From the NCBI GenBank assembly GCA_903929355.1, contig CAIYUN010000017.1, positions 62,001-126,000 of the forward strand: a DNA stretch of 64,000 nt, in the 5' to 3' direction. This document shows, one piece after another, positions 1-64,000 of the stretch (within the stretch, counting starts at the first letter, position 1; every line of letters begins with the position of its first letter). The notes beneath the pieces are model-generated. The model was not told the origin of the DNA, did not search any database, and was given only the letters and a program-made list of their open reading frames with translations. The stretch is from an uncultured Opitutaceae bacterium. GTDB lineage: Bacteria > Verrucomicrobiota > Verrucomicrobiia > Opitutales > Opitutaceae. The position numbers and the translations under genes were made by a program.

Positions 1-2
1 GG

Positions 3-401
3 AGCGAGCAGGACGCGATGCACGTGTTTGACCTGATCAAGGCGGAATACCCGATCGACCCGAAACGCACCTTCCTCTTCGGCTACTCGGCCGGTGGGCA
101 GGGCGCCCACTACCTCGGACCGAAATATGCGGAGAACTGGGCGGCCATCGCCATCGGCGGCTCCAACGCCCAGCCCGGCCCGGCTTACCAATTCGACCGC
201 GTCAAAGCCGTCCCCTATTTCCTATACTACGGCACGGCCGATGCGGGCAACGGGCCGCCTGCGACCGCGATGGCCCAGGCCCTGAAGGAGCACGGCACCG
301 AGGCCGTGCTCAAGGCCTATCCCGGCGCGGACCACGACCACGCGCCCTCCGCCGCCATCGGCGATGTGTTTGATTTCTTCGACGCCCACGCCCGCAAGTA
401 G
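3..401 (+). CDS. alpha/beta-hydrolase (esterase/PHB-depolymerase-like), 5' truncated
   Basis: The reading frame is open to the left edge (residues SEQDA precede the first ATG at 18), so this is only the C-terminal part of a larger protein. It carries the nucleophile elbow GYSAGG, a strand FLYYGTADAG that could supply the catalytic acid, and a late GADHDHAP segment suited to the catalytic His, in the order Ser-Asp-His expected of alpha/beta-hydrolases. The lid and N-terminal strands are missing, so the substrate cannot be named; secreted feruloyl-esterase or polyhydroxyalkanoate-depolymerase-like enzymes are the nearest types. It converges on glmS, with only 10 nt between the two stop codons. 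Confidence 0.75.
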   Translation, partial: SEQDAMHVFDLIKAEYPIDPKRTFLFGYSAGGQGAHYLGPKYAENWAAIAIGGSNAQPGPAYQFDRVKAVPYFLYYGTADAGNGPPATAMAQALKEHGTEAVLKAYPGADHDHAPSAAIGDVFDFFDAHARK

Positions 402-411
402 GGGACGACCC

Positions 412-2262
<1,851 letters not shown>

Positions 2263-2342
2263 GGTTTGGTGCGCTTGCGATTTAAGCTGGCGAAATTACG
2301 CGACTCCCCAAACGTGGCGCAAGGTAATTGACCAATTTCCCC

Positions 2343-3629
2343 ATGGGTATCCAAAAACAAGTCCTGGCGGTGGTGATGGGCGGCGGGCGCGGCACGCGCC
2401 TGCATCCGCTCACGGCGGAGCGTTGCAAGCCGGCGGTGCCGCTGGCCGGCAAATACCGGCTCGTGGATATCCCGATCAGCAACTGCCTCAACTCCGAGAT
2501 CAACCGCATCTTCCTCCTGACGCAGTTCCAGACCGCCTCCCTGCACCGGCATGTCCAGACCGCCTACCATTTTGACGCATTCGGGGGCGGCTTTGTCGAC
2601 ATCCTCTCGGCCGAGCAGACCGAGAAGAGTGTGGACTGGTACCAGGGCACGGCGGACGCGGTGCGGCGCAATCTCCACCACTTGCGCAGTTTCCCGCACG
2701 ATTATGTGCTCATCCTTTCGGGTGACCAGCTCTACCGCATGGATTACCGTGAGCTCATCGCGGCACACGCGGCGAGCGGGGCCGACGCGACCATCGCGGC
2801 GCTGCCGGTGGAGGTTTCGAAGGTCGAGGGGCTGGGGCTGCTGCAGGTCAACGACAACCTGGCCATCACCCGTTTTGTCGAGAAACCCAAGGATCCGGCG
2901 GTCATCGCCAGCCTTGCACTCAGTGCCACGCTGGAGGCGGGCTTGCAGAAGGCGTCGGACGAAAATCGCTGCCTCGCCTCCATGGGCATCTACCTCTTCA
3001 ACCGCGGCGTGCTCGCCGAGGCGCTCGACAACCTCCACCATGATTTCGGCAAGGAGATCATCCCCGGCCTGCTGGGCAAAAAGAAACTTTTTGCGCACAT
3101 CTTCGAGGGCTACTGGGAGGACATCGGCACGGTGCGCGCGTTCTTCGAGGCCAACCTCGCGCTCACTGACCAGCTGCCGCCGTTCAATTTCTTCGACTCC
3201 ACCAGCCCGATCTACACCCAGGAGCGGTTCCTCCCGGCCTCGAAGCTCAATCATTGCACCATCGACCATGCCGTCATCGGCGACGGCTCGATCATCACCA
3301 GCTGCTCGCTCCGGCGCAGCGTCCTCGGCATCCGTTCCTATGTCGGCGAGGGCACGCGGCTGGACGAGGTGGTCATGATGGGCGCGGACCATTACGAGAC
3401 GGCGGAGCAGCTGCGCGCCAATGCGGCCCGCGGCCTGCCCGGCATCGGCGTGGGCGCCGGCTGCGAGATTCACCGCACCATTATTGACAAGAACGCGCGG
3501 GTCGGGGACGGCGTGCGGCTCTCCCCCGTCGGCAAGCCCGACGGCGGCCATGTGCACGGGATCGTCATCCGCGACGGCGTGCTGGTCGTGCCCAAGGGGG
3601 CGGTCGTGCCGGGCGGCACGGTGGTGTGA
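2343..3629 (+). CDS. glgC: glucose-1-phosphate adenylyltransferase (ADP-glucose pyrophosphorylase)
   Basis: The 428-residue protein makes ADP-glucose for glycogen synthesis. It has the nucleotide-binding GGGRGTRLHPLT, then KPAVPLAGKYRLVDIPISNC, SGDQLYRMDY and the sugar-phosphate motif VEKPKD, and ends in a left-handed beta-helix. The segments FFDSTSPIYTQERFLPASK and VVMMGADHYET, and the ending VLVVPKGAVVPGGTVV, resemble the cyanobacterial/plant type more than the enterobacterial type; the length (about 429) also fits. I chose ATG 2343. An in-frame TTG at 2328 would add five residues, and an AAGG lies only 3 nt before that TTG, so the start is not certain. Confidence 0.95.
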   Translation: MGIQKQVLAVVMGGGRGTRLHPLTAERCKPAVPLAGKYRLVDIPISNCLNSEINRIFLLTQFQTASLHRHVQTAYHFDAFGGGFVDILSAEQTEKSVDWYQGTADAVRRNLHHLRSFPHDYVLILSGDQLYRMDYRELIAAHAASGADATIAALPVEVSKVEGLGLLQVNDNLAITRFVEKPKDPAVIASLALSATLEAGLQKASDENRCLASMGIYLFNRGVLAEALDNLHHDFGKEIIPGLLGKKKLFAHIFEGYWEDIGTVRAFFEANLALTDQLPPFNFFDSTSPIYTQERFLPASKLNHCTIDHAVIGDGSIITSCSLRRSVLGIRSYVGEGTRLDEVVMMGADHYETAEQLRANAARGLPGIGVGAGCEIHRTIIDKNARVGDGVRLSPVGKPDGGHVHGIVIRDGVLVVPKGAVVPGGTVV

Positions 3630-3777
3630 GCGGGCGGGGGCGGGGCTCGGGCCGGTTGGAACTTTCCCGGCGATTCACGGTCGGCAGGGGTGTCCCGCAA
3701 AATCGGGGCGCGGTCTTTGCCCTTGCCCGTCACCAGGCGGCAGATTTCTCCCACTCCACCCTTTTCAATCCGATCCC

Positions 3778-4620
3778 ATGAAAACCCAGTCTTTCCGCTT
3801 TCCGGGCGCCCTGCGTTCGGTTGTCACTGTTTCCGCCACCGGCCTGGCCGCCCTGCTGTTTGCCGTCTCCCTGCCCGGGTCGGCCCAGGCCCAGCCCGGT
3901 CCGGGATTTGCCGGACCGGGCCGGGGCGGGGATCGGGGACCAGACCGTGGGCTGGCCCCCCGCCGTGACGTGCGTGTCTTTGTGGATCCGCATTTGGGTC
4001 CGCAATTCCGGGTCGGCCCCAACCGCGAGGAGTTTCATTATGTGTGGGGCGTGCCACCGGGCCGGTTTATTGAACGCCGCGAGACGCTCCTTGATCTCCT
4101 GCTGCACCCGACGGTGAACGCTTTTGCCTGGGGCCTCGGCGAGGTGGCCAACGAGGAGGTGGCCGCCCTGCTGGGTCTGCCGCTGCACACGCCGCTGTAC
4201 GGGGTTGAGCCCAATGTGATCGTGTATTCCTCGGTGCCCCCGGGCTATTATGTGGCCGAGGCCCTGCCGGCCAACGCGGCGTTGGTGTATTCCGGCCCGC
4301 GCGGCCCCGCCGTGCTGGTCTCACACGTGCCGCCGGGCGCGGTCATTGCCTATCAGACTGCGCCCAACGGCGTTGTGCTCAGCGAATGTGTGGTGGTTCC
4401 GCCCCAGCCGGTGGTGATCGCTGAGTCCGCGCCTCCGCCTCCGCTGGTCTATGCCACCAGCCAGCCCCCGGCTCCGACCGCCCAGCCGACGACCGCGCCC
4501 ACCGTCCCGATGGCGGCCGGCAAGACCAGCACGGTGGTGTATGACGCCAACCACAACCCCATCGGCGTCGTCGTCACCGATTCCGACGGCAAAAAGGAAT
4601 TTGTGCCGATCGGGAAGTGA
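3778..4620 (+). CDS. secreted proline-rich protein of unknown function
   Basis: The 280-residue protein starts with MKTQSFRFPGALRS and a hydrophobic stretch ending at GSAQAQ, a clear Sec signal peptide with a probable AQA cleavage site. The mature N-terminus is Gly/Pro/Arg-rich (GPGFAGPGRGGDRGPDRG). A central region contains repeated PPG turns (VPPGYY, VPPGAV), then comes a Pro/Ala/Thr-rich linker (about residues 215-245) and a short C-terminal strand pair (VVYDANHNPIGVVVTDSDG). I recognise no named domain. An in-frame extension reaches back into glgC but is rejected because the signal peptide marks the start. Its stop codon directly abuts the stop of ychF on the other strand (TGATCA). Confidence 0.8.
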   Translation: MKTQSFRFPGALRSVVTVSATGLAALLFAVSLPGSAQAQPGPGFAGPGRGGDRGPDRGLAPRRDVRVFVDPHLGPQFRVGPNREEFHYVWGVPPGRFIERRETLLDLLLHPTVNAFAWGLGEVANEEVAALLGLPLHTPLYGVEPNVIVYSSVPPGYYVAEALPANAALVYSGPRGPAVLVSHVPPGAVIAYQTAPNGVVLSECVVVPPQPVVIAESAPPPPLVYATSQPPAPTAQPTTAPTVPMAAGKTSTVVYDANHNPIGVVVTDSDGKKEFVPIGK

Positions 4621-5724
4621 TCAGTTGTTGAAGCGGAACAGCGCCACGTCCCCGTCGGCGAACATGTATTCCTTGCCCTCGAGCCGGTATTTGCCGGCCT
4701 CGCGCGCCGCCGCCACGCTGCCCAGGCGCGTGAGGTCCGCATAGGACACGATTTCTGCCTTGATGAAGCCTTTCTCGAAATCAGTGTGGATGACGCCCGC
4801 CGCCTGCGGTGCCTTCCAGCCGCGCTTGATCGTCCACGCGCGCACCTCCTTCTCCCCGGCGGTGAAATAGGTCATCAGGCCCAGCAGTGCGTAGGTGCCC
4901 TTGATCAGCGCCGACACCCCGGAGTCATCCACCCCGAGGTCCTTGAGAAACGCCTTCGCCTCATCCGCCGGGAGATCGATCAGCTCACTCTCGATCTTCG
5001 CGCTGATGGGCACATAGGCGGCGTCGTGGTGGGTGCGGACGAACTCCGCCACCTGCATGACGAAGGGATTCTGCTCCGCCGTCGCCAGGTCGCTCTCAGC
5101 GACATTGCAGGCGAAGAGCACGGGCTTCGCGGTGAGCAGCTGGAAAAGCTTCATCAGCGCCGTCTCCTCCGGTGTGGCCGTAAGGGTGTTGGCGGTCTTG
5201 CCCGCGTTCAGATGCGGGGTGAGTTTGTCCAGCAAGGCCAGCTCGACGATGGCCTCCTTGTCGCCGGATTTTGCCTTTTTCTGCGTCTTTTCGGCGCGCT
5301 TGGCCACCGCCTCGAGATCCGCCAGCACCAGCTCGGTGGTGATGACCTCGATGTCCCTCACCGGGTCGACCCCGCCCATGGTATGGATGATGTCGCCGTC
5401 CTCAAAGCACCGCACCACCTGCACGATGGCGTCCACTTCGCGGATGGTGGCCAGGAACTGGTTGCCGAGCCCTTCGCCCTTGCTCGCGCCGGCGACCAGC
5501 CCGGCGATGTCCACAAACTCGATCGCGGCCGGCACCACGACATTGGTCTTGGCGATCTTCTGGAGCACATAGGCACGCTCGTCCGGCACGATCACGACCC
5601 CCACATTGGGGTCGATCGTGCAAAAGGGATAATTCGCGGCCTCGGCCTTGCGGGAGCGGGTGAGGGCGTTGAAGAGGGTGGACTTGCCCACGTTGGGTAG
5701 TCCGACGATACCGGCTTTGAGCAT
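4621..5724 (-). CDS. ychF: ribosome-binding ATPase YchF (Obg family)
   Basis: The 367-residue protein begins MLKAGIVGLPNVGKST, with the P-loop at residues 8-16. The nucleotide-specificity motif reads NVAE (in CNVAESDL), the NxxE form known to favour ATP over GTP in YchF, in place of the GTPase NKxD. A C-terminal TGS-like region (GWKAPQAAGVIHTDFEKGF) is present. Length matches the usual 363. The longer frame beginning at 5793 was trimmed because the P-loop strand must lie at the N-terminus. YchF binds 70S ribosomes and is linked to stress responses. It converges with the secreted protein gene with zero spacing. Confidence 0.97.
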   Translation of the reverse strand: MLKAGIVGLPNVGKSTLFNALTRSRKAEAANYPFCTIDPNVGVVIVPDERAYVLQKIAKTNVVVPAAIEFVDIAGLVAGASKGEGLGNQFLATIREVDAIVQVVRCFEDGDIIHTMGGVDPVRDIEVITTELVLADLEAVAKRAEKTQKKAKSGDKEAIVELALLDKLTPHLNAGKTANTLTATPEETALMKLFQLLTAKPVLFACNVAESDLATAEQNPFVMQVAEFVRTHHDAAYVPISAKIESELIDLPADEAKAFLKDLGVDDSGVSALIKGTYALLGLMTYFTAGEKEVRAWTIKRGWKAPQAAGVIHTDFEKGFIKAEIVSYADLTRLGSVAAAREAGKYRLEGKEYMFADGDVALFRFNN

Positions 5725-6041
5725 AAGCCGCCAAACGTCGCGGCCCCCGCTCGTCGGGTCAACGGAAAAGCCCGGCCTGCGAACCACCCGCATCCCCGTG
5801 CTTGATCACGGCGCGGGGGCCGCCTGCAAGTGCCGGTGTGGCTCAGGCATCCTTGGCTGTCGGTTTGGCGGAGGCAGGCTGGCATCCCTTCCACTTCCGG
5901 CCCGTTCCGGCCGGAGCCAATCAGGCCAGGCCGGATCGAACCCATCAGCGAAGATTAGCGGTTAAAAACTCCGTGGTCTGAACCCATCGCCCCGGCTGTT
6001 GCCGGCAGGGCTGCCTGCGCCGACGCAGGCTGCCCCGCAGC
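5725..6041. other. intergenic region with a repeat copy and a GC hairpin
   Basis: This 317-nt gap lies upstream of ychF and downstream of the coiled-coil protein gene, both on the - strand. No credible gene is seen. At about 5943-5972 there is a reverse-orientation copy of the dispersed word TTTTTAACCGCTAATC, also seen near 8866 and 7770. A 7-bp GC stem (6013-6019 with 6024-6030, loop CCGA) lies just after the stop at 6042 and may act as a terminator, although no T-run follows it on the - strand. Confidence 0.5.
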
Positions 6042-6875
6042 TCACTTCGTCGGGTTCTGCGCCTGCACCGCGTCGAGACGCTTCTGGACGCTGGCGAGCG
6101 CGGCGGTCAGTTCCGTGGCCTGCTTCTCTTTCTCCGAACTGTTGAGGATGCTCATTTGCGAGGCATCCTTCAGGATGTTGGCCGGCAGGGTGAGGATGCG
6201 CGTGAGCGCCCCCTGGTCCTTGAACGAGCCCAGGTAGAGCGCCGTCAGCTTCTGCGAGAGGGCGAGGGAGTCACGGGCAATGGACTGGGTCTCCTGCAGG
6301 TTGTTGTTCAATGTCTGGTTCTTGGCCAGCTCGCCGGTGAGGACGGTGCTGATCTGGTCGGCGATCTTCTGGCTGTATTCGTCGATCGACGCGCGGGTGA
6401 GCTTCTGGTCGCCGGCCATGGCCTCAAGGATGGGATGAATCTTCTCCGCCATGCGCGAGGAAACCTTGTCCACCTGCTCATTCTGGATCTTCTCGGCCTC
6501 CTCGGGCGTTTTCGGCAGGGGATTGAAGGGCTGAACCTTGGCGGCGATGGCCGCGGCGAGCTGGTTGACCTTGGCCTCGTTGAGCTTGGCGACCTCCTCG
6601 TCGGTCATGAACACGTCGGCGGCCTTTTTCTTGATCGCGTCGGCCAGGAGCTGGTTGACGGCCGCAATCTGCTGGCGGGTCTGGTCGGCCTCCTCCTTGG
6701 CGGATTTCAGCTCGGCGGCGTGCTGTTTGTTCAGGTCGTCAAGCGCCTGCTGGTGCTGCGCGTTCATCGCGGCAATGTTCCCATTGACGTAATAGGCGTA
6801 GCCGATGAAGCCGCCGCCAATGAGAAGGACGGTCACAATGACCGCCGGGAGTTGTTCTTTGAATTTTTGCCACAT
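6042..6875 (-). CDS. membrane-anchored coiled-coil protein, function unknown
   Basis: The 277-residue protein opens MWQKFKEQLPAVIVTVLL, giving one N-terminal transmembrane helix at about residues 10-28 with a short cytoplasmic tail. The rest is highly charged and Gln/Ala/Lys-rich (AQHQQALDDLNKQHAAELK), predicting long helices or coiled coil in the periplasm, with a Pro-rich break at QPFNPLPKTPEEA. There is no enzymatic motif. The start at 6875 is chosen because the helix follows directly; a longer frame to 6989 would run under the neighbouring divergent gene. An envelope scaffold or spacer role would fit, but that is inference. Confidence 0.75.
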   Translation of the reverse strand: MWQKFKEQLPAVIVTVLLIGGGFIGYAYYVNGNIAAMNAQHQQALDDLNKQHAAELKSAKEEADQTRQQIAAVNQLLADAIKKKAADVFMTDEEVAKLNEAKVNQLAAAIAAKVQPFNPLPKTPEEAEKIQNEQVDKVSSRMAEKIHPILEAMAGDQKLTRASIDEYSQKIADQISTVLTGELAKNQTLNNNLQETQSIARDSLALSQKLTALYLGSFKDQGALTRILTLPANILKDASQMSILNSSEKEKQATELTAALASVQKRLDAVQAQNPTK

Positions 6876-6987
6876 GGTGATGAATGGTTGAAGGAAGAGC
6901 TTGGAGGATTGGTGTAGCAAAAGCAATGCCGGTCTGGCCCCTGGGGTTTGCGATTGTTTTTTCAGGCCGCCGGGGCACCGTGGGGTC

Positions 6988-7311
6988 ATGAGCCAAAACC
7001 GGATGGAACAAACGATCCACGACCATATTATGCAACATCCCGAGGAGAGGCGGCATTGGCAGGAGAAAATCTCCCGGCTGGCCGCAGCCGCGGCCGACGA
7101 CCATGCCGCGGCGACCGCCGTGGCCGCCGAGCTGGCGGCCTATTGCCGGGAGCGGGCGGGGGTTTTGCCGGCTTTCCAAGCCTTGACGGGCCCGGACGGC
7201 CCGTCCCGCCTCATGCTGCGCAGCCTGGCCGAGCTCTTCGTGCGCCGCTGGGGGCCGCCGCGTCCGAAAAAGCCCCCCGTTTCTCCCGTCGAACCGAACC
7301 TGCTCGAGTGA
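6988..7311 (+). CDS. small hypothetical protein
   Basis: The 107-residue protein MSQNRMEQTIHDHIMQHPE is helical and Ala-rich in its first half (SRLAAAAADDHAAATAVAAELAAYCRERAG), then has a basic, Pro-rich tail (RRWGPPRPKKPPVSPVEPN). The ATG at 6988 follows a GTGGGG stretch. A longer frame from 6901 would overlap the divergent gene's leader and looks unlikely. No family was recognised. It is head-to-head with the coiled-coil gene and tail-to-tail with the EVE gene, where the two stop codons abut in a TGATCA, the same arrangement as at 4618-4623. Confidence 0.6.
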   Translation: MSQNRMEQTIHDHIMQHPEERRHWQEKISRLAAAAADDHAAATAVAAELAAYCRERAGVLPAFQALTGPDGPSRLMLRSLAELFVRRWGPPRPKKPPVSPVEPNLLE

Positions 7312-7758
7312 TCAAGGCAGCGCCAAGATCCGGGCAAACTCATTCGCACCCAGGGGCATGACCGAGAGCCGGCTCTGGCGCAGGAGCGCGATGCCTGCCA
7401 GTGCCGGTTCAGCCTTGATCTGCGCGAGGGTGACCGGACGGCGGAGCGCGGGTCCCGCCTTGAGCTCCACGGCCACCCAGCCGGGCTCGTCCGCGGTCGG
7501 GTCGGGAAAGGCGGAGCGGGTCACCTCGGCGACGCCGAGGACGGCCTTGGTGGTCACGCTCTCATAAAACAGCACCTGGTCCCCCGGGCGCATGGCGTTG
7601 AGATGCAGGCGGGCCGCGTAATTGCGGACGCCCGTCCACGCGGTGCGCCCGTCGCGCACGAGGTCGGCCCACGCGTAGGACTCGGGCTCGGACTTGACGA
7701 GCCAGCAACCGGCCGGTTTGGCGGCGGGACGGGGGGCGGTAGTTTTTTTGGCGGGCAT
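7312..7758 (-). CDS. EVE-domain protein (PUA/YTH superfamily)
   Basis: The 148-residue protein has a short Lys/Pro/Ala-rich leader (MPAKKTTAPRPAAKPAG) and then a complete EVE domain: CWLVKSEPESYAWADL, TAWTGVRNYAARLHLNAM, GDQVLFYES and a final hydrophobic strand. EVE domains are known or proposed to bind modified bases in DNA or RNA; human THYN1 is the best-known relative. The start at 7758 gives a short basic tail typical of this family; longer frames begin inside an intergenic repeat. No modification or restriction gene is adjacent, so the biological target is unknown. Confidence 0.9.
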   Translation of the reverse strand: MPAKKTTAPRPAAKPAGCWLVKSEPESYAWADLVRDGRTAWTGVRNYAARLHLNAMRPGDQVLFYESVTTKAVLGVAEVTRSAFPDPTADEPGWVAVELKAGPALRRPVTLAQIKAEPALAGIALLRQSRLSVMPLGANEFARILALP

Positions 7759-7765
7759 GACGGGT

Positions 7766-7806
7766 TCTTTAACCGCGAATGGACGGGAATAAACGCTAAT
7801 CTCATA
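7766..7806. repeat. dispersed short-period repeat (AACCGCGAATGGACG type)
   Basis: Immediately upstream of the EVE gene on the - strand lies TTTAACCGCGAATGGACGGG followed by AATAAACGCTAATC. It shares the frame TTTAACCGC...GGACG...AACGCTAATC with the copy at 8863-8900, and matches the reverse copy at 5943-5972. It is a variant of the CACGGAT family described in the findings. Confidence 0.6.
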
Positions 7807-7899
7807 TCCCCCTCCGCGCCTTTGCGTTGATGGATTGATCCACAACGTCCCATAGGTCTTGGACCATGGGTAGGGCGAACCTTCCTCGGTGAGCTGCGG

Positions 7900-8808
7900 C
7901 TACCGCGTAGGGGTGGGAGTGACGCCGGGGGTCGAAGGCGCGGCTCCGCCCGCGAGCACCAGCAGGGCTTTGAGCCGCCCGAGGTCGGTGGCCGAGGTCT
8001 TGGCCACGAAGCCCCGGGCGTGGGCGAAATGCACCTCCGGTTGGTCCGCAATCCGGGTGAAGTCGAGGCGCGCGCTGTCGCGGTGACGGGAGAGACCGTA
8101 GCCGGTGCTGCGGCGGTGGGGGCTCACCGTGCCGACGATTTCGTCAGCGAGGCCGCGGAGCTCGATGAAACGATCCAGGCCCATTGAGGGATCGTCGGGC
8201 AACGGGTCGGTGCGCGGAAGAAACAGGATTTTTCCCGGCTGGCCGGCGAGTTCAAGCTCCCAGATTTGCGCGTGCTGCCCGATGAAATCGAGGCGCGCGC
8301 GCAGGGACCGCACATACTCGATCAGATCCTCGCCGATCATGCGCATCATCTCCCAGAGCGGCTGGCCCGGTTCGAGCCGGGGCGCGAGGGCAAAGCGCCG
8401 CAGCAGGGTGACATCGATGGGGGAGGTGAGCCGGGCGAGGGCGGCGGGGGTCACGCCGATCCATTTCGCGGTGGCCAGCGGACCGCGGCAGTCGAACCAC
8501 TCGGCGGCCTCAAGCCAGTCGCAAAACTGCCGGGCGTCGTCGTAAAGCCCGAGATGCTGGAGCACGAGCGAGAGCGAGCACGTGGGCGGGTGGTCCTTGG
8601 GGAGTTGGTGATGGTCGAAATTATTGAGCTCCGGCTCATGCCGGTGACCCACATCCACGACCGCGATGGCCGGGTCGGCCAGATCGTCCGGCGTCGGTTC
8701 GCGGCGGATGACCGGCACCGGGTGCAATGCCAGGAGCACGCTGCAAGCCAGAAACTCGTCCTTATGCGCGCTGCCGGGATGGGTGAGGAGGGTGGTGATG
8801 GGTGTCAT
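7900..8808 (-). CDS. MYG1-like (UPF0160) DHH-type metal-dependent protein
   Basis: The 302-residue protein starts MTPITTLLTHPGSAHKDEFLACSVLL and continues with VVDVGHRHEPELNNFDHHQ. These two segments, HPGxxHxDE and the DHHQ block, are the metal-binding signature of the MYG1 family; eukaryotic MYG1 is a DHH-superfamily exonuclease. Length is close to that of the eukaryotic core. An alternative GTG at 8820 adds only four residues. The stop codon lies inside a palindromic-looking GTAGCC...GCTAC sequence. The substrate in bacteria is not established. Confidence 0.85.
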   Translation of the reverse strand: MTPITTLLTHPGSAHKDEFLACSVLLALHPVPVIRREPTPDDLADPAIAVVDVGHRHEPELNNFDHHQLPKDHPPTCSLSLVLQHLGLYDDARQFCDWLEAAEWFDCRGPLATAKWIGVTPAALARLTSPIDVTLLRRFALAPRLEPGQPLWEMMRMIGEDLIEYVRSLRARLDFIGQHAQIWELELAGQPGKILFLPRTDPLPDDPSMGLDRFIELRGLADEIVGTVSPHRRSTGYGLSRHRDSARLDFTRIADQPEVHFAHARGFVAKTSATDLGRLKALLVLAGGAAPSTPGVTPTPTR

Positions 8809-8862
8809 GCGGGGCACCACGTTGCGGATTGGGCGTTTGACGGCAATGCAGTCGAAGCGGAA

Positions 8863-8900
8863 TTTTTAACCGCTAGTGGACGCTGATGAACGCTAATCCC
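8863..8900. repeat. dispersed short-period repeat (AACCGCTAGTGGACG type)
   Basis: The word TTTTTAACCGCTAGTGGACG followed by CTGATGAACGCTAATC repeats a roughly 10-nt unit ending in ACGCT or CGCTA. The copies at 7766-7806 (same strand) and 5943-5972 (opposite strand) share its frame. It sits in the leader of the MYG1 gene. Confidence 0.6.
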
Positions 8901-8915
8901 GGAAACGGGCAGGGG

Positions 8916-8955
8916 ACGTGCGTTGTTTTAGACGTATGTCTGAAACAACGCACGT
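8916..8955. promoter_or_regulatory. 18-bp hairpin with 4-nt loop, terminator or operator
   Basis: Positions 8916-8933 and 8938-8955 are reverse complements in 17 of 18 positions (the left arm reads ACGTGCGTTGTTTTAGAC), separated by the loop GTAT. The hairpin lies 17 nt beyond the stop of the copper-motif gene and about 110 nt ahead of the MYG1 start, both on the - strand. No T-run follows on either strand, so a classical intrinsic terminator is doubtful. An operator or an RNA-stabilising element is equally possible. Confidence 0.6.
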
Positions 8956-8972
8956 TGGGCTTTTGCCAGCCC

Positions 8973-9971
8973 TTACTTCCCCGGCGCCCCGAGCAGTCTC
9001 ACGTCGAACAGCCACCAGGCGCCTTCGCGCTCCTCCATGCGCCCGAGAAACTGCCGGCCGGGCGCGAGGGTCGGCCAGATATCGGGCGCCGCTTTGAACG
9101 GCATCGACATCGCCGGCATCACCCCGGGAACCTCGCCATGCGCCACCGTCACGGTGCCGGCCGCCTGATCCCGCGACACCACGGTCCCGGACAGCGCAAA
9201 ACCGCGCACGAGGGTGATGTGGGTGTCGCACGCGCAGGTGTTGTCCTGCACGGCCAGTTGCTTGAGGGAGGGCAGGGTGACGACCGAGGCGCTGTCATGG
9301 CCACCCGCCCCATAGTCGAGCCAAAGCCGGACCGGGGCGTTTTCGTCTGGGGTGGGGAGGGTCATGAGCCGGAGCGAGTCCAGCGGCCCGGCCACCTCGG
9401 CCAGAGGCGTGAGCGGGCCGGCATTGTCCTGCGGCGAGAGGCGTCGCAACATCAGGCGGGCGCCCTCCTTCCAGCAGACGACCTCGCTTTCGTCGGGCAG
9501 CAGCGCGACAGCCACGATGGCATCGGGGGTGTCTTCGCTCACGCGGAGCGGGATTTGCCAGGCGCGGCCGGCATCGCTCGAGAGGGAAACCTGGATGCGC
9601 GGGTTGTCGTCCACCACGCTGAACCAGGCGACGGCCACGCGGTTGCCGCGCACGGCGAGGGCCGGGCTGGCGGCCGGGCCGGCGGCGGGTTTCCAGCCAT
9701 CGGCGATCAGAACCTTCGGTTCGGACCACCGGCCATCGTGCCAGAGGGAAAAATGGAGGTCGCGTGCCCCATCGGCTGCGAGCCCGCGGTACACCACCAG
9801 CGCGCTGCCGTCGGGAAATCCGCCCAGCGCGTGCGGGGAGTCATGGCCGGGCACGTTCTCCAGCCTGACCGCCCACGGCGCGGCGGGAGCTGGCGCTGGC
9901 GGCGCATCCGCCGCCAGCGCCACTCCGGCAAAGGCGGCGAACAGCAGGGACAGGCTGTACAGGCGAATCAT
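8973..9971 (-). CDS. secreted beta-propeller-like protein with C-terminal CusF-type copper-binding domain
   Basis: The 332-residue protein has a signal peptide (MIRLYSLSLLFAAFAGVALA). About 200 residues follow with sialidase/BNR-like Asp-box character (SLSSDAGRAWQIPLRV, DLHFSLWHDGRWSEP). The C-terminal ~80 residues read SGTVVSRDQAAGTVTVAHGE and VPGVMPAMSMPFK. This is the CusF-like pattern in which the Met pair and a nearby Trp bind Cu(I)/Ag(I). A CAC motif (DNTCACDTH, near residue 245) just before that domain could be a further metal ligand or part of a haem/metal site. A periplasmic copper-sensing or carrier role is inferred. The DMT gene lies 99 nt upstream on the same strand. Confidence 0.75.
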   Translation of the reverse strand: MIRLYSLSLLFAAFAGVALAADAPPAPAPAAPWAVRLENVPGHDSPHALGGFPDGSALVVYRGLAADGARDLHFSLWHDGRWSEPKVLIADGWKPAAGPAASPALAVRGNRVAVAWFSVVDDNPRIQVSLSSDAGRAWQIPLRVSEDTPDAIVAVALLPDESEVVCWKEGARLMLRRLSPQDNAGPLTPLAEVAGPLDSLRLMTLPTPDENAPVRLWLDYGAGGHDSASVVTLPSLKQLAVQDNTCACDTHITLVRGFALSGTVVSRDQAAGTVTVAHGEVPGVMPAMSMPFKAAPDIWPTLAPGRQFLGRMEEREGAWWLFDVRLLGAPGK

Positions 9972-10070
9972 GGGGCAAAAGCTGCCCCATCACCGCACGC
10001 AGCGCAAAGGGATTGTGCGCCGGGGGACGCGGGCCGCCGACCCGCGCCGTCGCCGGACACAGCCGGAAGG

Positions 10071-11045
10071 TCATTGCGATGGCTCCGCTCCCCCGTTCTC
10101 CTGCGTCGTTCCCGCTGTCTCCCGGGGCTTCTGCAACGTGATCACCGCCACCGCCGCCACAATCACCGCCGAGGCGGAGAGCGTGCGGCCCGACACGGGT
10201 TCCCCGAGGAGCAGCCAGCCGAGCAGCACGGCGACAACCGGGTTGACCCAGGCGTAGGTCGAGACCAGCGCCGGGGTGCTGTGCTTCATCAGCCACACAA
10301 AGGTCGAAAAGCCGACGAGTGAACCAAAGACCACCAGGTAGAAAAACGCCACCCACGCCCGCGTGCTGACCGCGGCCCAGTGGAAGCCCGCAAACTCGCC
10401 GCTCATGACGGCGACTGTCAACTGCCCCGCCCCGCCCACCAGCATCTGGAGTGCCGCCCCGACCATCAGGTCGGCCCCGCTTTTGGCGTGCCGGGAGTAA
10501 ATCGACCCGATCGACCAGAAGCCGCATGCCGCCACCAGTGCGGCCACTCCGGCGCGAGGTAGGCCGCCTGCGGCGACCGACTCCCATGGCGCGGCCAGCC
10601 AGGCCACCCCCGCGAGGCCGAGCAGCAACGCGCCGATGGTCATCGCCCGCGGGCGCAGACCGCCGGGCCCGGCCCACTCGGCGACCACCATGAACAGCGG
10701 GGTCACCCCAACCACCAGCGCGGCGACACCGGAGGGGACCGACAGTTCCGCCCAGCACACCAACCCGTTGCCCCCGAGCAGCAGAAAGATCCCGGTGATG
10801 GCGTGGTCCCGCCATTGCGCGGCGTTGGGCCGCCGGGCCCCGCGCGCCAGCAGCCAACCCAGGAGCAACGCCCCGGACAGCATAAAACGTGTCCCCGCCA
10901 TGACAAACGGCGGCATGGTCTCGACCGCCACCCGGATGGCGAGATAGGTCGAGCCCCAGACTGTGTAGATGACGGCAAAGCCGGTGATGAGGGCCGCGCG
11001 CGAGGGCGGATGGGTCTGCACAGGGAGGGCGGTGGGCGGGCTCAT
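10071..11045 (-). CDS. DMT-family (EamA/YedA-type) transporter
   Basis: The 324-residue protein is almost wholly hydrophobic, with about ten transmembrane helices in two EamA repeats (about residues 16-150 and 165-305). The first repeat contains the family's VIYTVWGSTYLAIRVAVE and the second KSGADLMVGAALQMLVGG. These proteins export amino acids or other small metabolites; the substrate is unknown here. Its ATG overlaps the stop of the upstream glycosyltransferase gene by 4 nt (ATGA), so the two are translationally coupled. Confidence 0.9.
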   Translation of the reverse strand: MSPPTALPVQTHPPSRAALITGFAVIYTVWGSTYLAIRVAVETMPPFVMAGTRFMLSGALLLGWLLARGARRPNAAQWRDHAITGIFLLLGGNGLVCWAELSVPSGVAALVVGVTPLFMVVAEWAGPGGLRPRAMTIGALLLGLAGVAWLAAPWESVAAGGLPRAGVAALVAACGFWSIGSIYSRHAKSGADLMVGAALQMLVGGAGQLTVAVMSGEFAGFHWAAVSTRAWVAFFYLVVFGSLVGFSTFVWLMKHSTPALVSTYAWVNPVVAVLLGWLLLGEPVSGRTLSASAVIVAAVAVITLQKPRETAGTTQENGGAEPSQ

Positions 11046-11764
11046 CGCCAGTGCTCGGTGATCCAGGGGGTGGGGAGGACATGGCGGAGCAAGCCGTGGC
11101 CCTTGCCGACCACGGCCTCGTCAGGATTGGGGTGGCCATGAAACACCACGATGCGCGCTTTTTCGGGAATTCGCGGAACGCGGAGATAATTGAGCGGGAA
11201 TCCCGGCAGGCAGCTGTGTTTGAAACTCACGCACCATTCCACCGGCCAGTAGGCGAGCAGTTTCAGCTCCTTCATGGCTTGGGTGAGATACTCCTGCTCG
11301 TTGCGCACCCGGCGCTTCACCTGGTCAATGTGGTCGGTGAAATACGCGAGCAGCTCCGGGTGGGCGCCGGCCTCGAACCGATAGACCGACGAATTGCCGG
11401 TGATGCGCCACGGTTTGGCCCAGTCGTGAATGATGCGGAACCGGCCGGGCAGATCAAAAAAATCGTCGAGCGGGCCGACAATCACCACATCCACGTCGAG
11501 GAAAAGAACCGGCCCCTGGAGGTCCGCCAGCGGCGCGGCGAACGTTGAGAGCTTGCGCCAGCCGCGCTCCTTGCCCGGCGGCAGGTTCATTGCCGGCAGC
11601 GGCAGCGCCTCGATGCCGGCGGCCGTGTCCAGGCCGGTGGCATCGTCGGTGAAACAGACAAAACGGTGCGGCCGCGCGAGGTGCCGGCGCACCATCGAGC
11701 GGAGCTTGTTCACATACTCCGGGCCGTATTTCACGCCCCACTTCATGCAGATGACGTTGACCAT
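11042..11764 (-). CDS. GT-A-fold glycosyltransferase-like protein
   Basis: The 240-residue protein opens MVNVICMKWGVKYGPEYVNK and has the pattern PVLFLDVDVVIVGPLDDFF, whose DVD is the metal/nucleotide-sugar DxD of GT-A enzymes such as family GT8. A late HGHPNPDE may supply a further metal ligand. It lacks any signal or membrane segment, so it is cytoplasmic. It is the first gene of a coupled pair with the DMT transporter. No acceptor or donor can be deduced. The product at 55119-56072 has a related DSD layout. Confidence 0.75.
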   Translation of the reverse strand: MVNVICMKWGVKYGPEYVNKLRSMVRRHLARPHRFVCFTDDATGLDTAAGIEALPLPAMNLPPGKERGWRKLSTFAAPLADLQGPVLFLDVDVVIVGPLDDFFDLPGRFRIIHDWAKPWRITGNSSVYRFEAGAHPELLAYFTDHIDQVKRRVRNEQEYLTQAMKELKLLAYWPVEWCVSFKHSCLPGFPLNYLRVPRIPEKARIVVFHGHPNPDEAVVGKGHGLLRHVLPTPWITEHWR

Positions 11765-12190
11765 GTCCTGTCACCGTAAAGGGGCCGGCGGTGGTTTGCA
11801 CAGAAGGAAGTGCTCCCCGCCGGGCGGGGGAGGATTGCTTATTGGTTAATGGTTATTGCTTATCGGGTTATTTTCAGAGGTTTTCCTGCCGGAACGCGGC
11901 GAAGGCGGAAGACGGGAGGCTTCCATGCGAGGCGGGCTTGGAGATAACCCATGGACTATAAGCGATCACCAATGAGAGAGATTCTTTCCGTTTCATTCCC
12001 TCCGTTCTGTCTGTTTGCTCCTGTAAAAAATCCGATCCGTCCATCCCGCTGGTTTCGCCTTTGCGTTCTTGGCGACCTTTGTGTAAAAATCCTTCCGGGT
12101 TGTTTCCGCCTGCATTCCCTATTCGGGCAATTTCCGAAATAACCAAATGAGCGATAAGCGATAACCAATAAGAAATTTGCCGTCCTCCCC
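11765..12190. repeat. intergenic region built of several dispersed repeat words
   Basis: This 426-nt divergent gap before lpxL has no credible gene. Two imperfect inverted copies of a word like CTTATTGGTTATCGCTTATC lie near 11834-11866 (+) and 12149-12172 (-), with a partial third near 11958-11975. Between them are CTGTTTGCTCCTGTAAA (similar to the copy near 35300) and TTTGCGTTCTTGGCGACC (near 12060). The right arm ends only about 20 nt before the lpxL ATG. Confidence 0.55.
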
Positions 12191-13108
12191 ATGGCCTCCG
12201 CCCTCCAGCCGCCCAACCTCTGCCATCCCCGCCACTGGCCCATGTGGGCCGCGGTCGGGTTTTTCTGGCTGCTCTCCCGCCTGCCTTGGTGGGTGCAGCG
12301 GGGGCTGGCCGCTGGGGTCGCGGCGTTGTGGTGGCATGTCATCCGGGTCCGGCGGGACGTCGCGCTCGTCAACCTGCGGCTTTGCTTTCCCGAGAAGGAC
12401 GAACGGGAGATCCGGCGGCTGGCCCGGGCGCATTTCGGGGCGCTGGCGCTGGGCGGGTTTGAGACCTGTGCCGCGTGGTGGGCGCCCCGCAGCCGCCTGC
12501 CCCCGCATGAGATCACCGGCCTCGATCACCTGGCGGCCGCCCGCGCCGGTGGCCGGGGCGTCCTGCTGCTCACCGCCCATTTCACCACCCTGGAGATCTG
12601 CGGGCGGCTGTTCGGCGAGACCCAGCCGTTCGGCTGTCTTTACCGGGAGCCCAACAACCCCGTGATCGCGCACCTGATGAGCCGACTCCTTCATGCCAAC
12701 ATGAGCGTGGCGATCCACTTCGACGACCTGCGGGGCCTGATCCGCGCGCTCAAGGCGGGGGAGATCATCTGGTATGCGCCCGACCAGGCGCGCCGGCTCA
12801 AGCTGTCCGCCATCGTGCCGTTTTTCGGGGTGCCGTCGGTCACCACCACCGGAACCGGCCGGATCGCCGCGCTCACCGGCGCGGCGGTCGTGCCCTATTT
12901 CGGCCGCCGTCGGCCCGACGGCTCCTACCTGCTCACGATCCTGCCTGCGCTGGAAAATTTTCCGACCGCCGACCCCGAGGCCGACGCCCTGCGCATCAAC
13001 CGGCTGATCGAGGAACAGGTCCGCCTCGCACCCGAGCAGTATTTCTGGGTGCATAAACGCTTCAAGGCCCGCGGCCCGGAACACGCAGAGGTGTACGGCG
13101 GAGTCTGA
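12191..13108 (+). CDS. lpxL: lipid A biosynthesis acyltransferase (LpxL/HtrB family)
   Basis: The 305-residue inner-membrane enzyme adds a secondary acyl chain to the Kdo-lipid A precursor. There is one N-terminal hydrophobic segment (MWAAVGFFWLLSRLPWWVQ). The catalytic H-x4-D/E pair is H130 and E135 in LLTAHFTTLE. The LYREPNNP block and the late WYAPDQARR and PYFGRRRPDGSYLL segments also match the family, and its length is typical. Which acyl position is modified cannot be read off. It faces a glycosyltransferase gene tail-to-tail with 46 nt between, so an LPS context is plausible. Confidence 0.9.
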   Translation: MASALQPPNLCHPRHWPMWAAVGFFWLLSRLPWWVQRGLAAGVAALWWHVIRVRRDVALVNLRLCFPEKDEREIRRLARAHFGALALGGFETCAAWWAPRSRLPPHEITGLDHLAAARAGGRGVLLLTAHFTTLEICGRLFGETQPFGCLYREPNNPVIAHLMSRLLHANMSVAIHFDDLRGLIRALKAGEIIWYAPDQARRLKLSAIVPFFGVPSVTTTGTGRIAALTGAAVVPYFGRRRPDGSYLLTILPALENFPTADPEADALRINRLIEEQVRLAPEQYFWVHKRFKARGPEHAEVYGGV

Positions 13109-13154
13109 CTCGAAAGCGCAAGATCAAGTGGGCGAGCCACCCGCGTCCCCCTTT

Positions 13155-14243
13155 TCAACTTCGCGCCCCCTCGGCGAGCAAAGCCTCCAGCCGGGTCATG
13201 TGCGCTTCCGGACCAAACTCGGCCAAGGCCCGGGCGAGGCCGGCCGCGCCCAAGGTCGCGCGTCGCACCGGGTCTTCCAAGAGCGCACTGATCGCCCCGG
13301 CCAGCGCGACGCTGTCCTGCGGCGCCACCAGCAGGCCGGTCACTCCTTGCTCCACCATCTCGGGAAAACCGCCGACGTTGGTCGCCACCAGTGGCACCCC
13401 GCAGGCCATCGCCTCCAGACCGGCGAGCGAAAACGACTCGTGGTGCGAGGGCAGGATGGCGATCGTTGCGTGCGGCAGCAGTTGGGCGATGTCCTCGCGC
13501 GGCCCCAGCCAGGCCACGGCCCCCTCGAGTTTGCCGCCGGTCTCCGCCTCGCGCAACGCCCGCCGGTAGTCGTCCTGGCACCGTTCCGTCCCGACAAATA
13601 CAAAGCGCGCCGCCGGATGGGCGCGCCGGATCCGCGCCGCGGCTTGCAGGGTGTCCAGTTGTCCCTTGCGCGGGTTGATCTCGCCGACCTGCAGCACCAC
13701 CGGTGAGCCGGCCGGAATCCCCCCTGCCGCCCGCAAGGGATCCAACCCACCGTCCGCCCCCACTGCTGCGGGAGCAAACTTCTCCACGTCCACAAAATTA
13801 TGCAGCACCCGGCCCCGCTGGCCCCACGCCGCACCCCGCCGCCGGTGTCGCCGCAGGGTCTCGCGCGACACGGCGACCACGAGTTTTTGGAAATACCAGT
13901 GCGGCTGGAACTGGTGCGAGTGCGCATGGGCCACGGCGGGGATGCCGTGGAGGATCCGCAGGAGCAGGCAGAAATTGGACGCCCGGGTGAGATGCGAATG
14001 GGTGACCTCGATGCGCTCGTGACGGCAGACTTCCGCCATTCGTCGCAGCTCGGTCATCGGCCAGCGCGAGAAGTCCGTCTCGATCAGCTTCGCTTCTCCA
14101 GCCGTTTCCCGGGCGATCCAGGAGTCGGCCCTCGCCGCGAGCCACACCTCATGACCGCGGGCGCGCAGCAGCGGAATGATCCGTCGCGCGTAGATCATCG
14201 CCCCGTTACGACCTGTCTGGGAAACCGCCTCCAAGATTCTCAT
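13155..14243 (-). CDS. family 4 glycosyltransferase
   Basis: The 362-residue protein starts MRILEAVSQTGRNGAMIYARR, the glycine-rich first loop of a GT-B enzyme. The C-terminal half has VVLQVGEINPRKGQLDTL and SHHESFSLAGLEAMACGVPLVATNVGG, the ExFxxxxxE signature of retaining GT4 transferases. A much longer upstream frame (to 14783) crosses an intergenic repeat and the start of oppD and is rejected. It may work on LPS core or other glycans together with lpxL, which is inference from position only. Confidence 0.9.
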   Translation of the reverse strand: MRILEAVSQTGRNGAMIYARRIIPLLRARGHEVWLAARADSWIARETAGEAKLIETDFSRWPMTELRRMAEVCRHERIEVTHSHLTRASNFCLLLRILHGIPAVAHAHSHQFQPHWYFQKLVVAVSRETLRRHRRRGAAWGQRGRVLHNFVDVEKFAPAAVGADGGLDPLRAAGGIPAGSPVVLQVGEINPRKGQLDTLQAAARIRRAHPAARFVFVGTERCQDDYRRALREAETGGKLEGAVAWLGPREDIAQLLPHATIAILPSHHESFSLAGLEAMACGVPLVATNVGGFPEMVEQGVTGLLVAPQDSVALAGAISALLEDPVRRATLGAAGLARALAEFGPEAHMTRLEALLAEGARS

Positions 14244-14370
14244 GACCGGCCAGCGAAGGGCAAAATCCCTCTCCGCGCCAGAATGATTGCCGTGCTGTGG
14301 TGCAGTTTCAGGACATCCTAACCAGGGGGTAGTGAAAATCGTCCGGAATTCTGAGAAGAAGCCGGATGCC

Positions 14371-14500
14371 CTGGAACCAAGAACCAAGTACCACCACCCC
14401 TTTGCCATTGCCGCCCCGCCCCCGCGTCTCCTGTCTGCTCCCACATCGCCCTGCCTGTTCCGAACTCCGCACTCCGCATTCCGCAATCCGCACTCCATCC
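14371..14500. repeat. two repeat words in the oppD leader
   Basis: CTGGAACCAAGAACCAAG (14371-14388) is a copy of the ACCAAG family seen at 19391-19525, 23839-23869 and inside icd. At 14461-14500 an 8-nt unit is iterated five times with variation: ACTCCGC, ACTCCGC, ATTCCGC, AATCCGC, ACTCC. It ends three nucleotides before the oppD start codon. Confidence 0.65.
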
Positions 14501-14502
14501 AG

Positions 14503-15477
14503 ATGCCGCTCCTCGCCGTCACGGACCTCCGCACGAGCTTCCACACCCGCCATGGGGTCGTGCGCGCCGTGGACGGGGTGAGCTTCTCCCTGGAGCGCGG
14601 CGAGACCCTCGGGCTGGTCGGCGAGTCGGGTTCGGGCAAATCCGTTACCTGCCTTTCGCTGATGGGACTCATCCCGCAGCCGCCCGGCCGCCTCGAAGGT
14701 GGCACCGCCCTGTTCGACGGCACCGACCTCCTCCACTGCCCGCCTAAGGAACTGCGCGCCATCCGGGGCCGGCGCATCAGCATGATCTTCCAGGATCCGA
14801 TGACGTCCCTGAACCCCTACCTGCGAATTGGGGACCAGCTGATCGAGCCGCTGCTCATCCATGAGAAAATCTCCCGGAAGGACGCCCTGGCGCGCGGCCA
14901 GACCATGCTGGAGGCCGTTGGGATCGCCGAGCCTGCCCGCCGGATGCGGCAGCACCCGCACGAGTTTTCTGGCGGCATGCGGCAGCGGGTGATGATTGCG
15001 ATGGCGCTGATCACCCGCCCCGAGCTCCTGATCGCCGATGAGCCGACCACCGCGCTCGACGTGACGGTGCAGGCCCAAATCCTTGAGCTCATCAAGCGGC
15101 TGCAGCGCGAGCTGCACATGGCGGTGATCTTCATCACCCACGACCTCGCGGTCGTGGCGGGGCTGTGCGACCGCGTCCAGGTGATGTATGCCGGCCGCAT
15201 CGTCGAGACAACCGACACCCGCACGCTTTTCCGCACTCCCCTGCACCCTTACACCCGCGCGCTGCAACGTTCGATTCCCGCGCTCCAGCCGAAGGGGGGG
15301 GGACTGTTCACGATCCCTGGCCTGCCGCCCGACCTCACTCACCCGCCGCCCGGCTGCGCCTTTGCCCCGCGCTGTGGGTTCGCCACCGACCGCTGCCGCG
15401 CCGAGACTCCGGTCCTGCGCGAGGTCGCCCCCGGCCACGCCCACGCCTGCCTCCGCGCCCAGGCCGGGGAGATCTGA
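14503..15477 (+). CDS. oligopeptide/dipeptide ABC transporter ATP-binding protein (OppD/DppD type)
   Basis: The 324-residue ATPase energises peptide uptake at the inner membrane. Walker A is GESGSGKS (residues 40-47), the signature FSGGMRQRV is near 157, and Walker B is ELLIADEPTTALD. The C-terminal oligopeptide-transporter extension carries a Cys cluster (GCAFAPRCGF, then DRC and HACLR) of the kind that can bind an Fe-S cluster in OppD/DppD. The start at 14503 puts the first strand at the N-terminus. Its partner ATPase follows after a 215-nt repeat-filled gap, but no permease or binding-protein gene is nearby. Confidence 0.93.
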   Translation: MPLLAVTDLRTSFHTRHGVVRAVDGVSFSLERGETLGLVGESGSGKSVTCLSLMGLIPQPPGRLEGGTALFDGTDLLHCPPKELRAIRGRRISMIFQDPMTSLNPYLRIGDQLIEPLLIHEKISRKDALARGQTMLEAVGIAEPARRMRQHPHEFSGGMRQRVMIAMALITRPELLIADEPTTALDVTVQAQILELIKRLQRELHMAVIFITHDLAVVAGLCDRVQVMYAGRIVETTDTRTLFRTPLHPYTRALQRSIPALQPKGGGLFTIPGLPPDLTHPPPGCAFAPRCGFATDRCRAETPVLREVAPGHAHACLRAQAGEI

Positions 15478-15692
15478 TTTTAACCACGGATCACACGGAT
15501 GAACACGGATCAAACGGATCTAACGGAGCGAAACCCGAAGCAGAGTTGGGACACAGAGAGCACGGAGGGACCGATCCGAGGTCACAGAGGAAATACGCTC
15601 TGTCCTCGGTGGTTCGCGCGCGGTGCCTTTTGTGATCCTTTCCGATCATCCGTGCCCATCCGTGTAATCCGTGGTAGAACTCCGCCTCTGTG
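15478..15692. repeat. repeat cassette with inverted CACGGAT arms between oppD and oppF
   Basis: The left arm (15478-15529) is TTTTAACCACGGATCACACG followed by further ACGGAT units. The right arm (15644-15676) is the reverse complement type, ending ATCCGTGGTA. Between them, 15547-15594 is a CACAGAG/CACGGAG block that recurs, reverse-complemented and with few changes, at 16988-17035. The whole gap could fold into a long imperfect stem. The short frames through it are made entirely of repeat words and are not genes. Confidence 0.75.
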
Positions 15693-16676
15693 ATGTCCGA
15701 TCCGATTCTCCAGCTCACCAACGTCCAGACGCACTTCCCCGTCCACTCCGGCTTTATCCGCCGGCGGCGGGTGGGTGCGGTCAAGGCCGTGGACGGGGTC
15801 ACGCTCGCCCTGCGGCGCGGCGAGGTGCTCGGGCTGGTGGGCGAGTCGGGTTGCGGCAAATCCACCCTGGCGCGCACCATTCTCCAACTGGTGCCCACCA
15901 CCGGAGGTACGGTCGTCCTCGAGGGAAAGAATCTCACCACCGCCACGGGGACCGAGATTCTGCGCGCGCGCCGTGACCTGCAGATGGTCTTCCAAGATCC
16001 CTTCGCCTCACTCAACCCGCGGCTCACCGTCGGAGCCGCGCTCGCCGAGCCACTGCTCGTCCACCGCGTCTGTCCGCGGGCCGAGGTTCCGGGACGCGTG
16101 GCGGAGCTGATGGCGCTGGTCGGCCTGGCGCCGGCCACCATGCGCAAGTATCCGCATGAGTTCTCCGGCGGCCAGCGGCAGCGCATCGCCATCGCCCGCG
16201 CGCTCGCGCTGCGGCCCAAAGTCATCATCGCCGACGAGCCGGTGTCGGCCCTCGATGTCTCAATCCAGGCGCAGATCCTCAACCTCCTGGCGTCGTTGGT
16301 GCGCGAGATGAACCTCTCGCTGATCTTCATCGCGCACGATCTGTCCGTGGTGAAGCACCTGTCCGACCGCATCGCGGTGATGTATCTGGGCAAAATCGTC
16401 GAGCTCGGCCCCGCCGCCGACGTGATCGAGCGCCCGCTGCACCCCTACACCCGGGCGCTGGTGAGCGCCATTCCGGTGCCCGACCCCGATGCGGAGCGCG
16501 CGCGGCAGCGCATCGTGCTCCCCGGCGACCCGCCGTCCCCCATCAACCCGCCCCCCGGCTGCGCCTTCCACCCCCGCTGCCCCTATGCTCAGGAGAAATG
16601 TAAGACCGCCGTCCCGCCGCTCACCGCCGCCGATGCAACCCGCGAGGTGGCCTGCGTCCGGCTGGGGGAGATCTGA
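15693..16676 (+). CDS. oligopeptide/dipeptide ABC transporter ATP-binding protein (OppF/DppF type)
   Basis: The 327-residue second ATPase of the pair has Walker [10 protein letters not shown] (residues 50-58), the signature FSGGQRQRI and Walker [14 protein letters not shown]. It also has the OppF-type C-terminus with a Cys cluster ([13 protein letters not shown]). The ATG at 15693 is preceded directly by an in-frame GTG that would add one residue. With the preceding OppD-type subunit it would form the heterodimeric motor of a peptide importer, whose membrane and binding subunits must be encoded elsewhere. Confidence 0.93.
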
Positions 16677-17113
16677 CCGGACACCAAACTCCCGTTACGG
16701 AGTTTTTAGCCACGGATGACACGGATCCACACGGATACGTTGCCTTTCTGCCAGTTGCAGTTGGTCGCATCAACCCGCGATCGCCGATGGCTATTGCCCC
16801 AAGAGGAACAGGCCGGCCTGAGTTCCAGATTCGAATTGAATATGGAAATCAGGAAATCAGGGACGGAAGGAACGGAGTTTTAACCACGGATGACACGGAT
16901 CCACACGGATACGTTGAGAGCGCGCGTCTCGCCCGTTTCGCTAAACTTGCAATGCCGGCGGGCCGCCCTGCACCCGTTTCAGAACAATCCCTCTGTGACC
17001 TCGGATTGGTTTCTCCTTGCCCTCTGTGACCCAATTCAGTTTCCGGATTTGGTGGTTTGATCCGTGCTTGTCCGTGTCATCCTTGGTTAAATCTGGTTCG
17101 AAGCATTTGATTG
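16677..17113. repeat. repeat-rich gap with direct and inverted copies
   Basis: This 437-nt gap has no credible gene. Positions 16710-16742 and 16884-16916 are an exact 33-nt direct repeat of CACGGAT type. A reverse copy lies at 17058-17091. The word TGGAAATCAGGAAATCAGG at 16843-16861 recurs exactly, reverse-complemented, at 19551-19569. Block 16988-17035 is the inverted relative of 15547-15594. The gap separates oppF from the stop of the MFS gene. Confidence 0.85.
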
Positions 17114-18331
17114 TCATCCGCACGTTTCCGGTTCCCGGTCGCCGCAGCGCCACAGCGTGATTGCCGCGACGAGGCCAAGCGCGCCGCAGCCCAGCCACAC
17201 CAGGGCCGGTTGTACGCCGAAGAGCCTCAGGCCGAGCTGGGGACCGACGACGCTCGCGGCCGACCACGCGGTGCCCAGCGCGCCCATGTAGCGCCCCCGC
17301 ATCGCGGGTGGGGCGATCCGGGCGACGAACGTGCTCCCCATCGGGATCGCCAGCATCTCGCCCAGCGTGAAAACCGTCATTGCCGTCAACAAGAGTCTTA
17401 ATCCGCCCGGCAGCGCGTTGAGCGCGAAACCGCTACCCAGCAGCAGGTAGCCGAGGCACATCACGCGGCGCGGCTCAAACCGCTGGGTCACGCGGGTGAG
17501 CGACAGCTCGCAGCTCACGATGATCAGGCCGTTCCACCCGATGAGCAGTCCGAAAATCTGCTCCGGCGTCGGCTGCCAGCCGGCCAGCGTCACCGCGAGG
17601 CCGCGGCCCGCGACCTCCAGCGAGTAGGCCGACGTGGATTGCAGCATGATCATCGCCGCGCAGAACTGGGCCGCCAACAAGGCCCAAAACCGCCGGTCGC
17701 GCCGCAGATGGGCGAGCGCCTCGCCCCAACGCGCCTGCGTGCTGGAGTGCCGCAAGCCGTGCGGCAGGAGGAGCAACGCCAGCAGGCCGTACGCGGCGGT
17801 GGTCAGCGCGTCGCCCGCAAACAGCCAGAACGCGGAATGGTTGACCAGGAAACCCCCCGTGGCGGTGCCAAACGCGAAACCGGCGTTGATCGCCAGCCGC
17901 AGCGCCGAGTAGGCGCGCAGCCGCAGGTGCTCGGGCACCAGGTCGGCCACCAGGGCGTTGCCCGCCGGGCCGAAAAAACCGCCCATGAAGCCGGCCAGAC
18001 CGGCGCACAGCATGATCACCGGCAGCGTTTGCGCCCAATAGAGGAGAAAGGTGAAAAGCGCGTTGGCGCAGGTGCCGAGGACGATGGCGTTGCGCCGCCC
18101 GAAGCGGTCCGCGAACCAGCCGCCGACCAACGCCGCGCCCAGCCCGCCGCCACCAAACGCGGCCATGGCCAGCCCGATCTCGCCGTAGGAGAAGCCGCGC
18201 CGGTGCAGGATGATGGTGAGAAAGGGATACACAAACGTCCCAAACCGGGTGATGAACATCCCGGCGCAGAGCACCCAGAACGCGCGCGGCAGCGAGCGAA
18301 GTTCGGACCGGAGGGTTTGGGTTGGCGGCAT
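17114..18331 (-). CDS. MFS transporter (DHA1-like, drug-efflux type)
   Basis: The 405-residue protein has about twelve transmembrane helices. The loop between helices 2 and 3 reads GGWFADRFGRRNAIV, the classic MFS G-x-x-x-D-R-x-G-R-R motif, and a later NALVADLVPEHLRLRAYSALR matches helix 5 of DHA1 drug exporters. I take ATG 18331 as start; an in-frame TTG at 18364 lies inside the leader terminator. The gene is preceded by an attenuator-like structure, suggesting inducible expression. The substrate is unknown. Confidence 0.9.
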   Translation of the reverse strand: MPPTQTLRSELRSLPRAFWVLCAGMFITRFGTFVYPFLTIILHRRGFSYGEIGLAMAAFGGGGLGAALVGGWFADRFGRRNAIVLGTCANALFTFLLYWAQTLPVIMLCAGLAGFMGGFFGPAGNALVADLVPEHLRLRAYSALRLAINAGFAFGTATGGFLVNHSAFWLFAGDALTTAAYGLLALLLLPHGLRHSSTQARWGEALAHLRRDRRFWALLAAQFCAAMIMLQSTSAYSLEVAGRGLAVTLAGWQPTPEQIFGLLIGWNGLIIVSCELSLTRVTQRFEPRRVMCLGYLLLGSGFALNALPGGLRLLLTAMTVFTLGEMLAIPMGSTFVARIAPPAMRGRYMGALGTAWSAASVVGPQLGLRLFGVQPALVWLGCGALGLVAAITLWRCGDREPETCG

Positions 18332-18357
18332 GACGGCGGCTTGGACGCCGTTCCCGG

Positions 18358-18437
18358 AAAACAAAAAACCCCGCTCACCGGATGGTAAGCAGGGTCGTTG
18401 GCCGGAAACGGAAAAATAAAATCAGCCAGGACCCTGC
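18358..18437 (-). promoter_or_regulatory. attenuator-like leader of the MFS gene (terminator plus competing stem)
   Basis: On the - strand, 18394-18384 and 18379-18369 form an 11-bp stem (CCCTGCTTACC with GGTGAGCGGGG, counting two G-U pairs), loop ATCC. It is followed by TTTTTTGTTTT (18368-18358), a textbook intrinsic terminator, only 26 nt before the ATG at 18331. Its 5' arm overlaps GACCCTGC (18396-18389), which is exactly complementary to GCAGGGTC at 18437-18430. That gives a competing anti-terminator stem. An ATG at 18474 opens a frame encoding VTRTRRVLADF across the upstream arm. The terminator could instead simply end trmL. Confidence 0.6.
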
Positions 18438-18584
18438 GCGTGCGCGTTACGGTTGCTGCCACCAGTGATGGCATACGCCCAAACCGCCTTCGTCTGAAGG
18501 CGGGCGGTCATTTTGCGGCTGGTGGTCGGGTGCGACATGGCGGGCGGTTGACGGACGGCATGACGGCCTGTCCCAGGCATGTTG

Positions 18585-19064
18585 TCAAAGGGAATTTACG
18601 CCGGGAGGAAAGCCCACCTGCCGCAGCGCCTCGTAGCAGGCGATGCCGGCGGCGGTGCTCAGATTGAGCGAGCGCAGTTCCGGGTTGGCCTGCGGGATGG
18701 TCACTCGCCGGGCCTCGCCGATCTCGGCATGCAGCCACTCCGGCGCACCGGAGCCCTCGTTGCCGAAGACCAACCCGTCGCCGTCCGCGTAGCGCACTGA
18801 CCAGAAACTCCGCTCGGTCTTGGTCGTGAACAGCCACAGGCGCGTGGGGGCATGGGGGCTGGCGCGGAACGCCGGCCAGTCGGCGTGCTCATGCACATCG
18901 AGGGCTCGCCAGTAGTCCATGCCGGCACGGCGGAGGTTGCGATCGTTAATCACAAAACCCAGTGGGTGGATCAGGTGCAGCCGCGTCCGGGTGAGGGCGC
19001 ACATCCGGCCGATATTGCCGGTGTTGGGTGCGATCTCGGGTTGGAAAAGGACAATTTGGAGCAT
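18585..19064 (-). CDS. trmL: tRNA (cytidine(34)-2'-O)-methyltransferase
   Basis: The 159-residue SPOUT-class enzyme methylates the ribose of the wobble base in tRNA-Leu isoacceptors in the best-studied relatives. It begins MLQIVLFQPEIAPNTGNIGR, and ends with LVFGNEGSGAPEWL and IPQANPELRSLNLSTAAGI, which form the trefoil-knot S-adenosylmethionine site. Length is the family norm. The longer frame to 19127 is trimmed because the family starts at this first strand. It sits between tRNA-Ser and the MFS gene, all on the - strand. Confidence 0.95.
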   Translation of the reverse strand: MLQIVLFQPEIAPNTGNIGRMCALTRTRLHLIHPLGFVINDRNLRRAGMDYWRALDVHEHADWPAFRASPHAPTRLWLFTTKTERSFWSVRYADGDGLVFGNEGSGAPEWLHAEIGEARRVTIPQANPELRSLNLSTAAGIACYEALRQVGFPPGVNSL

Positions 19065-19196
19065 CGGGATAGCGGGAGCACTCTGCGCGTTGAACGCGGT
19101 AAAAACCAATTGCGCAGTGTTCCGCACGCGCTGTGAATCACACGCGCATATTCCAGTATCCGGTTGTTTTATGCTTTACAACAATAGCTTAAACAC

Positions 19197-19288
19197 TGGC
19201 GGAGAGAGGGGGATTCGAACCCCCGGTAGGATTTTACTCCTACAGCGCTTTAGCAAAGCGCCGCTTTCGACCACTCAGCCATCTCTCC
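19197..19288 (-). tRNA. tRNA-Ser (anticodon GCT)
   Basis: Read on the - strand from 19288, the acceptor GGAGAGA pairs with TCTCTCC at 19207-19201. The discriminator is G and CCA is encoded (19199-19197). The anticodon stem GCGCT/AGCGC holds the loop TTGCTAA, giving anticodon GCT (codons AGC/AGU). The long variable arm TGTAGGAGTAAAATCCTA marks a class II serine tRNA, and the T-arm contains GGTTCGAATCC. Total length is 92 nt. Confidence 0.97.
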
Positions 19289-19720
19289 GGAGCAGCGGGA
19301 GGTCAGGCAAATCACCCTGCCCCCAAAGCGCAAGCGCCTTTTCGAATAAAGGATGAAAGGCTGAAGGCTGAAGGGCTGGAAGATTTCCATGTCCTTGGTT
19401 CTTGGTGCTTTTTCGAGCCAGCGCGTTGGAGTCAACGCGTCTCCACCCTCGGACCGAGCGCGCCGGGCGACGTCACGCTCCACCTCTGTCCGCACCAAGC
19501 ACGAAGCATCAGGAACCAAGAACTGCCCTCCCTCCTCCCTTCCGCCCGTTCCTGATTTCCTGATTTCCAAATTGGACCCCGGGGGATCGGTTCCATCGTC
19601 ATTTCCCACTTCGCCATTGCCGCTTGACGCCGCCCGCTCCGCTCGTTTAATCCCAACCCTCACCCGTCTTGCCGGCCTCCGCCCGCGGGACCCCTCCCAC
19701 TTCCCAAACCCGCATCCTCC
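19289..19720. repeat. repeat-rich leader upstream of rpmF
   Basis: This 432-nt gap has no credible gene. It holds a GAAGGCTGAAGG-type array (about 19350-19380, relative at 37683-37716). It also holds inverted copies of the ACCAAG word (19391-19413 on the -, 19491-19525 on the +) and the reverse copy of the exact 19-mer TGGAAATCAGGAAATCAGG (19551-19569). A sigma-70-like promoter follows at 19624-19651. Confidence 0.75.
19624..19651 (+). promoter_or_regulatory. candidate sigma-70 promoter for rpmF-plsX-fabH
   Basis: TTGACG (19624-19629) and TTTAAT (19646-19651) are spaced by 16 nt, close to the consensus TTGACA-N17-TATAAT, and lie about 70 nt upstream of the rpmF ATG. No other pair this good is seen in the region. 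It would drive the ribosomal-protein and lipid-synthesis operon. Confidence 0.45.
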
Positions 19721-19900
19721 ATGGCCAATCCGAAACGCAAGCAGTCCAAACGCCGCAGCGCCAACCGCCGCGCCGCCAACGCCTTTGTCGCCCCCCAGTT
19801 CGCCACCGATCCGACCGACGGCAGCCTTTTCCGCGCCCACCGCGTCAACCCCAAGAACGGGATGTATCGCGGCCGCCAGGTGCTCAACGTCGAGGTTTGA
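19721..19900 (+). CDS. rpmF: 50S ribosomal protein L32
   Basis: The 59-residue protein reads MANPKRKQSKRRSANRRAAN at its N-terminus and GMYRGRQVLNVEV at its end, both diagnostic of bacterial L32. The usual zinc-binding Cys residues of some L32 forms are absent, so this is a Cys-free version. It is highly basic, as expected. It stands first in the conserved order rpmF-plsX-fabH; the yceD (DUF177) gene often found upstream is missing here and tRNA-Ser lies there instead. Confidence 0.97.
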   Translation: MANPKRKQSKRRSANRRAANAFVAPQFATDPTDGSLFRAHRVNPKNGMYRGRQVLNVEV

Positions 19901-19932
19901 CCTTACTCCCGCGGGTTGTCCTCCCCCCGGCC

Positions 19933-21042
19933 ATGACCCACTCCCACGGCGGCCCCGCCCCGATCGCCGTTGACGCGATGGGTGGCGACCTCGGCCCGAC
20001 CGAGGTGGTCGCCGCCGTCCGGCTCGCGTTTCAGGAGTCGTCCGCCTTCAGCCCGGTCACGCTCGTCGGCGACGAGTCCGTGCTCCGGCCCATGCTTTCC
20101 CATGCTGGCCTGGCGCGCGAGCCCAAGATCGCCGTGCACCACGCCTCCGAGGTCATCACCATGGAGGACAAGCCCATGGCCGCGCTCAAGCGCAAGAAGG
20201 ACTCGTCGATGGTGCAGGGGATCGAGTTGCTCAAGTCCGGCCGCGCCTCCGCCCTCGTGAGCTGCGGCAACACCGGCGCGCTCATGGCCGGCGGGCAGAT
20301 CCGCCTCCGCCTGATCGCCGGCGTCGGCCGCCCCGCGCTCGCCGCCGTCATCCCGCGGGCGGGCGGCTTCTTCATCCTGATCGACGCCGGTGCGAACCCC
20401 GAGGCCGCGCCCGAACACCTTTTGCACAACGCCATCATGGGCTCGCACTACGCCCGCGTGGTCCTGAAGGTCCACAGTCCGCGCGTCGGCCTGCTCAGCA
20501 TCGGCACCGAGGAAGGCAAGGGCAACGCCGTGACCACCGAGGCGCACGCGCTGCTCAAGGGCGTCGGCTCCCTCGTCAACTATGCCGGCCCGACCGAGGG
20601 CTTCCAGGTCTTCCAGAACCACTGCGATGTGGCCGTGTGCGACGGGTTCACCGGCAATCTGCTCCTCAAGAGCTGGGAGTCGCTGGCCCAATTTTTCTCC
20701 AGCATCCTCAAGCACGAGCTCAAGGCCAACCCCCTGCGGCTCTCCGGCGCGTTTCTCTCGCGGGGCGCGTTTGACGCCCTTAAGCGCACGATCAATCCGG
20801 AGCGTTATGGCGGCGCGCCGTTGCTGGGTCTGCGGGGCAACATCCTCAAGGCCCACGGCTCGAGCAACCGCCACGCCATCCACAGCGCCCTCCGCGCCGC
20901 GAGCGCCATCGTCCGGGCGGACATGCTGCACCATATCGAGACGGACATCGCCCGCGCCGGGGCGCTCCTCCACGTACCCCATCACGCCGTCGGCGCGCCT
21001 TTCGCGTCGATGGCCAGGCAGGGCCATCCGGCCGCCAGCTAA
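19933..21042 (+). CDS. plsX: phosphate acyltransferase PlsX
   Basis: The 369-residue enzyme converts acyl-ACP to acyl-phosphate for glycerolipid synthesis. It begins MTHSHGGPAPIAVDAMGGDL, whose AVDAMGGD is the family hallmark. It also has VSCGNTGALMAGG, the IDAGANPEAAPEHLLHNAIM block and CDGFTGNLLLKSWE. Length is near the usual 340-370. A longer in-frame extension covering rpmF in another frame was rejected. It is 32 nt downstream of rpmF and 10 nt upstream of fabH. Confidence 0.97.
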   Translation: MTHSHGGPAPIAVDAMGGDLGPTEVVAAVRLAFQESSAFSPVTLVGDESVLRPMLSHAGLAREPKIAVHHASEVITMEDKPMAALKRKKDSSMVQGIELLKSGRASALVSCGNTGALMAGGQIRLRLIAGVGRPALAAVIPRAGGFFILIDAGANPEAAPEHLLHNAIMGSHYARVVLKVHSPRVGLLSIGTEEGKGNAVTTEAHALLKGVGSLVNYAGPTEGFQVFQNHCDVAVCDGFTGNLLLKSWESLAQFFSSILKHELKANPLRLSGAFLSRGAFDALKRTINPERYGGAPLLGLRGNILKAHGSSNRHAIHSALRAASAIVRADMLHHIETDIARAGALLHVPHHAVGAPFASMARQGHPAAS

Positions 21043-21052
21043 CCGCGCCCGC

Positions 21053-22003
21053 ATGGATTCCCCCGACATCGCCATCCTCGGCACCGGCGCGCACGCCCCG
21101 GCGAAAATCCTCACCAACCACGAGCTGGCGCGCACGGTCGAGACGACGGACGAATGGATTGTCACCCGCACCGGCATCCGCGAGCGCCGGATCGCGGGCA
21201 AGAACGAGACGACCTCCCTCATGGCCGCGGCCGCCGGCCGGGCTGCGCTGGCCGACGCCGGGATCGAGGCTGCGCAGGTGGACCTGATTATTGTTGCTAC
21301 CCTCACCCCCGATGTGCCGATGCCCGCCACCGCGTGCCTCGTGCAACACCTGCTCGGGGTTCCCGCCCGCGCCGCCTGCTTCGACCTCAACGCCGCCTGC
21401 TCGGGCTTCCTCTACGCGCTCGACACCGCCTGGGCCCTGCTCGGCTCCGGCCGGTACCGGCACGCTCTGGTCATCGGCGCGGAGAAACTCTCGACCATCG
21501 TGGACTGGACGGACCGCTCGACTTGTGTGTTGTTTGGCGACGGGGCCGGCGCGGTCGTCCTGGGACCGGCGCGGGGCACCGCCAAAATCCTCGGCATGCG
21601 CCTTTACGCCGAGGGCGCGCATGCCGGCCTGCTCGGCGTGCCGCGCGGCCCCCGGTCCTACATCCAGATGAAAGGGCGCGAGATTTTCAAAATCGCCGTC
21701 CGCGAGATGGAGGACGCCGCCCGGGAAATCCTGGAGCAGCACGGGCTCGCCGCCACCTCGATCGCCTGTGTGGTCCCCCATCAGGCCAACCTGCGCATCA
21801 TCGAGTCCCTCGCCCAATACCTCGGGCTGCCGCTCGAACGTTTCGTCGTCAACCTCGACCGTTACGGGAACACCTCCGCCGCCTCGATCCCCCTGGCGCT
21901 GGACGAGGCCCGCCGCGCCGGCCGGGTCCGGCCGGGCGACACCACGTTGTTTGTGGCCTTCGGGGCGGGCTTGACCTATGGCTCGGCGCTGGTTCGCTGG
22001 TGA
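21053..22003 (+). CDS. fabH: beta-ketoacyl-ACP synthase III
   Basis: The 316-residue thiolase-fold enzyme starts fatty-acid synthesis by condensing acetyl-CoA with malonyl-ACP. The catalytic triad is visible: Cys116 in NAACSGF, His243 in VVPHQAN and Asn273 in RYGNTSAAS. TRTGIRERRIA near residue 40 is also characteristic. The start MDSPDIAILGTGAHAP puts the first strand where the family has it. It is the third gene of the rpmF operon, with bamD 12 nt downstream. Confidence 0.97.
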   Translation: MDSPDIAILGTGAHAPAKILTNHELARTVETTDEWIVTRTGIRERRIAGKNETTSLMAAAAGRAALADAGIEAAQVDLIIVATLTPDVPMPATACLVQHLLGVPARAACFDLNAACSGFLYALDTAWALLGSGRYRHALVIGAEKLSTIVDWTDRSTCVLFGDGAGAVVLGPARGTAKILGMRLYAEGAHAGLLGVPRGPRSYIQMKGREIFKIAVREMEDAAREILEQHGLAATSIACVVPHQANLRIIESLAQYLGLPLERFVVNLDRYGNTSAASIPLALDEARRAGRVRPGDTTLFVAFGAGLTYGSALVRW

Positions 22004-22015
22004 ACCTTTTCCGCC

Positions 22016-23029
22016 ATGACCGCTCCCCGCCGCCTTCTCCTTGCCGCCGCCCTGCTCACCGTTCTCTCCGTCCGGGCCGACCTGATCTGGTCGCCGGAAA
22101 CCGGCTGGCGCTCCGCGGGCGGGGTGGTTTCCCCGCTCGTCGCCCCCGGCGACCAGGGCGGCAAGGCCCTTGACCTGATGAACGCCGCCCGGTCCGCCGA
22201 GGAGCAGGGCGCGAAAGGCCGCGCCCTCTCGCTCTACGAGTCCGTGGCCAAACAGTTTCCGCACTCGATCTACGCCGGCGAGGCGCTGTACCGGGCCGGC
22301 AATCTGCGGCTGGACCGCCACCAATATGTCACGGCGTTCGAGCATTACCAGGACGCCATTCAGCAGCATCCCGACAACACGCATTTCAACGAGATCATCG
22401 GTCAGGAATACACCATCTCCGCCGCGTTGATCGACGGCGCCCGCGGCTACTGGTGGGGGGTCATTCCCGGCTTCACCAACCGCCGGCAGGGGGTCGACTA
22501 CGGCGAGACCATCCTCAAAACCGCGCCCAGCAGCGACTATGCCCCGCTCGTCCTCATGAATCTCTCCCGCGGCCACCAACGCCTGGGGGAGAAGGACGAA
22601 TCCAAGGACGCCCTGGACCGCCTCATCAGCGACTACCCGCGCAGCCTGCTCGCCCCCGACGCCTATCTGCGCCTCGCCCAAGCCTACGCGGCCGACGTCC
22701 AGGGTCCGGAATATGACCAGGGGGCCACCAACCAGGCCATCACCTACTTCGAGGACTTCACCCTGCAGTTTCCGAAGGATCCCAACGTCCCGTCCGCCGC
22801 CAAGGGCATCGCAGACCTGCGCACGGTGCTCGCCAAGGGCAAGATCCAGATCGGCGACTTCTATTTTTACAAGCGGGACAATTTCGTCGCCGCCCGGGTT
22901 TTTTACAACGAGGCCATCACCACTTATCCCGACTCGGCCGAGGCCGCCATTGCGCGCTCGCGGCTGGCCGAGGTGGACAAGGTCGAGCCGACCTACAAGC
23001 CCCGCAAAAAATTCCTCGGCATCTTCTAA
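22016..23029 (+). CDS. bamD: BamD/YfiO-like TPR protein, outer-membrane assembly
   Basis: The 337-residue protein has a signal peptide (MTAPRRLLLAAALLTVLSVRA). TPR-like repeats follow: ALSLYESVAKQFPHSIYAGE, AFEHYQDAIQQHPDN, ALDRLISDYPRSLLAPDAYL, DFYFYKRDNFVAARVFYNEA and TYPDSAEAAIARSRL. In BamD these bind BamA and outer-membrane protein precursors. Unlike classical BamD there is no lipobox Cys after the signal peptide, so it may not be a lipoprotein. It follows fabH closely and precedes lptE, making an outer-membrane biogenesis neighbourhood. Confidence 0.85.
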   Translation: MTAPRRLLLAAALLTVLSVRADLIWSPETGWRSAGGVVSPLVAPGDQGGKALDLMNAARSAEEQGAKGRALSLYESVAKQFPHSIYAGEALYRAGNLRLDRHQYVTAFEHYQDAIQQHPDNTHFNEIIGQEYTISAALIDGARGYWWGVIPGFTNRRQGVDYGETILKTAPSSDYAPLVLMNLSRGHQRLGEKDESKDALDRLISDYPRSLLAPDAYLRLAQAYAADVQGPEYDQGATNQAITYFEDFTLQFPKDPNVPSAAKGIADLRTVLAKGKIQIGDFYFYKRDNFVAARVFYNEAITTYPDSAEAAIARSRLAEVDKVEPTYKPRKKFLGIF

Positions 23030-23308
23030 ATGCTGCCGCCTTGGGTATAGGCGGGTTCCCGCAGCCCCACGCTCCTGCCGTCCTTCATCCGTTGGTCAGC
23101 CATCAGTGCCAATGAGTGAGGATAAGTGGTGTGAACTCTTTTCCGATCCGGCCTCGTTCCCTTGCTCCTACTCGTTCTCCTCCGATTTCCGACCTCCGTC
23201 CTCTCTGGCATCCGCCTTCCGTCATCCGTCCTCTGCCATCTGACTTCTGACATCTGGCCTCTTTCCTCCGCCCCCCTTTCCGCCCCCTCCGTGTCGTCCG
23301 TGACCTCC
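23030..23308. repeat. composite repeat block leading into lptE
   Basis: A CAGTGCCAATGAGTGAGGAT variant lies near 23103-23122. The exact 19-mer CTTGCTCCTACTCGTTCTC is at 23161-23179 (again at 38834-38852). TGACATCTGGCCTCTT is at 23248-23263 (again at 26414-26429). A CCTCCGTG array follows and runs into the gene start. The last two modules occur in the same order ahead of the ABC permease at 26414-26464. Confidence 0.8.
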
Positions 23309-23824
23309 GTGTTTAAATTCCTCCTCCTTCCGCTCTTTGTCCTCGGTCTTTCCGGGTTCAGCGGCTGCGCGAGCTACCACTTGGGCACCGGGGCCGCGGC
23401 GCCCGGCTTCCACACCCTCTACATCGCGCCGGTGAAAAACAGCGCCAACCTCCCGCTGGCCACCGCCCTTGTTACTGCGCGGCTGCGTGAGGCCTTCCTG
23501 CAGGACGGTCGCCTTGCCTTGGCCAATTCACCCGGCGAGGCCGACGCGATCCTCACGATCAGCCTCGCCAAATACAGCCGCGAAACCCTCACCGAGCAGG
23601 CCAACGACACCGGGCTTGCGCGCAAGCTGGGCCTCACCCTCGACGCCACCGCCACACTCGTGGACCAACGCTCCGGCAAGGTGCTCTTTCAAGACCGGAA
23701 GCTGACGGCCGAGCGCCAGATTTTCACCGACAGCGGCCAGTTGCTGGCCGAATACGACGCCATGCCCCTTCTGGCCGGGGTGCTCGCCCAGAAGGCTGTA
23801 GGTGCCGCGCTCGATATTTGGTAG
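23309..23824 (+). CDS. lptE: LPS-assembly lipoprotein LptE-like
   Basis: The 171-residue lipoprotein starts from GTG 23309 as MFKFLLLPLFVLGLSGFSGC, a clear lipoprotein signal with the acylated Cys in FSGC. The mature part (ASYHLGTGA, LYIAPVKNSANLPL, LREAFLQDGRLALA) has the LptE/LPS-assembly pattern that partners LptD at the outer membrane. Further in-frame GTGs at 23300 and 23291 are possible. All of these start codons lie inside a dispersed CCTCCGTGTT-type repeat. It follows bamD after 279 nt of repeats. Confidence 0.8.
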   Translation: MFKFLLLPLFVLGLSGFSGCASYHLGTGAAAPGFHTLYIAPVKNSANLPLATALVTARLREAFLQDGRLALANSPGEADAILTISLAKYSRETLTEQANDTGLARKLGLTLDATATLVDQRSGKVLFQDRKLTAERQIFTDSGQLLAEYDAMPLLAGVLAQKAVGAALDIW

Positions 23825-23838
23825 GGAGTCTGTTGCTG

Positions 23839-23869
23839 TTCTTGGTTCCTGGTGCTTGGTTCTTGGTAG
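23839..23869. repeat. ACCAAG-family repeat (reverse orientation)
   Basis: TTCTTGGTTCCTGGTGCTTG and the following GTTCTTGG are a short-period array between lptE and rpe. The 16-mer GTGCTTGGTTCTTGGT (23852-23867) occurs exactly inside the icd coding region at 29784-29799. Related copies lie at 14371-14388 and 19391-19525. Confidence 0.8.
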
Positions 23870-23996
23870 GGGAGGAAGCTCCGCCTTTGCCAAGCCTTCC
23901 ACCGATACAAGCCTACGGCGGACAGGGAAGGAATGGGACGGATGACCAAACAGCAGTGTTGCCCCGGAGCCCTTAACTGCTCTCGTTTCCTCTGTC

Positions 23997-24650
23997 ATGC
24001 TCGCGCCGATTCTCGCCCCATCCCTGCTCGCCAGTGACCACGCCAATCTGGCCGCCGGCGCCCGGCTGGCTGCGGAACTCGGTCTGGAGTGGCTCCATGT
24101 CGATATCATGGACGGACATTTTGTCCCCAACCTCACCTTCGGTCCGCAAACGGTCGCCGCGCTCCGGAAGCACTCGGCCCTCTTTTTCGACGTCCACCTC
24201 ATGCTCGACCAGCCGGACCAGTTTGTCGAGCTGTTCGCCCGGGCGGGAGCGAGCCAGATCAGCATCCATGTCGAGCCGACCTATGATCACGCCGCCACCC
24301 TCCGGCGGATTCGCGCCCTTGGCTGCCGCTGCGGCCTCGTGCTCAACCCCGGCACGCCCGCCGCCGCCGCCGAGCCGTTTCTGGCCGACGTGGACCTCGT
24401 GCTCGCGATGACCGTGCAGCCCGGCTTCGGCGGGCAGAGCTTCCGCCGCGATGTGTTGCCCAAAATTACCCAGCTCGCCCGCTGGCGCGCCGAGCATGGG
24501 CTCGGTTTCCGCCTCGAGGTGGACGGCGGCGTGGACCTCGTCACCGGCCCCGAATGCCGGGCGGCGGGCGCGGACACGTTCGTCATCGGCACCGCCTTTT
24601 TCGGCGCCAAAGACCCCGCAGTCGTCGCGCGCGCGGTGGCAGGGTGGTGA
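23997..24650 (+). CDS. rpe: ribulose-phosphate 3-epimerase
   Basis: The 217-residue TIM-barrel enzyme interconverts ribulose-5-phosphate and xylulose-5-phosphate in the pentose phosphate pathway. It begins MLAPILAPSLLASDHANL and shows the metal/catalytic segments HVDIMDGHFVPNLTFG and DVHLMLDQP, the phosphate-gripping MTVQPGFGGQSF, and EVDGGVDLVT. Length and motif spacing are normal. It stands alone between two repeat-filled gaps. Confidence 0.97.
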   Translation: MLAPILAPSLLASDHANLAAGARLAAELGLEWLHVDIMDGHFVPNLTFGPQTVAALRKHSALFFDVHLMLDQPDQFVELFARAGASQISIHVEPTYDHAATLRRIRALGCRCGLVLNPGTPAAAAEPFLADVDLVLAMTVQPGFGGQSFRRDVLPKITQLARWRAEHGLGFRLEVDGGVDLVTGPECRAAGADTFVIGTAFFGAKDPAVVARAVAGW

Positions 24651-24883
24651 TGACAGATCCGATCAGCAGGGAACCACGGATGGACACTAATCTTCACTAA
24701 TCAGAAAAGATAAATTAACCACGGATGAACACGGATATGATCAGTGATTGAACGCAGAAATCCGTTTCCGTCTAACATCCCCCCTTTCCGGATTAGTGAA
24801 AATTAGTGCCCATAAGTGGTTTCCTCCTTCCGACTTTCCTTTCCTCTGTGTTGTCCGTGCCCTCCGTGTTAAAATAAAACTCC
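24651..24883. repeat. repeat cassette with inverted arms before radC
   Basis: 24672-24706 (AACCACGGATGGACACTAAT, then CTTCACTAATC) and the reverse complement of 24788-24822 (AACCACTTATGGGCACTAAT, then TTTCACTAATC) are matching arms of an inverted pair. A second + copy of CACGGAT type lies at 24715-24738. At 24842-24874 is a CCTCTGTG/CCTCCGTG array that ends CCGTGCCCTCCGTGTTAAAA, an exact 20-mer also at 26445-26464. The radC ATG follows 9 nt later. Confidence 0.85.
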
Positions 24884-25609
24884 ATGAGCGCCGATCCCGC
24901 CACGCCCAACCGGCTCCAAAGCCTCGCCACCTCGGACCGCCCGCAGGAACGCATGGCGAAACACGGCGTCGGCAGCCTCAGCGACACGGAACTGCTGGCC
25001 ATGCTGCTGCGCAGCGGCACGCGCGGCCACGACGTGCTCTCGCTCGCCACCGATCTGCTCGCCCGCGCCGGCTCGCTCGGCAAACTGGTCGGGTGGACCG
25101 AGACCGACTTTCGCAAGCTCAAGGGCATCGGCCCGGTCAAGGCCATGCAGCTCGTCGTCGTGATGGAGGTGATCGCCCGCGTTTTGAAGGAGGAGAAGAT
25201 GGGGGAGGCCGCGCCCATGTTGGAGACCGCCCCGGCGGTGTTCGAGTATCTCCACCCGCTCGCCCGCGGCCTCGCGGTGGAGAAATTTTGGGTGCTCTGC
25301 CTCAACCGCAAGAACCGCCTGCTCAAGCTGGCCGAGATCTCCTCGGGCACGGCCAGCAACGCCCTCGCCCATCCCCGCGAGGTTTTCCGCGAGGCCATCC
25401 GGGAGGGCGCGTCGGCCGTGATCTGCGCGCACAACCATCCCAGCGGTGACCCGACCCCGAGCAACGCCGACCTCGCCGTCACGCGCCGCCTCCGTGAAGC
25501 CGCGCGCGCGGTCGAGATCGAGCTGCACGACCATGTCATCCTCGGCGTGCCCGCCGCCGACCCCGCCGGCCTCGGCCACTACAGCTTCCGCGTCGCCGGG
25601 TTGCTGTGA
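24884..25609 (+). CDS. radC: RadC/JAB-domain protein
   Basis: The 241-residue protein has the N-terminal UPF0758 part (RPQERMAKHGVGSLSDTELL, LKGIGPVKAMQLV helix-hairpin-helix). A complete JAMM/MPN domain follows, with the metal motif HNHPSGDPTPSNAD. The family is widespread and long called DNA repair protein, though its true role is unsettled. Its stop overlaps the GTG start of the following ABC ATPase by 4 nt (GTGA), so the two are translationally coupled despite unrelated functions. Confidence 0.95.
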   Translation: MSADPATPNRLQSLATSDRPQERMAKHGVGSLSDTELLAMLLRSGTRGHDVLSLATDLLARAGSLGKLVGWTETDFRKLKGIGPVKAMQLVVVMEVIARVLKEEKMGEAAPMLETAPAVFEYLHPLARGLAVEKFWVLCLNRKNRLLKLAEISSGTASNALAHPREVFREAIREGASAVICAHNHPSGDPTPSNADLAVTRRLREAARAVEIELHDHVILGVPAADPAGLGHYSFRVAGLL

Positions 25610-26406
25610 GCACCATGCCCCCGCCGCCCCTCGTCGAATTCCGTCAGGTCGGCAAACGCTTCGGAGACGGGCCGCCCGTGCTGGACAATATCAACCTCGC
25701 AGCGGAGGCGGGTGAATTCATCAGCCTCATCGGTCCGAGCGGCTGCGGCAAATCGACCCTGCTCCGCCTCCTCGCGGGCCTGAGCCCCGTTACAACCGGT
25801 TCGCTCCTCATCGCCGGCCAGCCACCGGCCCAAGCCGGCGCCGAGCTGGCGTTCGTCTTCCAGGAGCCGGCGCTGCTGCCTTGGCACACCGCCGCCAAAA
25901 ATGCGGAACTGCCGTTGCGGCTGCGCGGCGCGCCGGCCGCCGAACGAGCCGCAGCTACCGCGGGCGCGCTCGCGCTTGTCGGTCTCACTGACCGCGCCGG
26001 ATTCTACCCACGCCAGCTCTCCGGTGGGCAAAAGATGCGCGTGTCGCTCGCCCGCGCGCTCACGCTCTCGCCCAAGCTGCTGTTGCTCGACGAGCCGTTT
26101 GGCGCGCTCGACGAGCTGACACGCCAGCGCCTCAACGAGGAACTGCTTGCGATCCACGCCCGGCAGGCTTGGACCGCCTTTTTCGTCACCCATTCCGTGG
26201 CCGAGGCGGTGTTCCTTTCTGGACGGGTGGTCGTGTTGTCCGCGCACCCCGGCCGCATCCAGGCCGAGATCGTCGTCCCGCTCGCCTATCCCCGCACCGC
26301 CGAGACCCGCCTCTCCCGCGACTACCAAGACCTCGTCGTCGAAGTTTCCCGCCATCTCCGCCCTCCAAGGCAGGCTGCCTGCCTTGTCGCGCCGGAACTT
26401 CAGTGA
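25606..26406 (+). CDS. ABC transporter ATP-binding protein (nitrate/sulfonate/taurine type)
   Basis: The 266-residue ATPase has Walker A GPSGCGKST, the Q-loop VFQEPALLPWHTAAKN, the signature LSGGQKMRV and Walker B LLLLDEPFGALDE. These are typical of SsuB/TauB/ThiZ-like subunits. GTG 25606 overlaps radC's stop; ATG 25615 is an alternative, three codons in. The C-terminal residues PRQAACL are encoded by a perfect 10-bp palindrome (26366-26386), perhaps a late insertion. It pairs with the permease that follows. No substrate-binding protein gene is present, so the substrate is unknown. Confidence 0.92.
   Translation: MSTMPPPPLVEFRQVGKRFGDGPPVLDNINLAAEAGEFISLIGPSGCGKSTLLRLLAGLSPVTTGSLLIAGQPPAQAGAELAFVFQEPALLPWHTAAKNAELPLRLRGAPAAERAAATAGALALVGLTDRAGFYPRQLSGGQKMRVSLARALTLSPKLLLLDEPFGALDELTRQRLNEELLAIHARQAWTAFFVTHSVAEAVFLSGRVVVLSAHPGRIQAEIVVPLAYPRTAETRLSRDYQDLVVEVSRHLRPPRQAACLVAPELQ
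26366..26386. repeat. perfect 10-bp palindrome inside the ABC ATPase 3' end
   Basis: CAAGGCAGGC (26366-26375) and GCCTGCCTTG (26377-26386) are exact reverse complements around a single T. The word GGCAGGCTGCCTGC also resembles the hairpin at 6009-6032. It lies in the last 14 codons of the gene, downstream of all conserved motifs. Confidence 0.7.
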
Positions 26407-26413
26407 AGGCGGA

Positions 26414-26464
26414 TGACATCTGGCCTCTTCCCTCTCCGTGGTCCCCGTGCCCTCCGTGTTAAAA
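26414..26464. repeat. composite repeat that supplies the permease start codon
   Basis: The order is TGACATCTGGCCTCTT (26414-26429, exact at 23248-23263), then CCGTGG, CCCCGTG and CCTCCGTGTTAAAA. 26445-26464 is an exact 20-mer match to 24855-24874. The GTG at 26456 in CCTCCGTGTT is the likely start of the next gene. Confidence 0.85.
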
Positions 26465-27244
26465 CTCCGCCACCTCCTTCTGCCCGCCTTCACCGGCGCG
26501 CTCTTCGTGGGCCTGTGGCAGCTCGCCTGCCTGATGCTGTCTGCGGACAGCCGCTTTCTCCTTCCTTCACCCCTGGCCGTGATCGCCGCGCTGCGTTCCG
26601 AATGGCCGGCCCTGTCGCGCGCCGCGTTCAACACCAGCGAAGGCGCGCTCCTCGGCTTTGGGCTCGCCGTGGCCGTGAGTTTCGCGCTGGCCCTCGCTCT
26701 TGGGTCGGCGGGCTGGGTGCGGGCCAGCCTATATCCGTATCTGATGATCCTGCAAATGACCCCGATCATCGTCTTTGCCCCGATGCTGGTGATCTGGGTC
26801 GGTCCCGGACTGCCGAGCGTCACCATCATCACGTTCCTGATCTGCTTCTTTCCCCTGGTGGTGAACACGACGCAGGGTCTGGTCTCGACGGACCGCCAGC
26901 TCGTGGAACTGTTCCGGATGGGCCGGGCCACCCGATGGCAGGAACTGTGGTTGCTGCGGGTGCCGGCGGCGTTGCCCTACTTTTTCACCGGCCTGCGCAT
27001 CGCCGCGACCCTCGCCCCCATCGGCGCGCTGGTGGGCGACTATACGGCGGGCAGCTCGGCCGGCAATGGCGGCGGGCTGGGTTTTCGCACGATCATCTAC
27101 AGCGCCAACGCCAAATACCCGGCGCTGTTCGCCACCGCCGCCGTGACCTGTGCGCTGGGCTTCGTGCTGGTGGCCGGGGTGATCGTCGCGGCGCGACTTG
27201 CGCTCGGCCACTGGCACGACTCCTACGAGCGGCGGGAGATGTGA
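26456..27244 (+). CDS. ABC transporter permease (SsuC/TauC/ThiX-like)
   Basis: The 262-residue inner-membrane protein starts from a GTG as MLKLRHLLLPAFTGALFVGL and has about six transmembrane helices. The EAA-type loop is RMGRATRWQELWLLRVPAALPYFFTGLRIA, matching the binding-protein-dependent permease signature. GTG codons at 26438 and 26447 are possible earlier starts, but all three lie in a dispersed repeat. It forms a two-gene importer with the preceding ATPase. Confidence 0.9.
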   Translation: MLKLRHLLLPAFTGALFVGLWQLACLMLSADSRFLLPSPLAVIAALRSEWPALSRAAFNTSEGALLGFGLAVAVSFALALALGSAGWVRASLYPYLMILQMTPIIVFAPMLVIWVGPGLPSVTIITFLICFFPLVVNTTQGLVSTDRQLVELFRMGRATRWQELWLLRVPAALPYFFTGLRIAATLAPIGALVGDYTAGSSAGNGGGLGFRTIIYSANAKYPALFATAAVTCALGFVLVAGVIVAARLALGHWHDSYERREM

Positions 27245-27429
27245 CCGGCCGATCTCGGCCCGGTCGGTTTGGTCACGAGACGGGTGCATTTGTCGCCGGG
27301 GTCGCCGACCCCGGTTTGGTTCATTTTTCAGATGAGGGTCCAGCTGCCGGCGTCTGCCTGCGCTGCGCCCGAGGTCAGCCACTCCGCCATTTTGCTTCCC
27401 TGGGCGGAGCCAAAGGGTTAAGCAGTCCC
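27245..27429. repeat. GC-rich palindromes between permease and DUF502 gene
   Basis: 27297-27315 is a perfect palindrome: CCGGGGTC, loop GCC, GACCCCGG. Near 27245-27270 GACCGGCC...CGGCCCGGTC forms another stem, and around 27379-27412 CTCCGCC...GGGCGGAG a third. The first is followed by TTTGGTTCATTTTT, so it could act as a weak terminator for the importer genes. No gene is seen. Confidence 0.6.
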
Positions 27430-28116
27430 ATGCCCGCGCCCGTCTCCCGTTTCTCCTCCTTCCGCAACACTTTCTTTGCCGGCTTGTTGCTGCTCGCGCC
27501 GTTGGGGATCACGGTGTGGGCTTTCCTCAAGGTCATTGACGTGGTGGGCGGCGCGTTCAGTCCGCGGATCGCCGGGCTGGCCGCGCTGTTTCTGCCGGTT
27601 TCGTGGCAGAACAGCGCGTTGCTCGACGTCGGGTGGAACATCCTCTCCACCGTCATTGTGGTGCTGTTGATCGCGCTGCTCGGCTGGGTTTCACACTATG
27701 TGTTCGGTCGGGTCCTGCTGCAGATGGGCGACCGTTTCATCCAGCGCATTCCAGGCATCAACGCCGTGTACAACACGGTCAACCAGATCATCGCCACCTT
27801 TGGACCGAACGGGCGTAGTTCATTTTCTCAGGTGGTGCTCGTCGAGTTTCCGCGCGCCGGTTCCTGGACGATCGGCTTTCTCACCAATAAATCGCCCGGC
27901 GAGGCGCAAGCGCTCGTGGGAGGGGAGCTCTGGGCGGTGTTTGTGCCCACCACCCCAAATCCAACGGGCGGCTACATGCTGCTGGTGCCGCGGGCCGGGG
28001 TCGTCGAGCTGGAGATGAGCGTGGCCGAGGGCATGAAAATGATCATCTCCGGCGGGGCCATCGCGCCGCCCTGGCCGACGGCCAAAAAACCGCCCGCGCC
28101 CGCGCCCGCGGCCTGA
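27430..28116 (+). CDS. DUF502 family membrane protein
   Basis: The 228-residue protein has two hydrophobic segments (NTFFAGLLLLAPLGITVWAF and ILSTVIVVLLIALLGWVSHY). The conserved DUF502 stretch VYNTVNQIIATFGPNGRSSF follows, then VVLVEFPRAGSWTIGFLTN and VFVPTTPNPTGGYMLLVP. The tail is Ala/Pro-rich and probably disordered. The family is common in bacteria and plants but has no settled biochemical role. Upstream in-frame sequence antisense to nothing known was excluded because it overlaps the permease gene. recO follows 12 nt later. Confidence 0.92.
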   Translation: MPAPVSRFSSFRNTFFAGLLLLAPLGITVWAFLKVIDVVGGAFSPRIAGLAALFLPVSWQNSALLDVGWNILSTVIVVLLIALLGWVSHYVFGRVLLQMGDRFIQRIPGINAVYNTVNQIIATFGPNGRSSFSQVVLVEFPRAGSWTIGFLTNKSPGEAQALVGGELWAVFVPTTPNPTGGYMLLVPRAGVVELEMSVAEGMKMIISGGAIAPPWPTAKKPPAPAPAA

Positions 28117-28128
28117 GGCCCGCGCCCC

Positions 28129-28755
28129 ATGCCCGGTCCTGTGCTCCAGACCGACGCCATCGTGCTGGCGCGGCGTCCGCCGGCGGAGTCGTTCCAGACG
28201 CTCACCGTGTTCTGCCCCACGCACGGGGCGCTCATCGTCCTGCAACGGGTGCCCAAGAAATCTTCTCCCGGTCGCCTCGTGCTGGACCTCTTTGACGAGG
28301 CTGCGCTGACCTTGGAGACCCCCCGCACCGGGGGGCCGTGGTTCGTGCGCGAGGCCCGGTTGCTCGCACGCCCGGTGGACATCGGTCGCGATTACGACGC
28401 GCTGCGGCTGGCGAGCGCCCTGGCCACTCTCGTGGCGCGCAACCCGGTGCCGGCCGAGAGCCGCGCCCAGGTCGGGGCGCTCCTGCGGGAGGCGTTGGCG
28501 GCGTTTGCCGGCGGCGGCCCGCCGGAGCTGGTGTATTTCAAGAGCCTCTGGCGCTTTGCCCGCGACGAGGGCCATCCAGTCCGGGAGCAATGGCTGCCCT
28601 CGCTGCCCGCCACGCAGCGCGCCGAGGCCGCCCGCCTGTTGCGCACCCCGCTGGCCGGTCTCGCCGGAGACCAGGGCGTGGCGGCCGACGCCGGGGACCT
28701 CGCAGGCCGCCTCGAAACCTACCTGCGTGCCCACACCGAGCTCCTGCTGGGCTAA
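28129..28755 (+). CDS. recO: DNA repair protein RecO
   Basis: The 208-residue protein begins MPGPVLQTDAIVLARRPPAE with an OB-fold N-terminus (TLTVFCPTHGALIVLQRVPKK). It continues with the helical RecO C-domain (ELVYFKSLWRFARDEGHPV). RecO loads RecA on SSB-coated single-stranded DNA with RecR. It is somewhat shorter than the E. coli protein and lacks the zinc-finger Cys residues of some RecO proteins. It closely follows the DUF502 gene and converges on icd with 97 nt between. Confidence 0.8.
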   Translation: MPGPVLQTDAIVLARRPPAESFQTLTVFCPTHGALIVLQRVPKKSSPGRLVLDLFDEAALTLETPRTGGPWFVREARLLARPVDIGRDYDALRLASALATLVARNPVPAESRAQVGALLREALAAFAGGGPPELVYFKSLWRFARDEGHPVREQWLPSLPATQRAEAARLLRTPLAGLAGDQGVAADAGDLAGRLETYLRAHTELLLG

Positions 28756-28852
28756 GGGGCACATCCGAGCTTTTGACAGGGGAGTCAGCCGCTACCGCCG
28801 GGCCGGGCCGGGTTCATGAATTGAAGGAGGTGGGAGAAAACGGCGGGCACAC

Positions 28853-31460
<2,608 letters not shown>

Positions 31461-32801
31461 TCAGTCCGCGCGGGTGATGTGGATGCCGCCGTTTTCGCTT
31501 TCGAGCTGAATGCGCGCGGTGCCTTCGGGGAGGCCGGCGAAAGGATCCTGGCCGCGGGGTTTCATCAACACCGGAAAATCAGACTCGATGTGGCCGAAGG
31601 TGGTTCGGGCCTCAATCGCCGGCACCGCGGATGAGGGCAGGGTCAGGTCAATGGCCCCAAAGCTGGTCCGGGCCTCAATCCGGGAAAGCGTCGGCGAGGT
31701 CGCGCGGACCAGGAGCGCGCCGTTTTGGCTGTGGCACACGATGATCGGGCCGCCGCTCGAGATGTCCATGGCCCCAAAGGAGTTTTCGGCCCGGACCGAG
31801 CCGGCGACACCGCGGGCCGACACCGCGCCGTTTTGGGTCACGAGATCGACGTCACCGCCTATGTCCGTCGCGGAAATCGCGCCAAAGGAAGTCTTGAGGT
31901 CGGCGGACTGCGCCCGGACGACCTCGATCGGCCCGTTCCGGTCCCGCAGCCACACCGCTCCGTCCACTCGGCGGGCCGTGAGGCTCCCAAACGAGGTTTC
32001 GGCCTCGAGGCGACCATGGATGTCGCCCGCATTAATCCGACCATTTTGATTCTTCAGCCAGGCCGGCCCCGTTTCGGCTACGTCCATGGCCCCAAACGCA
32101 GTCTCGGCTTGGATGCTCCCGGTGATGTGCTGGACCGAGATGGCGCCGTTCTGGCTTTTGACCCGGGTCTCTCCCGCCCCGGCCACCGAAATGGCGCCGA
32201 AGGTGGTTTCGGCGTGCACGGCGCCACCGACCTGGCGCACGGTAATCGCGCCGCTTTGGCCGCCCGCCTCGACCCCGCCGGACACGTCGGCGATCTCCGT
32301 GTCACCAAATTGGTTGGTGGTTTGCACCCGCACCCGGGCCGGCACGCGGATGGCCAGGTCGGAGGCGAAGCCGGTCTGTCCCTTGGCGACGGGGAAGGCG
32401 ACCGTCAGCCGCAATCGGCCGTGGTCAATCACCGCAGTGCAACGGACGTCGCGGGCGGCGGCTTGCGCGAGTTCGTCGGTCGGGGCGCGGACGGTGGCCT
32501 GCCACGACCATTCCATCGGCCCGTCCGTGACGCCAGTCACCTTCACGGAGCCAAACTTGTTGTCCACCTCCAGATCAGTGAGATCGGCTGGCACCGCGCC
32601 GCCTTGGGTGAGCTTCGCCGAACCCTTGAGGTTGGAGTCAAACCAGGATGAGCCGCCGGTGGAATTGTAGGCCACCACCCGGTTGCCGTTCATTTCGGTG
32701 ACAACGTAGGACCACCCGTGGGAAGAGCTGACAGTAACATCGCAGCCCGCCAAACCTGCCAACAGCGCGAGCAGCGCGGAACCGTGCAAGAACTTGTTCA
32801 T
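31461..32801 (-). CDS. lipoprotein with alternating FGA/QNG beta-helix repeats (DUF4097-like)
   Basis: The 446-residue protein has a lipoprotein signal (MNKFLHGSALLALLAGLAGC). From about residue 180 it is built of ~20-residue units, each ending in a strand with xFGAI or QNGAI: TTFGAISV, SQNGAISV, TAFGAMDV, NQNGRINA, TSFGSLTA, DRNGPIEV, TSFGAISA, TQNGAVSA, NSFGAMDI, SQNGALLV, TSFGAIDL, TTFGHIES, SENGGIHI. Such repeats predict a right-handed beta-solenoid like the DUF4097 'adhesin' family. Surface or periplasmic location is expected; a ligand is unknown. The start is set by the signal peptide. Confidence 0.85.
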   Translation of the reverse strand: MNKFLHGSALLALLAGLAGCDVTVSSSHGWSYVVTEMNGNRVVAYNSTGGSSWFDSNLKGSAKLTQGGAVPADLTDLEVDNKFGSVKVTGVTDGPMEWSWQATVRAPTDELAQAAARDVRCTAVIDHGRLRLTVAFPVAKGQTGFASDLAIRVPARVRVQTTNQFGDTEIADVSGGVEAGGQSGAITVRQVGGAVHAETTFGAISVAGAGETRVKSQNGAISVQHITGSIQAETAFGAMDVAETGPAWLKNQNGRINAGDIHGRLEAETSFGSLTARRVDGAVWLRDRNGPIEVVRAQSADLKTSFGAISATDIGGDVDLVTQNGAVSARGVAGSVRAENSFGAMDISSGGPIIVCHSQNGALLVRATSPTLSRIEARTSFGAIDLTLPSSAVPAIEARTTFGHIESDFPVLMKPRGQDPFAGLPEGTARIQLESENGGIHITRAD

Positions 32802-33041
32802 GGAGGGGAAGGGAAAGGAGGGCGGGGAGCCCTGAGCGGCGAACCTGGACCCGGTCCGGTTGAAGTTCAAGTCTTGAAGCGGTCAGATTGGTGTGGGCAT
32901 CCCCTCTGACATCTGACGGCCAGACGACGGAGACGGAATTTTAACACGGAGATCACGATGAGCACGGAGAGCCGAGCCGAAGCCTGAAGTCTAACTTCGG
33001 AGACTCACCGTCTCCCTGACCTCTGGCCTCCACCCCCCCAC
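32802..33041. repeat. repeat-rich gap between two exported-protein genes
   Basis: TTTTAACACGGAGATCACGA at about 32939 and GAGCACGGAG are CACGGAG-type. CTGACATCTGACGGCCAG (near 32908) and CTGACCTCTGGCCTCC (near 33016) belong to the TGACATCTGGCC family. GGAGACGG (about 32929) and CCGTCTCC (about 33008) form an inverted pair that could terminate transcription of the LRR gene. Confidence 0.65.
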
Positions 33042-34892
33042 CTACGGCGCCGGCGCGATCACGATTTGCAGAAAAACCGGCGTCACTCCCGCCTGGTTGT
33101 AGCTCGCCGTCACCTGGGTGCAGTTTGTCACGGTCGTCACATTGGCGGTGCTCCAGTTGACCAGGTCGGTGCTGGCCTGCACCGTGTAGGTGAGATCGGA
33201 CTGGGAGGCGTCAAAGACGAGGCTGGGCAAGCCATTCACGAGCGTCGGTGTCGGCAGTGCGCCTTCGGCATTGGCCAGGGGGCCGAGGTTGAAGGCATAT
33301 TTGACGAGGTTCGCGACTCCGTCGTTGGCGGGCGTGGCCAGGTCACCGACCACGCTTGGATTGCCCAACTGCGCAGTCGTGAAATTGCTTTGCAGCCAGT
33401 TGAGCTGGGCCGTGGAGGTTCCCACCACGAGATGGACCGGCACCGTCGCAACCGTCCCGGCCGGACTGGTGAGGACGGCCTGAAATTGCTCACCCAGCTG
33501 GGCGGTGGTCGGCGCAGTGATCGTCAGCGTGCCCGAGTTGTAGCCGGCGAAATGGCTGCCGGAGACGTTCGTGAACGTGTTTCCGCCGTCGGTCGAGACC
33601 TGCCATTGGACCGCCGGCGCAGGGGAACCGCTCGCAGCGACGGTGAATGAAGCCGTGGTCCCCGCCACCACCGCCTCGCTCGCCGGCGGTCCGGTGATGC
33701 CGGGCACCGACATCACAGCGGTGGGCAGCCCGCCAAAGGTGGAGGTCCAGCCGGTGGCGCCGGCCAGATGGTAGACGGTCGCGCCGTCACTGGAATCAAA
33801 CACCGTCCCGCTGGTGGACGGAGGGTTGCCGAGAAAACCAAAGGCAGTCAGGCTGATGCAGTTTTGGAAGGCGCCAAATCCAATGTTGGTGACGCTGGCG
33901 GGGATCGTGATGCTGGTCAGGCTGGTGCAATCGAAGAACGTGCTGCTGCCGATGCTGGTCACGCTGCTTGGAATCGAAATGCTGACGAGACTGGTGCAAC
34001 TGGCGAATGCCCCGGCTCCCAGGCTCGTGACGCTGCCTGGAATTGTGATACTGGTTAGGCTGGAGCAGGCGGCAAACGCCCCGAAGCCAATGTTGGTGAC
34101 CCCGCTACCGAGGGAAACGCTCGTCAAGCCGGAGCAATTGTCGAAGGCATCCGTGCCGATGGTCGTGACACTGGCGGGAATTACCACACCGGTCAGTCCG
34201 GCGCAGGATTCGAACGCATTGTCCGCGACGGTGGTGACACTGGCGGGGACCGCGTAACTGCCCGCCAAAGTGCCCGGATATTGGATGAGGGTGGCCTGCG
34301 CGAGATCGAATAGGACCCCGGCCACACTGCTGTAGGCGGTGTTCCCGTGGGTCACCGTGATCGCCGCCAGCTTCGGGCAGGTGGCGAATGCACCGGCGCC
34401 GATGCTGGTCACGCTGGTTGGGATCGTCACGCCGGTCAGGCTGTTGCAGGTAGCGAACGCATTGGCCGCGATGGTGGTGACGCTGGACGGGACCGTGTAG
34501 CTGCCGGAAACAGCGCCGGGAAATTGGATGAGGGTGGTCTGGCCGAGATCGAACAGCACCCCGCCGACGCTGCTCAATGCGGTGTTGCTGGAAGCCACGT
34601 TGATGGCGGTCAGGTTCTGGCAGTTGGCGAAAGCGCCACCCGCGACGCTGCCGACGCCGGCGGAGATTGAGACGCTGGTCAGGCTGCTCTTGCCGGCAAA
34701 CGCATTCGCGGCAATGCCGATGACCGGGAGGCTGTTGATCGTGCTCGGAATGGACACTGCCCCACCTGAGCCCGTGTAGCCCGTGATGGTCACGGCGCCA
34801 TTGCTGATGGAGGTGGTGAACTGCGCCCGCGCCGCGAGGGGCAGCACGGTAAGCAGGCCAATCGCGAAGAGCAGTTGCAGCACGCGGTTCAT
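33042..34892 (-). CDS. secreted BspA-like leucine-rich repeat protein with Ig-like domain
   Basis: The 616-residue protein has a signal peptide (MNRVLQLLFAIGLLTVLPLAARA). About ten LRR_5 repeats of the type SVTSIGAGAFATCTSLVSIS then run to about residue 385. An Ig-like domain follows (GTTASFTVAASGSPAPAVQW), then a C-terminal domain containing DGVANLVKYAFNLGP and LTYTVQASTDLVNW, common on exported verrucomicrobial proteins. Two long insertions (SSVGGVLFDLGQTTLIQFPG and SSVAGVLFDLAQATLIQYPG) are internal duplicates. BspA relatives are surface adhesins; here the partner is unknown. Confidence 0.85.
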   Translation of the reverse strand: MNRVLQLLFAIGLLTVLPLAARAQFTTSISNGAVTITGYTGSGGAVSIPSTINSLPVIGIAANAFAGKSSLTSVSISAGVGSVAGGAFANCQNLTAINVASSNTALSSVGGVLFDLGQTTLIQFPGAVSGSYTVPSSVTTIAANAFATCNSLTGVTIPTSVTSIGAGAFATCPKLAAITVTHGNTAYSSVAGVLFDLAQATLIQYPGTLAGSYAVPASVTTVADNAFESCAGLTGVVIPASVTTIGTDAFDNCSGLTSVSLGSGVTNIGFGAFAACSSLTSITIPGSVTSLGAGAFASCTSLVSISIPSSVTSIGSSTFFDCTSLTSITIPASVTNIGFGAFQNCISLTAFGFLGNPPSTSGTVFDSSDGATVYHLAGATGWTSTFGGLPTAVMSVPGITGPPASEAVVAGTTASFTVAASGSPAPAVQWQVSTDGGNTFTNVSGSHFAGYNSGTLTITAPTTAQLGEQFQAVLTSPAGTVATVPVHLVVGTSTAQLNWLQSNFTTAQLGNPSVVGDLATPANDGVANLVKYAFNLGPLANAEGALPTPTLVNGLPSLVFDASQSDLTYTVQASTDLVNWSTANVTTVTNCTQVTASYNQAGVTPVFLQIVIAPAP

Positions 34893-35392
34893 CGGTGGTG
34901 TCGATAAATTTAAGCGACCCTGTGGGAATGTAAAGGCAAGTCTACTGCAAAATGATTCCAGCCCCCTCTGTCATTCGCGTCTCTTCGCGTCCATGGCAGG
35001 GTGTCACTTCGCTCGGTACGCGGTTTCCCTCACGCCATCAGTTCCCACCGTGTCCTTCGACTTGTCCTCCGAAGCTATTGGCGAAGGAGGATGCCCTTGG
35101 GCGAAGTAGGATCAGTGAAGATCAGCGAAAATCAGTGGTTAAAAACCTCCGCGGTTCGACGGTCTTAATCCGTGTCTACGGTGCCCTCCAAAGCCTTGCC
35201 TGCGGTCCGAAGCCTTGGCGAAGGATCGGCGAAGGAGGATCCGTGTACCGAGCGAAGCGACAGTTTGACAATCCGTGGTTAAAATCCGGCCTCCCTTCAG
35301 TCCCCTCTGTTCCCTCTGTTTCCTCCTGTAAATTCAATTTCCTTCTGACTTCTGCCTCCCGACTCCTGTCTCCTCCCATCCTTCCGTCGCCT
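34893..35392. repeat. 500-nt repeat region between LRR gene and priA
   Basis: No credible gene is seen. 35110-35150 is a reverse copy ending GATCAGCGAAAATCAGTGGT TAAAAA-type. 35263-35290 carries AATCCGTGGTTAAAATCC, and CCCTCTGTTCCCTCTGTTTC with CTCCTGTAAA lies near 35300-35331 (relative near 12000). GGCGAAGGAGGAT occurs at about 35082 and 35234. CACTTCGCTCGGTAC (about 35007) and GTACCGAGCGAAG (about 35243) are inverted partners. Confidence 0.7.
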
Positions 35393-37630
35393 TCACGCCA
35401 GATTAACCGGGTCAACATCCAGCACCTGCGTGATGTCATCCGGCCAGGCGAAGTCGGTGCGGAGGCGGGCGAGGTCGGCCGTCACCCTTGTCACTCCGCT
35501 CGTGAAATACCAGAGCTGCCAGCGATACTCGTCCTTGATCTTCTCAATCGGCGAGGGCGTCGGGCCGCGCAGTTCGACCCGGTTGCCCAGCTCCTTCTCC
35601 ACATGCTTGGCCCATTGCTCGGCGAAAAACTTGAGCTTCTCCGGGTTCGGCCCGCGGAAGAGGTGGTGGATGAGATGCCGGTAGGGTGGGTAGTGAAACG
35701 CCTTCCTCACCGCCAGCTCGCTCTCGGCGAAGCCGTCGTAGTCGGCGTGACGCGAAAACTGGATGGCCTGCGCCTGCGGGGTGAAGGTCTGCACCACCAC
35801 GTCGCCCGCCCGGTCGCCCCGGCCGGCCCGGCCGGCCACCTGCACGAGAAGTTGGAAGGTCCGCTCGGTGGCGCGGAAATCGGGCACGTGCATTGAGAGG
35901 TCCGCGTCCACCAGGCCGACGAGCGTGACGTTGGGGAAGTCGAGGCCCTTGCCGATCATCTGCGTGCCCACCAGCACATCAATTTTGCCCGCGCGAAACT
36001 CGGACAGCACCTGCCGGAAGCGGTTCTTCTTGGACATGGTGTCGGTGTCCATCCGTTCGACCCGGGCGCGGGGCAGCACACGGTGGACGGCCTCCTCGAT
36101 GCGCTGGGTGCCGAGGCCCTGCCACCGGATCTCCGGAGTGCCGCATTTCGGGCAGCGCACCGGCGCGGGTCGCTGGTCGCCGCAGAGGTGGCAGCGCAGG
36201 CTCTCGTCGGTGCGGTGGTAGGTCATCGCGATGCTGCAATGGTTGCACTCGACGACGTGCCCGCACTTCCGGCACTGGAGTGAGCGCGAGTACCCGCGGC
36301 GGTTGATGAACAGGATGGTCTGCTCGCGCTTTTCAAAACGGCCATGCATCAGGTCCACCAGCGGCCGGGAAAGCGTGGTGACGCCGCGCGTGCGGGCGAC
36401 CTCGACCCGCATGTCCACCACATCGATATGCGGGAGCTGGCGGTGGTCCACGCGCTGGCGGAGGCGGAGCAGCCCGTATTTGCCGGCCCGGGCGTTGGCG
36501 AAGCTCTCGAGCGACGGGGTGGCGGAACCGAGCAGGCAGAACGCGCCGGCAAGCTTGGCGCGCATGACCGCCGTGTCGCGGCCGTGGTAGCGGGGGGTCT
36601 CGTCCTGCTTGTAGGCCGGCTCGTGCTCCTCGTCCACGACGATGAGCCGCAGGTCGCGCACCGGCGCAAACACGGCGGAGCGCGCCCCCACGACGACGCG
36701 GGCGGTGCCGGTCGCCAGCGCGAGCCAGCCGTCGAGCCGCTCGCCCTCGCTCAGATGGCTGTGCCACACCACGACCTGGTGGCCGGGGGCGATCGCCTCC
36801 AGGCGGCTGCGGAGCCGTGCGACCGTCTGCGGGGTGAGCGCGACCTCCGGCACGAGGAAAACCACGCCACCACCCGCGCGCAGCGCCAGGTCGATGGCGC
36901 GCAGATACACCTCGGTCTTGCCCGAGCCGGTGATGCCGTGGAGCAGGGTCACGCCGAATTTCTGGGCGGCAACGCTGCCGGCGAGGGCGTCCACGGCCGC
37001 CTGCTGTTCCGGATTGAGCGCGTGCGGCTGGGCGGCGACCAGCTCGCCGCCGGTCCAGCCGTCGGCATAGGCCACGCGCTCGACCCGGCGCAGCTCCTCC
37101 CGGACGAGGCCGCGTTTCACCAGCGCGGTGACGACGGCGGCGGTGAGGCCGAGCCGCGAGAGCACGAGGGATTTTAGCGGCGGTTGGAACTGCTGGGCGA
37201 GAAAAGCGCAAAGCTTCGCCTGCTGCGGCGCGCGCTGGGCCAGGGCGGCGAGTTCGGCGGCGTCGGGCGGGCGGGCGAGGACGAGAAGTTTTTCCTGCTT
37301 GAGCTGGGCGGCCTTACGGACCGCCGCCGGGAGCATGGTCTCGATGACCCCGTCGAGCGGGGCGGCGTAGTAGGCGGCGAGCCAGCGGGCGAGGCCGAGC
37401 AGGTCGGGCGGCAGGGCGGGGAAGGGGTAGACGATGGCGGCGACGGACTTGAGCTTGTCGAGGGGGAAGTCCTTTGGCGCGCCGAGCTCGCCGACGAGGC
37501 CGAGGGTGAACTGACCGCGGATGGGGATCCGCACGAGTGAGCCCACGGCGACGGACGCGAGCAAAGACTCCGGCACCCGGTAGTGGAGCAGCTTGTCGAA
37601 ACCCGCGAGCGGATGCACGCCGACGAACAT
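35393..37630 (-). CDS. priA: primosomal protein N' (replication restart helicase PriA)
   Basis: The 745-residue helicase reloads the replisome at stalled forks. It has the N-terminal DNA-binding part (MFVGVHPLAGFDKLLHYRVP), Walker A in HGITGSGKTEVYLRA, the DEEH box (VVDEEHEPAYKQDETPRYHG) and helicase motifs to QVAGRAGRGDRAG. The zinc-binding insert has paired Cys (CRKCGHVVECNHC, CHLCGDQ, CPKCG). The start MFVGVHP matches the family; a longer frame to 37744 covers the intergenic repeat. It is divergent from the Fur-type gene. Confidence 0.97.
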   Translation of the reverse strand: MFVGVHPLAGFDKLLHYRVPESLLASVAVGSLVRIPIRGQFTLGLVGELGAPKDFPLDKLKSVAAIVYPFPALPPDLLGLARWLAAYYAAPLDGVIETMLPAAVRKAAQLKQEKLLVLARPPDAAELAALAQRAPQQAKLCAFLAQQFQPPLKSLVLSRLGLTAAVVTALVKRGLVREELRRVERVAYADGWTGGELVAAQPHALNPEQQAAVDALAGSVAAQKFGVTLLHGITGSGKTEVYLRAIDLALRAGGGVVFLVPEVALTPQTVARLRSRLEAIAPGHQVVVWHSHLSEGERLDGWLALATGTARVVVGARSAVFAPVRDLRLIVVDEEHEPAYKQDETPRYHGRDTAVMRAKLAGAFCLLGSATPSLESFANARAGKYGLLRLRQRVDHRQLPHIDVVDMRVEVARTRGVTTLSRPLVDLMHGRFEKREQTILFINRRGYSRSLQCRKCGHVVECNHCSIAMTYHRTDESLRCHLCGDQRPAPVRCPKCGTPEIRWQGLGTQRIEEAVHRVLPRARVERMDTDTMSKKNRFRQVLSEFRAGKIDVLVGTQMIGKGLDFPNVTLVGLVDADLSMHVPDFRATERTFQLLVQVAGRAGRGDRAGDVVVQTFTPQAQAIQFSRHADYDGFAESELAVRKAFHYPPYRHLIHHLFRGPNPEKLKFFAEQWAKHVEKELGNRVELRGPTPSPIEKIKDEYRWQLWYFTSGVTRVTADLARLRTDFAWPDDITQVLDVDPVNLA

Positions 37631-37682
37631 GGTGGGGTGATGCCTTGCGCGCCGCCGGCGCGCAAGGACAGGCTGATGGTGA

Positions 37683-37830
37683 ATGGCTAAAAGCTGAAAG
37701 ACTGAAGGCTGAGGTTGAAACCGCGCCGCCGAATAAGACGACAATTAGCCAAGTACACCCGTCCCCCCGGCCGGCTTGATGGTGCGAAAGATTAGTTGGA
37801 TTCGTCGGATCCGTCGGATCCGTCGGAAGC
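37683..37830. repeat. two short-period arrays in the priA/fur divergent gap
   Basis: 37683-37716 holds GCTAAAAGCTGAAAGACTGA followed by AGGCTGAGG, related to the GAAGGCTGAAGG array at 19350-19380. 37797-37830 holds GGATTCGTCGGATCCGTCGG followed by ATCCGTCGGAAGC, a 9-nt period, related to 31384-31425. Confidence 0.7.
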
Positions 37831-37865
37831 ATCAGGGCCACGGACGGGTTGACAGTGCGACCGGA

Positions 37866-37879
37866 CCAGTTGAAACTGG
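37866..37879. promoter_or_regulatory. 14-bp dyad overlapping the fur start region, possible operator
   Basis: CCAGTT-GA-AACTGG is a perfect 6-bp dyad ending four nucleotides before the GTG start. A consensus-like TTGACA lies at 37849-37854, although a good -10 is not obvious. The position suits autoregulation, but no Fur-box match is claimed. Confidence 0.35.
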
Positions 37880-37883
37880 CTCC

Positions 37884-38348
37884 GTGAGCACCGAAAAGGC
37901 GCGCAGCCAATTCAAATCCTACCTGGCCGACCGCGGACTGCGGGTCACCAACCAACGGCTCGCCATCTTTGCCGCCGCCTTCGCCCAGCCGGAGCATTTC
38001 ACCGCCGAACAACTGCTCACCCACGCCCGCGCCATCGACGACTCGGTGTCGCGCGCGACCGTGTACCGCACCCTGCCGATCATGACGGAGAGCGCCCTGC
38101 TGCGCGAGGTGGACATCGGCAGCGGGGAGAAATTCTACCGGCCCAACCGCGAGGGCGGCAGCACCCAGGTCGCCCAAGTGGTGTGCGGGGACTGCGACAA
38201 GATTTTCGAGATCAGCGCGCCGTTCATGGAGTGGTATGGCAGCACGGTGTCGTCGAAGCTCAACCTCACCCCCGTGTCGCAACGGCTCCAGGTCAGCGCG
38301 CGCTGCAACGCCCTGCGCGACACCGGCACCTGCCAGCACCGCAACTGA
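37884..38348 (+). CDS. Fur-family transcriptional regulator lacking the usual His cluster
   Basis: The 154-residue protein starts from GTG (MSTEKARSQFKSYLADRGLR). It has the Fur winged helix (VTNQRLAIFAAAF, SRATVYRTLPIMTESALLREV) and the structural zinc pairs CGDC and C-x8-C (RCNALRDTGTC). Where Fur proteins carry a His-rich metal-sensing stretch before CxxC, this one reads GGSTQVAQVVCGDC with no His, and the later conserved His region reads SQRLQVSARC. Regulation by the standard metal site therefore looks altered. Frames upstream of 37884 are made of repeat and are rejected. A TPR gene follows after 13 nt. Confidence 0.85.
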   Translation: MSTEKARSQFKSYLADRGLRVTNQRLAIFAAAFAQPEHFTAEQLLTHARAIDDSVSRATVYRTLPIMTESALLREVDIGSGEKFYRPNREGGSTQVAQVVCGDCDKIFEISAPFMEWYGSTVSSKLNLTPVSQRLQVSARCNALRDTGTCQHRN

Positions 38349-38361
38349 TAATTTACCAACC

Positions 38362-38730
38362 ATGGCCCGCAAAGAAGACCCGACCTTTGACATCACCTTT
38401 TACGAATCCGTGCTGCGGCGCGACCCGCGCTACGCCGACGTCGTCGAGATCCTCGGCGGTCTCTACACCAAGACCGGCCGCATCGCCGACGGGCTGCGGA
38501 TGGACCGCAAGCTGGTGCGGCTCCAGCCCGACAACGCGACCGCGCACTACAACCTCGGGTGCAGCCTCGCGCTGGTGAAGCGCAAGGCCGACGCGCTCCG
38601 CGCGCTCCGCCGCGCCATTGAGCTCGGCTACAACGACCGCCGCTGGATGGAGGAGGACCCCGACCTCGCAGGCCTGCAGAAGTCACCGGAGTTCCTCGCG
38701 ATGCTTGCCGGGTTGAAGGCACAAAACTGA
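38362..38730 (+). CDS. small TPR protein
   Basis: The 122-residue protein (MARKEDPTFDITFYESVLRR) contains two to three tetratricopeptide units: DVVEILGGLYTKTGRIADGL, ATAHYNLGCSLALVKRKADAL and a closing helix (DPDLAGLQKSPEFLAMLAGL). No signal peptide is present, so it is cytoplasmic and probably mediates protein contacts. It lies 13 nt after the Fur-type gene, likely in one transcript. Confidence 0.85.
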   Translation: MARKEDPTFDITFYESVLRRDPRYADVVEILGGLYTKTGRIADGLRMDRKLVRLQPDNATAHYNLGCSLALVKRKADALRALRRAIELGYNDRRWMEEDPDLAGLQKSPEFLAMLAGLKAQN

Positions 38731-38970
38731 GCTTCCCGCGGATCACGCGGATGTCGCGGATAAGTCGGAATTCGTCCGCTCCGTCGGATCGGTGAGCCGG
38801 CCCGTCCCCTCTCCGAATAATCGTTCTCGTTCTCTTGCTCCTACTCGTTCTCGCCGTTTAGACCTAGCATCCGTGTATATCCGTGTATTCCGTGGTTAAC
38901 TCTGGGTTCTGAATTCAGGTTGAATCCATTGGTCATTGATCATTGGTCATTGGTCATTTCCCTCCTCCCC
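38731..38970. repeat. stack of four repeat words upstream of nadA
   Basis: In order: a GCGGAT array with CGTCCGCTCCGTCGGATCGG (38736-38792); CTTGCTCCTACTCGTTCTC (38834-38852, exact at 23161-23179); a reverse CACGGAT copy (38866-38900, ending ATTCCGTGGTTAAC); and ATTGGTCATTGATCATTGGT plus CATTGGTCATTTCCC (38927-38962), which ends just before the nadA ATG. A relative of the last word lies at 41086-41112. Confidence 0.8.
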
Positions 38971-39954
38971 ATGCCTGTCCTCGACTACGAACCGATGGTT
39001 TTTGCACCGCGTGCCGGGGCGGCGGCGCCCCTCTCCACGATCCAGGAGGAGGTTCTGGAGCTGAAACGTGTGCGGCGCGCGGTCATCCTGGCGCACAACT
39101 ACCAGGTGGATGAAATTCAGCGGGTCGCGGATTACGTGGGCGACTCGCTGGGGCTGTCCTACCATGCGCAGGCGGCGCAGGCCGACGTGATCCTCTTCTG
39201 CGGGGTGCACTTCATGGCGGAGACGGCCAAGATCGTGAACCCCGGCCGGACCGTGCTCCTCCCCGACCTCAACGCGGGCTGCTCGCTCTCCGACTCCTGC
39301 CCCGCCGAGCGCCTCGCGGCCCACAAGGCCGCGCACCCGGAGGCCTATGTGGTCGCCTACATCAACTGCTCCGCGGGGGTGAAGGCGCTCAGCGATGTGA
39401 TCTGCACCAGCGGCAACGCGGTGAAAATCGTGAACCGCGTGCCGGCGGACCGGGAGATCCTCTTTGTGCCCGACCAGAACCTGGGCCAGTGGGTCGCGCA
39501 GCAGACCGGCCGGGCGATGAAGCTGTGGCCGGGCAGCTGCTACGCCCATGTGCAGTTCACGGTGCGGGCGCTGGAGAAAGTCCGGGCGAAGTTCCCCGGC
39601 GCGCCAGTCGTCGCGCACCCCGAGTGCGTGCAGGCGGTGCGCGACCTCGCCGACGAGGTGTGCAGCACGGAGCTGATGGTGAAGTTCGCGCGGGAGAATC
39701 CGGCCCAAGAGATCATCGTGCTGACCGAGAGCGGCATGCTGCATCGCCTGCGCCGCGAGGTGCCGGGGAAGACTTTCATCGCCGGCCCGACCGATTCCTG
39801 CGCCTGCAACGACTGCCGGTTCATGAAAATGAACACCATCGAGAAAGTCCGCGACGCGCTGAAGAACCTGGTCCCCGTGATCGAGGTGCCGGAGCCAATC
39901 CGGTCCGCCGCTCTCATTCCCATCCAGCGCATGCTGGACTGGAGCAAAACGTAG
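38971..39954 (+). CDS. nadA: quinolinate synthase
   Basis: The 327-residue enzyme condenses iminoaspartate with dihydroxyacetone phosphate in NAD synthesis and uses a [4Fe-4S] cluster. Motifs seen are ILAHNYQVDEIQRVADYVGD, FCGVHFMAETAKI, DLNAGCSLSDSCP, AYINCSAGVKA, HPECVQAVRDLAD and CACNDCRFMKMN. The conserved Cys residues for the cluster are present. The ATG at 38971 follows a repeat; the longer frame from TTG 38920 would translate that repeat. nadB/nadC are not in view. The TAG stop directly abuts a palindromic element. Confidence 0.96.
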   Translation: MPVLDYEPMVFAPRAGAAAPLSTIQEEVLELKRVRRAVILAHNYQVDEIQRVADYVGDSLGLSYHAQAAQADVILFCGVHFMAETAKIVNPGRTVLLPDLNAGCSLSDSCPAERLAAHKAAHPEAYVVAYINCSAGVKALSDVICTSGNAVKIVNRVPADREILFVPDQNLGQWVAQQTGRAMKLWPGSCYAHVQFTVRALEKVRAKFPGAPVVAHPECVQAVRDLADEVCSTELMVKFARENPAQEIIVLTESGMLHRLRREVPGKTFIAGPTDSCACNDCRFMKMNTIEKVRDALKNLVPVIEVPEPIRSAALIPIQRMLDWSKT

Positions 39955-39975
39955 GGGCGTCGCTCGCCGACGCCC
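39955..39975. repeat. 8-bp palindrome abutting the nadA stop codon
   Basis: GGGCGTCG (39955-39962), loop CTCGC, CGACGCCC (39968-39975). The preceding GTAG contains nadA's stop codon TAG, so the element may have provided the stop. It lies between two convergent genes and could also end transcription. Confidence 0.65.
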
Positions 39976-39984
39976 TCCTCAGCC

Positions 39985-40947
39985 CTATTCCGGGATTTCG
40001 AGCAAAGGTGCGTAGCCCTCGTGGAAAGTCGGAAACGCGGGCTGCCAGCCAAGCACGCGTTTGATTTTTTCGTTGGCGATCACACGGTCGGGCGCGACGG
40101 CGCGCCGGCCGGAGGTGGGTTCGCCGGTGAAGCGCGGAGCGGGCACGCCCAATCGCGCGGCGAGCCAGGCGATGACCTCGGCCTTGGTCGCGGCACCGTC
40201 GTCGGCCACGTTGAAAACTCCGCCGGCGACTTCAGCCGGCGCGGCGAAGGCCGCCCAGATGGCCGCGGCGATGTCATCGCGGTGCGCCAGGTTGAGCCGG
40301 TGTTCGCCGCGCCCGGGAATCTCGGGGGCGCCGACGCGCAACTGGTCGAGCAGGTGATGGCGTCCGGGACCGTAGATGCCGGCGAGGCGGAGGATGAAGG
40401 CGCGGGGCTGGCTGCTCGAGGTAGGCGGGGTGCCCTCACCCCGCAGTTCGTCGGAGCGGGGTGTGGGAACCCCGCCTATATGGAAATGTGCGAGCAGCAG
40501 ATTTTCCGCCTCCACCAACACCTCCGCTGAATCTCCCCCGCCGCCCACCGGTGATTCCTCGGTCACCGTGACGCCACCGTCCTGGGCATAGACGGAGGTG
40601 CTGCTGGTATAGACCAAGGTGCGTGGGGGACCGCCGGCAGCGGCAGTCCACGCGAGGATGGAACGCATCCCGTCGACATAGCTGCGGCGGTAACCATTGA
40701 CCCCGCCCCCTCCGGCACTCACGCAGTTGAGCACAAAATCCGCCCCTCCGGGGATCGATGCGTACCACGCCGTGTCAGCCAGATCGGCCATGACCATGGT
40801 GATGCCGGCGGCGGTGAGGGCGCGGGCCTGCTCCGGATTGCGGGTGAGCGCCGTCACGCGCAGCCCGCGCGCGACCGCCTGCCGCGCGACCGTCGCGCCG
40901 ACGTAGCCCGCGCCGAAGACGACCAGATGGCGGCCGGAGAAATTCAT
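39985..40947 (-). CDS. NAD-dependent epimerase/dehydratase-like protein (YeeZ-like)
   Basis: The 320-residue Rossmann protein begins MNFSGRHLVVFGAGYVGATV, with the GxGxxG nucleotide loop near residues 12-17. It continues with VYTSSTSVYAQDGG (Ser/Tyr-type active region), RLAGIYGPGR and FNVADDGAATKAE. Substrates are probably nucleotide-linked sugars or related metabolites. Residues about 158-176 (GGVPTPRSDELRGEGTPPTS) are encoded by a strong palindrome and interrupt the otherwise conserved path. Longer frames to 41133 cross repeats and are rejected. It converges with nadA. Confidence 0.9.
   Translation of the reverse strand: MNFSGRHLVVFGAGYVGATVARQAVARGLRVTALTRNPEQARALTAAGITMVMADLADTAWYASIPGGADFVLNCVSAGGGGVNGYRRSYVDGMRSILAWTAAAGGPPRTLVYTSSTSVYAQDGGVTVTEESPVGGGGDSAEVLVEAENLLLAHFHIGGVPTPRSDELRGEGTPPTSSSQPRAFILRLAGIYGPGRHHLLDQLRVGAPEIPGRGEHRLNLAHRDDIAAAIWAAFAAPAEVAGGVFNVADDGAATKAEVIAWLAARLGVPAPRFTGEPTSGRRAVAPDRVIANEKIKRVLGWQPAFPTFHEGYAPLLEIPE
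40423..40477. repeat. 22-bp palindromic element inserted in the epimerase coding region
   Basis: 40423-40444 (AGGCGGGGTGCCCTCACCCC and GC) and 40456-40477 are reverse complements at 20 of 22 positions, with an 11-nt loop. The element keeps the reading frame and encodes about 18 residues. It begins GTAGG, as does the element after nadA. Confidence 0.85.
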
Positions 40948-41180
40948 CCGGTCATTTGGCCACAAAAAAGCACCCGCCGTCGCAGGGCTTTGGCGCGGCA
41001 GGCAAAGAACCCAAGGAAGCAAGAATACATCGGAGTTTATTAACCACGGATTACACGGATTCACACGGATAAAATCCAAATTCAGAATTTCATTGGACAT
41101 TGGTAATTGAACATTTCCCTTTTTCCTCCCCATCCGAAATATTGTGTTCCTTCGCGGCGGTCCATGCGTTCAGATCAGGG
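40948..41180. repeat. repeat-rich divergent gap before the DJ-1/PfpI gene
   Basis: TTTGGCCACAAAAAAGCAC (about 40956) and GGCAAAGAACCCAAGGAAGC (about 41000) are related to words near 31312 and 12060. 41038-41078 is a CACGGAT array (TTAACCACGGATTACACGGA, TTCACACGGAT). 41086-41112 is a CATTGGACATTGG array of the type upstream of nadA. No gene is seen. Confidence 0.7.
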
Positions 41181-41723
41181 ATGCCCACCGTGCTCACAAT
41201 TTTGGCCGAGGGATTTGAGGAGCTGGAGGCGGTGGCGCCCGTGGATTTGCTGCGCCGCGCCGGCGCGGAGGTCACGACCGCGGCACTCGTCGACGGCATT
41301 CATGTCACCGGCCGCAGCGGCCTCACCCTGCATGCGGACACGACCCTGGCGGCGGTTGGGGACAAGACCTTCGACCTCTTGTTTTTACCCGGCGGCGCCG
41401 GGGTGCGGCCCCTGCGCGCCGACCCGCGGGTGCGGGCCATCGTGCTGCGCCATCATGCCGCCGACCGCTGGCTGGCGGCCATCTGCGCGGCGCCGGTGGT
41501 GCTGCACGATGCCGGCCTGCTCGCGGGGCGGCGCTACACGGCGCATTTTTCAGTGGCGGCCGAACTGCCCGGAATCCAGGCCGGCGAACGCACCGTGGCC
41601 GACGGACGGTTGCTCACCGGCCGGGGTGCGGGCACGGCGACCGAGTTTGGGCTCCTCCTGGTCGAGAAGTTGTTTTCACCGGAAAAGTCCCGCGAAATTG
41701 CGGTGTCCATTGGCGCCGTATGA
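41181..41723 (+). CDS. DJ-1/PfpI (YajL-type) family protein
   Basis: The 180-residue protein starts MPTVLTILAEGFEELEAVAP, with the conserved Glu in AEGFEE. The nucleophile Cys is in AAICAAPVVLHDAGLL, and FLPGGAGVRPLR forms the glycine loop. TGRGAGTATEFGLLLVEKL closes the fold. Relatives act as chaperones, glyoxalases or deglycases; the exact role is debated. The ATG at 41181 aligns with the family; upstream in-frame sequence includes a repeat. It precedes the polysaccharide operon by 250 nt. Confidence 0.93.
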   Translation: MPTVLTILAEGFEELEAVAPVDLLRRAGAEVTTAALVDGIHVTGRSGLTLHADTTLAAVGDKTFDLLFLPGGAGVRPLRADPRVRAIVLRHHAADRWLAAICAAPVVLHDAGLLAGRRYTAHFSVAAELPGIQAGERTVADGRLLTGRGAGTATEFGLLLVEKLFSPEKSREIAVSIGAV

Positions 41724-41853
41724 GTCGCGCTCACCTTGGCGTGCGACGGAAAGATTTTGCCAGCGGATTGTGCTCAAACCCGGGGCTGCGACCCGGGCCG
41801 CAGCGGCACAAAGGCATTGCGCCCTCTCACCGGGTGGTATTTTGTCATTATGT

Positions 41854-41871
41854 CTAGGGTTATACCCCTAG
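41854..41871. promoter_or_regulatory. dyad upstream of the polysaccharide operon
   Basis: CTAGGGTTA and TACCCCTAG are reverse complements at 8 of 9 positions, 102 nt before the first operon ATG. It is the only clear dyad in the 41724-41973 gap, which otherwise shows no gene and unusually little repeat. It may be an operator; no specific regulator is claimed. Confidence 0.35.
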
Positions 41872-41973
41872 TCTCCCAGCCGATTTGACCGGTAACAACT
41901 CCCAGCGTCCCCACCCAGCCGCCTCCACGGGAAGCGACGGGGCGAAGCCTTTCAGCCATTCGATCATGAACGT

Positions 41974-44900
41974 ATGTGCGGCATAGCTGGATTTATCCAT
42001 GGTAACCTGGCGCCGGACGAGCGTTCCGCCGCGGTCGGGCGGATGAACGCCGCCATGCTGCACCGGGGGCCGGATGACGGGGGTGTGGGCACCTGGGGCC
42101 CGGCCACGCTCGGGATGCGGCGCCTGGCGATTTTTGACCCAGCCAACGGCCACCAGCCGATGAGCACGCCCGACGGCCGGTGGCACATCGTGTTCAACGG
42201 GGCCATCTACAATTTTCGCGAGCTCCGCGCCAGATTGGAGTCCGCGGGCCGGGTCTTTCACACGCAATGTGACACGGAAATCCTCCTCGGGGCCGTCGCC
42301 GAGTGGGGCGAGGCGGCGCTGCCGCGGCTGCGGGGGATGTTCGCGTTCGCGGCGTGGGACGCGCGGGAGCAGACGCTCCTGCTGGCCCGCGATCCATTCG
42401 GGATCAAGCCGCTCTACTACAGCGTCGGGGCCAATGGCAGCCTGCTCTTTGCCTCGGAGCTCAATGCGCTGCTGGCGTCCGGGCAGGTGGCGGCGGCGCT
42501 GGATCCGGTGGCGGCGGCGGCTTACATGGCGTGGCTGGCGGTGCCGGCGCCGCAGACGATCTATCGCAGCGCGCTCAGCCTGCGGCCGGGCGAGGCCGCG
42601 GTCTGGCGCGACGGACGGCTGACGCTGAAGACCTACTGGAGCCTGCGCGACGCGGCGACGGCGGACATCGCGCCGTGCGGTTCGCACGCGGAGTTCACCG
42701 CCGGTCTGCGCGCGCAGCTGGAGGACACCATCCGGGCCCATCTGCTGGCCGACGTGCCGGTGGGGGCGTTTCTCTCTGGCGGGCTCGACTCGACCGCAAT
42801 TGTCGCGCTGATGACCAAGCTCGGCGGCACGCGGCTGAAAACCTTTTCCATCGGTTTCGAGGAAGCCGGCTACTCCGAGGCGGACGAGGCCGCGGCCAAC
42901 GCAAAGTATCTGGGCGCGGAGCACCATGCGACCGTGCTGACCGGACGCCGTGTGGCGGACGACATCGGCACGCTGGTGGGGGCGCTCGACCAGCCGACCG
43001 GGGATGGGATCAACACCTACTATGCGAGCCAGGCGGCACGGGCCGGCGGGGTGACGGTGGCGCTCTCGGGGCTCGGCGGCGACGAGCTGTTTGGCGGCTA
43101 CCCCTCGTTCCGGGACGTGCCCCGGATCACCCGCTGGCTGCCGGTGTGGCGGAGCCTGCCCGCGCCGGCGCGGGCGGCTCTGCTCCACCGCTGGCGGCGG
43201 GGGGGCGACACCCGCTGGCTCAAGCTGGCCGACAGTCTGGAGCATGGACGGACCCCGGCGGCACTCGCGCTCCTGCACCGGGCGGTGCTCGCCGGGCCCG
43301 CGCGACGGGCGTTGCTCAACGCCGACCCGGGCCACCTGCGGCATCCCCAGGAGGAAAGTCTGGACCGGGAGCTAGCGGGCGCGGCGCCCGCGAACATCCT
43401 CAGCGCGGCTGAGTTGCGTGGCTACATGGCCGACGTGCTGCTGCGCGACAGCGACGGGATGAGCATGCGGCACTCGCTGGAGCTCCGCGTGCCCTTCGTG
43501 GACGTGCCGCTGGTCACCTGGCTGTGGCGGCAGCCCGCCGGATGGCGGACCTCGCCCGCGATCACCAAGTCCGCCCTGGTGGACGCCGTGCACGACCTGC
43601 TGCCCCCGGCGCTCCTGCGCCGGCCCAAGCGCGGATTCACGCTGCCCTTCAATCTTTGGATGCGGAAAGAACTGCGCCCGTTCCTCGATGAAACCTTCAG
43701 CACCGCGAGCGTGGGGCGGAGCGGGTTGTTCAACACCCCCGCGGTGCAGGCGCAATGGCGGGGATTTGTCGACGGCCTTGACCCCCGCGCGTGGTCGCGG
43801 GTGTGGAGTCTGGCCATGCTGGTCGCGTTCACCAACCGCCCGTCCCCTCCGGCCGCAGTCCGCGCGCCGGTGCCGACGGTGGGGCAGGGCGGTCCGCCCG
43901 CGACGGTCCGCGGGCGCACCCTGCTGCTGGTGCCGGAGATCTTTGCCTCCGAGGGCGGCATCCCGCGCATCCTTCAGCTTTACCTGAAGGCGCTCTGCGA
44001 GCTCACCGCACCCGGCGGTGCGGTGCGGCTGCTGGCCCTCAATGACGACGGCATCAGCCCGGAGGGACTCCGACGCAGCGCGGGCCCCGCGCTCGAAAGT
44101 CAGGAAGGTTGCAAGGGCAGCAAAAGCCGCTTTGTGCGGGCGGCGCTCCGGCTCGCCCGCGGGTGCGACCGGATCATCTGCGGTCATGTGGCCCAACTGC
44201 CGGTCGCCTGGCTGGCGCAGCGGCTGAACCCGCGGCTGCGTTACCACCTCGTGGCGCACGGCATCGAAGTGTGGCGGCCGTTCACGTTGGCCGAGCGGAT
44301 CGCGCTGCGGGGCGCGGAGTCCATCTTTTGCGTGAGCGCCTTCACCCGCGGCGAGCTGCTGAAGCATTGTCCGCTCCCGGCGGGCCGGGCGGTGGTGCTG
44401 CCCAACGCGCTCGACCCGGCGTTTCCCATCGGGCCCGGCACCCCCCCTGCCCAATGCCCGCCGCTCATCCTGACGGTGAGCCGACTCAGCCACGCGGACC
44501 GCTACAAAGGGGTGGAGCAACTGATCGCGGCCCTGCCCGCGGTGCGCGCCGCGGTGCCCGGTGCCCGGCTGCGGGTGATCGGGCGGGGTGACGACCTGCC
44601 CCGGCTGCAGGCCCTCCGGGACCGCGCCGGCCTGAAGGACGCGGTGGATTTCCCCGGCTATGTCGACGATGCGCGGCTGAGCGCGGAGCTGAACACCTGC
44701 CGGTTGTTTGCGCTGCCGAGCGACCGGGAGGGTTTCGGCCTGGTCTATCTCGAGGCGATGGCGCACGGCCGCCCCTGCCTGGGGGTGAGCGCGGGCGGAA
44801 GCCCCGAGGTCATCACCCCGGCCACGGGCGTGCTGGTCGGGCCGGGGGACGGTCCCGGCCTGGCGGCGGCCTGCGCCGCGGCAATGTCACGGCCATGGGA

Positions 44901-44982
44901 CACCGCCGCGATCCTGGCCCGGGCGCGGGATTTTTCGTATTCGCCCTTCAAGGCCCAACTGGCCTCACTCCTCGCCGCATGA
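41974..44982 (+). CDS. asparagine synthase (glutamine-hydrolysing) fused to a GT4 glycosyltransferase
   Basis: The 1002-residue protein opens MCGIAGFIHG, so Cys2 is the glutaminase nucleophile (class II amidotransferase domain, about 1-200). The asparagine-synthase domain has the PP-loop SGGLDS (268-273), LSGLGGDELFGGYPSF and MRHSLELRVPFVD, and runs to about 620. A Pro/Ala-rich linker (about 625-647) leads to a full GT-B domain from RTLLLVPEIFASEGG (about 648) to the end, with HGIEVWRPF, TVSRLSHADRYKGVEQL and the ExFxxxxxE-like DREGFGLVYLEAMA. AsnB-like proteins in such loci amidate sugar acids, so it may couple amidation to transfer. It starts the operon and overlaps wzm by 4 nt. Confidence 0.92.
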   Translation: MCGIAGFIHGNLAPDERSAAVGRMNAAMLHRGPDDGGVGTWGPATLGMRRLAIFDPANGHQPMSTPDGRWHIVFNGAIYNFRELRARLESAGRVFHTQCDTEILLGAVAEWGEAALPRLRGMFAFAAWDAREQTLLLARDPFGIKPLYYSVGANGSLLFASELNALLASGQVAAALDPVAAAAYMAWLAVPAPQTIYRSALSLRPGEAAVWRDGRLTLKTYWSLRDAATADIAPCGSHAEFTAGLRAQLEDTIRAHLLADVPVGAFLSGGLDSTAIVALMTKLGGTRLKTFSIGFEEAGYSEADEAAANAKYLGAEHHATVLTGRRVADDIGTLVGALDQPTGDGINTYYASQAARAGGVTVALSGLGGDELFGGYPSFRDVPRITRWLPVWRSLPAPARAALLHRWRRGGDTRWLKLADSLEHGRTPAALALLHRAVLAGPARRALLNADPGHLRHPQEESLDRELAGAAPANILSAAELRGYMADVLLRDSDGMSMRHSLELRVPFVDVPLVTWLWRQPAGWRTSPAITKSALVDAVHDLLPPALLRRPKRGFTLPFNLWMRKELRPFLDETFSTASVGRSGLFNTPAVQAQWRGFVDGLDPRAWSRVWSLAMLVAFTNRPSPPAAVRAPVPTVGQGGPPATVRGRTLLLVPEIFASEGGIPRILQLYLKALCELTAPGGAVRLLALNDDGISPEGLRRSAGPALESQEGCKGSKSRFVRAALRLARGCDRIICGHVAQLPVAWLAQRLNPRLRYHLVAHGIEVWRPFTLAERIALRGAESIFCVSAFTRGELLKHCPLPAGRAVVLPNALDPAFPIGPGTPPAQCPPLILTVSRLSHADRYKGVEQLIAALPAVRAAVPGARLRVIGRGDDLPRLQALRDRAGLKDAVDFPGYVDDARLSAELNTCRLFALPSDREGFGLVYLEAMAHGRPCLGVSAGGSPEVITPATGVLVGPGDGPGLAAACAAAMSRPWDTAAILARARDFSYSPFKAQLASLLAA

Positions 44983-45830
44983 ACCCCGGCCCCCGCACCG
45001 AGACCGTGATCGCGCCCACCAGCGGCTGGCGGTTCCTCAACGCGCGCGAGCTGTGGGCCTACCGCGACCTGCTCTGGCTGATGGTGTGGCGGGACCTGGC
45101 CTCGCGCTACAAGCAGACGGTCCTCGGGCCGCTGTGGTTTGTCGTGCAGCCGCTCGTCACCACCCTGGTATACCTGGTGTTCAACAAGGTCGCGCGCATC
45201 GACCTCGGCACGATGCCCCCGGCGTTGTTTTACCTTGGCGGCCTGCTGGCGTGGAACTACTTCGCGCAGACGTTCCAGTCGACCTCCGTCACGCTGGTCA
45301 ACAACGCGGGCCTCTTCGGCAAGGTGTATTTTCCGCGCCTGATCGTGCCGCTCTCGGCGGTGATCTCCAACCTCCTCGCCCTGGCGATCCAACTGGCGAC
45401 CTTCGCCGGGTTTTACCTGGCCTACAAGACCACCGCCGCAGCCGGCACCTTCGGCCTGGGCTGGGCGGCGGTGCTGCTTCCGCTGCTGGTCCTGCAGGTC
45501 GCGGCCTTCAGTCTGGGCGTGGGCCTGTGGATCGCGGCGCTGACGGCGAAGTTCCGCGATTTTTCGATTGTGGCCGCTTTCATGATCCAGCTCTGGTTTT
45601 ACGCCACCCCGGTGATCTATCCGCTGGCGCAGGTCCCGGAAAAATGGCGCGGGCTGGTCGCACTCAACCCGATGACGATGCCGGTCGAGGGCTTCCGCGC
45701 GGCGCTGCTGGGGACGGCGTTCCCCGGCGCGGGCCTGTGCGCCCTGTCGGTCGGGCTCACGCTGGCGGTGGTGGCGAGCGGAGTGCTGGTCTTCCAGCGG
45801 ATCGAGAAAAACTTTGTCGACGTGATATGA
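44979..45830 (+). CDS. wzm: ABC-2 type polysaccharide export permease (Wzm)
   Basis: The 283-residue protein has the TagG/Wzm N-terminal segment RELWAYRDLLWLMVWRDLAS RYKQ-type, then LGPLWFVVQPLVTTLVYLVF and about six transmembrane helices, including MIQLWFYATPVIYP and NPMTMPVEGFRAALLG. Two subunits form the channel that moves finished glycan chains across the inner membrane. Its ATG overlaps the preceding stop (ATGA) and its own stop overlaps wzt (ATGA). Confidence 0.95.
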   Translation: MNPGPRTETVIAPTSGWRFLNARELWAYRDLLWLMVWRDLASRYKQTVLGPLWFVVQPLVTTLVYLVFNKVARIDLGTMPPALFYLGGLLAWNYFAQTFQSTSVTLVNNAGLFGKVYFPRLIVPLSAVISNLLALAIQLATFAGFYLAYKTTAAAGTFGLGWAAVLLPLLVLQVAAFSLGVGLWIAALTAKFRDFSIVAAFMIQLWFYATPVIYPLAQVPEKWRGLVALNPMTMPVEGFRAALLGTAFPGAGLCALSVGLTLAVVASGVLVFQRIEKNFVDVI

Positions 45831-47071
45831 GCACCCCCGTCATCGAGGTCCGCGACCTCGGCAAATGCTACCGCCTCGGCGCGATCGGGGCGACGACGTT
45901 GCGCGAGGAGTTCTCCGCGCAATGGGCCCGCCTGCGGGGCCGGGCCGGGGCGGCGCAGCCGAAGGACTTCTGGGCGCTGTCGGACATCGCCTTCGACGTG
46001 CAGCCCGGCGAGGTGGTCGGGCTGATCGGCCACAACGGCGCCGGCAAGTCCACCCTGCTGAAAATTCTGTCGCGCATCACGGAACCGACCCGCGGCCGGG
46101 CGGTGCTGCGCGGGCGGGTCGCCTCGCTGCTGGAGGTCGGGACGGGCTTCCATCCCGACCTGAGCGGACGGGAGAACATCTATCTCAACGGGGCGATCCT
46201 CGGCATGACCCGGGAGGAGATCCGGCGGAAATTCGACGAGATTGTCGCATTCGCCGAGGTGGCGAAATTCATCGACACGCCGGTGAAGCGCTACAGCAGC
46301 GGCATGTATGTGCGGCTGGCCTTTGCGGTGGCGGCCCACCTCGAGCCGGAGATCCTGGTCATCGACGAGGTGCTGGCGGTCGGCGACGCGGCGTTTCAGA
46401 AAAAGTGCCTCGGGAAAATCGGCGAGGTCTCACGCGACGCCGGGCGCACCGTGCTGTTCGTCAGCCACAACATGGGGGTGGTGGCCAATCTCTGCTCGCG
46501 GGCCATCCTCCTCAAGGACGGCCGGGTGCTCAAGGACGGCCCGGCCAACCAGGTGGTCTCAAGCTACATCCAGGCCGGGGCGCAGGGGGTGGGGGAGGTC
46601 GAATGGCGGGCGGAAACCCCGGATGTGACGAGCGAGCGCCTCCGGCTGCGGGCCGCGCGCATCGTGCTGGACGGGGTGGCGACGGGCGATGTGCCGATCG
46701 ACCGGGAGGTGGCGCTGGAATACGACTTCGAGGTGCGCGGGGCGCGGGCGAACGTGACCTCCAGCATCCATCTTTTTGACAAACAAGGGGTGTGGGTGCT
46801 GTGCTCGGGACCGGCCAGCGCGGACCTGGAGCCCGGCCGGCACCGGCACCGGGTGACCTTCCCGGCGAACTTTCTCAACGACGGCCTCTACACGGCCAGT
46901 ATTTTTCTGATCACGAACGTCACCCAGATCCAGGTGCAGAAACGCGAGGCCATCTCCTTCTGCGTGTATGAGACGGGGACGGGCCGCGAGGAATACGGCG
47001 GCGCCATCGGCGGGTGCGTCCGGCCGCGCCTCGAATGGCGGACCGGGCCGGTTCCAACCGTGGAAAACTGA
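45827..47071 (+). CDS. wzt: polysaccharide ABC exporter ATPase with C-terminal extension (Wzt)
   Basis: The 414-residue ATPase has Walker A GLIGHNGAGKST, the family's EVGTGFHPDLSGRENIYLNG and signature YSSGMYVRLAFAVA, and Walker B LVIDEVLAVGDAAFQKK. After about residue 255 a 150-residue beta-rich domain follows (SSIHLFDKQGVWVLCSGP, NDGLYTASIFLITN). In known Wzt proteins this domain recognises the non-reducing end or cap of the exported O-antigen. That implies chain capping, perhaps by one of the methyl- or acyltransferases downstream. Confidence 0.95.
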   Translation: MSTPVIEVRDLGKCYRLGAIGATTLREEFSAQWARLRGRAGAAQPKDFWALSDIAFDVQPGEVVGLIGHNGAGKSTLLKILSRITEPTRGRAVLRGRVASLLEVGTGFHPDLSGRENIYLNGAILGMTREEIRRKFDEIVAFAEVAKFIDTPVKRYSSGMYVRLAFAVAAHLEPEILVIDEVLAVGDAAFQKKCLGKIGEVSRDAGRTVLFVSHNMGVVANLCSRAILLKDGRVLKDGPANQVVSSYIQAGAQGVGEVEWRAETPDVTSERLRLRAARIVLDGVATGDVPIDREVALEYDFEVRGARANVTSSIHLFDKQGVWVLCSGPASADLEPGRHRHRVTFPANFLNDGLYTASIFLITNVTQIQVQKREAISFCVYETGTGREEYGGAIGGCVRPRLEWRTGPVPTVEN

Positions 47072-47074
47072 CGC

Positions 47075-48082
47075 ATGGTCACCGTTGTCATCCCCACCGC
47101 CGCCCGCCCCGCCCTGCTCCGCGAGGCGTTGGCCTCGGTGTGGGCGCAGACCGCCCGGGCCCGCATCGCGCAGGTGCTGGTGTCGGAAAACGCGGGCGGC
47201 ACCGAGTCGGAAAAAGTCTGCGCGGAGTTTGGCGGTCTGCCCATCAAGTATGTCCGGCGGGATCCGCCGCTGGACCGGCTGGCGCACGCCCGCGCGATTT
47301 TTTGCACGGAGGCCGGCCCGGCGAAGCACACGGCCGTTCTGCACGACGACGACTGGTGGGCGCCCGACCATCTGGCGCGCGCCCTGGCCTGGCTGGACGA
47401 GCACCCGTGGGCCACAGCGTGGACCTGCGCGGCGTTCATGGTCGTCGGCTCCACCCCGGAGATGAACTGTGACGACAACCTGCTGCCCTGGTTTGGCGCG
47501 GGTTTTCCGCCGTTTGACGGAACCTGGGAACTCGACCTCACCGCAGTCATGCTGGCGAACCTCGCCGAAACCACGGTGCGGTACTCGACGCTCGTGGCCC
47601 GCACGGCCGCCCTGGTCCGGGCGGCCGGGGTCGTGTTTGGGATGGAGCACCCCTTCGACAACGACCGCCTGCTTGCCTTCGAGCTCGCGCGACAGGGTCC
47701 GGTCGGGTACCGGCCGCTGCCCACGGCCTTCATCCGCGTGCATCCGGCGCAGCATGTGAATGAATTCGACCGCGAGGCGATGCGGCAACACCGCCGGTCC
47801 AGCACGGGTTACCTGGTCGGCGAATGCACCCGGCTGGGCCTCGATCTCCGCGCCGTCCTGACCGCGCGCCTGGCGCAGTGCCCGGCCGAGACCAAGGACA
47901 AATTCCTCGGTCGGTTCCGGCGGCCGGAATGGGCCGAGGCGCTGACCGCCCACCAGCTGCAGCCCGCCGGCCTCGACCTCCCGCCGGTGGTGCCCGAGGG
48001 CAAAATCAAGGCGGGGCTGAAACAACTGCTGCCCCCCATCGCCCTCAAGGTCGGCCAGCATCTCCGCCAGTCCCGCCGCTGA
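47075..48082 (+). CDS. family 2 glycosyltransferase
   Basis: The 335-residue protein begins MVTVVIPTAARPALLREALA, the first strand of a GT-A fold, and has HDDDWWAPDHLARAL as the metal-binding DxD region. The central part (FGMEHPFDNDRLLAFELA) includes a possible catalytic acid. The C-terminal ~100 residues are helical with no membrane segment. It follows wzt with a 3-nt gap. Donor and acceptor are unknown. Confidence 0.85.
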   Translation: MVTVVIPTAARPALLREALASVWAQTARARIAQVLVSENAGGTESEKVCAEFGGLPIKYVRRDPPLDRLAHARAIFCTEAGPAKHTAVLHDDDWWAPDHLARALAWLDEHPWATAWTCAAFMVVGSTPEMNCDDNLLPWFGAGFPPFDGTWELDLTAVMLANLAETTVRYSTLVARTAALVRAAGVVFGMEHPFDNDRLLAFELARQGPVGYRPLPTAFIRVHPAQHVNEFDREAMRQHRRSSTGYLVGECTRLGLDLRAVLTARLAQCPAETKDKFLGRFRRPEWAEALTAHQLQPAGLDLPPVVPEGKIKAGLKQLLPPIALKVGQHLRQSRR

Positions 48083-48100
48083 CGCCGACCCCGTGCGCGC

Positions 48101-49225
48101 ATGAAATACGCCTTTGTTTCGACCATCACGCACTACCCCTCGGGAGGGGCGGACGTGCTGTGGACCCGGGCAGCCGCCCGCGCCCTCGCGGGAGGGGCGG
48201 AGGTGCTCGTCGTCATCCCACCGGCGTATGCCCCCCATCCCGCGATGCGGGCGCTGGCCGATGCAGGCGCGCGCCTGCTGGTGCGCCCGGGACTCTCAAC
48301 CTACCGAGGTCGGCTGGACGGCCTGCGCCGGAGCCTGCGCCGCTGGGGCGGCGAACAGGATGCCGAAGCGGTGCTCCGGAAATTCGCGCCCGACCGGACT
48401 TTCTTCTGTCAGGGAGGCCTCGCCGACAGCATGCTTGAGGAAGGGTTGCTCAAAGTCCTCGGGGAGGGCGGGCATCCCTTTGATCTCATCTGCCAGTCGA
48501 ATGACGACAACAGCCTCTTCACCGAGTCGGAGAGGCAGCGGGTGAAGGCCCTGTTCGGCCGCGCGCGCGCCCTCTGGTTCGTGTCGCAGGCCAACCGGTC
48601 GCGGGCCGAGATCCAACTGGCGCAGCCGCTACCCAACGCGCGTCTGGTGCAGAATCCGGTGGATCTGCCGCCCGCCGCCGCGCTGCCCTGGCCCGGGGGC
48701 GACACCGTCAAGCTGGCGGTGGTGGCACGGTGGGAGCCCTATCCGAAAGGGCTGGACCTGCTGCTGCCCGCCCTCGGGCGGGCGCTGGGCGCCGAACCCG
48801 GCTGGGAACTGCGTTTCCACGGGCGGGGCGAGGGGAGGGGATACCTGGAGCAACTGGCCGAACAGCACGGCATCGGCGCGCGGGTCTCGTTTCAAGGCTA
48901 TGCGACCAATATCGCCGAAATCTGGCGGGAGCACCACCTCCTGCTCCTGCCGTCGCGCCTGGAAGGGTGCTCCCTGGCGATGATCGAGGCGATGCTTAGC
49001 GGCCGGCCCGTGCTTGCCACCGCGGTGGGCGGGGCGCCGGAATGGATTGAGGACGGGCGGGAGGGCTTTCTCTGCCCCGCGCCGACGGTTGCTCTGCTCG
49101 CGGAGACACTGACCCGGGCCTGGAAGCAGCGCGAGCGCTGGCGGGAACTAGGCCTGGCCGCCAATCGGCGGGCCAGCGCGCTGCGCGACCCGGCCCCGGA
49201 GGAAAGGCTGCTGGCTCCGACCTGA
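48101..49225 (+). CDS. family 4 glycosyltransferase
   Basis: The 374-residue GT-B protein opens MKYAFVSTITHYPSGGADVLW. In the second domain it has VVARWEPYPKGLDLLLPAL, FHGRGEGRGYLEQL and LPSRLEGCSLAMIEAMLSGRPV, with the two conserved Glu residues of GT4 enzymes and VGGAPEWI after them. It is 18 nt downstream of the GT2 gene and 3 nt upstream of an acyltransferase gene. Confidence 0.92.
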   Translation: MKYAFVSTITHYPSGGADVLWTRAAARALAGGAEVLVVIPPAYAPHPAMRALADAGARLLVRPGLSTYRGRLDGLRRSLRRWGGEQDAEAVLRKFAPDRTFFCQGGLADSMLEEGLLKVLGEGGHPFDLICQSNDDNSLFTESERQRVKALFGRARALWFVSQANRSRAEIQLAQPLPNARLVQNPVDLPPAAALPWPGGDTVKLAVVARWEPYPKGLDLLLPALGRALGAEPGWELRFHGRGEGRGYLEQLAEQHGIGARVSFQGYATNIAEIWREHHLLLLPSRLEGCSLAMIEAMLSGRPVLATAVGGAPEWIEDGREGFLCPAPTVALLAETLTRAWKQRERWRELGLAANRRASALRDPAPEERLLAPT

Positions 49226-49228
49226 CCG

Positions 49229-50371
49229 ATGCCAGCCAAAGCACCGATGCTGCAGGCCGGCACCGCGCCATTCCGGGCGTCCGGCCAGGCGAGGGAGGCC
49301 GAGTCCCACCGGCCGCAGCTCGACGCGCTGCGCGGGCTGGCCGTGTTGACGGTGATGCTCTACCATTTTTCCCCCACCCTGGAGGCGCACGCGCCAGATC
49401 TCGGCCTGGCCGGGGTGCGGCTTTTTTTCGGGTTGAGCGGATTTTTGATCACCGGCATCCTCCTCCGGTGCCGCGACCGGATCCAGGACGGCCAAAGCAC
49501 GGTGGGCTTCCAACTGCGGCGGTTTTACCTGCGGCGCTCGTTGCGCATTTTTCCGGCGTTTTACGCCACCCTGTTCCTCGCCGCGGCGCTGAACATGGAC
49601 GGGGCACGGCCGACCTTCTGGTGGAATTGTTTTTATGCCTCCAACTTCCAAATGGCCTGGCATGGGTCGTGGCCCGGCATCATGTCGCATTTTTGGAGCC
49701 TGGCGGTGGAGGAGCAGTTTTACCTCATCTGGCCCTGGCTCGTGCTGTTCGCTCCGCCGCGGCGGCTGCCCCAACTGATCGGCCTCGCCTGTGTGCTAGG
49801 GCCGGTGACCCGCGCGGTCTCGCTCATGGTCGCGCCGGACAACCCGGTCGCCGCCGTCGTGCTCACGCCCTCGTGCCTCGACCAACTGGGGGCCGGGGCG
49901 CTGCTCGCCTGGCTTTGGCACACGCGCGGGGCGGCCGCCGCGCTGCCCGCGAGGTGGCGGAGGACCGGGCTCGTGCTGCTCATGACGGCGGTGCCGGCGC
50001 AGATTCTCCTGTGGCCGGAAGGCAGGTGGTCCATCGTGCTGGCCCCGGTCGTGCAGGCGGTCGCGTTCGCGGCTCTCATTGACGGGGCGGGGCGGGGCTT
50101 TGGCGGGGTCGTCGGGGCGGGGCTGAACTGGCGACCGCTCCGCTGGACCGGCCAGATCAGCTACGGCCTCTATCTGCTCCACAATTTCTCCCACTGGTGG
50201 GGACCGCGGATCCTGCGGCAACTGACGAACTACCGCCAGGCCTACTTCACCAACGAGGCGATCCATGTGCTTTATCTGACCCTCCTGTCCTTCGGCGCGG
50301 CCACCACGAGCTGGTATCTGTGGGAGCGCCCCCTCAACCGCCTGAAGAGCCGAATCAACTACACTGCATGA
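49229..50371 (+). CDS. acyltransferase 3 family membrane protein (OafA-like)
   Basis: The 380-residue protein has about ten transmembrane helices and the family marks RPQLDALRGLAVLTVMLYHF (first helix with the catalytic-region His) and RLFFGLSGFLITGILL. HFWSLAVEEQFYLIWPW follows. Such enzymes O-acetylate glycans during or after export. The near-N-terminal RPQLDALRGLAV fixes orientation. Its stop overlaps the next start by 4 nt. Confidence 0.93.
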   Translation: MPAKAPMLQAGTAPFRASGQAREAESHRPQLDALRGLAVLTVMLYHFSPTLEAHAPDLGLAGVRLFFGLSGFLITGILLRCRDRIQDGQSTVGFQLRRFYLRRSLRIFPAFYATLFLAAALNMDGARPTFWWNCFYASNFQMAWHGSWPGIMSHFWSLAVEEQFYLIWPWLVLFAPPRRLPQLIGLACVLGPVTRAVSLMVAPDNPVAAVVLTPSCLDQLGAGALLAWLWHTRGAAAALPARWRRTGLVLLMTAVPAQILLWPEGRWSIVLAPVVQAVAFAALIDGAGRGFGGVVGAGLNWRPLRWTGQISYGLYLLHNFSHWWGPRILRQLTNYRQAYFTNEAIHVLYLTLLSFGAATTSWYLWERPLNRLKSRINYTA

Positions 50372-51036
50372 AAAATGTCCTCAAACGTCTGCTGATCGCG
50401 CGGCCGGTCACCCGGCTCTCGGCCGGCCCTCTCATTGCCCGTTATCTCCGCACCCATGCAGAGAGAAAGCTCCATCTCGGCGGCTCCGGCATGCAAGGAT
50501 GGCTCAATAGCGATCTTGAGCCTTCGCACTGGCGCACCGTGCGGCTCGACGCCACCCGGCCGTTTCCCCTGCCGGACGCGAGCTTCAGCCTGGTTTTTTC
50601 CGAACACATGATCGAGCATGTTCCACTGGAGGGGGCGAGGAGGATGCTCGCCGAGGCCCACCGTGTGTTGCAGCCGGGCGGACGCATCCGGATCGCGACG
50701 CCGGACCTCGCCCGCATCATCGGCCTCTATGGAACCACGGACGCCGCCCGGCGCGACTACCTCCGCTGGTCGCTGGCGCACAACCATCTCCCCGGCGACC
50801 TGCCGGCCGATGTCGTGGTGATCAACAGCCTGTTCCACGACCACGGGCACCAGTTTCTGTTTGACGAGGAGGCGCTCACGCTGGTGCTGCGCGCCGCCGG
50901 ATTCACGGGGATCCAACGGCATGCGCCCGGCGAAAGTGAACACCCCGGGCTGCGCAACCTGGAGATGCACCATTACGTCATCGGCCACGCGGCCAACAAC
51001 TTCGAGACCCTCGTCCTCGAAGCCGGAAAAACATGA
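50368..51036 (+). CDS. SAM-dependent methyltransferase
   Basis: The 222-residue protein has an AdoMet-type core: KLHLGGSGMQGWLNSDLEP (glycine loop), then DASFSLVFSEHMIEHVPL and RMLAEAHRVLQPGGRIRIATPD, the post-II and post-III motifs of methyltransferase 11. It is soluble, has no signal peptide, and is coupled by ATGA overlaps on both sides. It may methylate a sugar or cap the chain recognised by Wzt; that is inference. Confidence 0.9.
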   Translation: MKNVLKRLLIARPVTRLSAGPLIARYLRTHAERKLHLGGSGMQGWLNSDLEPSHWRTVRLDATRPFPLPDASFSLVFSEHMIEHVPLEGARRMLAEAHRVLQPGGRIRIATPDLARIIGLYGTTDAARRDYLRWSLAHNHLPGDLPADVVVINSLFHDHGHQFLFDEEALTLVLRAAGFTGIQRHAPGESEHPGLRNLEMHHYVIGHAANNFETLVLEAGKT

Positions 51037-51959
51037 GCCAACCCGGCCTCTCTGTCGTCATTTGCACGCACAACCCGCGGGCCGATTACCTGGCCCGCAC
51101 GCTGTCCGGCCTCAAGGCCCAGACGCTGGCGTCCGACCAATGGGAGCTGCTCCTGGTGGACAACGCCTCCCGGGTGCCGCACGCCGCCGGGGCCGGACAG
51201 CCCGGCCACGCCGCGGCCCGCGTGGTGGCCGAACCGGAGGTGGGTCTCACCGCGGCCCGCCTACGGGGCATAGATGAGGCGCGGGCCGACCTGATCGTGT
51301 TCGTGGACGATGACAACATTCTGGCGCCTGATTATCTCGCCCGGGCCGCCGCACTCGCCGCCGCGTGGCCGATGCTCGGGGTCTGGGGCTGTGGCACCTA
51401 CTCGCCCGAGTGGGAGGTCGCCCCGGCGGCCTGCCACGAGGAGTTTCTCAGTTACCTCGCGGTCGGCCGGGCGGCGCGCGACCGCTGGTCGAACCAGCCA
51501 TTTGACTACTCCGCGACCCCCGCCGGCGCCGGCCTGTGCGCACGGATCGCGGTCGCCCGCCGCTACGCCGAAAACGTCCGCCACGATCCCCGCCGCAAGC
51601 TGCTCGGCCGCACCGGCGGCAACCTCGCCGGGTGCGAGGACTTCGATCTTGCGCTTACCGCCATCGACCTGGGGCTCGGCACCGGGGTGTTCACCGCGCT
51701 GGCGCTCACGCACCTGATGCCCCGCGGCCGGGTGGAGGAGGCCTATTTGCTGCGGCTGGTCGAAGGCCACGCCTGCTCGACCGTGCTGCTGCACGCGCTG
51801 CGCGGCGCCTGCGGGAACCCGCCGGACGGAGGGTGGCTCGCACGGGTGCGGGAGTTCCGCCTCCGCCGTGCGCTCAACCCGGTCGCGCGCCAGATCCATG
51901 ACGCGCGCCGCCGGGGCGAGGCCCGGGGCTGGGACGCGCTGAAAGCCGCCACGCCGTGA
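51033..51959 (+). CDS. family 2 glycosyltransferase (first of a tandem pair)
   Basis: The 308-residue GT-A enzyme opens MSQPGLSVVICTHNPRADYL, with LLLVDNAS, EPEVGLTAARLRGIDEARAD and the DxD motif in IVFVDDDNILAPDYL. A late NLAGCEDFDLALTAIDLGLG provides the acceptor-side acidic pair. It closely resembles the next gene in motif order and spacing, including VGLTAARLRG, suggesting duplication. ATGA coupling to the methyltransferase gene precedes it. Confidence 0.9.
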   Translation: MSQPGLSVVICTHNPRADYLARTLSGLKAQTLASDQWELLLVDNASRVPHAAGAGQPGHAAARVVAEPEVGLTAARLRGIDEARADLIVFVDDDNILAPDYLARAAALAAAWPMLGVWGCGTYSPEWEVAPAACHEEFLSYLAVGRAARDRWSNQPFDYSATPAGAGLCARIAVARRYAENVRHDPRRKLLGRTGGNLAGCEDFDLALTAIDLGLGTGVFTALALTHLMPRGRVEEAYLLRLVEGHACSTVLLHALRGACGNPPDGGWLARVREFRLRRALNPVARQIHDARRRGEARGWDALKAATP

Positions 51960-51977
51960 ACGGAAAATTCCCCGCCC

Positions 51978-52913
51978 ATGCTCACCGCCATCCTGCCCGC
52001 GCGCAACCCGAACCCCACCCGGTGGGGACGCGTCTTTCAGGCGCTCGCGGCGCAGACGCTGGCGCGGGGCGAGTGGGAGATTGTGATTGTGGACAACGCC
52101 AGCGACCAACCCTGCGATCCGCCGGCCGGACTGGCGGGATTGCCGGCCTGGCGGCGGGTCGTCGAGCCGGAGTTGGGCCTCACGCCCGCCCGCCTGCGCG
52201 GCCTGGCCGAGGCGCGCGGTGATGTGGTGGTCTTCGTCGACGATGACAATGTGCTCGACCCGGCGCACCTCGCCGCCGCCGCGCGGCATTTTGCCGGAAA
52301 TCCGCGCCTGGGCGCGGCGGGCGGCCCGGTCATGCCGGAGTTTGAGCCGCCACCCCCGGAATGGACGCGCGAATTTCACGGCTTGCTCGCGCTGTGCGAC
52401 CACGGGCCCGGGCCCCGGCTGGCGCGCGGCGCACCCGGCGCGACCTGGCCCGAGTTTGCCCCGGTGGGCGCCGGCCTCTGTGTTCGCCGCGAAGCCGCGA
52501 ACCTTTACCTCCGGGCGCTGGAGCAAGACCCCTCGCGCCGCCGCCTGGACCGGGCTGGCCGCTCGCTGGCCTCGGGGGGCGACAATGATCTGGTCTTCAC
52601 TGTGCTGCAAGGCGGCTGGGATGTCGGTTATTTTCCCGAATTGAAAGTCACCCACCTGATTCCGCCGGGTCGCCTGGAGGCGGACTACCTGGCGCGGCTC
52701 AACGAGGGCATCCAACGCACCTGGGTGCGCGTGCTCGCGCTGCACGGTCAGCAACCGTGGCGGCCGGTCGCCCCGTGGACGGTGCCGCTCCGGTCGGCGC
52801 GGGCGTGGCTCCGGTCGGCCGCGTGGCAGGGCCCTGCGAACCGCGTCCGTTGGCGCGGGCTGGTCGGTCGCTTCCGCGGCCAGGCCGGGCTGCGGGACAA
52901 CGCCCCCCCATGA
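51978..52913 (+). CDS. family 2 glycosyltransferase (second of a tandem pair)
   Basis: The 311-residue enzyme reads MLTAILPARNPNPTRWGRVF at the start, then EIVIVDNASDQP, EPELGLTPARLRGLAEARGD and VVFVDDDNVLDPAHL, and SLASGGDNDLVFTVLQGGWD near residue 200. The layout parallels the preceding gene throughout. It starts 18 nt after it and overlaps the following GT4 start by 4 nt. Confidence 0.9.
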   Translation: MLTAILPARNPNPTRWGRVFQALAAQTLARGEWEIVIVDNASDQPCDPPAGLAGLPAWRRVVEPELGLTPARLRGLAEARGDVVVFVDDDNVLDPAHLAAAARHFAGNPRLGAAGGPVMPEFEPPPPEWTREFHGLLALCDHGPGPRLARGAPGATWPEFAPVGAGLCVRREAANLYLRALEQDPSRRRLDRAGRSLASGGDNDLVFTVLQGGWDVGYFPELKVTHLIPPGRLEADYLARLNEGIQRTWVRVLALHGQQPWRPVAPWTVPLRSARAWLRSAAWQGPANRVRWRGLVGRFRGQAGLRDNAPP

Positions 52914-54100
52914 ACCGGCCCCTGCATGTTGGTCTGCTCACCCCGTCACTGGCCGGCGTCACCGGCGTGGACAGTGGGATTGGCGCGCACTTCCGCCATC
53001 TGGCCGACGCGCTCACCGACGCCGGCCACCGGGCCACCGTGCTGCTGGTCAGCGAAAAAAGCGTGCTCCCGACCAATCTGCCCTTTGCCTTGAACGTGGT
53101 GCCAGTCCCGCCGCCCGCCGTCGCGCGTCTGCTCGGCCGGCTGAGCTGGCAGCTCCACCAATGGTGCTGCCTGCGTGCGGGCTTTCGGGCGGCGACCGTG
53201 GTGGCGCGGGGGCAGGCGGTCGACCTTTGGGAAACCACGAGCACCGGCTCGCTGGCGCTGGAATACCTCGCGGACCGCCGGCGGCCCCCCGTCGTGACCC
53301 GGGTCTCGACGACGGCGGCCCAGCTCCGCGCCACGAACGCCGGGGCGGCGAACTGGATCAGCCGGCGCATCGAAGGATGGGAGCACACCGCCGTGGACCG
53401 GAGCGACCGGGTGTTCACCCACTCCGAGTCGCACCGGCGCGCGCTCGCGCAGGAGTTCGGGCTCGCGCCCGAGTCCATCCGGGTGATTCCGCACGGCATC
53501 CCCATCCCCGCCGAGATCACCGTGCGGACACCGGTGGCCGGTCGGTGTGAGATTCTGTTCGTCGGCCGCCTGGAACACCGGAAGGGGATCGACCTGCTGC
53601 TGTCGGCCCTGCCCCGGGTGCTGGAGGCGGCGCCGCAGGCCCGCTTCACGCTCGTCGGCGCCGACCGGGGGAATTACTGGCAGAACCAGTGGCAACAAAC
53701 CGTGCCGGCGGCCTGGCGCGACCGGGTGCGATTTGCCGGGGTCGTGGACGCGGCGGATTTGGCGGAGCATTATCGCACGGCCGACCTGTTTGTCGCGCCT
53801 TCGCGCTATGAGTCATTCGGCCTGATTTTTGCGGAGGCGATGGCGCGGGCGCTGCCCGTGGTCGCGCTCCGCGCCCCCGGAGCAACGGACCTGATCGACG
53901 ACGGTGCGACCGGCCGGCTCGCGCCGCCCGAGGACGCGGCGGGACTGGCCGCCGTGCTGACGGAACTCGCCCTGGACCCCGCCCAACGCCAACGGTTGGG
54001 CCTCGCGGCGCGCCACGCGGTGGAGACCCGCTACTCGCTGCCCGCGTTGGCTGCCGCCAGCGTGGCGTTCTACCGCGAAACCCTCGCCCCCGGTCCGTGA
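52910..54100 (+). CDS. family 4 glycosyltransferase
   Basis: The 396-residue GT-B protein begins MNRPLHVGLLTPSLAGVTGV. The second domain carries ILFVGRLEHRKGIDLLLSAL, FTLVGADRGNYWQNQW and APSRYESFGLIFAEAMARAL, the ExFGxxxxE motif, followed by RAPGATDLIDDG. The start at 52910 gives the ATGA overlap; a longer frame to 52757 lies inside the preceding gene. It ends with a GTGA overlap with the next gene. Confidence 0.93.
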   Translation: MNRPLHVGLLTPSLAGVTGVDSGIGAHFRHLADALTDAGHRATVLLVSEKSVLPTNLPFALNVVPVPPPAVARLLGRLSWQLHQWCCLRAGFRAATVVARGQAVDLWETTSTGSLALEYLADRRRPPVVTRVSTTAAQLRATNAGAANWISRRIEGWEHTAVDRSDRVFTHSESHRRALAQEFGLAPESIRVIPHGIPIPAEITVRTPVAGRCEILFVGRLEHRKGIDLLLSALPRVLEAAPQARFTLVGADRGNYWQNQWQQTVPAAWRDRVRFAGVVDAADLAEHYRTADLFVAPSRYESFGLIFAEAMARALPVVALRAPGATDLIDDGATGRLAPPEDAAGLAAVLTELALDPAQRQRLGLAARHAVETRYSLPALAAASVAFYRETLAPGP

Positions 54101-55122
54101 CTCCCGATCTCTCAGTGATCATCCCGGTTTACAACCGGGGCAAACTCATCCACCACACGCTGGAAAGCGTGCGCCGGGCGTCCCCGGGACTCGCCGTCGA
54201 GGTCGTCATCGTGGACGACGGCTCGGACCGGCCGGCCGCCGAGGCCATCGCCGGGCTGGGCTACCGGCCGGAAAAGATCATCCGCCAGCCCAACCGGGGC
54301 CTGTTGTTCGCCCGGCTCGCGGGTCTGGCGGCGGCGAGCGGCCGCCACCTGGTGTTTCTCGACTCGGACGACCTGGTCTCCCCGGAGAAATTCCGGCTCC
54401 AGGTTGGCGCGATGGACGCGGCGTCGGCCGAGGTGAGCTACACCGACACCGCGCATGGCACCATCGATGGCGAATACGACCAGCTGGTCTTCACTGCGGA
54501 CGAACCGCTGGCCGCCACGGACGACCCGGCGAGATTTTTCATCACCGTCCAACCACCGCCCCACGCCCCGGTCTTCCGGACCGACTGGCTGCGGACCGTC
54601 GTGAACGGGGCATTTTTCCCGCCGTCGCCGCTCTACAATCAGGTGGCGGAAATCTGGTTTTACCACAATGCCGCCACCCGGGCGGCCCGCGTCGTCAAGG
54701 TCGACGGCCCGCACACGATCGTCGGCCGCCACCCGGGCGCGCGACTCACGGACCATTGGGAGAAACTGGCCATCGCGTCGCTCGCCGTGATGGAGGCGTT
54801 CGCGCGCTCCTGCCCCCGGCAACCGGCCACCGCGCACGCGCGGCAGTTGGTGGCGGAGAAGGCCTTTCGCTCCTGGCGTCGGCTGCCGCGGGGCTTCTCG
54901 CCGGAGTTTGGGACGCGTGAGCTGGGGGTCTGGCAGCGGCTCAAATGCGACCGGCGCCTGGAACGGCTGGGCGGGCCGGTCTTCCAAAACCTGGCACGTT
55001 GCCTCGGCCCGGCCGGCGCCGGCCGCCTGATGCGGCGCTGGCAAAACCAACCCTACGCCGCCTGCCGCACGCTCGACGAAGACACCCTCGACCGGCTCCT
55101 CGCCGCCCTGCCCGCGCCATGA
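54097..55122 (+). CDS. family 2 glycosyltransferase
   Basis: The 341-residue GT-A protein starts from GTG as MTPDLSVIIPVYNRGKLIHH. It has VEVVIVDDGSDRPAAEAIAG, NRGLLFARLAGLAAASGRHL and the DxD in LVFLDSDDLVSPEKFRLQ. The late ISEF-like region reads FPPSPLYNQVAEIWFYHNAA. This is the only GTGA (rather than ATGA) overlap in the operon. Confidence 0.92.
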   Translation: MTPDLSVIIPVYNRGKLIHHTLESVRRASPGLAVEVVIVDDGSDRPAAEAIAGLGYRPEKIIRQPNRGLLFARLAGLAAASGRHLVFLDSDDLVSPEKFRLQVGAMDAASAEVSYTDTAHGTIDGEYDQLVFTADEPLAATDDPARFFITVQPPPHAPVFRTDWLRTVVNGAFFPPSPLYNQVAEIWFYHNAATRAARVVKVDGPHTIVGRHPGARLTDHWEKLAIASLAVMEAFARSCPRQPATAHARQLVAEKAFRSWRRLPRGFSPEFGTRELGVWQRLKCDRRLERLGGPVFQNLARCLGPAGAGRLMRRWQNQPYAACRTLDEDTLDRLLAALPAP

Positions 55123-56072
55123 GCACCCGACCTCCGCCCCCGCTCACGCCGGGCCGCATCCTCTATCTCGCGTGGCACCAACCCCTGGCCGACATCCGCC
55201 GCAGCCTGCGCGAGGGCGGACCGGTCAACCAGTGGCGCACGGCCCAGGGCCGGCACGAGATGGAGCGCGCCGCGGCGCGGATGCCGCCGGTGCCCGCGCC
55301 GTCGGCGGGTGCCCCGGAGGTGTGCTTCCTCACGGGCAAACGGTTTTGGTATCAAACCGCCTTTTGCGCCGCCTCGCTCGCCCGCGTCGCCCCCGGCGCG
55401 GTCCGGCCGGTTTTTCACGACGACGGAACGCTTGACCGCCACATCCAGGAGGAGGCCGCGCGCATCTTCCCCGGTTCATCCGTCATCACCGCCCCCGAAA
55501 TCGAGGCCCGGCTCGAGGCCAGCCTCCCGGTCGCGCGTTTTCCCACCCTGCGGGCGCACCGGCAGACCTTCATCCTGCTGCGCAAGCTGACCGACATCCA
55601 TGCGGGCCGGACCGGCTGGCGCCTGTTTCTCGACAGCGACATGCTCTTTTTCCGCCGGCCGGCCGCCGTGCTCGACTGGCTGGCCACACCCCGGACCCCC
55701 TTGCACATGCTGGATGTGAAAAACGCCTATGGCTACCCCGACGCACTGCTGAGCGCGCTGGGCGGACATCCCATCCCCCCGCTCGTCAACACCGGGATCC
55801 TCGGGCTTCCCAGCCACGGGCTCGACTGGGACAAGCTGGAACATTGGGACCGCACCCTCCTCGGGCAGCATGGTTCGAGCTACTACATGGAACAGGCGCT
55901 GGTCGCCCTCAGCCTGGCGGGGCGCAGCCTCGAGCAACTGCCGGCGGACGACTACCGGCTCATGCCCGGGGACGACGAGTGCCGCACGCCCACCGCCGTG
56001 CTCCACCACTATGTGGACCTCTCCAAACGCGGTTATTTCCGCCTGGCCTGGAGGCATGTCCTCACCTCATGA
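55119..56072 (+). CDS. putative GT-A glycosyltransferase, unassigned family
   Basis: The 317-residue protein contains EVCFLTGKRFWYQTAFCAAS, then GWRLFLDSDMLFFRRPAAVL with a DSD metal motif, and PLVNTGILGLPSHGLDWDKL, MEQALVALSLAGRSLEQLPA and LHHYVDLSKRGYFRLAW. This order (DxD, NTG, late His) resembles GT8-like and capsule transferases, but I cannot assign a family. It is soluble and coupled by ATGA on both sides. The gene at 11042-11764 has a related layout. Confidence 0.75.
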   Translation: MSTRPPPPLTPGRILYLAWHQPLADIRRSLREGGPVNQWRTAQGRHEMERAAARMPPVPAPSAGAPEVCFLTGKRFWYQTAFCAASLARVAPGAVRPVFHDDGTLDRHIQEEAARIFPGSSVITAPEIEARLEASLPVARFPTLRAHRQTFILLRKLTDIHAGRTGWRLFLDSDMLFFRRPAAVLDWLATPRTPLHMLDVKNAYGYPDALLSALGGHPIPPLVNTGILGLPSHGLDWDKLEHWDRTLLGQHGSSYYMEQALVALSLAGRSLEQLPADDYRLMPGDDECRTPTAVLHHYVDLSKRGYFRLAWRHVLTS

Positions 56073-57664
56073 GGCCGGCGGATCACCCGGCCTGGCTCAC
56101 GTTCGCCCTGGTCGCCCTCGTGCCGCTGCTCCTCGGCGCGGCCGGCTGGTTCACGAGCCCGCCGATCCTGGACCCGGACTCGGCCACGGGTTTTCTGGTC
56201 TGGGAGTCCGGGCACGACGGCGCCCCGTGGAACTGCCTGCGCGAGCCCGATCCGGCGGACATTGCGCGCAACCACGACGTGTTTCTCACCTGGTGGTCAC
56301 CGGGCCAATATGTGGTGCCGGGTTGGTGGCGGGGGGCCGGATTTTCCTGGGGGCAGGCCATGCTGCTCACCGCGTTGGCCGGCGCGTGGTTGCAGGCGGG
56401 CGGTTGCTGGTGGCTGGCGCGAGCAACCGGGCTCGGCCCCGTCGCGGCGGGGTGGCTGACCCTGACCGCCACGCTGCAATGGCACACCATGCACCAATTC
56501 GGGTATTTCCGCGGCGGTGAAATCCTGCTGGCGGCGGCGGCCCCATGGCTGCTGGCCCTGGCCTGGCGGTTGCGCCAGCACGCGTGCCTCACCCTCGTCC
56601 TCGCGCCCGGGCTGGTCGTGCTCGGCCAGTGGCTGAAGCTGTCCGCCCTGCTGCTGCTCGTGCCGCTCCTGACCTATCTGGGCCTGATTCACATCGGGCG
56701 CCTCCGCGCGCGCCCCCGGGCGGCGGCCGGCTTTGTCCTCGGCGCGGCCGCGCTGATGGCGCTCACCTGGTGGGGGATGCACGTGGTTTTCTTTGCCCGC
56801 GGACCCACTCCGGCGACCGCGAGCGCTCCCGGCGGATGGTCCCTGACGCTGGTCAGCTATTCGCTGGCCAGCCCATGGCTGGCGATCACCGGTCTGGGCA
56901 GCCTGATGGGAAGGGTCTGCCAGTGGCTGGGCCGCGACGGGGATGAGATTTGGCGAACCGCGGGCTGGCCGGTCCTGACGGCCACCCTCGTGGTGTGGTG
57001 GGCGGCCTGGCGGGGGTGGCTGGGGCCGCTGCCGGTCGAGCTGCGACGTTTCATCGGGTGGGTGCTGGCGGGCAACATCGTCCTGCTGGCGTTGCTGTAT
57101 GCCCGGGGCGCGAGCATCAGCATCGACGACCGGCATGTGCGGCCGGCGGCCACGCTCCTGCTCGTGGGGGCGGCGGTGACGGCCACCAGCTCGGCCCGCC
57201 GCTGGCGGCGTGGGACCCAGGCGGTGCTGCTCACCTGCATGGTGTACGGCCTCGGTGCCGCCGTGCCCCGGGAAATCGCGCTCGCCCGGATCCAAAGCCA
57301 GAGTCGCGCCGGCTTCTGCCAGCAGGAGATCACCGCCGCCGCGCTGGTCCGGCTGGCCCGCCTCACCCGGGACACGCCCCCCACCGACACGGTGGTATAC
57401 GTGCCGGCACCGGAAATCGCCCTGGAAGTGAACGGGGCACGCCGGATTTCAACCGACGACATCAACCGGGACCTGGCCGCCGTGCGGGCGGAACATTGGC
57501 GGGGGCGGGTGCCGCGGCTGATTGTGGTGGTGTCCGACGCGATGGAAAAAGATGGCCGCGGTGGCGCGGTGCGGGCCGCGTTTGCCGATTATCCCCCCGC
57601 GGCCTGGCAGGCCGAAACGGCGGGCGGGTGGTGGTTTTGGACCGCCGAGACTCCCCACGTCTGA
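56069..57664 (+). CDS. polytopic membrane protein, GT-C-like, with C-terminal soluble domain
   Basis: The 531-residue protein has about ten or eleven transmembrane helices through residue ~410, then a ~120-residue soluble domain (TDTVVYVPAPEIALEVNGAR, DDINRDLAAVRAEHWRGRVP). The first periplasmic loop has PPILDPDSATGFLVWESG and HDVFLTWWSPGQYVVPGWW, acidic residues where GT-C enzymes have their active site. A role as a polyprenyl-linked sugar transferase, or a Wzy/ligase-like function, is inferred; no family motif is decisive. Confidence 0.7.
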   Translation: MRPADHPAWLTFALVALVPLLLGAAGWFTSPPILDPDSATGFLVWESGHDGAPWNCLREPDPADIARNHDVFLTWWSPGQYVVPGWWRGAGFSWGQAMLLTALAGAWLQAGGCWWLARATGLGPVAAGWLTLTATLQWHTMHQFGYFRGGEILLAAAAPWLLALAWRLRQHACLTLVLAPGLVVLGQWLKLSALLLLVPLLTYLGLIHIGRLRARPRAAAGFVLGAAALMALTWWGMHVVFFARGPTPATASAPGGWSLTLVSYSLASPWLAITGLGSLMGRVCQWLGRDGDEIWRTAGWPVLTATLVVWWAAWRGWLGPLPVELRRFIGWVLAGNIVLLALLYARGASISIDDRHVRPAATLLLVGAAVTATSSARRWRRGTQAVLLTCMVYGLGAAVPREIALARIQSQSRAGFCQQEITAAALVRLARLTRDTPPTDTVVYVPAPEIALEVNGARRISTDDINRDLAAVRAEHWRGRVPRLIVVVSDAMEKDGRGGAVRAAFADYPPAAWQAETAGGWWFWTAETPHV

Positions 57665-57667
57665 ACC

Positions 57668-58606
57668 ATGCTCGTTTCGATCATCATCCCCTGTCATAAT
57701 GCCGCGCCGTGGCTGGGGGAGACCGTCGGCTCCGCCCTCGCGCAAACCTGGCCGCACACCGAGATCATCGTGGTGGACGACGGCTCGGGCGACGACTCCC
57801 TGGCCATCGCGCGCGGCTTTGAGTCCCGCGGAGTGCGCGTCGTGGCCCAGCCGAATGCGGGGGCGAGCGCCGCGCGCAACCACGGCCTGCGCCTGGCGCA
57901 GGGGGACTTCATCCAGTATCTCGACGCCGACGACCTGCTCGACCGGGAGAAACTCGCCCGCCAGGTTGAAGCTCTCGCCGCAGCCCCCCGGGCGCTCGCC
58001 GCCGGTCCCTGGGGGAGGTTCGCGCGCGGGCCGGCCGACGCGGTGTTCACCCCGGAGGAGAACTGGCGGGACAGCGAACCGGTGGACTGGCTCGCGCACA
58101 ATTTTGCCGGACGGGGCATGATGCCGCCGGCCGCCTGGCTGGTTCCCCGGGTGCTCGCCACCGAGGCCGGCCCCTGGGATGAACGGCTCACGCTGAATGA
58201 TGACGGCGAATATTTCTGCCGGGTGCTCCTGCGCTCGTCGGGGGTCCGCTTTTGCGCGGAGGCGCGGTCCTATTATCGCTCCAACCTGCCCGGCAGCCTC
58301 AGCCGTCGCCGGTCGGCGGTCGCGTGGCGTTCGGCCTTTCTCTCGCACGAGCTCTGCGCGCAGGCGATGCTCGCCGCCGAAGACAGCGGGCGCACCCGGC
58401 GGGCCTGCGCGGACCTGTTCCAACGGCTCGCCCATGAGATGTATCCCGACAGTCGGGAGCTGGTCGCGGGCTGTGAGCGGCGGGTGCGCGAACTCGGCGG
58501 CTCACCCCTGCTCCCCGGGGGCGGACGGGTCTTTCAATTGCTCAGCCGCGCGGTCGGATGGAAGCTCGCCCGCCGCCTCTCCCGCCTCCGACCATCCCGA
58601 CCATGA
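57668..58606 (+). CDS. family 2 glycosyltransferase
   Basis: The 312-residue GT-A enzyme opens MLVSIIIPCHNAAPWLGETV, with EIIVVDDGSGDDSLAIARG, PNAGASAARNHGLRLAQGDF and the DxD in IQYLDADDLLDREKLARQ. WDERLTLNDDGEYFCRVLLR is the acceptor-side ED motif. These are all in the canonical order and spacing. The start lies 3 nt after the membrane protein gene and its stop overlaps the FkbM gene. Confidence 0.93.
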   Translation: MLVSIIIPCHNAAPWLGETVGSALAQTWPHTEIIVVDDGSGDDSLAIARGFESRGVRVVAQPNAGASAARNHGLRLAQGDFIQYLDADDLLDREKLARQVEALAAAPRALAAGPWGRFARGPADAVFTPEENWRDSEPVDWLAHNFAGRGMMPPAAWLVPRVLATEAGPWDERLTLNDDGEYFCRVLLRSSGVRFCAEARSYYRSNLPGSLSRRRSAVAWRSAFLSHELCAQAMLAAEDSGRTRRACADLFQRLAHEMYPDSRELVAGCERRVRELGGSPLLPGGGRVFQLLSRAVGWKLARRLSRLRPSRP

Positions 58607-59355
58607 GACTCAGCCTGCTTTACAATCCCTTCGATCTCGTTGAACGCCTGGCCGTCGCCTCCCACCGGCGGCGGCGGCGTCTCCGGCACACCCCTGCCGC
58701 CGCGCTGGAACTCGGCCATATCGACTCGCTGGAACTGCTCGAACTGCTGGCGTCCCATCCGCCCGCGGTCATCTACGATATCGGGGCCAATCTGGGCACC
58801 TGGACCTGTCTGGCAAAATCACTCTACCCCGCGGCCCGGCTGGAGGCGTTTGAACCCCTGGGCCAGCATGCGGCCGGCTTTCAGGCCCGCACCCAGGGAA
58901 TGGCCAAGGTGCACCTGCATGGGGTCGCGCTCGGCGCGGCCGCGTCCACGCTGGAGATGGAGGTGATGGATTTTTCCGACGCCTCGAGTTTTCTGCCCGC
59001 CACCGCGTCCACCTGCGCGGAGTTCAACATCCGCCCGGTCCGGCGGGAGACGGTCGCGGTTTATCCGCTGGACCAGTACCGCCAGCAACACCAACTGCCC
59101 GCCCCGGACCTGATCAAACTTGATGTGCAGGGCTTCGAGCTCGAGGTGTTGCGGGGGGCCACCGACTGCCTGCGGGCCGCGCGCGCCGTTCTCACCGAGG
59201 TCAGCTTTCGCGAGTATTATCGCGGGCAGCCGTTGTTTCACGACGTGGCCGCATTCCTGGCGGCCCACGGATTCCTGCTGCAGGCCCTCGCCGACCCAAC
59301 CCCGCTGGGCGCGCCGCTCGGCCAGACCGACGCGCTTTTTCTCAAGCCGGTTTAG
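58603..59355 (+). CDS. FkbM-family methyltransferase
   Basis: The 250-residue protein has VIYDIGANLGTWTCLAKSLY (AdoMet glycine loop), EAFEPLGQHAAGFQAR, and the FkbM signature LIKLDVQGFELEVLRGATDC. FkbM enzymes O-methylate sugars or polyketides. Its start overlaps the preceding stop (ATGA); an earlier in-frame start at 58558 lies inside the GT2 gene. It is the second methyltransferase of the operon and another candidate for chain capping. Confidence 0.93.
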   Translation: MRLSLLYNPFDLVERLAVASHRRRRRLRHTPAAALELGHIDSLELLELLASHPPAVIYDIGANLGTWTCLAKSLYPAARLEAFEPLGQHAAGFQARTQGMAKVHLHGVALGAAASTLEMEVMDFSDASSFLPATASTCAEFNIRPVRRETVAVYPLDQYRQQHQLPAPDLIKLDVQGFELEVLRGATDCLRAARAVLTEVSFREYYRGQPLFHDVAAFLAAHGFLLQALADPTPLGAPLGQTDALFLKPV

Positions 59356-59381
59356 CGCCGGCCGCCAGCAGCCCCCCGAAC

Positions 59382-60563
59382 GTGCCACGGAAACTCCGAA
59401 TTTTTCTCTGCGCCCAGCAATCCCGCATGCGCCACGCCGTGCCGGCCCACGCGTTCTGGGCCGAGTATTTCCGGGGGGCGTTCGCCGAGGCCGGACACAC
59501 CGGCATCGAGGAGCCGGAGTGCGACTGGGCGGCCGGCCTGGTGCCGGCGACCGCCGCGGCCCGGGCGGACTGGGCCGAAAGAACCTGGAGCACTGCCCTC
59601 GCCACCCTGCGCCGGGAGCATGCCCGCGACCCCGTGGATTTCTTCCTCGGCTATCTTTTCCCGCAACAGGTTTTGCCCGCGGCTGTCGCCGAAATCAGGG
59701 CGCTGGGGATTCCCTGTGTGAATTTTTTCTGTGACAACGTGCGCGAGTTCCGGCGGGTGCCCGCAGTCTACCGCGGATTTGACCTGCATTGGGTGCCCGA
59801 ATTCAAGGCCGTGGCGCTCTACACCCACGACCGCCTGCCCGTCCTTCACGCTCCGATGGCCTGTTGGGTCCCGCCCCGGCAACGGACTCCCGCCGGGCGC
59901 GAGACCCTGCCCGTCACCTTCGTCGGAACCCGTGACGATGAACGCGAGCGGTTGTTCGCCGACGCCATTCAGCACGGCTTGCGCGTGGACCTGCGCGGCA
60001 CGGGCTGGGCGGCACCCGTGGATCCGCCCGGCGCCCCGCCGCCGCGGGCCCAAAACCCGTTGCTCCTGTTTCGCCGACAACTGGCGTTTGCGCGCCAACA
60101 TGGTTGGAAGGCGCTCGCCCGCAAACACGCCCGCTCCCTGCTCCCTCGTCCTCCCCTCACGTTTGATTTCACCCCCCATGTCCGCCCGGCGCCCGCGGGG
60201 GACGACTATTGGACCTCGTTGCGCGAGTCGGTGGTCTGCCTTGGGGTCAACCGCTATCCCTCTATGCGCCGGGCTCCCGGCCATCCCGACACTTACTCCC
60301 GCCTCCGGGATATTGAGGCGCCGATGACCGGCGCGTGTTACCTTACGGAATGGACGGAAGGATTGGACGAGTTGTACGTCCCCGGGGTCGAAATTGAAAC
60401 CTACCGCGACGCGGCGGAATTGGCGGCCAAGGCGGACGCCCTGGCGAAGGACGCCCCCCGGCGGGCGCGCCTACGCGGCGCCGGCCAGCGCCGGGCGCTC
60501 GCCGACCACACGATTGCCCGCACGTTGGAGAGCATGGCCCGCCGTTTGGGCTGTGCGCCATGA
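59382..60563 (+). CDS. CgeB-like glycosyltransferase family protein
   Basis: The 393-residue protein starts from GTG (MPRKLRIFLCAQQSRMRHAV). It has IPCVNFFCDNVREFRRVPAV, VTFVGTRDDERERLFADAIQ and, near the C-terminus, NRYPSMRRAPGHPDTYSRLR followed by RDIEAPMTGACYLTEWTEGL. This arrangement fits the CgeB/glycosyl_trans_1_2 family. A 26-nt gap, the largest in the operon, separates it from fkbM; the family is poorly characterised, so the donor is unknown. Confidence 0.8.
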   Translation: MPRKLRIFLCAQQSRMRHAVPAHAFWAEYFRGAFAEAGHTGIEEPECDWAAGLVPATAAARADWAERTWSTALATLRREHARDPVDFFLGYLFPQQVLPAAVAEIRALGIPCVNFFCDNVREFRRVPAVYRGFDLHWVPEFKAVALYTHDRLPVLHAPMACWVPPRQRTPAGRETLPVTFVGTRDDERERLFADAIQHGLRVDLRGTGWAAPVDPPGAPPPRAQNPLLLFRRQLAFARQHGWKALARKHARSLLPRPPLTFDFTPHVRPAPAGDDYWTSLRESVVCLGVNRYPSMRRAPGHPDTYSRLRDIEAPMTGACYLTEWTEGLDELYVPGVEIETYRDAAELAAKADALAKDAPRRARLRGAGQRRALADHTIARTLESMARRLGCAP

Positions 60564-61690
60564 GCCACCGCGCCCGTCCCATGGCCGCCCCCGCCACTTT
60601 CAGCCCCCCGCCAACCCTGACCGCCCCCCGGCCGGCCGGCGCGCGCGTCGCCCATTTACGGATGATCGAAATGGCGCGCGGCGTGGCGTGCGGCTGGGTG
60701 TTGTTGTTTCACAGCCTGGCGGCGTTTCCCCCCGCCACCCTCACGCCGGTGCTGCGCGGGGTGCAATTTTTTTCCCAGACCGGCTGGCTGGGGGTGCACG
60801 TTTTTTTTGCGATCAGCGGCTGGTGCATCGCGGAGCGGGTCGCGGCGGCCCGGCGCCGCGCCGAACCGGTGACGGTTTATTTGCGGGAGCGATTCTTCCG
60901 GATCTATCCCACCTACTGGGTGGCTTTCGGAATTCTGCTGGGACTCCGCCTGGTGGCGCTCCCGCTCAACCACACGGGGCTGGCGCAGAATCTTCCCGCC
61001 GGGGCCCGTGGCTGGGTGGCGGATCTTTTGTTGCTCAACCCCTATCTGGGTGAGCCGGCGACGCTGTCCGTCAGCTGGACCCTCGTCTACGAGCTGGGCT
61101 TTTACCTCTGCGCCGCCCCGGCCATCGTCACCTGGCGGAGGCGGGTCATTGACGGCCGCATCTGGTTCGCGGCGGGCGCGCTGCTATGCTTCGCGCCGTG
61201 GAGCGTGAGGGCGGGCAGCCCGCCCTGGATCGTGCTCGGGATGTGGCCAAATTTTTTTGCCGGGGTCGCCGCCTGGTGGATCGTGCGGCGGGGTGGCCGC
61301 CGCGCCGGGCTGGGGCTGCTGGCCGCGCTTGCCGCCATGACCATCGGGCAGGCGGCGGTGACGGACGCCTGGGGCGGCTCCTTTATCCTCGGGCGCCTCA
61401 CCGCGATCGCCACCGGGGTGGCGCTCGTCGGACTACATGCCCCGGCGGAACGGTGGGGGGCGACGCGATCCGCCCGCAGCCTGTGCTGGCTGGGCGGCAT
61501 CTCGTATTCCCTCTATCTCATCCATCTCCCGCTGATCCTGCCCTTGCAGAACCTCGGCACCCGGCTCGTGTCCCCCTCGTCCCCCGCCTATGTCCTGGTC
61601 TGGCTGCTCATGCTGGGCGCCGCTATGATCGGCGCCGTGATGCTCAACCGCGGGGTCGAGGCCCCGGTGCACCGCTGGCAGAAACGATGA
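60560..61690 (+). CDS. acyltransferase 3 family membrane protein
   Basis: The 376-residue protein has about ten transmembrane helices. The family start is HLRMIEMARGVACGWVLLFH SL-type, then GWLGVHVFFAISGWCIAERV, RFFRIYPTYWVAFGILLGL and VSWTLVYELGFYLC. The first ~30 residues are a Pro/Ala-rich cytoplasmic leader (MSHRARPMAAPATFSPPPTL). It is the second acyltransferase of the operon, which suggests two acylation positions or an exported modified glycan. ATGA overlaps occur on both sides. Confidence 0.92.
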   Translation: MSHRARPMAAPATFSPPPTLTAPRPAGARVAHLRMIEMARGVACGWVLLFHSLAAFPPATLTPVLRGVQFFSQTGWLGVHVFFAISGWCIAERVAAARRRAEPVTVYLRERFFRIYPTYWVAFGILLGLRLVALPLNHTGLAQNLPAGARGWVADLLLLNPYLGEPATLSVSWTLVYELGFYLCAAPAIVTWRRRVIDGRIWFAAGALLCFAPWSVRAGSPPWIVLGMWPNFFAGVAAWWIVRRGGRRAGLGLLAALAAMTIGQAAVTDAWGGSFILGRLTAIATGVALVGLHAPAERWGATRSARSLCWLGGISYSLYLIHLPLILPLQNLGTRLVSPSSPAYVLVWLLMLGAAMIGAVMLNRGVEAPVHRWQKR

Positions 61691-62901
61691 CCCCGCGCCG
61701 CATCCTCATCGTCACCAACGGCCCGCTGTGCCGCAATCCGCGCCCGCTCAAGGAGGCTGAGACTCTGGGCCGGGCCGGCTACGACGTGACGGTGCTCACG
61801 GTCCGCAACCATGCCCCCTCCGAGACGACCGACCTCGCGATCCTCCGGTCCGCGCCCTTCCAGCGGGTGTGCGTGGACCTGTTGCCCGGCCAGGGAGGGG
61901 CGGCCGTGTGGGGCCGGAGGTTTCGTCTCCGGCTCGCGCGCACGCTGGCCACCCGACTCGGTCTGCCGCTGATGGAGGCCCTCGGCCCGGCGGCCGCGCT
62001 GCTCCGCCAGGCGCGCCGCCTCCCCGCCGACCTCACGATCGTCCACAACGAGGTGCCGCACTGGGCCGGCACGCATCTGCTCGCCGACGGTCGCCGGGTG
62101 GCTGCGGACATGGAGGACTGGCATTCGGAGGACTTGCTGCCCGGGGAGCGCGCCGGCCGGCCGCTCGCCCGGATTCGCGCGACCGAGCGGGCGCTGTTGC
62201 ACCGGGCGTCCTACGTCTCCACCACCTCGCACGCGCTCGCCGTCGCGCTGCAGGCCCGCCATGGCGGCCGGTCGCCCCTGGTCTTCAGCAACGCCTTCCC
62301 GCTTCAGCCCGACCCGCGGCGCGGTCCGCCCGGCGAGCCGCCGGCTTTTTTTTGGTTTTCGCAGACACTCGGGCCCGGCCGCGGCCTGGAGCTCTTTCTC
62401 GCCGCGTGGCGATTGACGCGCGAGCCGAGCCGTCTCGTGCTGCTCGGCTCGCCGCGCGCCGGCTATGTCGAGGAACTGCGGGCGCGGCTCCCGTCGGAGC
62501 GGCAAGGGCGGGTGGAACTGCTGCCGCTGGTCCCGCCGGACGGGCTGGCGTCAATCATCGCGCGCCATGACCTTGGGCTCGCGCTGGAGCAGCCGTTTAT
62601 CCTTAATCGCGACCTCACCATCACGAACAAGATCCTCCAGTATCTCAACGCCGGCCTCGCCGTGGTGGCCAGCGACACCGCCGGCCAGCGCGAGGTGCTC
62701 GCCGGCGCGCCGGAGGCCGGAGTGCTCGTGGAACTGGCGGAGACGACCCAGCTGGCCGGCCGGCTGGACGGGCTGCTGGCCGACCGGGGGGCGCTCGCCG
62801 CGCGCTCGCGGGCGGCGCGGCGGCTGGCCGAGGACCAATACTGCTGGGAACATGAGGCCCCGCGCCTGCTCAACGCCGTGACCACCGCGCTGGTGGCCTG
62901 A
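61687..62901 (+). CDS. family 4 glycosyltransferase
   Basis: The 404-residue GT-B protein opens MTPRRILIVTNGPLCRNPRP. It has VAADMEDWHSEDLLPGERAG in the first domain, and ALEQPFILNRDLTITNKILQ YLN-type in the second, where the usual ExFxxxxxE is replaced by this NK-containing loop. VVASDTAGQREVLAG follows. It is a divergent GT4. Its ATG overlaps the preceding stop; longer frames upstream are inside the acyltransferase gene. Confidence 0.88.
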   Translation: MTPRRILIVTNGPLCRNPRPLKEAETLGRAGYDVTVLTVRNHAPSETTDLAILRSAPFQRVCVDLLPGQGGAAVWGRRFRLRLARTLATRLGLPLMEALGPAAALLRQARRLPADLTIVHNEVPHWAGTHLLADGRRVAADMEDWHSEDLLPGERAGRPLARIRATERALLHRASYVSTTSHALAVALQARHGGRSPLVFSNAFPLQPDPRRGPPGEPPAFFWFSQTLGPGRGLELFLAAWRLTREPSRLVLLGSPRAGYVEELRARLPSERQGRVELLPLVPPDGLASIIARHDLGLALEQPFILNRDLTITNKILQYLNAGLAVVASDTAGQREVLAGAPEAGVLVELAETTQLAGRLDGLLADRGALAARSRAARRLAEDQYCWEHEAPRLLNAVTTALVA

Positions 62902-62904
62902 CCC

Positions 62905-63732
62905 ATGACGCCGGAACCGACCCTCTTCGCCAGCCCCAGCCGAAATATCGGGGGCGAGCCCCGGGGGGCGGGCGTCAAACTCCGCCTACGGCGCGGCCTC
63001 CACGCCCTGCTTCGCGCGGCGCTCCGGCTGCGCAGCCAACCCTACCGGCCCGCTGCCGGCCCCGATCCGGTCACCCTGGTCATCGCCCCGCACCCCGATG
63101 ATGACGTGCTCGGTTGCGGGGGCTTGGTGGCGCGCAAGCGGCTCGATGGTCTCCGGATCCATGTCGTTTATCTCACCGATGGCGGTGCCTCGCACTGCGG
63201 GCATCCCGGCCTGACCCCGGCGAATCTGGTGCCACAGCGGCAGGCCGAGGCGCGGTCCGGCCTGCGGGTGCTGGGGGTGGACAGCGCCGAGACGACCTTT
63301 CTTGGCGTGGCCGACGGCACGCTTGACCACCTGGCGCCGGCGGCCGCGGCCGCGCTGGTGACGCGCCTGGCGGAGTTGCTGGATGGGGTCCGCCCCGATG
63401 AAATCCTCCTGCCCTGCCGGCGCGACGGCAGCAGCGAGCACGAGGCGGCGTTTCGCCTGGTGCGCCGGGCGGCGGACGCCACGGGACGGAGGTTCCGGTG
63501 GCTCGAGTATCCGGTGTGGGCCTGGTGGAGCCCGCGCCTGCTGGCGCGGGTGCTGCTGACCAGCCGGCGGGTCTGGCGCCGGGAGTTCGCCGGCTATGTG
63601 CCGGTCAAGCGCGAGGCGCTGACCAGGCACCGTTCGCAATTGGAGCCGACCCCGCCGTGGACGCGGCCGGTCCTGTCGCCCGCCTTTGTCGCATTTTTTC
63701 TCCAACCGGTGGAATACTTTTTCGAGTCATGA
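62905..63732 (+). CDS. PIG-L family deacetylase
   Basis: The 275-residue protein has the zinc-binding LVIAPHPDDDVLGCGGLVAR and a later RRDGSSEHEAAFRLVRRAA with the third metal His. These enzymes remove N-acetyl groups from GlcNAc-type sugars. A long basic leader (about residues 20-45) precedes the domain, and the C-terminal tail (SPAFVAFFLQPVEYFFES) is hydrophobic, perhaps for membrane contact. It is 3 nt after the GT4 gene and overlaps the next start by 4 nt. Confidence 0.93.
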   Translation: MTPEPTLFASPSRNIGGEPRGAGVKLRLRRGLHALLRAALRLRSQPYRPAAGPDPVTLVIAPHPDDDVLGCGGLVARKRLDGLRIHVVYLTDGGASHCGHPGLTPANLVPQRQAEARSGLRVLGVDSAETTFLGVADGTLDHLAPAAAAALVTRLAELLDGVRPDEILLPCRRDGSSEHEAAFRLVRRAADATGRRFRWLEYPVWAWWSPRLLARVLLTSRRVWRREFAGYVPVKREALTRHRSQLEPTPPWTRPVLSPAFVAFFLQPVEYFFES

Positions 63733-64000
63733 AGCTCCCCCGCGTCCTCATCGTCTCCCCCCACTGGCCGCCGGTCAACGCGCCGGACATGCAGCGCGCG
63801 CGGCTGGCCCTGACCCATCTGCGCGGGCACGGCTGGGAACCGGTCGTACTGGCCGTGGAGCCGGCGATGGTGGAGGGTGCGGTGCTGGACCCGTTGCTGG
63901 AGGAGAGCTACCCGGCCGATGTGCGGGTGGTGCGGGTGCGCGGGATCCCGGTGCGGTTCACCCGTTGGGCCGGCGTGGGCGCGCTCTGGTGGCGGTGCGG
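63729..64000 (+). CDS. glycosyltransferase (GT4-like), 3' truncated by the window edge
   Basis: Ninety codons are visible: MKLPRVLIVSPHWPPVNAPD, then MQRARLALTHLRGHGWEPVV and VRVVRVRGIPVRFTRWAGVG. The SPHWPPxNAPDMQRAR start is typical of GT4 enzymes with a 'PP' first loop. No stop codon occurs before 64000, so the operon continues beyond the window. The ATG overlaps the preceding stop. Confidence 0.75.
   Translation, partial: MKLPRVLIVSPHWPPVNAPDMQRARLALTHLRGHGWEPVVLAVEPAMVEGAVLDPLLEESYPADVRVVRVRGIPVRFTRWAGVGALWWRC

Follow-up and report, generated by a model that had tools for sequence, protein, structure and literature searches.

Why does the gene for an epimerase-like enzyme carry a long palindrome inside its reading frame? 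The palindrome, at positions 40422–40478, is the highest-scoring inverted repeat of the whole window (the 64-kb stretch of DNA analysed here), with no other repeat equalling its score. The original prediction described an in-frame inverted repeat with 22-bp arms and 20/22 matches; the repeat is real, and we correct its arms to 23 nt each (40422–40444 and 40456–40478), 21/23 complementary with 11 nt between them, inside an element of 59 nt (40421–40479) that grows to ~63 nt when its AT-like ends are included. The minus-strand open reading frame (ORF) at 39985–40947 reads through the element, confirming the in-frame position, and the whole insert probably spans 40419–40481 (~63 nt, 21 codons), these outer limits being putative.

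Each arm of the palindrome folds on its own into a hairpin, with a loop of 4 nt, and the element at 40421–40479 reads, in order, GTAGGCGGGGTGCCCTCACCCCGC - AGTTCGTCGGA - GCGGGGTGTGGGAACCCCGCCTAT. Its first REP unit (40421–40444, plus strand) consists of a GTAG head, an 8-bp stem and a CCCT loop, matching the family consensus exactly; it is followed by an 11-nt spacer, AGTTCGTCGGA (40445–40455), and by a second, inverted unit (40456–40479, minus strand), which has the head ATAG on the minus strand and two mismatches to the consensus. The complete unit of 24 nt follows the formula GTRG + GCGGGGTG-CCCT-CACCCCGC, in which GCGGGGTG and CACCCCGC form the stem. Two such arms, with 0 and 2 mismatches to the consensus, were found in the window, where 0.02 were expected. 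Folded as single-stranded DNA, the whole element reaches -27.4 kcal/mol compared to -11.4 ± 1.9 kcal/mol in shuffled sequences (z = -8.3), and the first 24-nt arm, folded separately, pairs perfectly over 8 bp around a 4-nt loop, the stem starting right after GTAG (z = -5.4). This arrangement, a GTRG tetranucleotide immediately 5′ of a short GC-rich hairpin, is the anatomy of GTAG-type REPs, so that the inverted pair, in which two opposed REPs form one long hairpin, constitutes a REPIN. We therefore assign the feature, with a probability of about 90%, to the REPINs, as an inverted pair of 24-nt GTAG-type REPs that together make up a non-autonomous mobile element.

The GTAG tetranucleotide plus hairpin is shared with the REP/BIME and TnpA-REP system of E. 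coli, where the GTAG hairpin is recognised as a single strand by a Y1/HUH protein (PMC8266576, PMC6006769). Compared to the E. coli REP, the family in the window has a perfect 8-bp stem, a CCCT loop and no stem bulge. Inverted REPs around a spacer are likewise found in the REPINs of Pseudomonas fluorescens SBW25 (Bertels & Rainey 2011, PMC3116915).

Further copies in the genome, which the original prediction had anticipated, are plentiful: searched against its own genome, the element gave 49 BLAST matches, and a single-REP pattern with ≤3 mismatches allowed found 39 (none in the reversed control). A reading as a transcription terminator was discarded, given that the element has no T run and that copies lie inside genes. 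No obvious target-site duplication was found at the window insert in a comparison that lacked a same-species empty site. We also weighed an 8-nt inverted repeat on either side of the insert (GCTGCTCG...CGAGCAGC) as a possible target feature and rejected it, as 2.3% of random positions are equally good.

The host protein and its loop

The host gene (39985–40947, minus strand) encodes a 320-aa NAD-dependent epimerase/dehydratase (PF01370; Pfam Epimerase E = 3e-16), an atypical SDR whose closest solved structures are 3GPI and 3IUS and whose substrate cannot be named. Between helix 139–155 and strand 182–188, the insert encodes about HIGGVPTPRSDELRGEGTPPT; an added peptide of ~18 residues had been predicted, and the peptide is indeed present, with a size of ~21 codons. 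The linker from helix to strand has a modal length of 19 residues among 98 aligned proteins (window protein included) and measures 41 in the window protein, and removal of ~63 nt leaves a window loop of ~7 residues, as in many homologues. The alignment thus shows the segment to be missing in homologues, in line with the prediction for an insertion. A native protein loop that is palindromic only by chance would also be in frame, and the length of this region varies somewhat from homologue to homologue; however, the homologues do without ~21 residues at this place, and the same 24-mers recur by the dozen at other sites, both in genes and in gaps, copies by which this explanation is already refuted and its probability brought close to nil.

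AlphaFold2 modelling (41-sequence alignment) yielded a pLDDT of 91.7 overall, with the weakest stretch, at 51–58, corresponding to the insert, so that the epimerase fold is predicted to be intact with the insert as a loop. Residues that are invariant in the family alignment are present in the window protein, and its ORF is open over 320 aa. The insert appears to be a tolerated surface-loop insertion. Had it instead inactivated the gene, we would be looking at a young pseudogene or a deleterious allele; a comparable loop occurs in only one relative, and the arms are few changes from the consensus, so the insertion may be recent, but the open ORF, the retained invariant residues and the intact predicted fold make inactivation unlikely.

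That one relative, a 66% identical homologue on a metagenome-assembled contig (L287, CAIRTK010000055.1), has a 41-residue linker as well. Here, at about 2458–2528, two REPs of the same family with their GTRG heads inward and a different spacer occupy the same loop of the same gene, which is an independent second event in this loop. As each genome holds a few intragenic copies and ~100 homologues were examined, such a coincidence is not very improbable, pointing to a permissive site rather than to selection, and the second event suggests that insertions of this kind are filtered by the tolerance of the loop.

Copies of the family are mainly extragenic, with no more than 8 of 27 clusters in the window genome lying in coding-like ORFs (an upper bound). 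Pfam nevertheless places copies in or between the domains of several proteins: mfd in the window genome; rsmA, a chorismate-binding enzyme and bioD-bioA in genome G002; and rsmB, dnaE, a SpoU methylase, an AMP-binding enzyme and uvrA in genome G041. The UvrA element falls in a gap of the alignment to solved structures, the RsmA element sits in a stretch ~26 residues longer than in the best structural match, and at the Mfd element the alignment to solved structures crosses a poorly conserved part, with no gap proven.

Intragenic dimers of GTAG REPs are already known in the Opitutaceae, above all in Opitutus terrae, and the window element adds one. Di Nocera et al. 2013 (PMC3733652) described GTAG repeats, found more intragenic ones in O. 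terrae than anywhere else, and reported that more than half of the intragenic inserts are dimers or groups encoding 20–30 residues, that insertions hit repair genes, uvrA among them, and that GTAG often supplies a stop codon. The O. terrae dimers (families GTAG-17, -19 and -20 among others) resemble our family in their Opitutaceae host, in their GTAG/GTGG head, and in their short stem-loops and inverted dimers, whose insertions into ORFs encode 20–30 residues, with GTAG stops and uvrA as a target; judged by description, GTAG-20 (mostly GTGG) is a candidate counterpart. For the window host gene, the cognate RAYT clade described below and the replichore polarity, we met no counterpart in the available part of that source.

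Could the peptide or the hairpin have been recruited, the former adjusting enzyme activity or the latter, as RNA, tuning gene expression? The independent insertions in the same loop of L287 might be taken in this sense, as might the intragenic REPs at about the same recB site in two Xanthomonas species, reported in PMC3733652. However, the peptides differ between the window and L287, a shared permissive loop explains both insertions, and the REP-decorated proteins are functionally unrelated to one another, which renders recruitment quite improbable. The encoded peptide is most likely functionless and merely tolerated, making the epimerase one more protein decorated by a selfish hairpin.

The REP family and its transposases

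We surveyed the window genome by combining pattern and BLAST searches with individual sequence stretches; among the loci examined, 10 are inverted doublets and 20 are singles. Doublet spacers range from 11 to 29 nt in these loci and from 8 to 57 nt in G041, and the heads seen are GTAG, GTGG or GGAG. Wherever both sides of a stem pair have changed, the pair has been re-paired (6/6 cells, 94 distinct copies). Genome G047 contains the re-paired stem variants GCCGGGTG/CACCCGGC and TCGGGGTG/CACCCCGA, including hetero-doublets that join two stem types, and genome G008 contains GCGCGGTG/CACCGCGC. These compensatory changes and the hetero-doublets of G047 indicate that it is the individual REP hairpin, not the long palindrome, that is conserved. 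The 24-mer is patchily distributed, occurring in 47 of 252 Opitutaceae genomes and in 16 of 49 genera. In G008 and G139, singlets predominate and are often exact; no excess decay of singlets relative to doublets was detected in a sample that, consisting of best matches, is biased. In the single REPs of G008, a weak conserved motif, about TTCCGAT, immediately precedes GTAG on its 5′ side; it may belong to the target or to the element itself.

The REP family is associated with a clade of Y1/HUH RAYTs. Eight Y1 genes (L370, L371, L378, L381, L385, L386, L387 and L388) from eight related species are flanked on both sides by the same REP with its heads outward, the second flanking REP of L388 having 1 mismatch, an arrangement also known from the RAYT genes of SBW25 (PMC3116915). 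Their products, of ~150 aa, carry an HxH motif (HVHFF) and conserved tyrosines, and together with L138, a RAYT whose flanking REP has another stem with the same kind of loop, they form one clade (support 97/76). Other RAYTs in REP-rich relatives carry other GTAG hairpins, suggesting that RAYT lineages tend to own their REP; the family thus ties one REP sequence to its RAYT clade over several Opitutaceae genera.

Of the Y1 genes that a PF01797 search recovered from eight genomes, none had a REP of the window family. The cognate RAYTs came to light only in further genomes rich in copies, partly because they score near the Pfam cut-off. In the window genome, no cognate RAYT was found in an assembly that is 96% complete and comprises 91 contigs; the one Y1 gene of suitable type there (L056, on contig C39) shares 34% identity with the cognates, and the REP that flanks it belongs to another family, GTAGGGACGCCTC-TCC-GAGGCGTCC. 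Several contigs of this assembly (C3, C14, C48, C50 and C83) start ≤40 bases from a REP copy. REPs may therefore break the assembly and hide the cognate gene, a loss that is possible given such contig starts and the 96% completeness.

The RAYT association also bears on the kinship that the original prediction had proposed, with the palindromic elements of Rickettsia. Those elements (RPEs) behave in the same way, as in-frame palindromes that encode 20–30 residues in many genes (PMC3733652), and this likeness holds: the window element is a mobile palindrome lying in frame in a coding sequence. Membership among them does not hold. According to the same source, the intragenic RPE-4 and RPE-6 are CGTC repeats of a different superfamily, without a GTAG head, whereas the head here is GTRG, no copy seen carries a CGTC tag, and the family is carried by cognate RAYT-type Y1 transposases. 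Assignment to the RPEs, or to other CGTC-tagged repeats, consequently has a negligible probability, and the element is better described as a GTAG REPIN.

For the REPIN in the epimerase gene, we infer a mechanism in which a RAYT of the cognate clade, now absent from this genome or unassembled, would have bound the single-stranded GTAG hairpin and then transferred it, or a copy of it, into the gene. The insert would have survived owing to a length that kept the frame, to arms that are stop-free in the frames used (peptides of the GGVPTPR and RGEGTPPT types), and to its presumed landing in a surface loop tolerant of a disordered peptide.

Orientation of single REPs along replichores

In two one-contig (complete) relatives with many copies, G008 and G139, the REPs within a replichore share one orientation in 53 of 56 and 68 of 72 cases, respectively, as judged by GC skew. 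Before 2.28 Mb, 28/29 copies in G008 are on the minus strand, and after it 25/27 are on the plus strand; the final copy (4.72 Mb) was scored among the exceptions, although its position beyond the second skew switch agrees with the pattern. In G139, 44/45 are on the plus strand below 2.05 Mb and 24/27 on the minus strand beyond (Fisher p = 9e-15); the single exception before the switch flanks the RAYT gene, and two of the later three are members of doublets. In both genomes, the switches of REP orientation coincide with the GC-skew switches, and the CTAC form is on the G-rich strand. G041 shows the same sense at 18:6, and in the window genome GC skew is too weak for replichores to be assigned.

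Flanking genes are mixed in orientation (a crude gene call gives 8 same-direction, 6 divergent and 5 convergent sites), which argues against gene orientation as the cause of the polarity. The GTAG form is on the coding strand at all 8 same-direction sites, however, so transcription may also play a part. Since random loss of one arm would yield no polarity, the singlets are hard to reconcile with decayed REPIN remnants. This is a difference from SBW25, whose singlets have been interpreted as REPIN remnants that are no longer functional (PMC3116915); in G008 and G139, singlets dominate, are often exact and are oriented by replichore. Single-strand, fork-coupled insertion has been reported for IS608 (PMC6006769), and insertion of this type by the RAYT would be the simplest account of the polarity. 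We tentatively suggest, at somewhat short of even odds, that the mobile unit is the single REP, inserted in one fixed orientation to the fork, and that doublets, the window element included, form by the arrival of a second REP next to one already in place.

The strand on which GTAG lies relative to the fork depends on the position of the origin, and dnaA in G008 lies away from the skew minimum. A search for rRNA genes near the skew switch points, as an independent indicator of fork direction, found none. In the literature searched, the coverage of which is incomplete, we found no report of replichore polarity of REPs; polarised singlets offer a direct handle on an open REP question, namely what the moving unit is, which strand it uses and at what time it moves. 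The GC skew of G008 (L224–L244, L457–L458) is extremely strong, reaching -0.66 at third positions, and there is no skew switch at its dnaA (376 bp), the switches lying near 2.28 and 4.5 Mb.

Other features of the window

A second GTAG-type, REP-like hairpin, GTAG GGGCGTCG CTCGC CGACGCCC, lies at the end of nadA (39951–39975, plus strand; GTAGGGGCGTCGCTCGCCGACGCCC) and had been suggested to form one family with the palindrome of the epimerase gene. The two share the architecture of a GTAG hairpin and, judged by sequence, belong to the same superfamily; stem and loop differ, which assigns the nadA hairpin to a different REP family. The TAG stop codon of nadA (39952–39954) is provided by the hairpin's own GTAG.

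Another strong palindrome, at 8916–8955 (ACGTGCGTTGTTTTAGAC-GTAT-GTCTGAAACAACGCACGT), has an ordinary base composition and is unrelated to REPs. Finally, a single ORF of 1002 aa at 41974–44982 comprises a glutamine-hydrolysing asparagine synthase (residues ~35–616) and a family 4 glycosyltransferase (~676–974).
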